A stretch of 64,000 bases of DNA from Gigantopelta aegis (Eukaryota > Mollusca > Gastropoda > Neomphalida > Peltospiridae): the NCBI RefSeq assembly GCF_016097555.1, contig NC_054706.1, positions 22,539,929-22,603,928 of the forward strand, read 5' to 3'. Every line of letters starts with the position of its first letter. Positions within the stretch are counted from its first letter, which is position 1. The position numbers and the translations under genes were made by a program. Below the pieces are notes generated by a model that saw only the letters and a list, made by a program, of their open reading frames with translations, searched no databases and was not told the DNA's origin. This document shows positions 1-64,000 of the stretch, in pieces.

Positions 1-320
1 AGGGGCGGGACGTAGACCAGTGGTAAAGTGCTTGCTTGATGCACGCTCGGTTTAGGATCAATCCCCGTCGGTGGCCCCATTGGGCTATTTCTCGTTCCAG
101 CTAGTGCTCCACAACTGATGTCACAAAGGCCGTGGTATGTACTATCCTGTCTGTGGGATGGTGCATACAAAAGATCCCTGGCTACTAATTAAAAAAGAGT
201 AGCCCATGAAGTGGTCACAGCGGGTTTCCTCTCTCAATATATATGTGGTCGTTAACCATATGTCCAACGCCATATAACTGTAAATAAAAAGTGTTAGAGT
301 GCGTCGTTAAATAAAACATT
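1..320 (+). mobile_element. tRNA-derived SINE (family 1), 5' edge at window start
   Basis: Head 'gggacgtagaccagtggtaa' with an A-box-like start and a B-box-like 'ggatcaatcc', a middle with 'ttggGCTATTTCTCGTTCCAG', and a tail ending 'cgtcgttaaataaaacattcc'. The same sequence recurs at 7183-8574, 57868-58195 and, reversed, at 38640-38949. Confidence 0.85.
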
Positions 321-404
321 CCTTCCTCCTTGTTCACCATGTGTTTCAGCCTCCAGTATTCTGCTGTATCACAACACTAGCCATCGTTTTCCTCTTTCTT
401 TCAG

Positions 405-539
405 TATAGAAAATTCCTCCTATGATCTGGTGAATCATCAAGGAGGTGGATCAGGCGGGTATCTTGAGCATGTGATCAGACACGCAGCAAAGGAAATGTA
501 TGGACACAGCTTACAGCATGTAGAGTATAAAATATTAAG
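405..539 (+). CDS. CIAO3: CIAO3 copy A, penultimate coding exon
   Basis: Acceptor 'tttctttcag' ends at 404 and the donor GTAGGT starts at 540. The 135-bp exon starts with the third base of a split codon and ends two bases into an arginine codon. It carries the glycine-rich stretch and 'RHAAKEMYGHSL'. Seven bases differ from the copy at 8659-8793. Confidence 0.92.
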
Positions 540-2615
540 GTAGGTTTTAGTAGCAGATAAAGAAAAAAACAAAACAAGATGGAAAAAAAACCCCCAAAAA
601 ACAAACCCCATAAGATTTTCAAATACACACACAGGTTTACACCCATGTCCATCTACCGTGAAACACCTAAAGTCCAGACCCTCTCTAAAATGGAATTCTC
701 TCAACACTGGACATTTTCCATGATCCCGTGATTTTCGCATCTTTTAACACTGAAGTTTACCTCTCTAAACCGCAAACCTCTCTAAACTGAACACCGGAGG
801 ATCATTACAGCCTCAAAGTGTTCTTCAAGTGTAAAGTGTACCTCTGAAAACTGGACATCCAAACTATTATTAATCATTATGGTACCACTAATGGCTCTGA
901 ATATCCCTCTGCAAACTCGGCTAGTGTAATATGCACCAATCTGATTAAAATAAGCTCTACTGGTCTACCAGTTATTAACCAATGGAGCTAATTTTAATTA
1001 GATTGAATATGCGCATGTTCGGGTCAGCCGACAGAAGGTTATAGCCGTTACATATTGGCTGGGCACAGCTGGCAAATCGGGGCCGTAGCTAATGGAAAAA
1101 ATTATAGAAAATTAAAGAAAATCCTCTTCTTAACCGTTTACGGTGTTTTAGACTATATTAATTACTCAGTTGCCGCCATATTGGACTACAGGCTGGTAGG
1201 TACAGGGTTCGCAGCCCGGTTCCGGCTCCAACCCAGAGTGAGTTCTTAAGGGCTCAATGGGTAGGTGTAAGGCCACTACATCCTCTTCTCTCTCACTAAC
1301 CACTAACCCACTGTCCTGGACAGAAAGCCCAGATAGCTGAGGTGTGTGCCCAGGACAACATGCTTGAACCTTAATTGGATATAAGCACGAAAATAAGTCA
1401 AAATAAATAATAATGACAAACATATCTCATTACTTGCTGCAAAGATCAACAGAATGACAATGAATTGAATCCATTGTCTTCATGTATTGTTTAAATTTGT
1501 TTTCTGTTTAAAAGACATTTATTTAGCAAAATGAGGAGTAACTGGTTTTGCGTGGTTGAATAGATGTCAGTGTCGGTACGTCCAGCGAAACATCATTGTG
1601 TTGAACTATCACTCGATGATTAACTTAAAATCATTATACAGAAAGGTATTCTGAAGATTGGCAGAGAACAGTTTCATTCTGTGCAATCAATCTTTGGTTT
1701 GTTTCCAATTTGAGGGTGGTATCTAGCTCAATTGATAGACCCCTTGCCTGAGGTGCTTTGGTCATAGGATTGAAACATCTCGGTGGACCCACTGGGTTTT
1801 CCCCTTCACAACTAGTTCCCTATGACCGGTATATCAAAGGCTGTGGTATGTGCTGCCCTGTGTGGGAAAGTAAATATAAAACGGTTATTTGCTTCCAATG
1901 GAAGTATTTGGTGGGTTTTTTCCTTTGCAAAATGTCAGCTCTCAAATATTTGTTATCAATAGTCAATGAATCAATGTGCTATTATATAAATAAACTTTAT
2001 CGTACCTGCAGGCATATGAACAAGAAAATACAAAAAGAATCTTGCTCACAGCTGAAAAGAGTCGCTTTTGGTGGAAGTAGGGTTGTTTCTCAATACTTTA
2101 CTTTAAATGTGGACTACATTTGACACAATTAACTGCTACTTTATTTTTTTATTAGGATGACATTTTTGTTAAAAACAAATAATGAATTAAATGTTTCCCT
2201 CTGTTTTTTTAGAAACCAAGATTTTCAAGAAGTCACTCTTGAACTGGAAGGAAAACCAGCAATAAAAATGGCCTTGGCATATGGATTTAGGAACATTCAG
2301 AATATTGTGCAGAAAGTAAAGAGAGGAAGAAAAGTTCCGTATCATTTTGTTGAGATTATGGCCTGTCCATCTGGCTGTAACAACGGAGGAGGGCAGATAC
2401 GCCCAGCAGGGGAAGAAACTCCAAAGGAATTACTGGGAAGAGTTAGTGAACTTTATTCCTCACTGAAAACAGTAGAACCAAATGATGTCACTGGAATTGA
2501 GCAGCTGTACACAGAGTGGCTTGGTGGATCAGACTCAAACAAAGCCAGAAAAATGCTGCATACAAAATACCACGAAGTGGAAAAAATGACAAATGCACTG
2601 ACAATCAAATGGTGA
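405..2615 (+). CDS. CIAO3: CIAO3 (NARFL/IOP1) cytosolic Fe-S assembly factor, 3' end, copy A (partial)
   Basis: The last two coding exons of the iron-only hydrogenase-like protein of the cytosolic iron-sulfur assembly (CIA) machinery, which passes Fe-S clusters to the CIA targeting complex. Joined, 405-539 and 2213-2615 read about 178 C-terminal residues of a family near 475 residues; the rest lies left of the window. Seen: a glycine-rich 'HQGGGSGGYLEHV' block, 'AYGFRNIQNIVQK', the hydrogenase-type 'MACPSGCNNGGG' motif whose two cysteines are cluster ligands in the family, and a C-terminal tryptophan (ending TIKW), a conserved end in Nar1-type proteins. Splice phases match (AG|A, arginine). 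The intron is 1673 bp and carries SINEs. Assignment comes from remembered family sequence; I am very sure of the family. Copy A is presumably the one attached to the upstream exons, but that is off the edge. Confidence 0.93.
645..870 (+). mobile_element. Tigger/pogo-like terminal region, unit A
   Basis: Contains 'ccgtgaaacacctaaagtcc' followed by repeated 'cctctctaaa' motifs, like the TIR of pogo/Tigger elements (CAGTGAAACC...). The right end present in unit B is missing here. Assigned by resemblance only. Confidence 0.4.
1180..1425 (+). mobile_element. SINE family 2, 5'-truncated
   Basis: Starts at 'ggactacaggctggtagg', with the B-box-like 'gggttcgcagcc', 'cactgtcctggacag' and a tail 'ttggatataagcacgaaaat'. 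The unit-B equivalent is the fuller copy at 9675-9965. Confidence 0.8.
1710..2010 (+). mobile_element. SINE (family-1 relative) in CIAO3 copy A intron
   Basis: tRNA-like head 'tatctagctcaattgataga' with B-box-like 'ggattgaaac' and a body related to family 1 ('tatcaaaggctgtggtatgtg'). The same insertion is at 10575-10870 in unit B, so it predates the duplication. Confidence 0.7.
2213..2615 (+). CDS. CIAO3: CIAO3 copy A, terminal coding exon
   Basis: Acceptor 'ctgtttttttag' ends at 2212. The 403-bp exon runs to a TGA at 2613-2615 and holds 'MACPSGCNNGGG' and the C-terminal tryptophan. No canonical AATAAA is seen directly after the stop, only AT-rich sequence. Three bases differ from the copy at 11097-11499. 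Confidence 0.92.
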
Positions 2616-4394
2616 TGTGAAACCGATAAATTATTTGATATAAAATGTAAAATTAAAAGAGTTTCTTCTTCTTAAATACAGTGGCATCAAGTCATCATCT
2701 TTGAGATATTGTATGTGTGCAGTTAAAATACTGCAATTGAAATCAATGATTTCTAAAATAATTGCTCGCGTCTGGTTAGGATACAGCTTTACGGTTGGAA
2801 AGGATGTCACGACAACAGTTTTATGTGTGCCAGTCGTATTGGGCTTTTCAGTGTGACGAAATGGGTAGGTGGGGATGGGAGGCCAGCCTAACCAAGCCAC
2901 AAAAACCAGCCATACGGCTGAAACCTAATCTTTACCCATCGAGAACGCTGGGTGAATTCGATGACTTAACCACTGTTTGTTTTTTGCATCTGAATCGCAA
3001 TATTAGCCATTTAAAAACTATTTAAATGATTATTTTGCATATTACTTTAACCCAAGGATGTTTTCATTTTGATGGCTTTAAAGGCACCAGATCCCACCGG
3101 TTAAGTGTGTGGGGGGGGGGGGGGGGGGGGGGGGCACTGATCAGGTTCCAAGACGTCAAGAGGGATCTGGTATGATCCACGTACATTTTTTTAATTGGAT
3201 GTCTTTCAAGTGATTTTTTTGGGCATTTGAATCGCAAAAGTAGCCATTTTTAAACCACAGTTTGTCAACTATTTAAGGATTACTTTTCAAGAATATATAT
3301 ATATATATTTTTTTAATCCTTTAGTTTGCCTTAAAGCACCAGATCTCATCTGTTAAGTGTGGGGGTGGGGGTGGAGGGTAATGATCAGAGTCGTTAATAA
3401 GCGTTTGGGGGGGGGGGGGTATGCTTTCCCCAAAATATTTGAAATAAATAAGCAAAATAAGCCATTATTAAACAATGTTTTATTATTTTAAAAATTATTT
3501 TGCATAGTATTATATATAAAAAAGAAAGCTATAGTTTGTTTTGTTTAATGACTTCACTAGAACACATTGATTTATTAATCATTGTCTATTGGATGTAAGA
3601 TAGAATATTTTGGGTGTTTTAATTATTATTTAGATAGCCTTAGACCTGATTTCTTTTCATCTGAATAGCAAAATTACCCATTTTTGAGACGGTGATCTGT
3701 TACTCTTTTGAAGTTTTGTTTCTGTTACTTTTTGTGTGCTTGGAAGGGAAACGTCGTTTGGAAGGAGACAGCCTGCGTACGTCCAGGGGAGAGGGTTCAG
3801 AGGTCGACCTCCCCTCCCCCTTCTCAAGCAAATTTTCTTTTTTCTTTTCAATACATTTTCCGGAGGAGCATGTCTTCAACCTCACCCCCCACCCCCCGCA
3901 TACACTTCGCTCACCAATCTAGACCCGCCCTGCTAAAATCCCTGCACACGTGACTGGACAGCTATAGGTCACCTCATAGAAATAGTTTTATATTATTGTG
4001 TATTATTAAGTGAAGTTATGGAAGACCTTGTGTCATCAACTACATACGCAAATGGTCATTGTTCAACAGGGATAGTGTACTTGATCACTATATTGCACTG
4101 GATGAGTTAAAGACCCAGAGGCTTTAAATACAGCAACTTCACTTATATGTTTGGTTAATAACAAACAAACAAACGACAAAAATAACAACAAAACAAAATG
4201 GAATACACCCTGCTGTATATAGGTTAGTGTTTCCTCGCACTAGGAACATCGGATTCTGGATGTGTCCTTTGTTCGTTAACCATTGCTATTCTACATTTTT
4301 CGCGGTGGTTCTGACGACGGTTAGAACAAGAAATTATTAGATGATGAACCACTATACACAAGCTGTTATGGTTATTTTGACGTTGGACATTGTG

Positions 4395-4795
4395 GTTAGA
4401 AAGAAAGAAAGAAGTGTTTTATATAACGACGCACTCAACACATTTTATTTACGGTTATATGGCGTCAGACATATGGTTAAGGACAACCCAGATTTTGAGA
4501 GGAAACCCGCTGTCGCCACTACATGGGCTACTCTTCCGATTAGCAGCAAGGGATCTTTTATTTGCGCTTCCCACAGGCAGGATAGCACAAACCATGGCCT
4601 TTGTTGAACCAGTTATGGATCACTGGTCGGTGCAAGTGGTTTACACCTACTCATTGAGCCTCGCGGAGCACTCACTCGGGGTTTGGAGTCGGTATCTGGA
4701 TTAAAAATCCCATGTCTTGACTGGGATCCGAACCCAGTACCTACCAGCCTGTAGACCGATGGCCTGCCACGACGCCATCGAGGCCGGTTTGTGGT
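4395..4795 (-). mobile_element. Composite tRNA-derived SINE, minus orientation
   Basis: Reads on the minus strand from a tRNA-like head (reverse of 'gggatccgaacccagtacct', B-box) to a tail (reverse of 'tgttttatataacgacgcac'). Its head resembles family 2 and its 3' half resembles family 1. The same composite is at 37560-37927, so this is a family and not a chance junction. Confidence 0.85.
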
Positions 4796-5583
4796 TAGAA
4801 GTCACAAAGATAAGAAGCGAGGAAGCCCGTTGCCGCCATACCTAGCCTACTACCGAATTTTAACAAAATATATATTCACGGGTCTTCATGAACATTACAG
4901 ATTTATAGTGTCTTCAGGGACATTATAGACTAGGTGTATGCATGCTTGAATTTGATAGTATATGGATTTTTTTTCTTCAAAAAGTGGGAGGTCCATAGAG
5001 CCCCCCCCCCCCCCCCCGACTACCCATTCCCCTCCCCTCCCATCGGCTACTACGGCCCTGGTAAGTACTAAAGGAAGTTTGAACAGCTGGTTGACGTCGT
5101 AAACAAAACGTCGGAATACGCTAACTTTAGTGATGCAAGGGCTTCAATTCAATTTCAATTCAATTTATTGCATAATAGCAAACAAACTGGTGTCAGCAAA
5201 CATAATAAAAACATAAAATAAATTAAAAAATAATGATAATAAAAACATATTAAACAAACAAACAACAAAATACAACATCAATAACACCAGTTATTATTAA
5301 TAATAATATTAATGTACAGGCCAGACGGAGTCAAAATTTGTATTATATTTATAGGAATAAAATTATAGACGAAGGAAAATAAATGTTTGTTTATAGGCTC
5401 GTAGGAACATGTGGACGAAAATGCACGTGGTTTTGTTTGTTTCTTTCTTTTGTTGTTTTTTTTAAGAGAGAAGCAAACACAAAAATCGGTCCTTAGAAAC
5501 GATATGAGAAATGTTGGGTGGGTGATGGATGGGGATTCTCACATTTTAAAAATAAGGTAGTAGTTAGCTCCCTGAATACCAGG

Positions 5584-5586
<3 letters not shown>

Positions 5587-5618
<32 letters not shown>
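5587..5618. repeat. (TG)n microsatellite
   Basis: Sixteen or so TG units seen directly, followed by TG-rich sequence to about 5642. The HTHTHT/VCVCVC open frames over it are artefacts. Confidence 0.9.
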
Positions 5619-6607
5619 CGTGCATATGTGTATGCGTGTGCGCGCCCCAACCAATGCGCAGCGCCCTGTAAGATGGGTCAACTACAACACTGGATTCGCA
5701 ATAAAACATTTTAAAATCGCTTTCAAGTATTATTACCAATTAGTATCCTACAAAATAAATAAGGCATGGCCAGTTAATATCATTAATTTTCTGGCCATTG
5801 TGGGATTTGACTGGGGCATTCCAACAATATGCCGCATGGCATCCCTTTAAATTCGAGCCCCGGTGAACCCGTGGCTCACGAAAAGGGTCTGCTTGTTTGT
5901 AGATTAATAATTCTGGCAATTATAATAATGATGACAAGATGATATTTGATTATTAAAATGTTATCAACAATATTACTCTTTTTAAATACGTTTCATTATA
6001 ATCTTTCAAAATAAGACAACAAACAGAAAGCTATTGAAAAACTATTTTTAATATTTTTCCAGAGCTAACATGATCTCAATAAAGTTTAAAATAATATAAT
6101 CTCAGACTTAAGAACACGAAAATTAACCACCGACAAGACGTCATTTAGAATGTTACAGATGTGCTTCTGTTGCGTCCGCACGACCAGTGTATAAAGATGG
6201 TGCTAAAAACATTACGTTATCTGAATTTATTCAACAAAACGAAGCGATACTCAAGAGATGTTTCTTAACTATGCACAGTTGACGATCACTTTGTTTAATA
6301 TTTTTTTTAAAGGAAAAAATCAATTTGTTAAGCCTTCTGGTCCGGTCCACGTTTTACCAACACCCAACGCTAACACTTGATGTTAATACTGATAGGCATT
6401 ACGTTCAAACCAGTGAATAGTTTGTAAAATAATTTTTTTTTAATGAATTGATTCTTAATTAACACAATTTATACACTAAAAATTACATACAATTGTTATG
6501 AATTATGAATACTATTCACTACAGTAGAGGCACAAAAATGTAGCATACCTTTTGCAGATCGAATATAATAACTGAAAACAAATTCTAACATCAGGACAGA
6601 TTTTCAA

Positions 6608-6639
<32 letters not shown>

Positions 6640-6724
6640 GGCTAATTTTTATGGTTGTATAAAATGTGTTGTGCGAACCCCCAAAGCCCGATAAGGAAAA
6701 TTAAAAAATATTAACCCCCTTCAT

Positions 6725-7206
6725 AGCGATTTTGGCAATTTTGAAATTTACACCCAAAAATTAAATAGTGGGCCTTTAAAACTTTGATGCGCATCTCTAA
6801 TTAATTAATAAAGACAATTCAACTCATTAAATTTGGTCGCTACATTAGATCGGGTGGTCAAAAAGAATTAGATAAGATCGGTGGCCTGACTCGAGATGGA
6901 AGGGGGGGGGGGGGGGGGGGGTAGAGTTGACATACAGTTTTCACTCATTCGGAACACTTTGGTCGATATTGGACTGTTGTAAGGTCTCATTCGGAACATC
7001 TCGTCACGATTTCTCAGGTATCAGCCGAGATGTTCCGAGTCCGAAGCACAAACGCTGTTAATTAATAGTGTCATAGTTCATGAATCGACTCGGGAGACCA
7101 ATTTCTTATTTAAAAAGCTGGTTATCATTCACATCACAGCTATAGCAGTAGACATCACAAATGTCTGTTTGCGCATTATACAGCATCCATTGGGCTATTT
7201 CTCGAT
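6725..7206 (+). repeat. Dispersed repeat (copy 1) with G-tract
   Basis: Shares nearly 480 bp with 32245-32757: 'ggcctttaaaactttgatgc', the 'agatcggtggcctgactcg' hairpin half, a G-tract (6901-6921), 'actcattcggaacactttgg' and the hairpin-forming 'cggaacatctcg ... cgagatgttccg'. It runs directly into a SINE fragment at 7183. Confidence 0.85.
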
Positions 7207-8574
7207 TGCACTACGACTTGTATATCAACGGTCGTGGTATGTGCTATCCTGTCTGTGGGATGGTGCATATAAAAGATCCGATCCCTTGCTGCTAATTGAA
7301 AAAGAGTAGCCCATGAAGTGCCTACCACAGCGGGTTTCCTCTCAATATAATATTATATGTGTGGTTCTTGACCATATGTCCGACTCCATATAACTGTAAA
7401 TAAAAAGTGTTAGAGTGCATCCTCAAATAAAACATTCCTTCCTCCTTGTTCACCACGTGTTTCAGCCTCCAGTATTCTGCTGTGTCAGGGGCGGGACGTA
7501 GACCAGTGGTAAAGCGCTCGCTTGATGCACACTCGGTTTAGGATCAATCCCCATCGGTGGCCCCATTGGGCTATTTCTCGTTCCAGCCAGTGCTCCACAA
7601 CTGATGTAACAAAGGCCGTGGTATGTACTATCCTGTCTGTGGGATGGTGCATATAAAAGATCCGATCCCTTGCTGCTAATTGAAAAAGAGTAGCCCATGA
7701 AGTGCCTACCACAGCGGGTTTCCTCTCAATATAATATTATATGTGTGGTTCTTGACCATATGTCCGACTCCATATAACTGTAAATAAAAAGTGTTAGAGT
7801 GCATCCTCAAATAAAACATTCCTTCCTCCTTGTTCACCATGTGTTTCAGCCTCCAGTATTCTGCTGTGTCAGGGGCGGGACGTAGACCAGTGGTAAAGCG
7901 CTCGCTTGATGCACACTCGGTTTAGGATCAATCCCCATCGGTGGCCCCATTGGGCTATTTCTCGTTCCAGCCAGTGCTCCACAACTGATGTAACAAAGGC
8001 CGTGGTATGTACTATCCTGTCTGTGGGATGGTGCATATAAAAGATCCGATCCCTTGCTGCTAATTGAAAAAGAGTAGCCCATGAAGTGCCTACCACAGCG
8101 GGTTTCCTCTCAATATAATATTATATGTGTGGTTCTTGACCATATGTCCGACTCCATATAACTGTAAATAAAAAGTGTTAGAGTGCATCCTCAAATAAAA
8201 CATTCCTTCCTCCTTGTTCACCACGTGTTTCAGCCTCCAGTATTCTGCTGTGTCAGGGGCGGGACGTAGACCAGTGGTAAAGCGCTCGCTTGATGCACGC
8301 TCGGTTTAGGATCGATCCCCGTCGGTGGCCCCATTGGGCTATTTCTCGTTCCAGCCAGTGCTCCACAACTGATGTAACAAAGGCCGTGGTATGTACTATC
8401 CTGTCTGTGGGATGGTGCATATAAAAGATCCCTGGCTACTAATTGAAAAAGAGTAGCCAATGAAGTGGTCACAGCGGGTTTCCTCTCTCAATATATATGT
8501 GGTCCTTAACCATATGTCCGACGCCATATAACTGTAAATAAAAAGTGTTAGAGTGCGTCGTTAAATAAAACATT
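7183..8574 (+). repeat. SINE-plus-intron tandem array, 384-bp units
   Basis: Units start with 'ccttcctccttgttcacca' at 7437, 7821, 8205 and 8575, giving spacings of 384, 384 and 370 bp, preceded by a partial unit (7183-7436). Each unit is one family-1 SINE plus about 55 bp of the CIAO3 intron that flanks the SINE in unit A (321-375). The first two full units are nearly identical, so amplification is recent. The array sits exactly at the left junction of duplicated unit B. Confidence 0.9.
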
Positions 8575-8658
8575 CCTTCCTCCTTGTTCACCATGTGTTT
8601 CAGCCTCCAGTATTCTGCTGTATCACAAAACTAGCTATCATTTTCCTCTTCCTTTCAG

Positions 8659-9423
8659 TGTAGAAAAGTCCTCCTATGATCTGGTGAATCATCAAGGAGG
8701 TGGATCAGGCGGGTATCTTGAGCATGTTATCAGACACGCAGCAAAGGAAATGTATGGACACAGCTTACGGCACATAGAGTATAAAATATTACGGTAGGTT
8801 TTAGTAGCAGATGAAGAAAAAAACTAAACAAGATAAAAAAAAAAACCCAAAAAAAAACCCCATAAGATTTTCAAATACACACAGGTTTACACCCATGTCC
8901 ATATACCGTGAAACACCTAAAGACCAGACCCTCTCTAAAATGGAATTCTCTCAACACTGGACATTTTCCATGGTCCCGTGATTTTCGCATCTTTTAACAC
9001 TGAAGTTTACCTCTCTAAATCGCAAACCTCTCTAAACTGAACACCGGAGGATCATTACAGCCTCAAAGCGTTCTTTAAGTGTAAAGTGTACCTCTGAAAA
9101 CCGGACATCCAAACTATTATTAATCATTATGGTAGCACTAATGGCTCTGAATATCCCTTCTGCAAACTCGGCTAGTGTAATATGCGCCAATCTGATTAAA
9201 ATAAGCTCTACTGGTCTACCAGTTATTAACCAGTGGAGCTAATTTTAATTAGATTGAATATGCGCATGTTCGGGTCAGCCGACAGAAGGTTATAGCCGTT
9301 ACATATTGGCTGGGCACAGCTGGCAAATCGGGGCCGTAGCTAATGGAAAAAATTATAGAAACTTAAAGAAAATCCTCTTCTTAACCGTTTGAGGTGTTTT
9401 AGACTATATTAACTACTCCGTGG

Positions 9424-9454
<31 letters not shown>

Positions 9455-11499
9455 AAAAAATCCTAGCTACGGCCCTGCAAATAAGAATTAAGCAATTAAA
9501 GATCAGTGGACAGCTTTGATATTTAACTACCTAGTGTATTAGTTGTGTATATTTTCAGCTTTGTTGTAAATTTAGTTAAGACCGGCTGGGTTAGCCCATA
9601 GGTTTTGGGTTAGGTAATTTTAAATTACGAATGTAACTGAAGGCCCTTCACAAATATGTTCCTTGACAAACATAACCGGCCTCAGTGGCGCAGTGGTTAA
9701 GCCATTGGACTACAGGCTGGTAGGTACAGGGTTCGCAGCCCGGTTCCGGCTCCAACCCAGAGCGAGTTCTTAAGGGCTCAATTGGTAGGTGTAAGGCCAC
9801 TACATCCTCTTCTCTCTCACTAACCACTAACCCACTGTCCTGGACAGACAGCCCAGATAGCTGAGGTGTGTGCCCAGGACGCTGAGGTGTGTGCCCAGGA
9901 CAAGATGCTTGAACCTTAATTGGATATAAGCACATAATAATAATAAAATAAATAATAATGACAAACATATCTCATTACTTGCTCCAAAGATCAACAGAAT
10001 GACAATGAATTGAATCCACTGTCTTCATGTATTGTTTAAATTTGTTTTCCGTTTAAAAGACATTTATTTAGCAAAATGAGGAATAACTGGTTTTGTGTGG
10101 TTGAATAGATGTCAGTGTCGGTACGTCCAGCGAAACATCATTGTGTTGAACTATCACTCGATGATTAACTTAAAATCATTATCGAAGCCAATATTAAGGT
10201 CATTAGATGACAACTTTAGTGTAGAAAACTCAACTGTTGGAGATACCATCAAGAAACAATGCAAATGAACACGTGCGAAGACCGGACATTTGATTCGGTC
10301 CCATGGCTGTCCGGTTTAGAGGGGTTTCACTACATTGTTTCTCCGGCTTAAATTAGAAGACCATAAAATTACACTGTACATTTGGGGTGTTATATGTATG
10401 TTAAATTGAAACTTTATATCTAAGTAGAAGTATTTTTCACCATTGATGTTCATCAATTTTTTTTCTAAGCATTAAACATCCAGATCCCCACCCCCACCCC
10501 ACCCCTTCATTATACAGAAAGGTATTCTGAAGATTGGCAGAGAACAACTTCATTCTGTGCAATCAATCTTTGGTTTGTTTCCCATTTGAGGGTGGTATCT
10601 AGCTCAATTGATAGACCCCTTGCCTGAGGTGCTTTGGTCATAGGATTGAAACATCTCGGTGGACCCAATGGGTTTTTCCCCTCATAACTAGTTCTCCATG
10701 ACCGGCATATCAAAGGCTGTGATACGTGCTGCCCTGCGTGGGAAAGTAAATATAAAAAGGTTATTTGCTTCCAATGGAAGTATTTGGGGGGGGGGGGGTT
10801 CCTCTGCAAAATGTCAGCTCTCAAATGTTTGATATCAATAGTCAATAATGAATCAATGTGCTATTAAACAAAACAAACTTTATCGTATCTGCAGGCATAT
10901 GAACAAGAAAATAGAAAAAGAATCTTGCTCACAGCTGAAAAGGGTCACTTTTGGTGGAAGTAGGGTTGTTTCTCAATACTTTACTTTAAATGTGGACTAC
11001 ATTTGACACAATTAACTGCTACTTTATTTTTTATATTAGGATGTCATTTTTGTTAAAAACAAATAATGAATTAAATGTTTCCCTCTGTTTTTTTAGAAAC
11101 CAAGATTTTCAAGAAGTCACTCTTGAACTGGAAGGAAAACCAGCAATAAAAATGGCCTTGGCATATGGATTTAGGAACATTCAGAATATTGTGCAGAAAG
11201 TGAAGAGAGGAAGAAAAGTTCCGTATCATTTTGTTGAGATTATGGCCTGTCCATCTGGCTGTAACAACGGAGGAGGGCAGATACGCCCAGCAGGGGAAGA
11301 AACTCCAAAGGAATTACTGGGAAGAGTTAGTGAACTTTATTCCTCACTGAAAACAGTAGAACCAAATGATGTCACTGGAATTAAGCAGCTGTACACAGAG
11401 TGGCTTGGTGGATCAGACTCAAACAAAGCCAGAAAAATGCTGCATACAAAATACCACGAAGTGGAAAAAATGACAAATGCACTGACAATTAAATGGTGA
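8659..11499 (+). CDS. Duplicated CIAO3 3' end, copy B (two exons only)
   Basis: A second, direct-orientation copy of the last two CIAO3 coding exons: 8659-8793 and 11097-11499. Both frames are open, both acceptors and the donor are intact, and the split arginine codon is kept (CG|A). Against copy A there are ten exonic base differences: five change an amino acid (I/V, N/K, Q/R, V/I, E/K) and five are silent. No earlier CIAO3 exons are seen between the copies, so this is not a whole second gene. It may serve as an alternative last-exon pair of CIAO3 by splicing past copy A, or may be an unexpressed duplicate. The intron is longer than in copy A because it keeps about 330 bp (10180-10508) and about 260 bp around 9420-9675 that copy A lacks. 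Confidence 0.85.
8906..10342. mobile_element. Decayed Tigger/pogo-like DNA element, unit B
   Basis: Left 'GTGAAACacctaaagacc' and right 'ccGGTTTAGAGGGGTTTCAC' are inverted, each next to TA, as expected for the pogo/Tigger branch of Tc1-mariner. A short open stretch before 10265 could be a transposase C-terminus. The interior is broken by a poly-C tract and a SINE. Confidence 0.45.
9675..9965 (+). mobile_element. SINE family 2, near full length
   Basis: Begins 'ccggcctcagtggcgcagtg' (tRNA A-box-like) with B-box-like 'gggttcgcagcc'. The segment 'gctgaggtgtgtgcccagga' is tandemly doubled near 9880-9900. Tail of (AATA)n type. Confidence 0.85.
10575..10870 (+). mobile_element. SINE shared with unit A, in copy B intron
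   Basis: Orthologous by duplication to 1710-2010. It carries a G-run at about 10787-10798 where unit A reads 'ggtgggtttt'. Confidence 0.7.
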
Positions 11500-11901
11500 T
11501 GTGAAACCGATAAATTATTTGATAAAAAATGTAAAATTAAAAGACTTTTTTCTTCTTAAATACAGTGGCATCAAGTCATCATCTTTGAGATATTGTACGT
11601 GTGCAGTTAAAATACTGCAATTGAAATCAATGATTTCTAAAATAATTGCTCGCGTCTGGTTAGGATACAGCTTTACGGATGGAAATGATGTCACGACAAC
11701 AGTTTTATGTGTGCCAATCGTATTGGGCTTTTCAGTGTGACGAAATGGATAGGTGGGGACGGGAGGTCAGCCCAACCATGCCACATTTGAATCGCAAAAG
11801 AAGCCATTTTTAAACCACAGTTTGTCAACTATTTAAGGATTATTTTTCAAGAATGTTTTTTTTTTTTTTTTTAAATCCTTTAATTTGCCTTAAAGCACCA
11901 G

Positions 11902-12040
11902 GGTCCGTGCTTATAAAACTTAAAGTCTAGACTTTAGTAAAGTCCAGACTTTAACGTAATGCTATTTGAATGGTGTTGCCATGACGTTAAAGTCTGGACT
12001 TTATTAAAGTCTAGACTTTATGGTTTATAAGCACGGGGAC
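11902..12040. mobile_element. Palindromic MITE with visible empty site
   Basis: Arms of about 55 bp ('gtgcttataaaacttaaagt' against 'actttatggtttataagcac') fold onto each other around a 25-bp loop. Unit A reads straight through at 3339-3344 ('cacc AG atc'), while unit B has AG on both sides of the element. It therefore inserted after the duplication. No coding capacity. Confidence 0.88.
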
Positions 12041-12054
12041 AGATCTCATCTGTT

Positions 12055-12055
<1 letters not shown>

Positions 12056-12087
<32 letters not shown>

Positions 12088-12101
12088 GGGGGGGGGGGGG
12101 T
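12056..12101. repeat. (GT)n followed by G-run
   Basis: (GT)n then about 18 G. Unit A has a different, shorter G-rich sequence at the matching place (3361-3372), so the tract changed after duplication. Confidence 0.85.
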
Positions 12102-12172
12102 TAATGATCAGAGTCGTTAGTCGTTTTAAACAATAATGTTTTATTATTTTAAGAATTATTTTGCATAGTATT

Positions 12173-12883
12173 GAAACGGACTATGCCCGTACTTGATCAA
12201 ATACAAAACGCAGTTGAATTGTAAATGTTTTATTTACAAATTAACACGGCGGAAATAGTTGCTTCGCTAATTTATAATAGGCTGCAAATATTGTCAGGTT
12301 CAGAATGAATTTATATAATTATAATATTCTGTAAGTGAAGAAATAATTATTAAGAAACAAGAAAGTATTCTTAATTGGCTGTTCTACAAATAATAATTAT
12401 GAAATAGCGAATATTTGCAACCTATTTCCGGGTTCTTTATGGTGGACTGGGTATGACGAAGATACACTGAGAATGACGTCATGTACCAGCGGACACGTAG
12501 GCAGTCAGTCACGTGGTACACTTCCACCCGTATAAAAGAGGCGGAGCACAGAGCTTTCGCTGGCTTGTGGATTCCCCAAGTCCGAAGACACACGGGAAGG
12601 ACTTAGAACCAGCAGGAATGGAATGGTCGCCAGTACACAAGGAAATGGGATGCAGATATGCATAGGAAATAAACAATTCATCGCTTATATAAAAAGGACG
12701 CACAGTACGAAAAGGCGCATGGTGCATAGGAAGCGCAGTAGAGCGCACAAGGCTGCAACAGAGGCGCAAACGAGCGCTCAAGGATGCAGTAGAGGCGCAT
12801 AGGAGCGCAAAAAGAGCGCACGGCAAAAAAGGACGCAAAAGAGTGCACGGCGAAAAAGGGCGCAAAAGGATGCAGTAGAGGCG

Positions 12884-12936
<53 letters not shown>

Positions 12937-13200
12937 CTTTCTTTCTTTCTTTCTCACTAAGACAGGATCGAAGTCGCAGTAACCCAATTGGCTAATTAAC
13001 CAGCCAATCAACATCGTTAGATAATCAACCAAGATAGGACACCACTAATTATTGCCTATTTTTTTTCAGCACTCATTGGTCCAATCCAGCCAATCACGGA
13101 TCAAGAAGCCTACTATACCTAACTGTAAATAAACTGCACGAATTTGTCTTTGCACCCGCACCATGTTTTTTATTTTTTTATCACTGATGCATTCCATCCT
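12173..13200 (+). promoter_or_regulatory. TATA-box/poly-T segment, possible solo LTR or old promoter
   Basis: 'ccgtataaaagaggcggagc' at 12529-12548 is a strong TATA-like site. Downstream are degenerate GCGCA-rich units (about 12700-12885), a poly-T run of about 50 (12887-12936) then (CTTT)n, CCAAT-like 'gccaatcaac', and AATAAA in 'ctgtaaataaactgcacg' (about 13122-13139). TATA box followed by AATAAA about 0.6 kb later could be an LTR, but I find no matching partner or clear target duplication. No real ORF starts here. Confidence 0.3.
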
Positions 13201-14045
13201 AGCTAACTAAGGTAAGTCAACTAGGGTTCCAGAAGCAAAGACATGCAGGAAAACAGATACCCAACTATCCAGATAGTCTGAAGACAAACCAAGTAAGCCT
13301 ACTAAAATCCTATATTTAGGGGGCGGGAATCAAAATTCTTCAAACTAAGTACCTAGATCGGTGCATATATGTATACAATTGCTACTTGCCACCGTTAGTT
13401 TCGTTTTATTGCATTGGTAATAAAGTTAAGTATGCCAAGCACTAGGCTTTTAAAGCAATACCTACAGTGCTACACTATAAGGGTTTAACCCTTCAAATTA
13501 GATAGCTAGGCTAGTTTAACTCCCCCTCCGTCATTGTATTCAATGCTATACAAGGACGGAGGGGGATGGGTGGTCATGAATGACCGTTGAACTCACTAGA
13601 ATAGGGACTTAAGACAATAGGTACAACCGTAACACAAAACTAGGATTCACAAACAGACTACACGCTCACTGCATCAGTACACAGGGTGCATTGACTAATG
13701 ATAACAATGTACCCGCCCCCATTTAATGGTCCAGCACGTACTCTAATAAGGAACCGGACAAAAAAATACCGTTCCGAGTACACAATTGCAATGCACCCGG
13801 GGGAAGCTGAACAAAAGAATATCGGCCTCCCCCACCCAAACACCCAATACTTGCTGCTGGTAATAACATGGTACTTGGTGATGCCTCGACCAGAAGCGGT
13901 CAGGCCCTTTATAAGGGCCCTATGGGCAACCACAGCATCGTAAAGGTCTAAAATGAACGAGCTACTCTCGATTCACTAATATCAAAACCTATATTAGCTT
14001 GGCCATTTACCTTTCGACCGACCGTTCAAAATTGCGCCAAATTCA
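13201..14045. other. Unassigned stretch with a short hairpin
   Basis: No gene recognised. Short open frames exist (for example 13698-13943) with no known motif. 'ctccccctccgtc' at about 13520 pairs with 'gacggagggggat' at about 13555, giving a 13-bp stem around a 22-base loop. Confidence 0.5.
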
Positions 14046-14049
14046 CTCA

Positions 14050-14189
14050 ATCAAAATTGCGCACCCTTTTCTCTTTGGCATTTAACTGCTCCATTCAAAT
14101 TCCATAGCACCACCACCACCCCCACCCGCCTGCTACCGATTTGATCGGGCTGCTGGTGCTCACTTGCACCTGCCAGTGCAGGCGGTCCC

Positions 14190-14231
<42 letters not shown>

Positions 14232-14345
14232 ACCTTTCCTGTCATGGACGGAGGAGCCGGCCAAGGCCGGCTCTTGTGCCCACGACAGGCGTGCGCTACA
14301 ACAGCTTGTTCTGAATGTGCACGTAAAACCCTATGACATGACATG
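14050..14345 (+). repeat. Dispersed repeat with poly-C tract and (GACAT)n tail
   Basis: Holds about 42 C (14190-14231), 'cttgtgcccacgacaggcgt', 'acaagcttgttctgaatgtg'-type sequence and a tail of 'catgacatgacatgacatg'. The reverse copy at 22185-22345 shares both flanks of the C/G tract. A microsatellite tail at one end suggests a non-LTR element 3' end. Confidence 0.65.
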
Positions 14346-14646
14346 ACATGAGCTTTCGCTCATTTTCCCGCCGATACTGTTAGGAGTAACACGTGAGCTT
14401 AAACCGGATAGACTTAGGAGCTGTTTTGGAACTTTGGACTAAGATAAGTGAACTTAATTCTTATTAGCTTTTGCATTTTGAAATTTTGTGTTCATATTTT
14501 CAGAATAGACGTAGATTACTATAGTTTTGTGTCATTTTTTAATACTGAATTTAGAGTGTTGGGCTGCATAATTATTTTAGCATTCCTCCAATACTTGAAT
14601 AACCTAAATCTCTGTAGCAAAATTCTTGAACAACCGAATATAAAAA

Positions 14647-16856
14647 ATGGAAGCCATTTCAGTTAACCCCACAGTTAGCCAGGAGCAAGGGCCTAGCCCC
14701 ATGATTCCCGAGAGTAGCCAAGTAAGCCAGGTGCTTGATAGTAATGTAGCGACGGACTCACCTAAGTCCCCTATCCCCCCACCCTCACCACTGACTAAGA
14801 CCACGACCACCAAACCACGGGTCGCCGACGTGGAGGCGTATTTCGTAGGTGCGGGCACTGACCAGTACATACACCCGGACGTTGAGTTTGTCCCCACGTG
14901 TCCCAAATTGCGGGCGGTCGACCTAGCAATCAAGTTGGCCCTCCGATCTGCCCCCGATGGCACACCCAACACCCCAAAAAGTGCCACCAAACGATACCTA
15001 GAGATAAGCTCAGATGAGGACGAGGAGATCGAGGTGGTGAACGATGTTCACCCTGAAGTAGAGTTAAAGAATAAATTTCAGGTGCTAGGGAAAAAACCCC
15101 ATGCTACTAAAGCACTAAAAAGAGCAAAGAAAAACAACAACCCAGCCCCCTCACCCAAAGCCGATAACATTCCAGGCCTTAGACAAGTCTTATTCAACGG
15201 TAACAACCCAACATTGTACCAGTACATTTACTGGAAACAGGCCATAACTAATATGCTGGAAGAAAAATCAGAGAACAATATAACAGACGTGTTGTACCAC
15301 ACTAGGCTGTCAAATGGTGATACCTTTATTAAAGGCGAGGAAGAGGCGCTCAACAACCTGAATAGTTTATTCAAAATAAACGCCGATCCTCACTCTGAGG
15401 AACCGGCTATGGTTAGGTTAACAACAGTTTCTATTCCACCAGGGACCAACCCATCTTTTATCAACGCAGCGGTCACACCAATGCCGAAAACCCCAGCATA
15501 GATTTAGGGGCTAACATACATGATAGGCTAAACATAGCATTCAATACCCCCAAACCTTCCTGTCGAAGGAAAATAAACTTTAGCTTAAACTGTGACCAGG
15601 CCACCCAAACAGGTTTAGCCACTTCAAACGGCTCGAGCCAGACAGTCGCTACGGATCCGGAAAGTACAAAATCCGCCGTGAAATCAACTCCGACAGTCAG
15701 TCCACAAGTAACAAACGCGGATTCGAACAAAGGCACAGAGCCCTGCTTAAAAAAACCTCAACAAAGCCAGAGTACGGAACCCACGGCAGATGTCTCAGGA
15801 GCTATGAAAATCACCGCGTCCGCCGCAAAAACAAAGATAGGCAATCCCTCTCCCACTAGCCTGGCCACTGAGCCTCAACTAATCTCCACGCCCTCAAACA
15901 GCCAGCCAATTGTTATTACACCATTTAGGACTGTCAATAACAAGAAAAACAACAAACGAAAAGTCAGGAGCCCTGAATTAATTGTTAAAATACCAACTGC
16001 TAAGGATTTCGTAAAAAATCTAAATGTTGAACAGCCAACAAAAAAAACTAAAAATGTAGGACCAAGCGAGGCGCCCAAAACCGGTTCACAGCCAGGTCCC
16101 CAAACTCCAGGGCCTTTCTACAAGGAAATTCCAGTTAAAGCTGGGGGACTCAGACAGTCCCAACCTCAAATTAACAGGGAACCCCCAGCCCCCGCCACAA
16201 CAACTGGAAACACCCCAACCCCTCTCAGCACCAAGTGGATTATCAAACTAAATCCCCTCCCAGCAGAAGCGACCACATTGAACACGCTCAGAAGGGATAA
16301 CCCACACTTGAACCTGAGGGAGGCGACCACTTGGTCAAATGGGTATGTCTTAATAGCTGCTTCAATCAGCAATACTGACCAGCGCATATGCGTTCAAGGG
16401 CGCCATTACCAGCTCACGCCCTATGAACGTAAGCCCAGTAAATGTTTCCACTGTCAGCAGTGGGGACATAGTGCGGCTAAGTGCCGCCATCACAGAGAAC
16501 TTCCCACCTGTCACAGGTGTGGACAGAAACATGAAAGATCATCACGCAACTCACCCTGTACCAGACCTGTGCAATGCCCTAACTGCCTTAGCCGGCACAT
16601 GGCTCACGACACCAGATGCCACCACTACCAGAAGGCGCTTCGCAAATTAAACAGAACTAGCGAACAAACAAATAAACCAGGCAACCAAAAAACTTTTAGC
16701 GTTAAGTCAGTTCCTACAGTTAATCAAAACTGCTCCTATGCAGAAAAACTAAAAACCAACTCACCGTCAGAAGTTAGTGAACTCAAATCCATCATTCAAA
16801 CTCTAGTACAGGAGATATCAACATTTAAAGCTAGCCTAATTACCACCAAAAATTAA
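14647..16856 (+). pseudogene. Non-LTR retrotransposon ORF1 (zinc-knuckle protein), one frameshift
   Basis: Nucleic-acid-binding ORF1 of a LINE of the Jockey/I type. The reading starts at ATG 14647 and runs to 15501; from about 15480 the other frame stays open to 16856, so a single frameshift splits a protein of roughly 735 residues. Seen: a long Pro/Ser/Thr/Lys-rich low-complexity N-terminus, a folded block before the fingers ('WIIKLNPLPAEA' onward), then three cysteine/histidine clusters: 'CFHCQQWGHSAAKC' (CX2CX4HX4C), 'CHRCGQKHERSSRNSPC' and 'CPNCLSRHMAHDTRC'. Its C-terminus is 'SELKSIIQTLVQEIS', probably a coiled coil. ORF2 follows after about 50 bp. Base composition is less AT-rich than the flanks. 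Clade is inferred from layout, not from an RT tree. Confidence 0.85.
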
Positions 16857-16908
16857 CCTAATTAAATCTAAAAATAACTAAAAACGTAAAAAACATCAGG
16901 CCAGCGTC

Positions 16909-18172
16909 ATGGGAGACAAGTCTCCATACGCCCCCGCTAATAATTCAAACATAGGAAATAAGGGCCTTAGCGTTCTCCAGTGGAACGCTAAAGGCCTCCA
17001 TTCAATGGGACATGGTGCCGAACTCATTCAACTCATTAGCACTAGCAACATCAAGCCAGATATAATTTGCCTGCAAGAAACTTGGCTAGGAATCGGCACT
17101 AAAGATAAAAAAAAAAAAAAAAAAAGTATTTAAAATTCCAGGATATACAAATTATTATAAAAATAGAGAAAATAGTACTAGAGGTGGAATAGCCACTCTA
17201 ATTAAAAATACCATACCGCATACCGAAATTAAATATGATTCTGTTAATAAAAACTTAGAAGTCCTAGGACTTACTATACAAAACGATAAAATGCCTATTG
17301 ATATCATCAATGTTTATAGCCCACCTGGAACAGCCCATAATCAACTAACGTTAAGAGATTACAATAAACTCATAAACTCAAACAATAACTTAATTCTTGT
17401 AGGAGATTTTAATTGTCATAGCACACTGTGGGGAGGTCTGCACTCCGACGCACAGGGAGACATACTAGAGGAATTCATCAATACACACAATCTAGTATGT
17501 CTCAACGATGGCAGTACTACTTTTATACATGACTATCTGGGCACATCCGCCATCGACCTAACTATCACCTCTAACAATATAGGTGCAAACGCCCAATGGG
17601 AGGTGTTAGAAGCTCTCAATAGCGACCACCTCCCCATTCTAACCAGCTATAAATGTAATACTACTTATACAGAAGAAGAAAAATGTATACCTAAATTTAA
17701 ATTTAATAAAGCTAACTGGGCTGGCTTTACAAGCGACTGTAGCAAAATTAAGTTAGAAAATAGCCTAAACATTGACGACGCCACTAATAAACTTACTAAT
17801 AAAATAATAGAAATAGCTGAAAAGAATATTCCTAAAACTAAACCGTTCAATAAAAATAGACCAGTTAACTGGTGGACGGACGAAATTAAATCCAAATGCG
17901 GCTTTAGGAACAGGATGCGTAAACTTTATAAAAAAACAGGGAAACAAGACTATCACACTAAATATAAAATAGCCAAAAACGAAGTAGGTAAGCTTATCAT
18001 CAATGCTAAACAAGCCAGCTGGCATAAATTTTGCGGTGAAATTAACAATAGAACATCCATAAGAGAAATGTGGAAAAAAATTAAGGCTATTCAAGGACAA
18101 CGCGCTAATTCCACAGTCCTTCAAAAACATAAAACAGCAACTACTAATAAACAAAAGGCCGACCTTCTCCAC
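16909..18172 (+). pseudogene. Non-LTR retrotransposon ORF2, endonuclease domain, truncated before RT
   Basis: Apurinic-like (EEP) endonuclease of the same LINE, which nicks target DNA to prime reverse transcription. Motifs in order: 'LQWNAKG', 'CLQETW', then after a frameshift 'GGIATLIK', 'NVYSPPG', 'GDFNCHSTLWG', 'AIDLTIT' and 'SDHLPI', which supply the expected Asn, Glu, Asp/Asn and catalytic His. The frame breaks at an A-run of about 18 (17107-17125). After the endonuclease the linker ('RPVNWWTDEI', 'RNRMRKLYKK') is present, but the reverse transcriptase is missing: at about 18172 the sequence changes abruptly into satellite DNA. Confidence 0.87.
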
Positions 18173-21098
18173 GTAACATACACATGCAAACATGTATGGA
18201 AGTAACCCAGGCAGTAACTTCCAGCAATGTTCATGTACATCCATTGTAGAGGTACCCGTGACATACACATGTAAACATGTATGGAACTAACCCAGGCAGT
18301 AACTTCCAACAATGTTCATGTACATCCATTATAGAGGAACCCGTAACACACACATGTAAACATGTATGGAAGTAATTACCCAGGCAGTAACTTCCAGCAA
18401 TGTTCATGTACATCCATTGTAGAGGTACCCGTGACATACACATGTAAACATGTATGGAGGTAACCCAGGCAGTAACTTCCAGCAATGTTCATGTACATCC
18501 ATTGTAGAGGTACCCGTGACATACACATGTAAACATGTATGGAACTAACCCAGGCAGTAACTTCCAGCAATGTTCATGTACATCCATTATAGAGGAACCC
18601 GTAACACACACATGTAAACATGTATGGAAGTAATTACCCAGGCAGTAACTTCCAGCAATGTTCATGTACATCCATTATAGAGGTACCCGTGACATACACA
18701 TGTAAACATGTATGGAAGTAACCCAGGCAGTAACTTCCAGCAATGTTCATGTACATCCATTATAGAGGTACCCGTGACATACACATGTAAACATGTATGG
18801 AACTAACCCAGGCAGTAACTTCCAGCAATGTTCATGTACATCCATTATAGAGGTACCCGTGACATACACATGTAAACATGTATGGAAGTAAGTTCAAGTA
18901 ACCCAGGTAGTAACTTCCAGCAATGTTCATGTACATGTCCATTATAGAGGTACCCGTGACATAAACATGTAAACATGTATGGAAGTAACCCAGGCAGTAA
19001 CTTCCAGCAATGTTCATGTACATCCATTGTAGAGGTACACGTAACATACACATGCAAACATGTATGGAACTAACCCAGGCAGTAACTTCCAGCAATGTTC
19101 ATGTACATCCATTGTAGAGGTACCCGTAACACACACATGTAAACATGTATGGAACTAACCCAGGCAGTAATTTCCAGCAATGTTCATGTACATCCATTAT
19201 AGAGGAACCCGTAACACACACATGTAAACATGTATGGAACTAACCCAGGCAGTAACTTCCAGCAATGTTCATGTACATCAATTGTAGAGGTACACGTAAC
19301 ATACACATGCAAACATGTATGGAAGTAACCCAAGCAGTAACTTCCAGCACTGTTCATGTATATCCATTATAGAGGAACCCGTAACACACACATGTAAACA
19401 TGTATGGAAGTAATTACCCAGGCAGTAACTTCCAGCAATGTTCATGTACATCCATTGTAGAGGTACACGTAACATACACATGTAAACATGTATGGAAGTA
19501 ACCCAGGCAGTAACTTCTAGCAATGTTCATGTATATCCATTATAGAGGAACCCGTAACACACACATGTAAACATGTATGGAAGTAATTACCCAGGCAGTA
19601 ACTTCCAGCAATGTTCATGTACATCCATTGTAGAGGTACACGTAACATACACATGTAAACATGTATGGAAGTAACCCAGGCAGTAACTTCCAGCAATGTT
19701 CATGTACATCCATTGTAGAGGTACCCGTAACACACACATGTAAACATGTATGGAAGTAACCCAGGCAGTAACTTCTAGCAATGTTCATGTATATCCATTA
19801 TAGAGGAACCCGTAACACACACATGTAAACATGTATGGAAGTAATTACCCAGGCAGTAACTTCCAGCAATGTTCATGTACATCCATTGTAGAGGTACACG
19901 TAACATACACATGTAAACATGTATGGAAGTAACCCAGGCAGTAACTTCTAGCAATGTTCATGTATATCCATTATAGAGGAACACGTAACACACACATGTA
20001 AACATGTATGGAAGTAATTACCCAGGCAGTAACTTCCAGCAATGTTCATGTACATCCATTGTAGAGGTACACGTAACATACACATGTAAACATGTATGGA
20101 AGTAACCCAGGCAGTAACTTCTAGCAATGTTCATGTATATCCATTATAGAGGAACCCGTAACACACACATGTAAACATGTATGGAAGTAATTACCCAGGC
20201 AGTAACTTCCAGCAATGTTCATGTACATCCATTGTAGAGGTACACGTAACATACACATGTAAACATGTATGGAAGTAACCCAGGCAGTAACTTCCAGCAA
20301 TGTTCATGTACATCCAGTGTAGAGGTACCCGTAACACACACATGTAAACATGTATAGAAGTAACCCAGGCAGTAACTTCTAGCAATGTTCATGTATATCC
20401 ATTATAGAGGAACCCGTAACACACACATGTAAACATGTATGGAAGTAATTACCTAGGCAGTAACTTCCAGCAATGTTCATGTACATCCATTGTAGAGGTA
20501 CACGTAACATACACATGTAAACATGTATGGAAGTAAGCAGTAACTTCCAGCACTGTTCATGTATAACTGGTTCAACAAAGGCCATGGTTTGTGCTATCCT
20601 GCCTGTGGGAAGCGCAAATAAAAGATCCCTTGCTGCCTGTCGTAAAAAGAGTAGCCTATGTGGCGACAGCGGGTTTCCTCTAAAAACAGTGTCAGAATGA
20701 CCATATGTTTGACGTCCAATAGCCGATGATAAGATAAAAAATCAATGTGCTCTAGCGGCGTCGTTAAATAAAACAAACCTTTTTTTTTGTTCATGTATAT
20801 CCATTATAGAGGAACCCGTAACACACACATGTAAACATGTATGGAAGTAATTACCCAAGCAGTAACTTCCAGCAATGTTCATGTATATCCATTGTAGAGG
20901 AACCCGTAACACACACATGTAAACATGTATGGAGGTAACCCAAGCACTGTTCATGTATATCCATTGTAGAGGAACCCGTAACACACACATGTAAACATGT
21001 ATGGAAGTAATTACCCAGGCAGTAACTTCCAGCAATGTTCATGTACATCCATTATAGAGGTACACATAACATACACATGTATGTAAACATGTGTGCCT
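18172..21098. repeat. Satellite of 85/89-bp units
   Basis: About thirty copies of a unit with 'acatgtaaacatgtatgg', 'cccaggcagtaacttccagc' and 'gttcatgtacatccattgta'. Units are about 85 bp, or about 89 bp when they carry 'ggaagtaattaccc'. From about 19400 to 20530 the two types alternate with correlated variants ('cttctagc' with 'gtatatcc'), a higher-order pattern. A SINE splits the array at 20566-20787. Each unit contains the palindromic ACATGTAAACATGT core. Minus-strand frames through it are repeat artefacts. Confidence 0.95.
20566..20787 (+). mobile_element. SINE inserted into the satellite, with 12-bp target duplication
   Basis: 5'-truncated family-1-type SINE ('actggttcaacaaaggccat' to 'cgtcgttaaataaaacaaac' plus T-run). 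Satellite sequence TGTTCATGTATA occurs at 20554-20565 and again at 20788-20799, and the array resumes in register afterwards. Confidence 0.93.
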
Positions 21099-22184
21099 AT
21101 TACTGATTAAACCATCTTCCTTGCTCAGTATTTTTACAATGTTTGCAAACAAATAATTTCAAATTACTTGTACAGAACAAGAATACAACATGTACAGAAT
21201 GTTCACCTGCATTTACGATGTACAGGTCAACATTTGTACAGAATGTTCACCTGCATTAACGATGTACAGGTCTACATGTGTACAGGTAACTGACAGACCA
21301 GACTGCACATCAGCTGATCATGTTCTGTCGCTCACCTTCCTGCATCTCAGACTAAACAAAGCACAACTCTCTACCCATCTCCACACAGGCAAGGCAGTCT
21401 TTACTATGAGCTAAATCAAGGCAGCCTGACGATAACCCCTCCTAAAATAATTATAGGCAAGCAATCACATGGAGTTTCAAATAAAATTTACTGAAATGTT
21501 TATTTCCAGGGCATCAGTGTGCTGTTCACCTAAATCTTCATGGTGAATACTGAGGTAAGTGCAAGCAATTATTCCCCTTTTCCGACGAAGACTGGTAAAA
21601 GATAACGTATCAGTAATAAGAAAATTACAATTAAAACAATTATTATATATGCATAATGGTTCACTTCAGATGAACAGAGTTGGTAGAACATTCGTCTGAG
21701 GTGCTTGCATCGCAGGATCAAACCACCTCAGTGGATCCATTCTCCCATCAGGTTTTAACTCTGATTCAACCAGCGACCTACTGCTGGTATATCAAAGGTT
21801 ATATCATGTGTTGTCTTGTCTGTGGGGAAAGTGCATATCAAAGATCCCCTGGTAATGGAAAAATGTAGCAGGTTCGACATCCAACAGCCGATGATTAATA
21901 AAACAATGTGCTCTAGTGGTGTTGTTAAACAAAACAAACTAACTTTTAACTCTAGTCAACAAACTGTGGTTGTGGGCACTGATAGATCCATGTAACAAAC
22001 TAAAAGATTTGGACAGACTTTCTCCCGGGGTCTCGCTCACAGTGTTCACCTTCACCTTCATTTACAGTCTCAGTTTTCCTCTTTTCTCCTTTCTTTCACT
22101 CACTCAATCTCACTTCACCCCTCTTAGCTTCATCCACCCCTCACTCACACTGTTTGACCTTCACTTGCCCCCCTGGCCTCTGTC
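21099..22184. other. Flank after the satellite: small tandem duplication and a SINE
   Basis: Two 53-bp direct copies with 'gtacagaatgttcacctgca' (about 21191-21290), then unassigned sequence, then the SINE at 21665-21950 and a pyrimidine-rich stretch (22020-22180). No gene recognised. Confidence 0.6.
21665..21950 (+). mobile_element. tRNA-derived SINE, diverged
   Basis: Head 'agagttggtagaacattcgt' and B-box-like 'gcaggatcaaacc', body 'tggtatatcaaaggttat', tail 'ctctagtggtgttgttaaac'. Diverged family-1 relative. Confidence 0.75.
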
Positions 22185-22345
22185 ATGTCACAGTCATGCC
22201 ATAGGGTTTTACCTGCACATTCAGAACAAGCTGTTGTAGCGCACGCCCGTCGTGGGCACAAGAGCCGTCCATGACAGGAAAGGTATGGGGGGGGGGGGGG
22301 AGAGAGGAGGGACCACCTGCACTGGCAGGTGCAAGGGAGCACGTG
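22185..22345 (-). repeat. Reverse copy of the poly-C/(GACAT) repeat
   Basis: Matches 14050-14345 in reverse: 'gggttttacctgcacattca', 'tgtagcgcacgcccgtcgtg', a G-run (22288-22300) and 'cctgcactggcaggtgcaag'. Confidence 0.65.
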
Positions 22346-22909
22346 CCTCTGTTAACTAAAGCTGAATAAATACATTCACTCATCCCTTTTCAGCCACCCA
22401 TACACCCCTACCTTCCTTCATTTTGTTTACTCACTTCCCCTCACTATATACAAATTATAACTACTTGTGATATCAAACAAACCTTTCTCGACATTATACT
22501 AGCTGTCTGTTGGTAGAAATATTTCACATCACCATTTTCGTGATAATCCAAAAACACAAAATCAAAATAACAACACAACAATCAGTGTCCTTCAGTTCGT
22601 AGTTTACTCCGTTATACTTATATCAGAAATCAAAACCATCTTCAACACATTCTACCTAATTTCACATCTCACATACAGAGTCTGATCTGAACCAGACAAG
22701 TGGCGAAAACGGCAGAAATAACTTGCTACTTTACTTCCAAGTGTATTTGGACAGGTATATTTGACCTACTTTTGCACATTTCTTTGGTTGTTATGGCCTC
22801 AGATTACAGTTATCTTACCATTTGGTTGTCAAAAATCCGGAAATTTGACCACGCAAGTAGTCTGCTGTTTGACTGTGATTATTTCATGGCAGACAGCTAT
22901 GAAGTGGCA
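22346..22909. other. No feature seen
   Basis: AT-rich sequence without motifs I can name. The open frame at 22700-22918 has no recognisable domain. Confidence 0.5.
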
Positions 22910-22920
22910 ACTATTTGACT

Positions 22921-23304
22921 AGCCCGAGTAATCTGACTGTAAGAGAGCTAGACGGACATTCGGACATAAACACGCTCTCATTACAGTCAGAGACCAACCT
23001 ATGTCTTTTTTGGGCAATTCCTGACTACCAAACGGTAGGCAACGAGTCCCGCTCTAATACCACAACAATCCTATGTTTGACGTCAAATACCTTTACATCA
23101 ATAATTTTCGAGTTAAGTGATACAAAAAAATCCACATATTAATCACTAATACACTTACTACAGAAAGAAATCCGACAGCACCCACATTCAGGTACGCTTC
23201 GTGACACTCCGTCGCAACAATTGCAAAGCTCGGCGATCTATTTCGAGACGTAGACCACGTGATCGCGCACTGGGCGATTCCGCCTTGTGCAGCAGTTACA
23301 GGGG
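22921..23304 (+). repeat. Left terminal inverted repeat of the Pack-MULE-like element
   Basis: 384 bp, from AGCCCGAGTA to 'gcagcagttacagggg'. Pairs with 23503-23865. Confidence 0.93.
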
Positions 23305-23331
23305 CCGTCTCATATCAAGCGAAGTTACAAC

Positions 23332-23511
23332 ATGGAAGAGTTGGCTAATGCCGTTTTGGATGAATTTGTATTTCATTACGTCATTAAACCAAAACAATTA
23401 CACATTATTGATTCCATTTTGAATTTGAAGGATACATTTGGGGTGTTATCGACAGGATACGGCAAAAGTATGTGCTACGTACTGCCTCCTCTTATGAGAC
23501 AACCCCTGTAA
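23332..23511 (+). pseudogene. RecQ-like DNA helicase N-terminal fragment in the transposon loop
   Basis: From ATG 23332 the frame reads 'MEELANAVLDEF', 'KPKQLHIIDSILNLKD' (RecQ-type Q-motif zone), then 'FGVLSTGYGKSMCYVLPPL', the Walker A motif I of RecQ helicases (STGYGKS at 23449-23469). It ends in a stop a few bases into the right TIR. A full RecQ helicase core needs about 350 further residues (DEAH box, motifs III-VI), which are absent, so it has no helicase activity by itself. Likely a captured 5' exon of a host or transposon-borne RecQ gene. The assignment rests on motif order and spacing. Confidence 0.8.
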
Positions 23512-23865
23512 CTGCTGCACAAGGCGGAATCGCCCAGTCTAGAAATAGATCGCCGAGCTTTGTAATTGTTGCGACGGAGTGTCACGAAGCGTAGCTGAAT
23601 GTAGGTGCTGTCGGGTTTCTTTCTGTAGTATGTGTATTAGTGATTAATATGTGGATTTTTTTGTATCACTTAACTCGAAAATGATTGATGTAAAGGTATT
23701 TGACGTCAAACATAGGATTGTTGTGGTATTAGAGCGGGACTCGTTGCCTACCGTTTGGTAGTCAGGAATTGCCAAAAAAAGACATAGGTTGGTCTCTGAC
23801 TGTAATGAGAGCGTGTTTATGTCCAAATGTCCGTCTAGCTCTCTTACAGTCAGAGTACTCGGGCT
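23503..23865 (-). repeat. Right terminal inverted repeat of the Pack-MULE-like element
   Basis: 363 bp, from 'cccctgtaactgctgcac' to TACTCGGGCT. About 20 bp shorter than the left arm. Confidence 0.93.
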
Positions 23866-23876
23866 ACTATTTGACT

Positions 23877-25079
23877 TAAATGACAGGGGAGATCATGTAG
23901 TTTGTAAACATGTGTAACTTGTTGACATTGAAGACTTGTTTGTGGTAATTCCGGTGTAACGTGGTATTTTGACTCCCGTAAAATACTGACTCCCCGGTCA
24001 CTTTTCTATGTAGAATAATGACTCACCGGTCACTTTTCCACGTAGAATAATGACTCTTTGCCGTAGAAAACTGACTTTTACGGTAGAATTGTGACCGGGG
24101 GGTTAGAATACTACGGCATCCCAGTAACGTGGTATTTTGACCACCGCAGAATACTGACCTCCGGTCACTACGGACGTTTTTGCAGAATAAAAATACCGTT
24201 ACTTTAAAATTGGGACCGCTGCAGCGATTTAGCTCAGTGGTTTGAGCGCTCGACTGAGGTGTTTGGGTCGTAGGATCGAATCTCCTCGGTGAACCCACTG
24301 TGTTTTCCCCGTCCAACCTGTGCCCCACGACTGGTATAACACATATCGTGGTGTGTGGTGTCCTTTCTATGGGAAAGTCCATATAAAAGATCCCTTGCTG
24401 GTTTTTCGGTAGGAGTAGCCCATTGAATAGCAACAGCTGGTTTCCTCTCTCATTATCTTTGAGGTCCTTAACCATGTCTGACGTCAGTATAACCGTAAAT
24501 AAAATGTGTTGAGTTCATCGTTAAACGAATCACTTCTTCTTTTACGACGGCGTTGACGACGGTGACGGCATCAGTGGCAACGACGACATCAACGTTTATG
24601 TTTATGTTGCGAATTAATTTCTAACTGAATTGTTAAAATTTAGTATAAATTATTATTTTATAAATAAAACCAGATAAGTTATGAATTCGTCTCAATCGAC
24701 TATTATTATTATTTTTTAGTTACTTTGTTGTTTTTCAAACGAAATAAATTTATAGTAGGAGAGGTATATAATTCCGCTCGTTTTTAAAGTTGTATAAATA
24801 CCAAATGTTCTTCATAGTTGATTTAGTGTATTTAATGATAAGTGTTTATAATTAGGAAAATAATTTATATCTGGATGCCGCTATTAATGGAATTATAATA
24901 ACGGGATCCATCAAAAGGTTTTTATTTGAAAATCATGATCAAAGTATTCCAGATTTCAACGTAATGAGATCAAAGCTGTTTTGAGACACCTCCAGCGCAT
25001 GCAGGAATTGTTCATTGTATTTTAATAGAGGGTAGATACAAAACGTGGGTCGTTCCACATTCCAATAACCCTATCACAC
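23877..25079. other. Repeat-rich gap with a GTCA-motif repeat and a SINE
   Basis: 23950-24215 has loosely repeated 'gtagaataatgactc', 'ccggtcacttttc' and 'gtaacgtggtattttgac' blocks (an array-like repeat I cannot name). The SINE follows at 24215-24535, then AT-rich sequence to 25079 with no gene. Confidence 0.6.
24215..24535 (+). mobile_element. tRNA-derived SINE, full length
   Basis: Clear tRNA-like head: A box in 'gatttagctcagtggtttga', B box in 'ggatcgaatctcc'. Body with 'catataaaagatcccttgct' and tail 'gttgagttcatcgttaaacg'. It is the clearest Pol III-type head in the window. Confidence 0.88.
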
Positions 25080-26270
25080 CCAATTGGCTCCTACTAGTAT
25101 TAGATTATTATTTGCTTTTATAAGTTTATTATAGTCATTTATGGTTAGCTGCTTATGGGCTGTTCCCGGTGGGCTATATACGTTAATAACATCTATAGGC
25201 ATTTTATCATTTAGTATAGAAAGTCCTAGGACTTCTAGATTGGCATTTATGGATTCGTATTTAATTTCACTATGAGGTATAGTGTTTTTAATGAGTTAGG
25301 CTATTCCACCTCTGGTACTGTTTTCTCTATGTTTATAATAAGTTGAGTAGCCTGGGATTTTGAACGTTTTAGTTTTTTAGTTTTTGTTTTTACTGGTGCC
25401 ATTTCCTAGCCAAGTTTCTTGTAGGCATATGATATCTGGCTTGATGTTATTGGTGCTAATGAGTTGTATGAGTTCGGCACCATGTCCCATTGAATGGAGG
25501 CCCTTATTTTTTGGAATATTTTGTTTATTTATGGTGTGTGGAGATGGATCTCCCATATCTTATCCTGAAGTTTATTTATTTATTTTATTTATCTGTTTAT
25601 TTTTCTATTTACTTTTATTTAGTTGTTTTTTGTTGTTGTTTTTTAATTTTATTCTTTATATTTTCTACCTTATTAATTTTTTTGTCTTATGTCGGCTTTG
25701 ATGGAGGAAATTTCTAGGGCCAGTTTTTCAATTATGGGTTTGAGTTCGCTGACTTGTGTCTGGTCTGTGGTTTTAACTGTTTCTGCATAAGTGATTGTTT
25801 TCGTGACTAGATAGTTATCTCTGACGGTTAGTTTTGGTTTAGTTGTGATTTTTTCCTGTTTATCTAAAAGGTTCATTTGCTGCAGCGCCCTTTGGTAGTG
25901 GTGGCACCGAGAGTCGTGTGCCATGTGTCTATCCAGGCAATTGGGGGAATTGGATGGGGTTGGTGCAAGGCGAGTTATGGGAGGCTCTGGCATGCTTCTG
26001 GCCGCAGCGATAGCAGGTGGGTGGGCTTCTATATTGGCGGCATTTTGCGGCTCCGTATCCCCACTGCTAACAGTGGTGGCACTTACTCGGTTTCTTCTCG
26101 TAAGGGAGGAGCGAGTGTCTGCGACCTTGGACTATGATGAAGTGGTCGCATGGTTGGGTAGTTGCTATTAGGAGGTAACCATTTGTCCAGGTTGTTACCT
26201 CACTAATAGATAGACTGGGATTATCCTCTTTAAGAGTTTGGAGTGAGGTGGCGTGAGCTGGCATTGGGTG
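25080..26270 (-). pseudogene. Second copy of the zinc-knuckle LINE, decayed, minus strand
   Basis: Minus-strand relative of 14647-18172. 26264-26067 reads the block before the fingers ('SLQTLKEDNPSLSISEVTTW'), 26067-25900 carries the first two knuckles with an in-frame stop inside the first, 25993-25673 reads 'CLDRHMAHDSRCHHYQ' and the ORF1 C-terminus, and 25540-25087 matches the endonuclease start (reverse of 'gatatctggcttgatgtt'). It ends at the GTAGGAG of the endonuclease motif (25087), so the 3' part is gone. Multiple stops and frameshifts. Confidence 0.8.
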
Positions 26271-26298
26271 GAGTTTGGCCAGCCATTTGCTAGTTGTG

Positions 26299-26332
26299 GT
26301 GGGGGGGGGGGGGGGGGGGGGGCGGGGGGGGG
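26299..26332. repeat. G-run
   Basis: Almost uninterrupted G run in the decayed LINE copy. Confidence 0.9.
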
Positions 26333-26865
26333 GTTTGGCTCTGGATGTTGGGCTGGCTTTTCAAAATGCCGGTGGTCTTTGTTGGTACCTGCTTGTAGAA
26401 GGGGCTTGGGACCGTGTTAGTAGTGGGGGCGATGGTGGGATGGGCGGGTGAGCCTACACTATCTTTGGGCGCTGTGGCTGGCGTTTTGGCTGGTTTTTGT
26501 TGTTTGGTCTTAACTGGGGCTTTTATCGTTTTACTTTTTAGGAAGAGATTGCGAGTAAGTGTTTTTGCTGGGCTCCTGCCTTGGTACTTGCTTAGGTTTT
26601 TAAATGACTGAAGGTTTTATTTTCCTACTTTGGTTGCAGTTGGGGTTTTGGGGGCCTGTCTAGTTTTTATGGGTTTGGTAGTGTTCGTTGCTGTTGAACT
26701 GCTTTTGACATAGAGGTTACCTGTTGCCCCCAGCGGTTTGGCGCTGTTGATGGGCGGCGTTTGTCGTATTTCCATTTGAGTATCTTCTCCAACGTCCGGT
26801 GTATCAGTATGGCTTCCGAAGGAGAAAATGGCGTCTGACTCCGGATGATGATGATGATGATTATA

Positions 26866-27080
26866 ACTAGTTTAACGTGCCCATATACCACTAGGGTTTC
26901 GAACACGCCCGTCCCGAGTCCGACCTCCGATAAGATCGGTGGCCTGACTCGGGATGACTGCTCGGCCGAATATTTATATAATTTGGAGCATTTTAGTCCA
27001 AAATTAAATAAGAGAAAGAAGAGAGGATCGGACTATTTAATAATATTTTTTAAAAAGAAGTAATTTCGACATAAAATTTT
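26866..27080 (+). repeat. Hairpin repeat family, copy 1
   Basis: Starts 'actagtttaacgtgcccata', then 'ccactagggtttcgaacacg', then an imperfect stem (CCCGAGTC...GACTCGGG, centre about 26932), then 'ggccgaatatttatataatt' and 'gagaggatcggactatttaa'. Inverted partner at 33180-33545. Confidence 0.8.
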
Positions 27081-29580
27081 GAACGCAGATCTAAAAGTTT
27101 AAAGTTCGATTGATATGTCCACGCGAGTGGCCCCGTTAAGGCCGTTTGGGTGCACAGCTTAAAGGGACGAGATTTACAGTCGATAGACGTTGAAGGTGTA
27201 GTGCTGTGCTGAAATACAGATCTTAAGAAGCCGGATCCGTCTGAACGAGAGAGAGTATCAGACTAGGGTATAGTCCAGTCGTCTTGGGTTGGTATAGTGG
27301 TGCGGACGGGCCCGACTCCGGAGGATACGAGATGGTATCACTATAAAGCAAGGTAAAGTCTAGAAAAAGAGTAGTAGGGGCCGACCCCGCTTCCTATTTC
27401 TTCTTAGAGTGGGGCGGTCAATCTTCCAGTGCTGCTAGGACAGGCTCGGACATGTAGAGACTAAACGCGAACAACCGTGGCGTTCTGCAGAATGGCCGTC
27501 ATACGAGTCACACAAAAAAAACCGAAGTCGACAATCAGACGGAGAAATGACGTGGAGGCAAGGAATCTCGCTAAAAAAGAATCCAACTTCGTGGTGCAGG
27601 CTGTCGAAACGAGAAGCGTTCCAGCGTTCAATCTTTTCCAATGGCCGCATACATCCCAGTAGAAAACTTCATTTCGCTGACAAAAACGAAAGCACGTGCA
27701 GTGTGCACAAGCGAAACAAACACGTCTTACGGCGTGGAGCTCCAGACTGGGAATGCTGACTCCGGAGTGATTTTGTCTACGGCGAACGTCGTAGCTTTGG
27801 TGCCTTCTGTTTGGTCCGCTACCTTCTCTGAGTTGGTTGTGGGCTCAACTAGTTTACTATTAATTATGGTTAAAAATATTATAATAATAAATTAAAATTG
27901 AAATATTTATAAATATAGGGATAATAAAATAGTATAGTTTGCTAAGCCTACCTCGGCAGTCTGCCCCTTATTCTTTGGCATATTATTATTATTATTGCTT
28001 ACTATTATTATTAACTATAAGTAATGTTTAATTGGCCTGGTATTATAAATACTAGACCAATTAATCTAATTGAATAAGCAATTTTAAACCCTCTTGCACT
28101 CAAGATAAACTATATTTATTTTAACATTGAACGTCTTGAGTGCTCAAATTCCGCTGACACACACCGATCGATATTTCCACGGCCTATGTAAATACTGGCT
28201 ACAGCTATCGATCGGCCGCGTGTCTCGTTTGTTAATTATTTTAATTAATTATTTTAACTAAAAAAAAAATTTTTTTAAAATCTAATCTTTGATTATCTTT
28301 ATTTATGCAAGTGATTGTCTGTGTTCCCGGGGCCGGGCAGTCCGTGCGATTCTGCCTGCTATGTCAAAATTTGTTTGGTAGCTGGTTGGTCGCGCGTGGC
28401 TGCGTTTCTCCGGGGCCAGGTTAATCGCTTTTCAATAATTAGAGATATTATTTAACATATTTATTCTTTTTAATCAATTTATAGGTCTCTACCAGCTCTA
28501 CCAAACTTTTATGGTGGCTGGATGGGGACATTTCTTTTAGCTGTGTATATATATTATATGTTTGTGGTATGCAAGTGTGTGAGTATAAGTGTATTGCTCG
28601 GTATTGGGTGGGGGCTTATCTGGCAGTAATCCCCTCCCCATTCCGGCTTTTGGCTTTAGTTGTGTGGGGGTTTTTTGGGTTTTTTTGTTCTTTTTTCCTT
28701 TTTTTTAATTTTTTTTATTCTTATTCTTATTATTATTATTTTTTTATTATTATTTTTTTTTTTTTTATTATTATTATTATTATTTTATTTTTTTTTAATA
28801 AATTTGATAGGTTTATGTTTATGTATATTTTATCCATATTTTAATCATTATTTTATATTTTTAATTTAAAAAAAAAACATTTATGTAATTTAACAGGGCA
28901 GGTGTCTGGTCTGTGCCTTTGGTAGTGGCTTGGTTAATATTACCTCGTCTACTGCCCTAGGTATTATAGATGACCTAATCATGTTGTTTTAGAAGACAAC
29001 TGAGGAGTCGCCTGTTTCTCCATGGATCGGCCGGATTCACCTCTCTCCTTCTGGCAGGCTTGATACTTAAAACCAAATATTAAATTAACCATCGCTGTAT
29101 GTTTTGCACCACTCCCCTAGTGGCACCAGCGATTAAACTCTTAAAATCCTTTGGCGTCACTCTTCAAGTGACGCCGGTTTGGGAAGTTATAATAACTTCC
29201 TAAACAACTAGTAGGCTTCCAGGATTGGACTGAACTGCGGTTGGACACGGTGGGGGGTGGGGGTGATGGGATGCCGGGAGTTAGGGCATTCTTTGGGGCT
29301 ATATGCGTAGGTGGTTCGGCCTTAGGTTTGGTGTAGGGCCGGCCTCCCCTCCCTCGCGACCCTCACCTCGTCACACCAATGTTTAAAATATTATTATTAA
29401 TTTTAGACCAGCCCATCTAAATTTGCGCCGAAAATATATTATATTAATAATTTATATAGATTAGGAATGTTGATATTTTCCTTTAAGGGCGCAGACAAAA
29501 CTTTTTAACCCCAATTTTCCTCTTTTTATACTTTTGGCATTAATATTCAAAATTTCCCCTATTTGTTAGGTTATCCCTGT
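27081..29580. other. Unassigned GC-mixed region
   Basis: 27100-27860 is GC-richer with overlapping open frames (27477-27662, 27641-27895) that match no family I know. 27870-29200 is AT-rich with poly-T/ATT runs (28670-28800). 28140-28230 has 'caccgatcgatatt ... atcgatcggccgcg', a short inverted repeat; 29155-29185 has 'ggcgtcactcttcaagtgacgcc', a perfect 9-bp stem (GGCGTCACT/AGTGACGCC) that could be an RNA 3'-end hairpin. No gene is supported. Confidence 0.45.
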
Positions 29581-29581
29581 C

Positions 29582-29680
29582 CCGAGTCAGATCCCCGATC
29601 CTATTGGAGGCCGGACTCTGGATAGGCGTGTTCGAAACCCTAGTGGTATATGGACACGTTAAACAAGTTACTAAGCTAAG
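29582..29680 (-). repeat. Hairpin repeat family, copy 2
   Basis: Reverse-oriented member: 'cccgagtcagatccccgatc', 'gttcgaaaccctagtggtat' and 'ggacacgttaaacaagtta'. Its last 38 bp (29643-29680) are repeated exactly inverted at 31481-31518. Confidence 0.8.
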
Positions 29681-30077
29681 CTACGGTTGTGGTAACGTTG
29701 TTTGGACAGGAGGACTTTTTCTTCAGCTGTCTCTCGGTGCGAGTAGACGTGTCTACGTGCGCTCTCGACTCCCCCCCCCCCCCCCCCCCCACACACACAC
29801 ACCTTGGGGGACTGATAGCCAGCTTTGGGACTCTGTTGGAGTTTTGGGTTACCTATACCGGGATACGGGCGACCGTGTCTTTGGTATACGGTGACCCGCC
29901 TCCAAAGAAGAGGAAAGGAGGGACTGGAAGAGGAAGGAGGAAGAAGAAACCCGTGCCAGGGACGGTTCGGGGGGGGGGGGGGGGTCTGCGTCGCCGCCCC
30001 TACCGAGTTCGCCGGAGAGGACGCGACAGCCATCGGCACCCGCATCCCCGGAGCAGCCATACTCGAACCTGGACATC

Positions 30078-30650
30078 GTGATGTGCCAGCGTTCAAGTGT
30101 GACACCACCGACCTCCACCTCCACCCCACGGACGACGACTCCGGTGCAGCGGTCAATTATACCGACCGCTCCCGTTGAGTCGGCGCAGGGACCTGTTGTT
30201 GTTGCGGCGGCGACGCGGAAGGCGATATCACCGACCACCCAGCCAGCCAAGACCAAGCCGCCGACTAAAGCCGAGCCCCCTGTTGACGCCGAATGGACCC
30301 TCTCCATAAGTGGACTTCGGCACCAGCTCCATCAGTACATGCAGGGGGACACGCGTGATCCACGGCGACTTCGGGGAGGATACCTCAATGCGGACTGGAG
30401 ACCAATGGAAGTCGGCAGCAGCTACGAGCTACATACCAAGATCTTCAGTGGGACACTTGGAGTAATCGTTACGCACCAAAGGGAGCAGATCTACAGACAG
30501 TGCATCTTGTTTGCGAAGATCGATAACAGATCTATCCACAAGATGCTCAGCGCAGTCTGCGGCCCCGATTACTCTAGAGTAGTGAAGACTCTACGTCAGC
30601 GACAAGACCAGCTGCCGTTACTCCAAGAATCTCCAGGCTCCCCGAAGTAG
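30078..30650 (+). CDS. Unrecognised 190-residue ORF inside an inverted-repeat-bounded block
   Basis: The longest uninterrupted unassigned frame in this region, in GC-rich DNA unlike its AT-rich flanks. The N-terminal 75 residues are Pro/Thr/Ala-rich and low complexity. The C-terminal half looks folded ('LRHQLHQYMQGDTRD', 'GSSYELHTKIFSGTLGVIV', 'QIYRQCILFAKIDNRSIHKM') and ends '...SPGSPK'. I recognise no domain. The start at 30078 is not an ATG-certain call; an upstream G-run (29970-29984) may have shifted a longer frame. It lies between exact 38-bp inverted repeats (29643-29680 and 31481-31518), so it may belong to a mobile element. Confidence 0.35.
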   Translation: MMCQRSSVTPPTSTSTPRTTTPVQRSIIPTAPVESAQGPVVVAAATRKAISPTTQPAKTKPPTKAEPPVDAEWTLSISGLRHQLHQYMQGDTRDPRRLRGGYLNADWRPMEVGSSYELHTKIFSGTLGVIVTHQREQIYRQCILFAKIDNRSIHKMLSAVCGPDYSRVVKTLRQRQDQLPLLQESPGSPK

Positions 30651-31020
30651 AACCAACCTTACCTAGGACAGGTAACCTCCTTTTTTGGGCTTAGTTGGAC
30701 TTTAAAACTTTTCGGCGCGGCTCAAAATTCTTATGTTTTATTTTTTTATATAAACAGTCCAACACACTTTATTTTGGTGCCCGTTCAATTGCTCAAATTA
30801 ATTTAAAACCTTTTAGGCCGAGCAGTCAAACCTACTTTTGGATTTAAATTCTTAGTCCGGACATGATTGGGATGCAGTTATTCTCTGTAGACTTAGGTTT
30901 TGACAGGTAGAACCAAGGAATCGAACTTCAGCCAATGACAACATGGCCCTTACTTGGTGTCTACTAGTCGGTCCGCGCAGTCGCTGGACCTTTACTAAAT
31001 GGCTTTATTCCAAGTTCTGC

Positions 31021-31130
31021 CCACTTCAAACTTACCCCCCCCCCCCCCCGTCCTGGACTGTCACTGGCGAAGTCAGAGATTAAGCCCAAGATAGGCGTGC
31101 ATGAAACTTTCGTGGTATATGTGCACGTAA
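31021..31130 (-). repeat. Hairpin repeat family, diverged copy 3 with C-run
   Basis: C-run (31036-31050), 'ggactgtcactggcgaagtc', 'gataggcgtgcatgaaactt', 'cgtggtatatgtgcacgtaa'. Same order of parts as the other minus-oriented members. Confidence 0.6.
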
Positions 31131-31480
31131 ATACCCTTAACTGAACTGAACACGCGGCCGATGCAAGCAAACACGAGAATGCACGAATCTCCCCGAATCA
31201 GGTCGGTTCGGAAACTGTCGGGGGACGCTCCGGTACTCCTGAGACGAGCATTGCACCGGCCGCGGACTTAAATGCTAAGCTTCCTACAGAGAGTAATATG
31301 GTGGCGCGGGCCATATGGTATGACACGAACGAAACAGCAGAAATTTATGGTCCTATTGCTTCCTTTTCAGCTACACAGGAAAATAGTCGGAACGCTAAAC
31401 AATTAAAAAATAGGCGTGCAGACACTTTCATACCCACGCACACACTCTACCACTCGGCTTTTTTTTTACAATATTGTTAA

Positions 31481-31518
31481 CTTAGCTTAGTAACTTGTTT
31501 AACGTGTCCATATACCAC
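31481..31518 (+). repeat. 38-bp inverted partner of 29643-29680
   Basis: Perfect inverted match over 38 bp. The family member stops here after 'tataccac' and runs into (AAT)n. Confidence 0.9.
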
Positions 31519-32154
31519 AATAATAATAATAATAACAGGTTTTTATTTATCCAGGCGTTTTGTTGATCCAAACATAGGCCCCTACCCAAAAGAAAGTAGC
31601 ACGGAAAATTCCCAATTTTTATGTTAAAAATCCCAAATATCTTATATATATATATATAATTAATTAATTAATTATGTCTGTTCTAATAAACTAAATAGTG
31701 GTGTAATGCATCATTCAGTGGCCTAAAAAAAAAATCCCAAGTATGATTTAATCGCGCTAATTTTCCGAATCCCGTGAGACATGGCACACTGGCAAAAAAT
31801 CCTGGATAAATCCCTGAATAAATATATAACCGGTCTCTGGGCAAACCAAAATTGCAAAATTGATTTTTTTTTCTCTTCTTGTTCTTGTATTACACTTTGT
31901 CCCCATACTCGTGCCGTCGATGTAGTTTCAAGTTTGTGACACTCGCTTTACAAATCCCCTTTGTATTTTGCCCATAATTTGCAACAAACAAAATTGACGT
32001 AACTTCTACCACTTTTCTTTAGGGTTTTGTAGTCAAATTGGTCAGTTATCGGTCATGCTTAAAATGTTTTTAATTCAATGGAATTGCCTTTTTCCGCCAT
32101 TGTCTCTCCTTGATAATACACACATACACTCGAGTGCGAGTACGAATAATTTTT
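31519..32154. other. No gene seen
   Basis: AT-rich DNA with (AAT)n and TATATA/TTAA runs (31640-31675). No motif recognised. Confidence 0.5.
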
Positions 32155-32757
32155 ACATGCTCATATACCACTAGAGTTTCGAGCATGTCCGTCCCGGGGC
32201 CTGTCTCTGGATAGCCAGGGGCTTGTCCCGGGACAGAAAAAAAAAATTAAGCGGACAATTTTGAAATTTACATCCAAAAATTAAATAGTGGGCCTTTAAA
32301 ATTTTGATGCGCATCTCTAATTAATATAATTAATAAAGAAAATTCTACTCATTAAATTTGGTCGCTAGATTAGATCGGGTGGTCAAAAAGAAATTAGATA
32401 AGATCGGTGGCCTGACTCGGGATGGAAGAGGTGGGGGGGGGGGGGGGGGGATGGGGTTGAGTTGACATACACCCGAATCATTCAGTTTCCACTCATTCGG
32501 AACACTTTGGTCGATATCGACTGTTGTAAGGTCTCATTCGGAACATCTCGGCCCGTCACGATTTCTCAGGTATCGGCCGAGATGTTCCGAGTCCGAGGCG
32601 CGAACACTGTTAATTAATAGTGTCATAGGTCATGAATCGACTCGGGAGACCGATTTCTTATTTAGAAAGCAGGTTATCATTCACATCACAGCTATAGCAG
32701 TAGACATCACAAATGTCTGTTTGCGCATTATACAGCATCCATTGGGCTATTTCTCGT
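32155..32757 (+). repeat. Hairpin repeat family copy 4 joined to dispersed repeat (copy 2)
   Basis: 32158-32235 has 'gctcatataccactagagtt' and a stem-forming GC block. From 32245 it matches 6725-7206, including 'agatcggtggcctgactcgg', a G-run (about 32434-32451), 'actcattcggaacactttgg' and the CGGAACATCTCGG/CCGAGATGTTCCG hairpin, and ends with the same short SINE piece. Confidence 0.8.
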
Positions 32758-32798
32758 TCCAGCCAGTGCACCACGACTTAATGATATCGTCTGATGGT

Positions 32799-33043
32799 TT
32801 GTGGCCTTCCATTTGTCCACAGAGACTAGTGGTGCTCCCATTGTTTGAAGTGAGACACAAATCTGGTACCTACTGGCCGTAAGTCTGATGGCTCAACTTA
32901 ACATAAATCTCTTTAATTTACTCATACAAAAAACAAAGACAGCTAAATCTTTCACAAGCTCATGTGTTATAACCATCAGATGATATCATTAACTGCTGTG
33001 ATGTGACAAAGTTTGTTTTTGTTTTACGACACCATACGAGTGT
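32799..33043 (+). repeat. Dispersed repeat, near-identical to 45207-45448
   Basis: 'ggccttccatttgtccacag', 'gacacaaatctggtacctac', 'cacaagctcatgtgttataa', then the start of a reversed SINE tail ('gtttttgttttacgacacca'). The match to 45207-45448 has only a few differences. Confidence 0.85.
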
Positions 33044-33050
33044 TGATTAG

Positions 33051-33190
33051 TTAAAGGGACATTCCTGAGTTTGATGTAATTTTTAAAATGTTATTGACTG
33101 ACAGAGACTGTTATATATTTCTGCATAAAATATTAGTGGCTGTATATTAAACGTGTTTCTGATCGTTCTAATATTTGTACTACGTTAACG
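33051..33190 (+). mobile_element. One end of a TTAA-flanked MITE
   Basis: Starts at TTAA (33051) with 'agggacattcctgagtttga', then 'tggctgtatattaaacgtgt'. The same terminus is at 60560, 60950 (inverted) and 41707 (inverted). Confidence 0.7.
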
Positions 33191-33545
33191 TTCAAAATGT
33201 TATGTCGAAATTACTTCTTTTTTAAAAATATTATTAAATAGTCCAATCCTCTCTTCTTTCTTCTATTTATTTTTGGACTCCCCTTCTAAAATGCTCCAAA
33301 TTATATAAATATTCAGCCGAGAAGTCATTTCTTTTTTATTTTTGGCTTGTAATTTTGTTCTTCTTTTTAAAAAGTTCTATTAACTTTTTTACTAATTGCT
33401 ATTTTCAAAATTCTGCCCATTTTCAACTCTACCCACCACCCCCACCACCCCATCCCGAGTCAGGCCACCGATCGTATCGGAGGTCGGACTCTGGATGGGC
33501 GTGTTCAAAACCTTAGCGGTATATGGGCACGTTAAACTAGTTGTC
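33180..33545 (-). repeat. Hairpin repeat family, copy 5 (inverted to copy 1)
   Basis: Reverse of 26866-27080 plus an inner 130-bp segment missing there. Contains the full stem CCCATCC...GGATGGG around CCGAT/ATCGG (33450-33502) and 'gtatatgggcacgttaaact'. Confidence 0.82.
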
Positions 33546-33554
33546 TATCTATCT

Positions 33555-33828
33555 AGTACGTGGGTTAATGTATGGACAAAATATAATACATTTATTTTGA
33601 CAATGGTGGTTTATTTTGTATTCAAAAATAATATATACTCATTGCTGGCTTACTGGGATGGGTATTATTACAGAACATTGTAGTGCATCTGAAAAAAATC
33701 AGGTATGTTTTGTTTCTTCGGTTCTAAGACTAATTCCTGACTTGACACGTTAAGTATTACGTAAACCACCGGCTCACCAGAGGGCGTATTCACTGGAATG
33801 GTACAAAATGGCTGCCCCCGTTATGTGT
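33555..33828 (+). repeat. Direct repeat, left copy
   Basis: Matches 34568-34852: 'tggtggtttattttgtattc', 'gggcgtattcactggaatgg', 'tacaaaatggctgcccccgt'. Its last part pairs with an inverted 'gggggcagccattttgttt' at 33936, giving a MITE-like palindrome (33765-33975). Confidence 0.75.
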
Positions 33829-34567
33829 TGGAAAGATGCATACCCGGACCACCAACACATACGGACACTTTAACAAATGAAAAACGTGTAATTTTAGAGT
33901 TAATAAAAAAACATGATTATTCCTGCTAACTGGGGGCAGCCATTTTGTTTCATTTTTGTGACGTCTGGTGGTATAGCTTGGGGCGAAGTGGCGTCAGCTC
34001 CGCCCACCTTCTCTATGCACAGTGTAAACAAACGCTCTAATTTACGACAAGGCGCTTCGCTTTCATCAACCTGACTCGTAAAACAACATAAATGACTTGA
34101 TAGTATAATAAACTATTTAACTAAATATATTTCAATTTGCATCAATATAACGAAATGGAGCTACAGTATTTTATGGGGGTTTTTAAATCCAAAGAAAAAA
34201 TGCATATTATTAGGCCTATTGGTAGGATACGTTCGAGCAAAAACGACCACTCATGATACCCAAGTGATAATTTTCTTTTCTTTGGGACTACGTAATTTTT
34301 CAGTTTTGTAATTTTAGATGGGAAAGTCTACTTAATCAAGGGTTTTACAGAATTACTTACAGTAATAAAGCAGGACGGCTGATAATGTCCATTACGATTT
34401 GAGGTTGTCACACAATACCCTGTGATCTTAATGAAAGAGGCACGTCATTTTAGTGTGTCTAGACACAGTGTCTGGGGACCGTCTAAATATACACCTGCCA
34501 ATCAGAAACCACAGGTATAGGCCACGGAAAGAAAAGACCAATTAACCAAAAAACCCCACTATTATTT

Positions 34568-34852
34568 CAGTACGTGAGTTAATTTATGTACAAAGCATAA
34601 TACAGTTATTTCAACACTTTGACCATGGTGGTTTATTTTGTATTGAAAAAATAAACCACATATACACGTCGCTGTGTTACTGGGATGGATATTATTACAG
34701 AACATTGCGATGCATCCGCAAAAATCAGGTATGTTTTGTTTATTCAGTTCGAAGAGTAATTCCTGACGTGGCATGTTAGGTATTACGTAACCACCAGCTC
34801 GCAAGAGGGCGTATTCACTGGGATGGTACAAAATGGCTGCGCCCGTTATATA
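34568..34852 (+). repeat. Direct repeat, right copy
   Basis: About 1 kb downstream of its partner and in the same orientation. No coding sequence is recognised in the DNA between them (33976-34567). Confidence 0.75.
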
Positions 34853-35342
34853 TAATAGCCGTCACATTTAACCGTTTTATTAATTAACTATACGATTATA
34901 CTTGTTAATATTAAGCAATAATGTGTCTTATGTATCGTTGAATATGCATACCGGTCCAAAAGCCTTGCTTTAGCATTCCTTTAAGACAGTCGAAAGAGTT
35001 CTGTAATCCTAACTGAGAATTTGATAATAAAACAAGATCATCAGCAAACATGAGACTGCTTAATTGTGTATCATATAAAGACACCGGGTCACAGTTTGGT
35101 GTAAATATATCCGGTATATCACGAACATACAGGCTGAATAGTAGTGGACTCAATACGCAACCCTGTTTAACTCCCACATTAGATTTGAAACTGTTGCTGT
35201 GGTAATTAACTTTAATAGAGTACTGGACATCAAGAGTACAAACTTTTAAAAGTGTTTAAAAAGCTACCACCTATGTCTGCAAGTAAACGTTGGTACATCA
35301 ACGCGTCCCTTGATATAGAATCAAATGCAGCTTTAAAGTCAA

Positions 35343-35550
35343 CAAAAGTTTGTTTTGTTTAACGACACCACTAGAGCACATTCATTTAATAATCATCGGC
35401 TATTGGATGTCAAACATTTGGTAATTTTGACATATAATCTTAAAGAGGAAATCCGCTACATTTTTCCATTAGTAGAAAAGGATAGTTTATATGCACCATC
35501 CCACAGACAGGATAGCACATACCACGGCCTTTGATATACCAGTCGTGGTG
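35343..35550 (-). mobile_element. SINE inserted in RT motif A, 10-bp target duplication
   Basis: Family-1 type, minus orientation ('gtttgttttgtttaacgaca' to 'taccagtcgtggtg'), 5'-truncated. TTAAAGTCAA flanks it at 35333-35342 and 35551-35560; that 10-mer codes for part of the motif A aspartate region. Confidence 0.93.
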
Positions 35551-35784
35551 TTAAAGTCAATGAAGCAACATAATAAATATTTCTTTGGTCCTTTAGTATA
35601 TTTTTCAACCAAGGTCTTTAATACATATACGTGATCAGCTGTACGACTTTGTTTTTTTAAACCAATCTGGGAAGTTGGAATTAAGATTGTGCGACTCTGT
35701 AAAATCACGGAACCTAGTATAGTATGTAAGATACTGCAAAACAACTTACAAAGATTGCTTCCTACAGCGGGATGCGGGAACTTT

Positions 35785-35880
35785 TTGGCGTGCCCCTATC
35801 CAACTTAGGTTCGGTCACGCCCGCCCCGGATTTGGCCTCTGACATCGCCAGTGAGCAACTCCGAGGCAGGGTAGACCTTC
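35785..35880 (+). repeat. Hairpin repeat family, diverged copy 6
   Basis: 'cgtgcccctatccaacttag', 'ttcggtcacgcccgccccgg', then 'gacatcgccagtgagcaact'. It breaks the RT relic. Confidence 0.5.
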
Positions 35881-36370
35881 CTACAGCGATACCTCTGTAA
35901 TTACCTGGGTTATATTTATCTCTTTTTATGAAGGGGTGCTCAGAAGTTACATCTCCATGAATTTGGGAAAATGCCGTTCACCAAAATGAGGTTGAAGATC
36001 TTATACAGCACATGAACCATTTGTTATGGACTAGTTTTAAGCATTTCATTTAAAATAAGATCTGGACCACATGCTTTGTTATATTTTAAGTTTGAAATAA
36101 CCTGTACAATTTCCTGTATAGATATAGATTTACTTAATTCATTGAATATTTTATCCTTTATTCATCCATATATGAAGAAAGGTCACTGTCAAGAGTTGGT
36201 TTCTTCTCCATAAGCTGAGTAAAATGAGCAATCCATTCAGCAATAGGAATTGGATTTAAATTAGTGCTTAGTGATTATTTTAGTTTACTGAATAATTTCC
36301 AGAAAGAATAGGGGTTTACGCCGTGCAAAGTTTCAAATTTATTTAGTATACCTTGTCGATATAAATTCTT

Positions 36371-37559
36371 AACAGCAGCTGCTAAAAACAAAATCCTGCA
36401 CTTTTAAGTAGAAGTATGAAATTTGGCACAATTTATACCTTGACCCATTGTGAAAACAAAATGTGGATATGGATCCAAGTCAGTAGCCACTAATGGAGCC
36501 TGTGGCGGCCATTTTGAAAAATAGCAGCCAATCAATGCTTTAAACCTAAATAACAGCTAAACTATTCCATTTAGGTGTCATATATGTATTGAACACTTAC
36601 AGGAAATCATATATTGCCGATCCATTCATGACCTTAAAGTGATCTTAAGTTTATTTTCAAGGTCAAATTCTTTATTTTGCTATTTTGCAGTGCTTTAAAC
36701 AGGGTATACGTGCACTCTTAGCTAGTTGGTGTAATATGATTATGGGTTCTAGTTGGAAATCACAAGGGCTCTGTCTAGGAGTGAAATCTACACGAGTTTG
36801 CCATTGATTACTAGTACAAGTGCTAAACTATGCTAGTTTAAATTCAGTTAGATATTGATTATTTGTCAAAACTTACTATTTAGTATCAATTAGTATCAAT
36901 GCTAACTTAATACATAGTAATAAATAAATTTTAAATAAAATTATTACTCAACAGTTTATTGGTAAATGGAAAATGAAAATAAACAAGCTTTGTTGAACTG
37001 AATTTCATATTTAAAATGACACCCCCTAGGGGTTTTTTTAAACACTACAATATGTTTTTTACTATTAGAGCCCTTTTTGATAATGGAAATTAGACATTAC
37101 TTGCATTTTAGTGTTTAGATTATCCATTTCCATACATACAAAGTGTTTCTGGTTATCTTGGTGTTTGTGATACCACAAAATACAGTTTTCATAATACTAA
37201 AAACGTACATACCTCTGAAAAGTAACGATTAGGGAGACAAGCTAATCTATTTTAGAGGGTATTTTACCGTTTTAACGTCGCAGACTCTTGTTTACTCTAC
37301 TGTAACTTTATCCAGACGTGTTACAAACTTAGTGTACATTATTGCGGGTTGAAACTAGGGTCTGTGAGTTTAATAATACATGGAATGAATCTCTAGAATG
37401 TCTTATCTTCCAATAGTTCATATTACTACTTGGAAAGACATATATTTCTCCTGCAAACAACGTCCCTCAATGAATCAGAGGGCTGTGGACATTAGGCTGG
37501 CCTTTTTACACTTCATAATCCACTGCAAGCTGTCTTACATCCACAGTCAATAAAAATAA
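36371..37559. repeat. Unnamed repeat region
   Basis: 36550-36670 ('ttaggtgtcatatatgtatt', 'gaacacttacaggaaatcat') resembles, inverted, 39830-39965, so the block 36.5-40.0 kb may be one element. 37030-37375 is a dispersed repeat that recurs inverted at 45978-46335 and in part at 48830-49020. Confidence 0.6.
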
Positions 37560-37927
37560 AGAAATGTTTTATTTAACGACGCACTCAACACATTTTATTT
37601 ACGGTTATTTGGAGTCAGACTTATGGTTAAGAACCACACAGATTTTGAGAGGAAACCCGCTGTCGCCACTACATGGACTACTCTTTCCGATTAACAGCAA
37701 GGGATCTTTTATTTTCGCTTCCCACAGGCAAGATAGCACAAACCATGGCCTTTGTTGAACCAGTTATGGATCACTGGTTTACACCTACCCATTGAGCCTT
37801 GCGAAGCACTCACTCATGGTTTGGAGTCGGTATCTGGATTAAAATTCCATGCCTCGACTGGGATCCGAACCCAGTACCTACCAGCCTGTAGACCGATGGC
37901 CTAACCACGACGCCACAGAGGCCGGTC
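37560..37927 (-). mobile_element. Composite SINE, minus orientation
   Basis: Same composite family as 4395-4795, tRNA-like head at the right ('gggatccgaacccagtacct'). Confidence 0.88.
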
Positions 37928-39500
37928 CCATGGTATAGATTGTGATAAGATCTGCACTATCATCTTTGAAGGGTTTCTCCAAGTTGCAATTACTGATGTG
38001 AGCTGGTTGACCTCTTTCTGGAACTTTGCCCAAACAGGGAATTTGATCATGGTGCTTCCGAGATTTCCTTGCTGTAACTTGAAGAACCAGTATGATCCTC
38101 AATCATTCTGGATATGTAGGCTGGCCATCATCCATCATCCATCATCTTAGAGTTGAGGGATTTTCTGTCAGACCCACATCTCCACCTCCATCTTTTACTA
38201 TGGCATTGCCCTGCTCATATGCCTAATCAAGGACCATAGCTGAGAATGGACAGACAAACCCTCTTGATACACAGCTTGCATGGTGACCGACAAAGAGCTC
38301 ATGTCTCTGAGATGGACGGACAGCCATCTAGTGTAGTTGGTGTGGCCTAAGTTGAAGACCCACAGAATCAACTAGAGACTCGACATAGTTTGTAAACCTC
38401 TCATCCTGTAGTGAACTAACCAAGCTAAATATGCAGAAATCAATTTCAAGTACAAGTGACCAATACAGGAACTGTGACTGCTATGATTTCAATTTGGTGC
38501 ACCAGTTTGCAAAGTTCCGAATTTCATCTCCTGATGTCACCTATGTGTACCGGTCGCATGCTTGGTTTTGAAGAATAAATAAAGCAGCTGCTGTGATCTC
38601 ACAAGCATAACTTGTGCTCATTAGATGGAGACCTTGATGAGTTTGTTTTCATTTAACGACACCACTAGAGCATATTGATTTATTAATCATCGGCTATTGG
38701 ATGTCAAACATTTGGTAATTTTGACATATAGTATAAGAAAGGAAACCCGCTACATTTTTCCAGTAGTAGCATGGGATCTTTTATATGCACCATCCTACAG
38801 CCAGGATAGTACATACCACGGCCTTTGATACCCCAGTCGTGGTGCACTGGCTGGAATGAGAAATAGCTCGATGGGCCCACCGACGGGGATCGATCCCAGA
38901 CAGACTGCGTATCAAGCTAGCGCTTTACCACTGCGATACGTCCCGCCCACGTGACCTTGATGCATGAGTCGGCAACTCGTTGCAATTTCGACAATACATA
39001 TTGCAGTGGTCCAACCACTTCCCTCTAGCCAATTCCCCGAGGTTTTGCAGCCAACCAGAGATAATGAGAAATTATACTCTCCAAAGTTATTGGGAAAGTT
39101 CCACTGTTTTGTTTTTAGCATGGGCAAATAGTGGTTGATCCATGGTGATCACTAGAACTTGGCCAAGGACTGAATGTGCATACTCAAGGAAGAGTGGCAT
39201 GAGAGTAAAGGTTGTGGGCTGTGGGCATATTCATGAACGGTATTTATTTAGAAGCATGGTTGCCCACATAGAATGTAGTCTTCCATGTTCAGCTTAGATT
39301 TGTCTAACTGACATCTCAGGTTATCCAACCATTCGTACTTCTTTACCAGTGTAGAAGCCATGTCAGCTGTTTGGGCCAACTGTGGGAGTAACGAGGTACT
39401 TTCTTGATGTGAAGAGTCGGAGAAACATGTGTGTACCTAGCAGCAATCTCCTTTCCTTCCTTTGGTATCTCACCAATCACAAGGTGAAATCTGGCCCTAA
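37928..39500 (-). pseudogene. Decayed gene of an uncharacterised multicopy (probably mobile) family
   Basis: Minus-strand frames in order carry 'LVKKYEWLDNL', 'GNWLEGSGWTTA', 'NYTRWLSVHLRDMSSLS' and 'HHDQIPCLGK ... PFKDDSADLITIYTMG'. I know this motif series (WLEGSGW, RWLSVHxRDM, HxQIPxxQK, DxSADLxxxxTM) from predicted uncharacterised proteins present in many copies in cnidarian and mollusc genomes; function is not known to me. Frames are broken by stops and by a SINE (38640-38949). High copy number elsewhere and inverted ends near 36.6 and 39.9 kb suggest a DNA transposon cargo or transposase-like gene; this is inference. Confidence 0.6.
38640..38949 (-). mobile_element. SINE family 1, full length, minus orientation
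   Basis: From 'gtttgttttcatttaacgac' to 'ccactgcgatacgtcccgcc', with B-box 'gggatcgatccca' reversed. It interrupts the decayed gene at 37928-39500. Confidence 0.88.
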
Positions 39501-40088
39501 AAAACTAGTTTGAGTGCTGCATAACTAATATACTTGTTTAATGGATGGAAATGGAAGAGGTTGTGCTGCTTAGATTCTGGTCAATGTTGTTCACAGCAGG
39601 TGCTGTAAACACCTGTTTTGAGAGTTTTGCTGGAGACACAACCCTATTGTAACACCAGATGTAAATAGCTAAATTACAGAAATTAACAGACATGGGACTT
39701 TAAAAATTACCTGGACGTTATCTCAGGGTCTTGTCGTACATGTATAAAGTTCTCAGTTGAGTATAGTTCCTAAGTGACTAACTTTAGACATAAATTACAG
39801 TAATAGCATTCGACCGATGGCCATTGTGGAAAGTATGACATTGAAAATTGATCTAAGTTCATTTCAAGGTCACCATCAGACAGGTCACATAAAACTTCTT
39901 ATAAGTGTTCAATACAAAAATATTACACCTATTTGGCTTAATTTAGATTGGCGGTCCAAAAAACAAATATAGTAGTGCCAGGGTTGGGGCCCTGGTATCG
40001 CTACTTTACAATCATTTAATTAAACATTGTACATAAGTGAATATTACTGATTTAATATGTTAAAAATTGTACATAAGTGAATATTACT

Positions 40089-40252
<164 letters not shown>

Positions 40253-40904
40253 CACATTAATCGAACAGTAATCATGAAATTAGATACCTAGTTTATAGTT
40301 TTATGGAGTTAACAGAGAAGCTAGAAATAATAGAAATAAAGATTAGGAAGGAGAGAACGAAAGAAGAAAGAAAGATTGAAGGAAAGAAAAAGTAATTTAA
40401 TTTAAAGAATAAATTTCGAAATAGAAAATAGTGCATTTATCATTATTATTATTATCATCACTACCATCATAACCATTACTACTACTGCTGTATTATTATT
40501 TCACACATATAGGAATAATGTATAAATGTAATTAACTTAAAATCTAAACAGAATAGTAAAAGATGGAAAGAAAATAGAGTGCTTGGAAAGGTAAGAAACA
40601 TTTTGTGTATGGAAGAGAAAAGAAAACATTGAAAGAAGGCAGTACTGTGAAAAACAATTAAGGTTTGCTTTGGACGAAATCTATTTTCAGATAAGCTAAA
40701 TTTCTTAGTTTTTTCCTGTTTGTAAAAAGAGTGATTTTGTTAAGTTTCATTCAAATAAAAAGGTCAAGCCAAGGAATACATTTTTTATGAAATATTTCAT
40801 CATCATTTAGAATCGAATGCTTATGCTCACCGAAACTGGTTCACCTATGATACGTACGAATTTTTTTTTTTAGGAAATAAAATTAAATGTAACCTATTGT
40901 CCGA

Positions 40905-41556
40905 ACCAAATTGTTAACAACTACAAAAAATTACTCTCCTGCCTTTAATTGCCGTTAGATTTCCTCGAAAGTTTGTCCAGACACAAACGCAAAAAAAACA
41001 CTACAAATAAACAGATTCCACACATGAGACTGCAACGATGTCGCCAATATCGTCTTTGCTGAGATTGCATAGAAAAAAATACATGCAGTTTTCAGCCGTC
41101 TGCCATGTTGCTTGTTTATGGAATACTCTTCAAGAGGGGTGAAAGCCTCCAAAGTATGTGACACAATTAATATGAAATCAATTATTTCTAGTGGTATCAT
41201 TAAATTTTTTTAATAATAATAAAAAACAATAATAAATAATATGACGTCATCACGTTTGCTTTTATATCATAACATGTTATGACGTTGTTAGATTAAGTCC
41301 TATCCTTTCACCTCTCTTGCAGAATATTCCATAAAAAGTCAAAATGGCAGCTGGCACAAAATTACATGCTTTTTGCCCTATGCGCTCTCAGCGAAGTCGA
41401 TATAAGTGACATAGTTATCATCTGGTATGTGGAATCTGTGTCATGTAATGGTTTTTTCAAGATTTCTGTCTGGACAAACTTTGGAGGAAATCTAACGGCA
41501 ATTAAAGGTAGGAGAGTAATTTTTCGTAGTTGTTAACAATTTGGTTCGGACAATAA
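40905..41556. repeat. Large imperfect palindrome upstream of CLUAP1
   Basis: 'attgtccgaaccaaattgtt' at 40905 pairs with 'aacaatttggttcggacaat' ending about 41553. Further in, 'ttaattgccgttagatttcc' pairs with 'ggaaatctaacggcaattaa'. Arms are about 300 bp with a short AT-rich centre near 41210. The right end continues into a TTAA-type MITE terminus (41707-41711). Confidence 0.85.
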
Positions 41557-41559
41557 TAC

Positions 41560-41707
41560 AAATTTTAGAAGGATCAGAAGCACGTTTATTATACATCCGC
41601 TAATATTTCAATCCAAAAAAATATATTTGATATGTAATTACAATCGTAAAAACGTCTCTCTTAGTCAATAACATCTTAAAAATTACAGCAAACTCGGGAA
41701 TGTCCCT
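41560..41707 (-). mobile_element. TTAA-flanked MITE terminus, inverted
   Basis: Ends 'gcaaactcgggaatgtccct' at TTAA (41708-41711) and contains 'aaacgtctctcttagtcaat' and 'cagaagcacgtttattatac' as in the 60560-60950 element. Confidence 0.7.
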
Positions 41708-41933
41708 TTAATTTTTAAAATAACCGCGCGTACTGCAGTTTCGAAAAAAAAATTCAGAGTGACATACCGTTGTTCATAGATGGCGCTTGCATTAGCTTTT
41801 GTAGACTGTGTCGCTGTCTTGTTTTGCGATCTTTACATTTTATAAACATAGAAATAGACCATGCAGAACAGAAAAACAGTCTAGTTGGTTTTAGCCAAAT
41901 ATTTTGTTATTTGCTTTGACATCTGTCTAAAAA
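41708..41933 (+). promoter_or_regulatory. Probable CLUAP1 5' flank/5' UTR
   Basis: Only about 220 bp separate the repeat end from the CLUAP1 ATG. It contains 'catagatggcgcttgcatta' and AT-rich sequence. I see no convincing RFX X-box or TATA box. The transcription start cannot be placed. Confidence 0.35.
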
Positions 41934-41955
41934 ATGTCTTTCAGGGATTTAAGAA
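41934..41955 (+). CDS. CLUAP1: CLUAP1 exon 1 coding part
   Basis: ATG plus six codons (MSFRDLR) and one base, then donor GTGAAT at 41956. A 22-bp coding piece too short for ORF finding; found by matching the conserved N-terminus and the split asparagine codon (A|AT). Confidence 0.92.
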
Positions 41956-44900
41956 GTGAATATTTGTTTATCTGTGCATTCATTTATTACTGATGTTAAA
42001 TGACAATTAATGTTTTATTGAATATTGTTTCTTATCGTTGTAATAATGTCAGGGCATTCGTTTGAGTCACATGCTATTATTTACTTACGTATTACCGCAC
42101 TATTCTATTTTCGACATTCCAACAAATTTATTGATCGAAATAAAAATAATAATTAAGTTTGTTGATGTACTATAAAGAAGGACAGTCATTAGCCTAGGGC
42201 CTGTACATGCCAGTTATTCAGATTTTCCACAAGCATACACCCAATGTTGTGGAAGAGGATGTAATTAATTGCAATGTGTTTTTAAAAGGTTCATAAAATA
42301 TTCCACACAAAGACAAATTTTCTTTTTCCTTAAATTGAACAAGTTACCTTATTGTGATTTGGGCTAACCTTTTGTTAGGTTATGTTAACAGCTTCTTATT
42401 CTCCGACCTGTATGTTACATCTAAGACTAAATAGTCTTTCCATACATGTATTACTGACAATATGTATACTGCAAACCTGGAAATAAGTGGCCGGTCACAG
42501 ACACTGTCTGGTACAAATTTATCATTTGTCAAGCTTTTACAGTCACAGACTTGATAGCGGTCATTTTGTCTTGACACAAAATAAAGTATTTCTGTGTTGA
42601 AGTAGTCCGAAATGAATGTAGCAAGATATTCATATAATGTGGGTCTTGCACTAGTGTTGAAGCAGTTCATGCACATGATTATTTTGGAACTGTTGCTAGA
42701 ATGCTTTCGCATTGGCCCGGAAATGGTGTTTCTCATGTCTATTAATAGACCTGAGCAAGCCTGATGATCCAATGTGTTCCGGAAGGTCAAAGTTGACAAT
42801 ACATCTTTTAATACAAAAATGTTACTGTCTAAACTGAACTGTGGACAAATAATCTAATGCCACTGTGTTTATTTAATGTAAATTGAACCTCTGAAATGGC
42901 ACAGTCCCGCGGGTAGCTGTCATTATTTACATCGGCCGAATAAACAGATGTGCGCATGCTCCGGGTTAGCTGTCAGTTTATATTTATCAAAGTACCGTAG
43001 CAATGAATAGCATGTGTTGCTGTTTGTACACCTATCAATTAAGCAATCAAAATTAAATGGAAACCTATCATATTTGTTTTTAAATAACTATAGTACACAT
43101 TATTCAATACGTTTATTAGGTGCTTTGTTATTATAAAGTTATTTCAGTTTCAAACATGATTGGAATTCTTTGACATTTTGTTGGCCTCATTGCAGTGACT
43201 GGGCAGTCATGATTGTTTTTTCTGTACAACTTAGCTTCATGGAAAGATATCAACTGTATTTCATTTCCAAATGAAATTGCAGCATGTCAGAAAATCTGAC
43301 AAAACGTCAAACTTGTTTCATTATGAACAAAACACCCAGCCGCCAATCCAAGTGCTTATAAATTGCATTATTTAATTTATCCATAATTGATTGTAGTTAT
43401 TTGCCGATTTTATTACTTTTTCTATATTTAACAATACAATACAAACTTTTACCTTAAATGACTCAATCCAAACCCCAGTAAGCTGAATACCCATCCAAAT
43501 AGGATTTTTGTTTCTTTTTCTTTTCACATTTATAGCTCAATTTGGCCCATGGATTTAATGTTTATAGTCCTCATACCAAAATGTGTTTTGTAAATAATTT
43601 GAGTTTGATTTGATGTAAGAAGAAATGTAAAAGTATTTTAGAAATATATATATATTTTTTTTAAATTTGTAACCAATATAGAAAACATTTGGCTCAAAAA
43701 TAAATAAGTTCTAGTAAATTCCATAGTATGAAAAAAAGGCGTTCTCTGTGCGAAGTACTAGATGTGTTTCACTACATAATGAATAGTTCTACTGGTATAA
43801 TATAACATACATGATTAATAAAGGACAATTATTTCAATATTTGGTTGACAGGCACAGTTTTATTTTTGACAGGCACAAATTGACTGACACAGGTCATTTT
43901 GACAGGCACTACTAAAAACATTTGCAAGCCTGAAACTGTACGTAGACACAAATATAAGGATATTGGTGTTATAATAAATTTATTTATATTTTCAGATTTT
44001 ACCGAAATGATGAGGGCGCTTGGATATCCACGCCTAATTTCTATGGAAAATTTTAGAACTCCAAATTTTCCTTTGGTTGCCGAAATTTTAAGATGGCTTG
44101 TTAAAAGGTAATTTAATTATTCTAAAAAGTAAAATGGTATTCTTATTTGGTTGTTGTAAATTAGATAAACAAAAATATCTCAGAATGATAATACATGTAC
44201 ATGTATTAATAGTGTTAACTGTAGTAAATCTAGAATTTAGGGATGTGAGAGCTATGCGGAAACGCTTAAATGTGCTTTTCCATTTCGTCTAAAGAAACAA
44301 AAACATGATGTTCAATACTGTTGACCACACAAGGTTCATTTGCATGTTGTCACGGTTTCAAGTTTATGATGTGTGCCTTATAAGTTATAACCAGTTTAGA
44401 TTTGTTAGCACTGAATGCAATTTTTGGCAGTTCCAGGGGTTGCAAACAACAATTTTCCTTCAGGGGCCCTTGAGCGGCCCCTGGTCCCCGGCTGCAGTAA
44501 GCTTTTTTGTTCCAGCCCCTCTCACATCCCTGAGAATTGAAATATAAGAAGTGAATTCTCACTTCTCAGGAGAACGGGGTGAAGTTTAGGTGAAGTGAAC
44601 ATTTGTCTGTAAATTACATTATGTTTGATCATGTTCTGCATTAATTTGGAAAGGTTCCGAATTATACACTGAGATTGAATAGTTGTAGTATTTCATTATA
44701 AAAAAAACCTACTTCTGGTAATAAAACAATAGAATAGTTTCATTAAAAACATGATAGTATATTAAGTAACTGATAATTAATGTGTTATGTTAAATTGAAA
44801 GGAATAATTAGTATAATCTGGCATTATTGAAATGAATCTGACTGAGAACCAAACACCGCTTAACTGGTCACTGCAAACAGCACAAAATGCCTTGATGTAC

Positions 44901-47900
44901 AGTCTTGTGCCAATGTAAAACAATGGACTGATAAGGTATTAAGTAAGCTATAACCCTAAACAAAACAGTGTCTTGATGTCTGTTACTTAATTTTGTTTTT
45001 GAAATCAGATTTTTTTACAAATTATTCTGGTGTTTTTACTTTTCACAACTGCTAATAACTCAGAGAAAAAAGTGTCATTTCGCTGCCTAGATTAGGGCCT
45101 GTTGGATGAAGGTCTTTGCTCTGAAATTTATGAATCAGGTATGTGAATGTGTAATTTAAAAAAGGAAAAGAAATTGTGAGACAATTAATTCGGAGAAATT
45201 CTATGTTTGTGGCCTTCCATTTACCCACAGAGACTAATGGTGCCCCCATTGTTTGAAGTGAGACACAAACCTGGTACCTACTGGCCTTAAGTCTGATGGC
45301 TCAACTTAACATAAATCTCTTTAATTTACTCATACAAAAAACAAAGACAGCTAAATCTTTCACAAGCTCATGTGTTATAACCATCAGATGATATCATTAA
45401 CTGCTGTGATGTGACAAAGTTTGTTTTTGTTTTACGACACCATAAGAGCATTGATTAATTAATCGGCTGTTGCATTTCAGACATTTGGTAATTCTGACAT
45501 GTCTTCAGACAAACCTTCTCTATAATTTCATTAGTACCAAGTGATCTTTTATATATGTACTTTACAATAGACAGAACAGCACATACCATGTTCTTTAATA
45601 TACTAGTTTTGGGGCACAATTTTGGACCCCCTCCAAAAAAACCCCAAAAAAGCATTGGGATAATTTGACCCTATGACACTTAGCTATATACAACTCAAAT
45701 CATCATAATTGTTGTTTTATTTCATCAGAGGGTCAAGCACATACACAAATTAAATTTTTCAGTTTGTGGCTATGGCATCAACATTTGCATTTGTGAAGGT
45801 TTTTGAATTTATCTGAGATTATCAGTTTCTTACAAACAATTCTTATATATTTTTTTTTATTCTTCAGATATGATCCCAGTGCCGACATGCATCCTGATAT
45901 AGACACTGAACAGGATCGGGTTATTTTCATCAAGTCTGTTGCAGAGTTCATGGTAACTGCTTGTACCTGTACTCGTTAAAGACGTAGACCCTAGTTTCAA
46001 CACGTAAAAATGGACACTAAGTTTAGTTAATCTACAAACCTGTAACATAACTGGATGAAGTTACAACAGAGTGAAACAAGAGTGTGACGTTAAAACAGTG
46101 AAATACTCTTTAAGAATAGACTAAAACTCGACTCCAGAACCGTTACTTCTCAGACACACATGCGTTTTTAAAAATATGAAAAATTAGTTTTGTGATATTA
46201 AAAACACCAGGATGACCAGAAACACTTCGCATGTACGGAAATAGATAATCTAAACAATTAAATCTAAGTAAAGTATGATTTCAGTTATCAAAAATGGCAC
46301 TAATAGTGAAAAATATGACTTCCTGTTTAAAAACTAAGGTCTGTCACTGTTAAACCTGTTTTCCAAATTTAGTGTTGTTACATGCACTTCAGTCAGACTT
46401 ATTTGTGTTAAATAATTAGCTACTAGAGAGTGTATTAAAAAACAGCCCATTATCAGGGTTTCTGCCAGATCATGGGTTTCTACCCTAAAATCTAGGACAT
46501 GTATATATATGAAATGCTGTGTCCATTACCAAAAGATGTCAAACCCATAACCACCTAGTAGAGGCACATATGGTCTGTTTTGTTTTTATTACGTACTCTC
46601 AAATTATTTTCTGGCAAATTAATTTAGAACATCAAATACAGGGTTATGTAAAATACGGTTACCTGTAATTTGTTTGGTGTAGTCTATAAATGGTTTTCAA
46701 AGACCAGAGAAATAAGAGTGCCTCAGACCTCACTGTTTAAGGGGAGCTATAACTCGTTCCCCATCACTTCCCTGAAACTAGTTCAAGAAGAATAAGTTTT
46801 AGCTCCCCTTAGCATGTGAATTTATAGGGTGTCAATATGGTAATATCTTAAATAGCTCCCCCTTAATCTCAATTTTTGTGTGAAATTTAAATACATGTAG
46901 CTGAGTGTTGGGAGGATTTTAAAAATAATTTTATTCACAGTTTTTTGAATGTAGGATCACAATGTTGTGCTCACTTCAGATTAAATTGATTGGCCCATAA
47001 TGTTATTTGTGCTCAAGTCGTGTAAATAAAATGTTGAATTATCTCCCCTTGGTAGAAGACCACAATTATTTGTGAAACTTACAACTGAGATTTATGAATA
47101 CCAGCCACTAGTATCATAAAGGCCTAGTTATTTGTGGAACTTGCAACTTTATGAATACCAGCCACTAGCATCATAAAGGCCTAGTTATTTGTGGAATTTT
47201 CAACTTTATGAATACCAGCCACTAGCATCATATAATTTAAAGGCCCATCTACATGTATGTTGTAAAAAAAACACTATTCATGGTACACAAGGGAGATAAC
47301 TACACTATTCTGATTGTTGTTTTTAAAGGCTACAAAAGCACACATTAAACTGAACACCAAGAAGCTGTACCAGTCCGATGGGTATGCAGTGAAGGAGCTA
47401 CTAAAAGCCACCTCGATTTTGTACAACGCCATGAAGACGAATGTCGCACAGGCACTGGAACAGCCCGACAACGACACGACGGAGAATGTTTCCTTTGATG
47501 TGTCAAGCAAGGTATATAGTGCATCTTCCTCCATCTTTTACTACTTTTTTAAGCAGGTATCATAAAGGTCGTGGAAATCCTGGAAAGCCATGGAATTTTA
47601 AATTGTCTATTTTCATGTCCGAAAAGTCAGTGTAGAAATTTTATGTATTGTAATGCAGATAACAAAATTGTTATGTGTTTTTGTTATTATTCAGGGCTTT
47701 AGATCTCACTAATTTTGGCACAACGGGGAATTTTGTCTTTCCTGAGTGCAGGAAGGTTGTTTTAGTTCAGTATTGTCATTAACAGCTGCTGTAGAGTTGT
47801 CAATATTCAGAAATGCATTTCAAGTTACTGTAATCTAATTAACCTGAACATTTCAGTGGTTTTGAGATCAGCAGGTTTGTAGTTAATTTGGGCATGTGTG

Positions 47901-50900
47901 TTTTCGGGCACAACGTTTATCGCCTCAACTTTAATGCAATCTAAAGTCCTGTTATTAATTTTGTTTTCATTCTGTGAACAAATTGCCTCATATGATCATT
48001 ATACATGTATGTTACATTACTATTCTGATGTTTTTCATTATTTCTGGAGATAATAATTGTTGTATATATTGTAGTTCTGCATAAAGCTTGAACTATTTTA
48101 ATTGTTAATATCAGTGTTAGTAGCATCAACATTGGGATCAAAATATGTTTTTAAAACATTATTTTTACCCAGACAGCTTGTTATTATGTTCTGATATTGT
48201 CATGATTAAGGAGTCATTGACACACAGGATAGATCAGCAGAGATGAGGTTCGATAGAGGAGGAGGTGGCACTTTGTCTGCCCAATATATATTTTCATAAT
48301 AATAGGCCAAATCATGGCTAAACCTAGCCTGAAATAACTATAACCTATAAGTAGGCAGTAAACAACGAAATCAGGACATAGTGATATGGAATCTTCTTCA
48401 GTCACCTGTAGACCAAATTAGGACTTTTTTGTGATGGGGATGAGTGTGTGTGTGTGTGTGGGAGGATGCAGTGGCGGATCCAGAAAATCCATTTGGGTGG
48501 GGCCCATTGACATGAGGTGGAATGCCAAGTGAACTTTGGGGGAGGTTTGGAGGGTGATCATAAAAAATGAAAATTAATATATAATAAAATTCTAATTATT
48601 GCAAAATTTAGGTCCCCAGAGCCCCTCTTGATCTGTCTTTGGGGTGGCAACTCTCAAACCCCTCCTGGTGATAGCCCAGCAATACAGTGCATGTAAATAT
48701 TGTTAAACATGCCTATATAATTATTAGAGGCAAAATTTTGAACTTGTTTTCTCAAATCCCTATGTCTTGTATGACTGAAAAGAGTAGCAAGTAACTGCAT
48801 GTATTTGGCTGAATGCATAATTCCATAATTTTAAAAATGCATGTACCTCTGAGAAGGAACCGTTACGGAGATGAGGGTTATTTCCCCGTTTTAATGTCGT
48901 AAACTTTTTTTCACTTTATGGTAACTTTATACAGATGTGTTACTGGTTTGTAGATTACTGAAACCAAACTTAGTGTCCATGTTAAAGGGTTGTAATACTA
49001 CTAGGTTTCATAACTTTAAGACAAACAGAAACGGTTGATAACACTCATTGTTACAGATTGAACATTATTTGTCATGTATCGGTCCTTATTATTTGAAGCA
49101 AGCAATTGCTCAGGCATGTGCTAGCACAAAATTAGTTCTGTTTGGGAGAGAAACTGCTTGTCTCATCACACACTGATACATCATATCACTCATTTATTTT
49201 ACTCAAAATTACATTCATGAAAATATCGTTTAATGATAAATAAACACTTTTAATTCATAAATTAGAATTTTTAACTTTATTGTTTTTCCTTTATAAAAGC
49301 CATCCATGGGAAAGTTTGAGGTATTTGTATTTGATGTACCTTAGTTTCATATAGTAAAGAGAACATAATGCCACTGTAAAAACTATTCATTAGTTGCAGT
49401 TTATTGATCAAAACTAGCAGCACATATATTTATTACCTTAATTGCTTTTTTAGTACAATATATAAAATTAATATATTTATGTTTTTGCTGTTTATTTCAC
49501 TCTTTAATGCTTCACTTTTGGTTCTGTTTCTTTAATTTATCATGTAGGCTTTAACACATACACAATGTATATGCTTGGGGCTTGAAATAGAAAGTAAAAT
49601 ATATGTATTGACTGCTATTATTTTTTTTAAATATCAGACCCAAATAATTGACTTGCTAAAAATAAAATGTATGACCTGCTGGATCTTAAAGCATTATAGA
49701 ATTAAAATATAATAGAATCACAAGCTAAATAGCAGATAAGATAATCGTACAATCCCTACATTGGTCTCTTGAAAAATAGCCTACAACTTTTGCAGGGTGT
49801 TACAATTAGCAGGTTGAATTGCTGTTTGCCGGCTAGGTCTAAAAGGTGGACTTCTGGGAGGTTTTTTCTTTTGTAGTCTGCTATGTTGAGCCCTGATGTT
49901 GATGATATCTGGGACCTAATTCACTAAACTCTCGCAGCTTTGCAATCTCGCAGTGCAATGCTAAAAGACTTACAAAGAGGATGCTTTGTTGTCTAGCAGA
50001 GGCTAAGAAAGCTTTGTCAATTAGGCCCCAAATCTTTAAATTGGCACCATTCTACAAAATCTATGCAATATTTTATTTCCAATTTTGAATGTTTCCCTCT
50101 TATATGAATATAACAATTTTCAACTTACAATTTTATTATTTGTATAGTTATTACATGTTTGTTATGGTTTCATAATATGAAGACTCAACTTAACTGTTCA
50201 CAAATTGCACTCACCAGAATTTGCCATTTGCTTGCTTGAAATTCATTCCATATTTTAGTCGGTCAGTTATTATATAAAAAAAATTAATAATTTAAAAAAG
50301 AGCCAACATTTATGTTTTTGAAGATGAACTGAAAATTCCCATTATTATTGCCACTGAGGGTAGTCGATCCTACGACTCGTCACACCTCAGGCAAGGACTG
50401 TACCACTTAGAGCTCTACATCAAGGCTTTTTGCAGCCAAGTTTTCTGATCCTTCTTTCTGTGACTCGCTGTTTGCTTTGTGCATTTTATTGTCTTGTTTA
50501 ACCTGCAATACATGTACCTTCATTTTAACATTTTATTGTCTTGTTTAACCTGCAATACAGGTACCTTCATTTTAACATTTTATTGTCTTGTTTAACGTGC
50601 AATACAGGTACCTTCATTTTAACATATGAACTCTGATTGTTTCACTGTGATTAACATTTATTTACCAGACCTCAATGTGAATTTTTTTTATGGGAGTGTT
50701 TTATCATTCCCCTAACTTAGGTTAACGGGAGCAGGGTTCATGTACACTGGAATTTTGTTTTACGTTAGCTAATTTTCAGAAAAGTTGAGTATTTCCTTCA
50801 AAATCATTAAAATATGGTTAATTCTGTAGCCATTTTGTATAAAAATTAACAATTGGCTAGTTTGGCAATGTACAGGTGATCCCTGGCGGAGTCATTTATT

Positions 50901-53900
50901 AGCATATATCGATGTATATGTAAGTTAATTCACATGCTAACGGGATCTAAAACTTACTCTCCTAGACTTTTATGATGAAGTCAAGATATACAGTGTATTC
51001 TACATGTATACATAGATGCTTCAATATTAATTTTTAAAAATGTACTTTAATTTGTTATATGAGAGATATAAATTTGATGCACAGTGGTTATGATTTATAA
51101 TATACTAGTTATTGCTGAACATTAATCTTGTTTTAAACAATGAGGCAATGAAAATTGACAAAATACATGTTCGAATGTGTTGATAGCTTTGAGTTCATCA
51201 ACAGCTGTGATGGGATGTAGTGCATTCTAGTGGAACACAGCAATTTTATAAATAAATTTTTTTGAACCACTTGGGAAATAATATGTACAATATATGTTAA
51301 ATTTATATTATCATTAATATTTTCATTAATATTATTAACACATTTGTGTGCACAATTTATTTTGCATGCATTATTTCACTCTTTTTTTTTCATTCATTAG
51401 ACCCTAATTCGTATCATTATACTAATGTGTAGATATAATAATTACTACACCTTTTTATATACCTGTGATTTTAAAGTGGATGGTTTTTAGACAAAGTCAG
51501 TTGGTTTTAATTATAAATAATAATTTTAAAACATAACAAACGATTCTTAATTTATTTTGAATGAATTTAATGACACACTCAACACCTTTTAATTATGCTT
51601 CAATGGGACTCCTTTTGAAAAATAAAGCAGAGAATCATGGAGGGACAACAGTAAGGGTGCCACGATACACTGCTGACAAATCGATATACAATACCCTTGC
51701 TTGTGTATCGATTGCTGTTTTGACCATGCATGTACATGTACCTGTACCTGTATGTATATATTCCTATTTTAATTTCATATCTATTTACTAACACCAACTG
51801 AGATGTTCTTATATGACAAGTTTTTTCATCAAGGAGAGACAATATTATGTAACTGCTTATATCTATGTCTATTATGTGGTATTTCTACACTAAAACTATG
51901 TTTAATCAATGTTTTTCTTTGTCTGATTCCATACATGTATAACCGTAAATAAAATGTCTTGTATCGTGAGGTTGGTATATCATGACACCCCAAGACTACA
52001 GCAGGTTAATTATTTCAATGCTGCTGACCAATTTGAACAAGACCACTTCAAAACAACAGACCCTGAAAAAACCTGTGGAAGAAATGGGGTTAAAATACCA
52101 GCAGTTCTGATTCAATGTTTTTATTTAAAATATAATATACTAGCCGGCATTAATAATGCAATTTCCTTTTGTCAAAATAATATACGTTTTGGTTGGACTT
52201 CGTTGACGCTATTCGTCAATGTACATGGTACAGTGGTACACATTATTTCAGCAGCATGTAAAGGTCGACTTCCGGCCTGTTCCCAACATAAGGGGAACAA
52301 CGCTAAAAACGCATTATCCGGTAAATCACGCACATGCAACCACTTGGCGAAATAACACTTTGCACGTGCATTTCCTGATACCCGGGCACACTCAGAACAC
52401 GCGGGTGGCAATGAGTATCTCACTCCTACACGATGCCTCGGTTGAACAACACCGATCGGAATCAAGCCATTGGCTTGTTGAATGCCGGAAACTCGCAATT
52501 GCGGGTAGCACAACGGTTCCACGTGCACCCGTCAACCATTAATCGGCTCCTCAACCGATATCAGACGACAGGGACCGTCAATGACCGCCGTCGTTCGGGC
52601 ACACCACGCGTAACGACCAATAGACAGGACCGGAACATACGGTTGCGGCACCTGCGCAATCGGTTTTGACAGCCGCAAGCACTGCCAGGACTGAAGTGGG
52701 AACCAGGGGACGACTCATCAGCGCCCGAACTGTCCGGAGACGTCTTGCCGCAGCACGACTGCATTGCCACCGACCCTACCGTGGCCTTATCCTCCTGCAC
52801 AGACATCGTCAAGCAAGACTCTTATGGGCCAGGAATGGTGGGCATTTGCGACCCAGGAGATGGCGAGATGTCATCTTCTCGGATGAATCGAGATTTAACA
52901 TGAGTGTCACGGACAGACGTCGTTGCATTTACCGCCGTCGTGGAGAACGTGTCGCGCAGGCCTGTGTTCTGGAGAGGGACCACTACGGGGGCGGCGGAGT
53001 CATGGTTTGGGGCGCCATCAATGCTGACTTCCTGTGGTGGTACAGGGAAACCTTAATGCGCAACACTACGTCGACAACATCCTGCGGCCGGTCCTCCTCC
53101 CATTGATGAGACGGCATGGCGGAAACAGGCTCGTCTTCCAGCAAGACAACGCTCGGCCGCACACTGCCAGGCGTACACAGGCGTTTCTTCGTGCCCACCA
53201 TGTCACTGTGTTGGACTGGCCAGCAGTTTCCCCGGACATGAACCCAATAGAGCACATGTGGGACGAGCTGGGACGTCGTGTTCAAAACCAACCAAATCCA
53301 CCACAGAACTTCGCTGAGCTGCAGCAGGCATTGCAGCATCACTGGGCAGCCATCCCACGACGTGTGGTGAGGCGCCTGTGCATGTCCATGCCTAGGAGGC
53401 TGCAGGCGTGCATCGCAGCACATGGAGGTCACATGAAATACTGACCCCCATGACGTTGACATCGCCAGAGACGTTATGCGCGATTCACTGTTGGCGGCTG
53501 ACAGTGCCAGTCAGATGGGCCAGTGGTTGGTCTCACTGGTGGTATCAGTTTCATTTTTGTGGGATCTCGCATAATAAAATAAACCATGATCATTTCCGAG
53601 ATTGCGTTTTTATTGCCGCCTAGTATAAATTCTCTGATTTCATTTCTTTTTTTGTTGTTTATCTGTGTAGATCAGTGACCTCAAAGAAGCGAGACGATTG
53701 GCTTCAGAAATTACAACTCGCGGAGCTAGCTTGTACGACAAGTTAGAGAAGGAAGTTGACTTGAGGGTAAGTCTTTACAAACAAATACAGGGCTTACTGA
53801 TGTGCGCTTTACGCTTTCCTTCCCATTCTCGACTGCAAAACTGACGTAAAACCCCATATGACGTAATGTGCACATGGGTTCGATTTCTCACACTTTGTAT

Positions 53901-56900
53901 AATTATTTTAAAACATTATTATTTAATGAAAATTTAAGATTTGTAAAGGATGTATTATGAATAGTACGGACTTTGAAGTAGATGATGGATGGGATTGCTA
54001 GTCATCGATTGAAAGCGAAAATAAACTTTGCGAAAGCAACATAAACAATGACGTCAATGATCGTGATCATAGGGTTTTAAAAACTATATTTTTTAAATAT
54101 TAATTACGTAAGTTCTTCTGTAAATTTTATTTTGGTATTAGACTCACTACTATGACGCACATCAAAATAGTGTCACATTAATTGTTTTTTTACAATTTGA
54201 GGTGGAAAAATGTAGGTTCAAAATTACATATTTCACATTGAAAACTTGGGTCAGTGATGACATTTTCTGGGTGTAAAGCTGGGTGGATAATAGTTAACCA
54301 CTGAATCAGTTTGGTTTCATTTGTAGGAGAAAAACTGGAACCGCAAGCATGGAGATAGAAAAACACTGTATTTTTGGTGTTTCTAATTTCCATTTATTAC
54401 CTCTGCAATCAGAAGTCCTAGACATTGATAAACATCACTAAAACTTAATTAAAATATGGATGTCAGTTTTTTCCCAGAGCCCATATTATTGAAGCTATCT
54501 TAGTGCTATGAAATTATAAATCATTGTAGGCTAAGGCATATTTTGTAGTCAGAACAGTATGATGAACATCTGGGTTGCAGAAATGCGCCCGTTCGTTTGT
54601 CTGTAAAGGGTACAAAAGCTGCCAGGTTAGTCAGTATCAAAACTCAATACTGACACTACCCTACCAGGCGACTGATAATTTTGTGTTTTGTGATATTGAT
54701 TCTGAATTCATAAAATGTTTCTAACATTGTAGTTGTAATTCAAACTCATCACCATTTTAACTTGACGAAAATTAAGCTGTTTGAAAATCTCTGTTTATCT
54801 TTGTCTGAGCTTAATGTCTACTTTACCACACCCTGCCCACGTGAAATTTTCTTATGTGCACATGTTTTCTGTAAAAGCTGTCCATTTTTATGATTTCCTT
54901 GAAACATATTATCAGCAAATCATTTACTTTTTCTCTTTTTTGTTTTGTTTTAAATATATGAATCATACAAAAATATGAAGTACATGTATACAACAGGAAC
55001 ACTGCACCAACATTGGATTTTTTTATTTAAACAAGTTGCCCTTGATTTGTATTCATACCTTGGCCAAGGTACAAGGTATTCCGAGTGCATTTTCCAGTCT
55101 TGGCTATTTTCACAAATTTCCAGGAAAACCTGTAAATATTCGATTCACTGTTAGCACTGTGAACAGAATTTTTTCTTTGTATCAAAATTATTATGATAAT
55201 TAAGATTTTTCCAATAAATTGTTTGTTTAAGTTAATCAGATTATTAATGATTCCAATTATCATGATGTCGGCCATGAAATTACTCGAGGACTCCAGATAC
55301 TGACCCATGTTGAACACCTCAGCCATGTATGATTAGATTTATACTCACACTTTGTGATGGCAATTGCCTAAAAAATTAAACTGAAAGTCATATAATATTA
55401 CAAAATGTATGTCCTATGTTATTTCAGGAGGAGCGAATTATGGTGTTGTCACGGTCATTGGAGATCAATGAAGTTGAAAATGGTTTGCATTCATCAATCA
55501 AGGCAGTGGAGGTATTTTTACAATTAATGTTAACACCAAAAAGATTGTCAGCTTCATACTTTCTGATTATTTGTATTAAGTAATACGAAAGGAAAATGGA
55601 AGATTTGTGAAGTTGGTTTCTTGGTCTTTGAAGGGACTGATCCTGAGTTTGCAACAATTGTAACATATTTGTAAATAATAAATAATTTTCAACAGCTAGT
55701 TACATCTTGAATACAGTTTATTGTTTAGAATATTAGTTTCTGTAGTACAGATGGTCTAAAAAAGAAAGAAATACAACAAACATTGTAAAGACTGTTAAAG
55801 TGGCAACCTGTAGCCTATTCAGTGGCCACCAGGCTGTCCTAACACTGGAAGGAACTGAGTTCTAACAAGATACAATAACATATTACAGATCAAGCCTGTT
55901 TTAACGTTCTGACTAATGGATTCATTTCTGACAAAAACCACCTGGAGGGAGTACAAGTTTATAACTTTTACTCACATTTTTTCACTTTTTTTTTTTTTTA
56001 TAAATACATAATAAAATAATGTTCATATGTGGAAAGGTCAGTACTATTTTCGTGGAGTTTTCTAATTTTTATGATATTTTAGCTTTAAAAATATGCAAAA
56101 AAATTGATAAAGCGATCACACAAGGGAGTAGTCAAAAGTCATGTGGCTTCAATAACTGAATAAATGTTTTGTCTTGTCTAGTCAAAAGTGACCATTTAGC
56201 TGTATCATTCTGTAATATCTTATGTCTGCCTAGTTACTGAACGACTGTATATAATAGCCTGTCTTGTTTGTGTAGGCTGAGATAGCGAAGACTATGCAGA
56301 TGCTTGATAACGTGGCGTCTGACGAAGCAAACCTGGAGGCCAAGATTGAGAAGAAGCGGAGTGAACTGGAGAGAAACCACAAACGACTGTCAACACTACA
56401 GAGTGTCAGGTACAGAGAGAATACTAAATGAGTTCCTGTGTGAGACCGTTTATATTATAAGAGTGTGTTTTCAATCGTACATCACGAGCAAAAGCGAGTG
56501 ATGTACAATTAAACACACACAAGTTAATAGTATAAATGGTCTCACACGAGAACGAGTATAGTATTTTATTTATTACACTGCATTTATTCAGTGAACAAAA
56601 ATCGTACAGAATGACTTCCAAATTAACTGAACAAGACATGAAATGCACATATTAAAGACAAATGGAAAATGGCATTGCTTACCAAATGACGTCATGTTGT
56701 GGTTACTTCATTTAGCTATTTATCAATGCAACTTTACATTTTTACTCCACACATCTATCAATGAAGGTTGGCGCAGTGGTTAAGCCATCGGACTACAGGC
56801 TGGTAGGTACAGGGTTCGCAGCCCGGTACCGGCTCCAACCCAGAGTGAGTTCTTAAGGGCTCAATGGGTAGGTGTAAGGCCACTACACCCTCTTCTCTCT

Positions 56901-59900
56901 CACTAACCACTAACCAACTAACAACTAACCCACTGTCCTGGACAGATATAAGCACGAAAATAAGTTGAAATCAATCAAGGCTTAACAAATTTATTAAAAA
57001 TAATATTTTGTTAAATTCTGCTGCTAACATTAATTATAAGAATTGACAGCAAGTATTTTTCCTGTTTAAAAATATGAATAGAACAAACCATGCACATGTT
57101 TTGCATGAATATCTATGTGGAGGTCATAACCTCTCAAAAGGCACATTCCATGATGTGAAGAGACGATAAATATCACAAGGGTATCTTAATCTCTCTCTTT
57201 TGTTCTTACGGTGATGCGACATGGTACGAATGTCTCGTACGTGAACAGCCACGAGAATAACCTACTGCACAGCAACCAGTGAAATCACAATGTTTGTCTT
57301 GTCATACGAGACACTCGTATCTTGTGGCTGCATCTTTACACTTATTTACGTGCCTCTATCTAATTACGGTTCAAGCATGCTGTCCTGGGCAAATACCTCA
57401 GCTATCTACACTGTACTGTCGAGGACAGTAATAATAATAAATTCTTTATTTAGTGAGGGTAACACGGTTAGCAAAAGCTAATCTTCCCTGAAGCCCTCAG
57501 GTACAAACGATACAGAAGTACAATACATACATTTATGAACAAATGGAAAATACATATATGGCAATAACAGTGGGTTAGTTGTGAGTGATTAGTGAGAGGG
57601 AAGTCAGTGTAATGGCATTAGACCTACATGTACTTATTGTGGGGAGGGTCCGATGGCTTAACCACTACACCACTGAGGCCGGTTCACGTACATCTTATAT
57701 TAGCCACCCTACCCCCCTCGAATTCCACATTATAGCACTACTCAAAAGCTGTTCCTGTCCTTTTTCTGTGATTAAGGGCTGTCACATCCCACTATGCTTA
57801 AAGTCCCTGCATAGTTTTCCCATTTGTTTTTCCCAGTCTTTGTCCAGTGTCACATTCATCCCTGAGGGGGCGAGACGTAGCCCAATGGTAAAGTGTTTGC
57901 TTGATGTGCAGTCGGTTTGGGATCAATTCCCATCAGTGAGCCCATTGGGCTATTTCTCATTCCAGCCAGTACACCATGACTGGTACATCAAAGGCCGTGG
58001 TATGTACTATCCTGTCTATGGGATGGTACATATAAAAGATCCCTTGCGGCTAATCGAAAAGAGTAGCCCATGAAGTGGCGACAGCGGGTTTCCTCTCTCA
58101 ATATCGGTGTGGTCCTTAACCATATGTCCGACGCCATATAACCGTAAATAAAATGTGTTGAGTCAGAGTGCGTCGTTAAATAAAACATTTTCTTCCTTCA
58201 GTAATCCCTGACTGTAATGAAGAGAGGAAATAATTTTTCAGTGTCTTCTTTTCTTCACATTTCTTTGATTATCATCGATGTATTTTAGGCCTGCCTACAT
58301 GGATGAATATGAGAAACTGGAAGAGGATCTACAGAAACTGTACGAGACGTACATGATAAAGTTCCGTAACCTGACCTACTTGGAGCAGCAGCAAGACGAG
58401 TATTACAGAGTGGAGCAGGACAAGCTAGAGGTGACTGTATACGGAGGATAATAAACGAGTTACCAGTTATTATCAAATTTATGTCCTGGGTGAAAATTAT
58501 TTCACGAGGGACATAAATTTGATAATAACTGGTACCGAGTTTGTTATTCTGTATATTACCCCAGCTATTTGGGGTTTTTAAAAGCCTTTATTTTCGATAT
58601 AGTCTACATTGGCTACACGTCCATGCATATAGAAACAACGTAAACTACTTTACTGTTCTGGGTATTGCTTTAACTTTGTATTTTATTCACGGTTCACAGA
58701 TAATTGTCAAAACCCAAAGTTCTATATATTCTGTAAAAAAAATAAAAAAATCTCTAATGACTGGCATTAAACTACCATTTTATTACAAGTTTAACACTAA
58801 AACCTGAAAGACGTAAATGCAAACGCCTTAAACTACGTGACATCATTGTGTGTGCTTTGCCAAATAGTGATGATGTAATATTTAGTACCAACAAGGTGAT
58901 TGGTTTCTTGGAGTCAAATTATCCAATAGTAGTCTACATTAAACCAGTGGATGATAATTTCTCTGAGAAATTATGATTTTTGTTTTTCCATGTTATGAGT
59001 GCCTGCTGGGGTAATAAATAAAGGATTCAACACAAGTGGTTTTTAATATGGAAAATATCAACTGAGTGTATGTTAATCGGTATTTGTTGAGGCTCTGCCG
59101 AGATAAATACTGATTAACTAGACGAGGTTGATATTTTTCATATTAAAAAACACGAGTAGCAAATTCTGTTTATCCTTCTAAAATAACATTTCCATTCAAT
59201 ATTTAGTAAATCACAGTGTTAAACTTAGTCGCCCCCATCGATTATATGACATCACGATTAGCCCAAATTAGTCACACATTTGAACTAAATCTTGGGAAAA
59301 CATTACGCTCAGGTATACTGGTCTTGTTTGCTGGCTTGTAAACAAATGATCCATTGACAGCAACACATTGTTACCTAAAGACTTTGCAAATTTGCATATA
59401 CCTTTAAATTTGCATACCATTATTACACAGGTTAATATTTTAAATTATCACATGGGTTTACGTGGATATCATGGGTAAGTTATAGGATAAAAAATATCTA
59501 CACAGACAATAACATGTATTAAAGATAAAGTTGTGGAACCTGTGAGTATTACAGAGTAGAGCAGGTTAAACTAGAGGGGACTACATGTATATAAAGCTCT
59601 ATACTATACAAACAATAAAATATTCGTTGAAAATAAATAAAGATGCTCAGAGACACTTTTTTAGGGCACTTTGATGTTGTGGAAGATGAATTTTAGAAGA
59701 AAAAAAACTCACTAAAAAGGGCTCTTCAATGGGTGGGGTGGGACGTAGCCCAGTGGTAAAGCACTTGCTTGATGTGCGGTCATTTTGAGATTGAACCCCA
59801 TCGGGCTATTTCTCGTTCCAGCTAGTGCACCATGACTGGTATATCAAAGGCTGTGGTATTTGCTATCCTGTCTGTGGTATATGGTGCATATAAAGATCCC

Positions 59901-60480
59901 TTGCATGCTGGTAGGTACAGGGTTCGTAGCCCGGTGTCGGCCACTACACCTTCTTCTCTCTCACTAACTGATAACAACTAACCCACTGTCCTGGACAGAC
60001 AGCCCAGATAGCTGAGGTGTGTACCCAGGACAGCATGCTTGAACCTTAATTGGATAAAAGCACGGAAATAAGTTGAAATGAAATGAATGAATTAGGAAAA
60101 ATGTAGCGGGTTTCCTCTGATCACTACATGTACGTGTTATTATTACCAAATGTTTGACATCCAATAGCCGATGATTAATTAATCAATGTGCTCCAGTGGT
60201 GTCTTTAAACAAAACAGAACTTTACTTTTTGAAATGGGTGGGTGGGGGGAGGTCATAGAACCCATGATATGACCCTCCGCTGAATGTGTGTTATTGGGTT
60301 AGTAAGAGCTGGAAGTCATGGGTACTACATGTCCATGAGAAAGTCATTATAATATTATTGTTTCAATCCTTGATGTGCAGGAAACCGAGGCAGCTCTGAA
60401 ACTAATGGCGGAGAGGATCCGCAGTGAAGAGAGGAAACAGGATCAGATAACTCCAGATGACGATCAAGAGGACATGTTTG
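41934..60480 (+). CDS. CLUAP1: CLUAP1/IFT38, intraflagellar transport complex B subunit (nine exons, 3' end outside window)
   Basis: Clusterin-associated protein 1 (IFT38, qilin), a peripheral IFT-B subunit needed to build and maintain cilia; in the family it works with IFT57/IFT20/IFT80. Exons 41934-41955, 43996-44107, 45868-45952, 47329-47511, 53671-53766, 55428-55511, 56276-56409, 58289-58430 and 60381-60480 join in phase with GT-AG sites to about 319 codons. Residues 1 to about 130 form the calponin-homology-like N-terminus ('[20 protein letters not shown]', 'MENFRTPNF', '[23 protein letters not shown]'); from about 135 on it is coiled coil ('[16 protein letters not shown]', '[16 protein letters not shown]', '[16 protein letters not shown]', 'NLTYLEQQ'). 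Vertebrate homologues are about 410 residues, so the acidic C-terminal quarter lies to the right. No frame damage seen. Confidence 0.95.
41956..43995 (+). other. CLUAP1 intron 1
   Basis: AT-rich. The minus-strand frame at 42380-42799 (139 codons, cysteine-containing, ends '...RSENKKLLT') is the longest open frame; it has no motif I know and is probably chance. No repeat family identified. Confidence 0.6.
43996..44107 (+). CDS. CLUAP1: CLUAP1 exon 2
   Basis: Acceptor 'tttatattttcag', donor GTAATT. Residues 8-45, '(N)[12 protein letters not shown]' to 'LRWLVKR', start of the CH-like domain. Confidence 0.95.
45207..45448 (+). repeat. Dispersed repeat, second copy of 32799-33043
   Basis: Nearly identical for about 240 bp ('ccttaagtctgatggctcaa', 'ctcatgtgttataaccatca'), and it joins the same reversed SINE tail at its right end. 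Confidence 0.85.
45424..45635 (-). mobile_element. Degenerate SINE, minus orientation
   Basis: 'gtttttgttttacgacacca' then 'agacatttggtaattctgac', 'gatcttttatatatgtactt' and 'cacataccatgttctttaat'. Family-1 type, well diverged. Confidence 0.75.
45868..45952 (+). CDS. CLUAP1: CLUAP1 exon 3
   Basis: Acceptor 'tattcttcag', donor GTAACT. Reads '[18 protein letters not shown]' and 'FIKSVAEFM'. Residues 45-73. Confidence 0.95.
45953..47328 (+). other. CLUAP1 intron 3
   Basis: 45978-46335 is the inverted copy of the 37030-37375 repeat. 47066-47240 has three direct copies (62- and 57-bp spacing) of 'ttatgaataccagccactag'. No other gene. Confidence 0.7.
47066..47240 (+). repeat. Three-copy tandem repeat in CLUAP1 intron 3
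   Basis: 'ttatttgtg' starts at 47066, 47128 and 47185; each unit contains 'ccagccactag' and 'cataaaggcc' or a variant. Confidence 0.88.
47329..47511 (+). CDS. CLUAP1: CLUAP1 exon 4
   Basis: Acceptor 'tttttaaag', donor GTATAT. 61 codons, '[18 protein letters not shown]' to 'SFDVSSK'; end of the CH-like domain. Confidence 0.95.
49911..50032. mobile_element. Short MITE with inverted ends
   Basis: 'gggacctaattcactaaact' against the reverse of 'agctttgtcaattaggcccc'. About 120 bp, no coding capacity. Confidence 0.65.
50483..50623 (+). repeat. 47-bp tandem repeat, three copies
   Basis: 'attttattgtcttgtttaac' starts at 50483, 50530 and 50577. Copies differ at single bases. Confidence 0.93.
52140..53623 (+). 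mobile_element. Tc1-like (DD34E) DNA transposon, 1484 bp, in CLUAP1 intron 4
   Basis: Inverted ends CTAGCCGGCATTAATAATGC (left) and, reversed from the right, CTAGGCGGCAATAAAAACGC, about 27 bp with several mismatches, each flanked by TA (52138-52139 and 53624-53625), the Tc1/mariner target. The interior encodes a frameshifted transposase. It is clearly GC-richer than the host intron, as expected for a fairly recent arrival. One of the better-defined elements of the window. Confidence 0.93.
52433..53444 (+). pseudogene. Tc1-family transposase, two frameshifts
   Basis: DDE transposase that would cut and paste the element. Three frames in succession: 52433-52669 (paired-like HTH '[19 protein letters not shown]' and 'RRRSGTPR' hook), about 52660-53035 ('SARTVRRRL', first catalytic Asp in '[10 protein letters not shown]', 'GGVMVWGAI') and about 53034-53444 ('[12 protein letters not shown]', second Asp in '[10 protein letters not shown]', then '[21 protein letters not shown]' with Glu). 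Exactly 34 residues lie between the second Asp and the Glu, the DD34E spacing of Tc1. All three catalytic residues survive, but frame breaks near 52664 (T-run) and 53030 make the copy non-autonomous. Total about 335 codons, the normal family length. Confidence 0.92.
53671..53766 (+). CDS. CLUAP1: CLUAP1 exon 5
   Basis: Acceptor 'gtttatctgtgtag', donor GTAAGT. 32 codons, '[18 protein letters not shown]' to 'EVDLR'. A transposon end is only 47 bp upstream. Confidence 0.95.
53767..55427 (+). other. CLUAP1 intron 5
   Basis: AT-rich, no repeat family named with confidence. 54475-54525 resembles one end of the 61752-61873 MITE ('gagcccatattattgaagct'). Confidence 0.5.
55428..55511 (+). CDS. CLUAP1: CLUAP1 exon 6
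   Basis: Acceptor 'ttatttcag', donor GTATTT. 28 codons, '[18 protein letters not shown]'. The 'RPLEINE' core of the family reads 'RSLEINE' here. Confidence 0.92.
55512..56275 (+). other. CLUAP1 intron 6
   Basis: Nothing recognised apart from a T-run at 55988-56000. Confidence 0.5.
56276..56409 (+). CDS. CLUAP1: CLUAP1 exon 7
   Basis: Acceptor 'cttgtttgtgtag', donor GTACAG. '[18 protein letters not shown]' to 'LSTLQSVR'. Coiled coil. Confidence 0.95.
56431..56550. mobile_element. Palindromic MITE 22 bp after the exon 7 donor
   Basis: 'tgtgtgagaccgtttatatt' pairs with the reverse of 'agtataaatggtctcacacg', and 'cgtacatcac' with 'gtgatgtaca', around the loop 'gagcaaaagcga'. Arms about 52 bp. 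Confidence 0.85.
56760..56965 (+). mobile_element. SINE family 2
   Basis: 'ttggcgcagtggttaagcca', B-box 'gggttcgcagcc', tail 'gatataagcacgaaaataag'. Lacks the 'gctgaggtgtgtgcccagga' segment. Confidence 0.87.
57365..57683 (-). mobile_element. SINE family 2, minus, split by a 3'-LINE-like insertion
   Basis: Left piece 'gttcaagcatgctgtcctgg' to 'gaggacagt'; right piece 'agtgggttagttgtgagtga' to 'caccactgaggccggtt'. Between them (about 57430-57565) lies 'aataataaattctttattta' and 'agccctcaggtacaaacgat', flanked by ACAGT on both sides, which suggests a later retroposed insertion. Confidence 0.65.
57868..58195 (+). mobile_element. SINE family 1, full length
   Basis: 'gggcgagacgtagcccaatg' through 'ccattgggctatttctcatt' and 'gcatataaaagatcccttgc'-type body to 'gtgcgtcgttaaataaaaca'. 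It ends 94 bp before exon 8. Confidence 0.9.
58289..58430 (+). CDS. CLUAP1: CLUAP1 exon 8
   Basis: Acceptor 'gatgtattttag', donor GTGACT. '[18 protein letters not shown]' to 'VEQDKLE'. Coiled coil. Confidence 0.95.
58444..58556. mobile_element. Palindromic MITE 13 bp after the exon 8 donor
   Basis: 'ttaccagttattatcaaatt' pairs with 'aatttgataataactggtac', 'atttatgtcc' with 'ggacataaat', around a short loop (58488-58507). Arms about 45 bp. The sequence 'ggggtaataaataaagg' near 59008 mirrors 'attaccccag' at 58555, so it may be part of a larger element. Confidence 0.82.
59022..59168. mobile_element. Palindromic MITE in CLUAP1 intron 8
   Basis: 'tttttaatatggaaaatatc' pairs with 'gatatttttcatattaaaaa', and 'ttaatcggtatttgt' with 'ataaatactgattaa'. 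Confidence 0.8.
59731..60225 (+). mobile_element. Chimeric SINE cluster
   Basis: Family-1 head and body (59736-59902), then directly a family-2 segment ('ggtaggtacagggttcgtag' to 'ataaaagcacggaaataagt', to about 60085), then a family-1 tail ('aaatgtagcgggtttcctct' to 'ctttaaacaaaacagaac'). The outer family-1 parts look like one SINE split by a family-2 insertion. Confidence 0.78.
60381..60480 (+). CDS. CLUAP1: CLUAP1 exon 9
   Basis: Acceptor 'ttgatgtgcag', donor GTATGT. '[18 protein letters not shown]' then an acidic turn 'DDDQEDMF'. Ends one base into a codon; the next exon is not identified in the window. Confidence 0.88.
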
Positions 60481-60559
60481 GTATGTCTTCGCTTTATTTA
60501 GCCCACAGTCTGCTTCTGTGCATGTAACAGCTATATACCAGTACCTGAAAATTAATTAA

Positions 60560-60950
60560 AGGGACAGTCCCGAGTTTGCTGCAATTTTAAAGATGTTATC
60601 GACTAACAGAGACTTTTTAACGATTGTAATTACATATCAATTTTTTTTTGTTTTCTGCATAAAATATTAGTGACTGTATATTAAACGTGTTTCTGATCGT
60701 TCTCATATTTGTACTAGGTTAAATTTCATTTTATTTCCTAAAATATGTTTTTTTTTTCCGTATGTACGAAATTATTTGAAGACAAAATCCAGTTTGGGCT
60801 TCTTACAAATAGTAAGACAACCAGAAACACATTGAATATACAGACACTGATATTCTGAATAAGAAAATATATTTAATAGGTAAGTTTAATCATAGAAATA
60901 TTTTATTAGTAGGAGACATCTTACAATGCAGCAAACTCAGGAATGTCCTT
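60560..60950. mobile_element. TTAA-flanked MITE
   Basis: TTAA at 60556-60559 and 60951-60954. Ends AGGGACAGTCCCGAGTTTGC and, reversed, AAGGACATTCCTGAGTTTGC. 391 bp, no ORF. TTAA duplications are typical of piggyBac and Kolobok elements; I cannot choose between them. Related ends at 33055 and 41707. Confidence 0.85.
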
Positions 60951-61751
60951 TTAAGCACCACCTAGTTTTCATCATGTGACTTATATTTCACAAACCAGGG
61001 CTTCTAGATTATGGTAGCCCCTCTCCTATGGCTAGTGATATTCAATGTTGGGCTAGTACATAACTACTATTGCCATGCCCAATGGCTAGTGGAAAAAAAG
61101 TTGTCAAATGCTGAATTTCACTTTATTTAGTAAATATGAATATCCTGCTCTGACCCCCATCCCCCAATTTTTGTGGTTTTAAGCTCGATCTCCCTCTTTA
61201 GGTGACAACATTACTATTAGTAAAATTGTATTAACTTAAAGTAAAGTAGGGCTAGTCAATTTTTAATCGTGGTAGTAAATTTTAAAAAAATCACTGATCT
61301 CATTGCTAATGGATTTTATACAAATTCTAGAAACCCTGCAAACAAATTCTAGAATACAAAACACTGAAATTAATGTTTTCTGTATACAGAGGATATAGAA
61401 AAACATTAACAGCAAATGGCACTGTCATTATGTTAATATATTATTCTATAATCCATCCCAGCCCCTTACAAAAGTGTTTTAAAAATAAATAACTTGTAGT
61501 AAATTCCATAGTATGAAAAAAGACATTCCCTGTGGGACGGACTATAGGCAATGTATGGTAATCAACTATGGAGTTGGAATATCAGAATGATATGCCTCTC
61601 CTCAGTAATTTATTCACGTCATCTCGGTAAATAACCAGCCAGTACAGAATTCGTTAAAACTTTCAATATAATTTTAAAACCACATAAGCACGGATAATTA
61701 CTTCTAGATTCCTTTTTGGCTGCAATACAATTCAGGTGGTGCTTATTTAAT

Positions 61752-61873
61752 TTTCAGGAGCCCATTGTATGGAGCAATTTTAGTGCTAAGATCACCTTAA
61801 GTGCAAATGTAACTACCTAATGCACTTACATGTAAGATGATCTTGGTGCTAAGATCGTTTCATGGAACAGGGC
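61752..61873. mobile_element. Palindromic MITE with 'gtgctaagatc' arms
   Basis: 'gagcccattgtatggagcaa', 'gtgctaagatcaccttaagt' against reversed 'gatgatcttggtgctaagat' and 'catggaacagggccc'. About 122 bp. Confidence 0.7.
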
Positions 61874-62094
61874 CCATATGTATAGTAGTCAGGACTTTAT
61901 ATTGCACCATAGTCAAAGCAATTAACGTTGTGCCCAAAATATGTGTGTCCCCCAAAATTCACACCAATGCAGATTATTTATCACTGTGAAAAATATAATT
62001 TTTCCATTATGAGTGACCGCTGAGGTAATAAATAGATAATAGTACATGAGTGGCCATTAGATACCATTTACCTTAATAGCTGCAAGATAAATGG

Positions 62095-62388
62095 TAATAT
62101 TGTATTTCGTACATACATTTATTACATACCTATTCAATCTTACTATAGTGATAAAGACATTTTGAGACCGTGTGTTAAATTTATCTTGAATGTAATATTG
62201 TATTTCGTACATACATTTATTACATACCTGTTCAATCTTACTATAGTGATTAAGACATTTTGAGACCGTGTGTTAAATTTATTTTGAATGTAATATTGTA
62301 TTTCGTACATACATTTATTACATACCTATTCAATCTTACTATAGTGATAAAGACATTTTGAAACCGTGTGTTAAATTTATTTTGTATC
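62095..62388 (+). repeat. 98-bp tandem repeat, three copies
   Basis: 'taatattgtatttcgtacat' starts at 62095, 62193 and 62291, with very few differences between units. Confidence 0.95.
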
Positions 62389-62551
62389 GCACATATTTGA
62401 AACATTACGCAAGGCTGCTGCAGAGTATGATTCTTAACGTTAAGTAAATCCATGAAAGGAGTTTTGATCATAGATTTAATTAAGTGTTGTTATGACATTA
62501 CATTGAATTTTTTTTTTTTTGTAAAACATACAAGAAGGTATGTAATAAATA

Positions 62552-62714
62552 CAGAACTTCACATACATTGTTTTTGCTTCCTGTTTATTGCCCTCGTTCA
62601 TTTTGCGAAAGAACATACCACTCGACCACTACGCAATCTCGTGGTATATATATTCTTGCACAAAATAAACTCGTGCAATAAATAGGAAGCGAAAACAACG
62701 TATATGAAGTTCTG
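62552..62714. mobile_element. Palindromic MITE, long arms
   Basis: 'cagaacttcacatacattgt' pairs with the reverse of 'acgtatatgaagttctg', 'tttgcttcctgtttattg' with 'caataaataggaagcg', 'ataccactcg' with 'cgtggtata'. Arms about 75 bp, loop about 15. Confidence 0.85.
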
Positions 62715-64000
62715 TGTATGTATCCTCAAAAAAATAGGTTTAATACAAATTTAAACATCTTTTCCAAGTAAAATTGATTTACGGCACTTACACTTATCAT
62801 CACAAAGTAATCAGTTTCATGTTAACTTATACATCACAAAACTGTTCATTTCTATTGTGCATCTTTCATTGGATGGTATCACCATGGTCACCGGGTCATA
62901 ACCTAGGAGCAGCCATTCACATGTCTTTAAATTGTTATCACATATACATGTATGTGTTATTAGTATGTGTTTATAATAACAAATGATGTTCTCACCAAAG
63001 GATGTGTAAGAAATAATAATATAACAAAATACATTTTAACAGTTGTTAATTGTGTCCACTTACATTTACCTTTAGCCAGATATTTACAATTTCAATTGAT
63101 TTTGTTGCAATTAGAAAATTGGTGTATAGAAAATTTAGATCAAAGGAAGTTTGGAAGCAAAGTGCCCCAAAAACACAAATCAAAAAATGTCATCAAACTG
63201 AGAAGACAATCTTTGAAACGTGAGCACAATGTCTTACAGTTATTTTTCTTGTTTCCGTTTACTTTGTGTTAATATTTTCATGATTGTGTTGTGGTTTGTG
63301 TTTTGTTGGGGGATTTTTGGGTGGGTTTTTTTTTCCCCCAGTCCACTGACCCTTTTACTTCTCTTGAGTTCCAATCCGATCTGGCAGCTACTAGAACTTA
63401 AGAATTTGTCACCCCCGAAATTAAAACCCCCCACCAAATTGTCATGTGTCAAATTGTCCACTGATTGGCAATTCTGAACCTGCCACATTTTTTTTTTTAA
63501 AGTAACAACCATTGAGATGTGAGTACACAGTGTTGCTGTTATTTTGTTTTGTTTTCAGTTAGGCGTATTATAAAATATTGTTTGTGTCCAGTTACCCAAT
63601 TAGATAAATGTAGCAAAAACTAAAATTATTGCTTGATATTAATTGGAAACTTTAGAAATAAATGGTAAAAGATGGAATCTGCAAAAATGTGAAATGGAAT
63701 TGGCCAAAATCTGAAATGGAAAATTCCTCTAAATCTGAAGCTTGATTCAACAAAAACTTAGGGGGAGTGGCACTATTACAATGAATGCTAATTTTTAAAA
63801 ATATTTTTCACATTCATTCTTATAATAGAAAAAAACTGTAACAATGATATTGATAATAATAACTAACTAGATTTCATTAAAAAAAAACCCAAAGCACTTC
63901 ATAAAATTTCATAACATTTTAAAAATAAAAATAACAGTTGCTCATCCTTCAGGTTTGAAGGGGGAGGGACATGGAAAAGAAAAGTAAATTGTAACACATT

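Follow-up and report, generated by a model that had tools for sequence, protein, structure and literature searches.

How did the beginning of a RecQ helicase come to lie between two long inverted repeats in the genome of the gastropod Gigantopelta aegis? The locus forms a small part of the window, by which we mean the whole 64,000-nt stretch of contig that was analyzed, and the initial annotation had read it as a Pack-MULE-like element carrying a captured piece of a host helicase gene. Positions 22920-23866 of the window are a terminal inverted repeat (TIR) transposon of 947 bp, the short form of its family, flanked by target-site duplications (TSDs). Its parts are given here with their strand and the evidence for each.

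22907-22909, plus strand: GCA at -4 to -2 of the target, the family's commonest flank (GCAN-9-NTGC); 28 sites
22911-22919, no strand: left TSD CTATTTGAC, 9 bp; sequence, with the length set against 27 other insertions
22920-23866, plus strand: non-autonomous TIR transposon, 947-bp short form, with ends TAGCCCGAGTA...TACTCGGGCTA; repeat search, BLAST and copies elsewhere
22920-23314, plus strand: left TIR arm, 395 bp; BLAST and repeat search
23249-23269, plus strand: 21-bp stretch in the left arm only, not in the right arm; limits ambiguous by 1-2 bp
23332-23511, plus strand: open reading frame (ORF) of 59 aa, the N-terminal 55 aa of a RecQ helicase followed by RQPL and a stop from the right arm; ORF, profiles and PDB
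23449-23469, plus strand: Walker A (motif I) STGYGKS; sequence and alignment to RecQ/WRN
23493-23497, plus strand: TATGA, the internal-deletion junction making the short form from a 2.2-kb form; comparison with long loci
23493-23866, minus strand: right TIR arm, 374 bp; BLAST
23867-23875, no strand: right TSD CTATTTGAC, 9 bp; sequence, with other insertions compared

The two arms (22920-23314 against 23493-23866) pair in BLAST with 12 mismatches and one 21-bp gap, so that the inverted repeats described earlier are real, but with lengths of 395 and 374 bp rather than 384 and 363 bp. The 21 bp missing from the right arm of the short form are present in both arms of the 2.2-kb form. The flanking repeat ACTATTTGACT had been taken for an 11-bp duplication; it is indeed exact around the window element, but comparison of 28 insertions sets the TSD at 9 bp. 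In the 27 other insertions, a T before AGCCC opens the element and an A after GGGCT closes it (with one changed base at the right end in L032); the first A and last T of ACTATTTGACT are therefore chance matches, and we rejected the 11-bp TSD.

Elsewhere in the window are two tandem arrays, at 18172-20563 (85-bp unit, about 28 copies) and 7226-8625 (384-bp unit, 3.7 copies), as well as a possible LINE-type endonuclease fragment on the minus strand at 25380-25559 (Exo_endo_phos, E 0.0011, under the cut-off). A SINE-like repeat with 76-87% identity occurs at 35346-35506, 38642-38800, 60100-60216, 20668-20777 and 21872-21938, and is also found nested in the 2.2-kb form.

A genome search with the left arm gave 2250 first-look candidates, 40 of which were scored, all with at least 98% identity. 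These comprise 21 matches to the 947-bp form, one to the same form with a cut right arm, 17 to the long form and one solo TIR; the 17 long-form matches represent 16 elements, as L033 and L044 are one element. The last ten matches were typed from 422-600 bp of interior each, and copy numbers are counts of first-look candidates (2250 for the TIR, 699 for the loop and 488 for the long interior, with 40, 150 and 40 scored, respectively). At 28 insertions we found 28 different flanks, with a TSD of 9 bp in 27 and of 10 bp in one, and both the short and the 2.2-kb forms occur at many sites with 9-bp TSDs. The target consensus is GCAN-9-NTGC, in which GCA occupies -4 to -2 on one side of the TSD and TGC occupies +2 to +4 on the other; flank frequencies at the three places are C 62%, A 62% and G 48% over both strands of the 28 sites, in a table that includes rows L032 and L042, each one base off. 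At L029, one copy has entered the loop of a second copy; GGCAAAAGT, duplicated by this insertion, occurs once in the intact loop.

Substitutions relative to the majority sequence range from 0.11 to 1.06% in 16 short copies, the window copy being the most diverged of the 16, and this bears out the earlier view of the insertion as young. The family consists of young, multicopy, mobile TIR elements that have been recently active. An older copy, L020, is about 10% diverged; it has the same TIR, the same spacing to the RecQ start and the first six RecQ codons, followed by another repeat. The solo TIR (L040:466-864) is 99.7-100% identical to the long form and passes into unrelated DNA near the TIR inner border; with neither another TIR nor any related coding sequence over 9 kb, it was rejected as a full-length copy.

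The loop had been described as reading in frame through a RecQ N-terminus and Walker A, and our analysis agrees. The ORF starts at 23332 and stays open up to the stop codon, 23509-23511; the final four amino acids of its 59-aa product are read from the TIR. The ORF matches TIGR00614 (recQ_fam) with E 3.9e-10 and 39 bits over 47 of 470 positions, where the whole-protein cut-off is 219.8, and Pfam DEAD with E 1.2e-5, 0.5 bit below the Pfam cut-off. The only RNA-helicase model to match does so far worse than the RecQ family (E 0.078), and the closest PDB matches are RecQ and WRN; a homologous-protein search with the loop ORF gave no match. Of the 16 short copies that were aligned, 13 have an uninterrupted frame across Walker A; in one of the 13, L026, the motif itself is altered.

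The longer form of the element is 2.22 kb long. Its TIR in copy L031 is 402 bp with one 1-bp indel, and 10 bp separate the 402-bp TIR from the RecQ start codon in the young copies and L020 alike. In all 13 long loci read (12 elements), RecQ exon 1 continues past the loop to the splice donor GTAAGT. The exon end reads ...CTCTTATGA A[A/G]ATAAA GTAAGT, exactly in ten loci and with one substitution in three; between CTCTTATGA and GTAAGT lies AAGATAAA, or AAAATAAA in L033, L039 and L044. The right-TIR inner border is likewise visible in all 13, as GATATGAGACGG in 12 and GACATGAGACGG in L035, with the right TIR starting ...GATATGA GACGG (GACATGA in L035). Across the same junction the window reads CTCTTATGAGAC: relative to the 2.2-kb form, the short form is without the DNA from the end of RecQ exon 1 to the right TIR, and the break falls at the 5-bp microhomology TATGA. 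The 947-bp form is an internal deletion product of the 2.2-kb form. Because its loop is a remnant of this deletion, it was not captured by the window element.

Frames were read in four long copies, L031, L034, L037 and L042, and show no long ORF beyond exon 1; in L031 the exon 1 frame is itself broken. These are four of the 12 long elements fetched whole; the other eight are about 2.2 kb long. L037 (4506 bp) and L042 (2658 bp) owe their greater length to nested insertions, each bounded by terminal repeats of its own, and we rejected their extra DNA as ancestral interior. Both contain a nested insertion of about 411 bp with the TIR CATGGGCGGATCC and TAGGA on both sides. A further nested element of 1872 bp, in L037 alone (L037:6574-8445), has a 14-bp TIR (13/14 match) and TTAA on both sides and is possibly Kolobok- or piggyBac-like; one of its frames has a THAP-like look, with no Pfam match. 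About 700 bp outside the 2.2-kb copy in L034, tyrosine-recombinase-like ORFs occupy L034:3910-4924 on the minus strand (Phage_integrase E 8e-10, DUF3504, weak QRICH1), which we take to be perhaps a Crypton-type element.

What remains is the origin of the RecQ piece in the 2.2-kb form. We favor the reading that the window element is a MITE-like, non-autonomous deletion derivative of a TIR transposon whose own genes include a RecQ-type helicase, at a probability of approximately 0.72, and we class it as a non-autonomous product of deletion in a TIR transposon that was probably RecQ-bearing. We are less sure that the RecQ piece is the transposon's own gene than that the short form arose by deletion. 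Four observations lead us to it: the TIR border and the start codon are 10 bp apart; this layout predates the current burst, being present in the 10% diverged L020 copy; no copy read has another loop; and a different transposon in the same genome, at L053, carries RecQ. The initial annotation had looked to other copies for different loops, and we found one loop type: in 37 of the 40 scored TIR matches (of 2250 candidates) the loop was read, the other three being two long matches covered at their right end only and the solo TIR, and the RecQ start was identical in all 37. The RecQ-type helicase gene of the source transposon would begin just inside the TIR, and the short form would have lost the middle at TATGA plus 21 bp of the right arm. 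A transposase from a full-length relative may recognize the TIRs and so mobilize both forms. The RecQ start would have been kept only because it adjoins the TIR, in which case the 59-aa peptide would need no function.

The RecQ-bearing transposon at L053:1066-7005 (G000:C6:35150000-35157500) is 5940 bp long and contains RecQ exons between TIRs unlike those of the window element. These TIRs are 63 bp long and are flanked by the 9-bp TSD TAATTCACC; the element that it entered exists in two other copies with the empty site preserved. Its first RecQ exon matches DEAD with E 3.4e-16, and the RecQ start lies 207 bp from the element end. The opposite strand encodes a protein that weakly resembles zf-AD (E 2.9e-4, below the cut-off), and a homologous-protein search with this second ORF gave no match. 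A shortened copy at L062:5891-7222 keeps the DNA of both gene starts, with no duplication seen around it, and the RecQ part of the element is also present in L075. Because its RecQ has 31% identity to the loop over 55 aa and the two elements have no TIR in common, the L053 element is an analogue and not the parent. L053:688-7191 was rejected as one element, as it consists of two nested elements. The remaining parts, L053:688-1065 and 7006-7191, make up a copy of a second family of short TIR elements, and it was this copy that the RecQ-bearing element entered. Two further copies lie at L062:2382-2950 and 3876-4445. The TSDs of this second family are 9 bp long, ATACAAGTG for the L053 copy and GTGTTTGAA for each of those in L062.

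The competing explanation that survives best places a capture further back: a Pack-MULE-like event would have brought RecQ exon 1 and part of intron 1, from the host or from another transposon, into the 2.2-kb form, from which the 947-bp form then arose. We regard this as unlikely, despite several features that agree with it. An exon followed by a good splice donor is what the genomic DNA of a gene start would supply. Furthermore, a full-length copy with the window TIR encoding a whole RecQ or a transposase was not found among the TIR matches examined; the initial annotation had held that a single loop within a longer element encoding a full RecQ-type protein would mark a relic, and we found the one loop inside a longer element, but no copy with the window TIR that encodes the full RecQ. 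A RecQ profile search of the genome yielded 44 matches, with 41 of 666 candidates scored; of the 42 matches that were compared, none lay within 75 kb of the 71 listed family positions, both lists being partial and 150 loop matches being compared by eye only. This result and the lack of long ORFs beyond exon 1 in the four long copies read tell against our preferred reading. The TIR and TSD lengths were correctly called MULE-like: a 402-bp TIR (L031) and a TSD that is 9 bp long in all but one of 28 insertions, where it is 10 bp, fit the ranges of 14-500 bp and 8-11 bp stated for MULEs in the cited part of PMC6446971. By TSD and TIR length the window element looks like a MULE, a comparison that rests on these lengths, with the defining transposase missing from the copies read. 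Nor would capture in an animal be unprecedented, because gene-carrying TIR transposons are documented there, with 370 Pack-TIRs in 100 animal genomes according to the cited part of PMC8277862, whose main text contains no words in mollus- or oyster.

Against capture, a start codon 10 bp from the TIR border would need chance, the association of TIR and RecQ is as old as the 10% diverged L020 copy, and the family, unlike Pack-MULEs, has one loop in every copy read and no host parent found. The initial annotation expected an intact parental RecQ gene, of which there was none among the loci fetched. The loop shares no DNA run longer than 14 nt with 19 RecQ-related loci in 13 separate regions, a set in which several RecQ genes were fetched in part and from which L060, a DEAD-box-like match, was left out. 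L048, L049, L050, L054-L061 and L073-L076 were rejected as candidates for parent or source: those tested do not match the loop in DNA, and no TIR or interior sequence of the family was found in L048-L050, L061, L057/L073/L074, L075 or L058/L076. Among the RecQ exons inspected, the best protein matches to the loop of at least 25 aa are 48% over 29 aa (L050) and 43% over 49 aa (L073); shorter stretches of higher identity occur around Walker A, e.g. 67% over 12 aa in L049, as in any such ATPase. We also rejected an intron common to the loop and a host RECQL-like gene: the exon end is nearby but 2 nt off and in a different phase, and therefore gives no support for a common origin. Together with the deletion junction and the RecQ-bearing L053 transposon, the single loop type and the start codon at the TIR edge leave the capture of a host gene piece unsupported. 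The L073 exon, the closest Walker A exon of useful length inspected, belongs to a multi-exon RecQ-like gene with LPTGYGKS (L073:183-455 with L057:193-1029; G000:C7, about 1106182-1111828).

It is very improbable that the hairpin has been kept for a function, with long double-stranded RNA giving rise to small RNAs that silence a helicase gene. As a single-stranded RNA the element is predicted to fold with -722.5 kcal/mol, far beyond chance (mean -247, sd 7.9, over 20 shuffles), so that the earlier proposal of double-stranded arm transcripts fits the extreme predicted fold, but such a fold is the plain outcome of two long TIRs. As for the proposed target, the loop and the fetched RecQ loci, some of them partial, have no run of 15 nt or more in common, so that none of the 19 loci stands out as a host helicase gene to be silenced. 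Any small RNAs produced would be directed at the family's own copies. A palindrome produced by chance or by the assembly can be dismissed: it is refuted by the 28 copies, which occupy different sites and each have a separate TSD of 9 or 10 bp, and by a nested insertion with its empty site.

A deletion derivative of a RecQ-bearing transposon also has counterparts among known systems. Maize Ds is an internal-deletion derivative of Ac. Like MITE-like deletion derivatives of this kind, the window family has kept its TIRs and lost its middle at a short microhomology, and it combines many near-identical copies with a constant TSD length and a gene stub in the loop; it differs in that the stub is RecQ, not transposase, and that the full-length source was not found. 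Inverted repeats, a constant TSD and many insertions, all traits of TIR transposons, are present, and the copies read contain no complete transposase. AcademH, reportedly a helicase-encoding DNA transposon lineage of animals and fungi (Kojima 2020), is similar in encoding a helicase, a likeness taken from its title alone. The Kolobok target duplication is TTAA, whereas the window family has 9-bp TSDs of varied sequence, and its likeness to KolobokH lies in having a RecQ helicase in a DNA transposon. In the cited part of PMC9587614, KolobokH is a DNA transposon that encodes a RecQ helicase and occurs only in fungi, alongside one red-alga Kolobok with RecQ.

More tentatively, and with the odds against it, we suggest that there may be an animal DNA transposon lineage with 9-bp TSDs and its own RecQ beside the transposase, which would be represented in this one gastropod genome by two branches, the window family and the L053 element. 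Its RecQ would be transcribed from a promoter within the TIR or next to it, and derivatives keeping the TIR-proximal RecQ start would mark former elements.

For the window element, the tempting reading of gene capture gives way to a commonplace process, an internal deletion whose junction can be read. Gene-capture calls of this type can be tested by comparing loops among copies and by seeking a longer form. If the RecQ is the transposon's own, the family adds to the few DNA transposon lineages known with a RecQ-type helicase, and would offer a young family in which to ask what role the helicase has in transposition.
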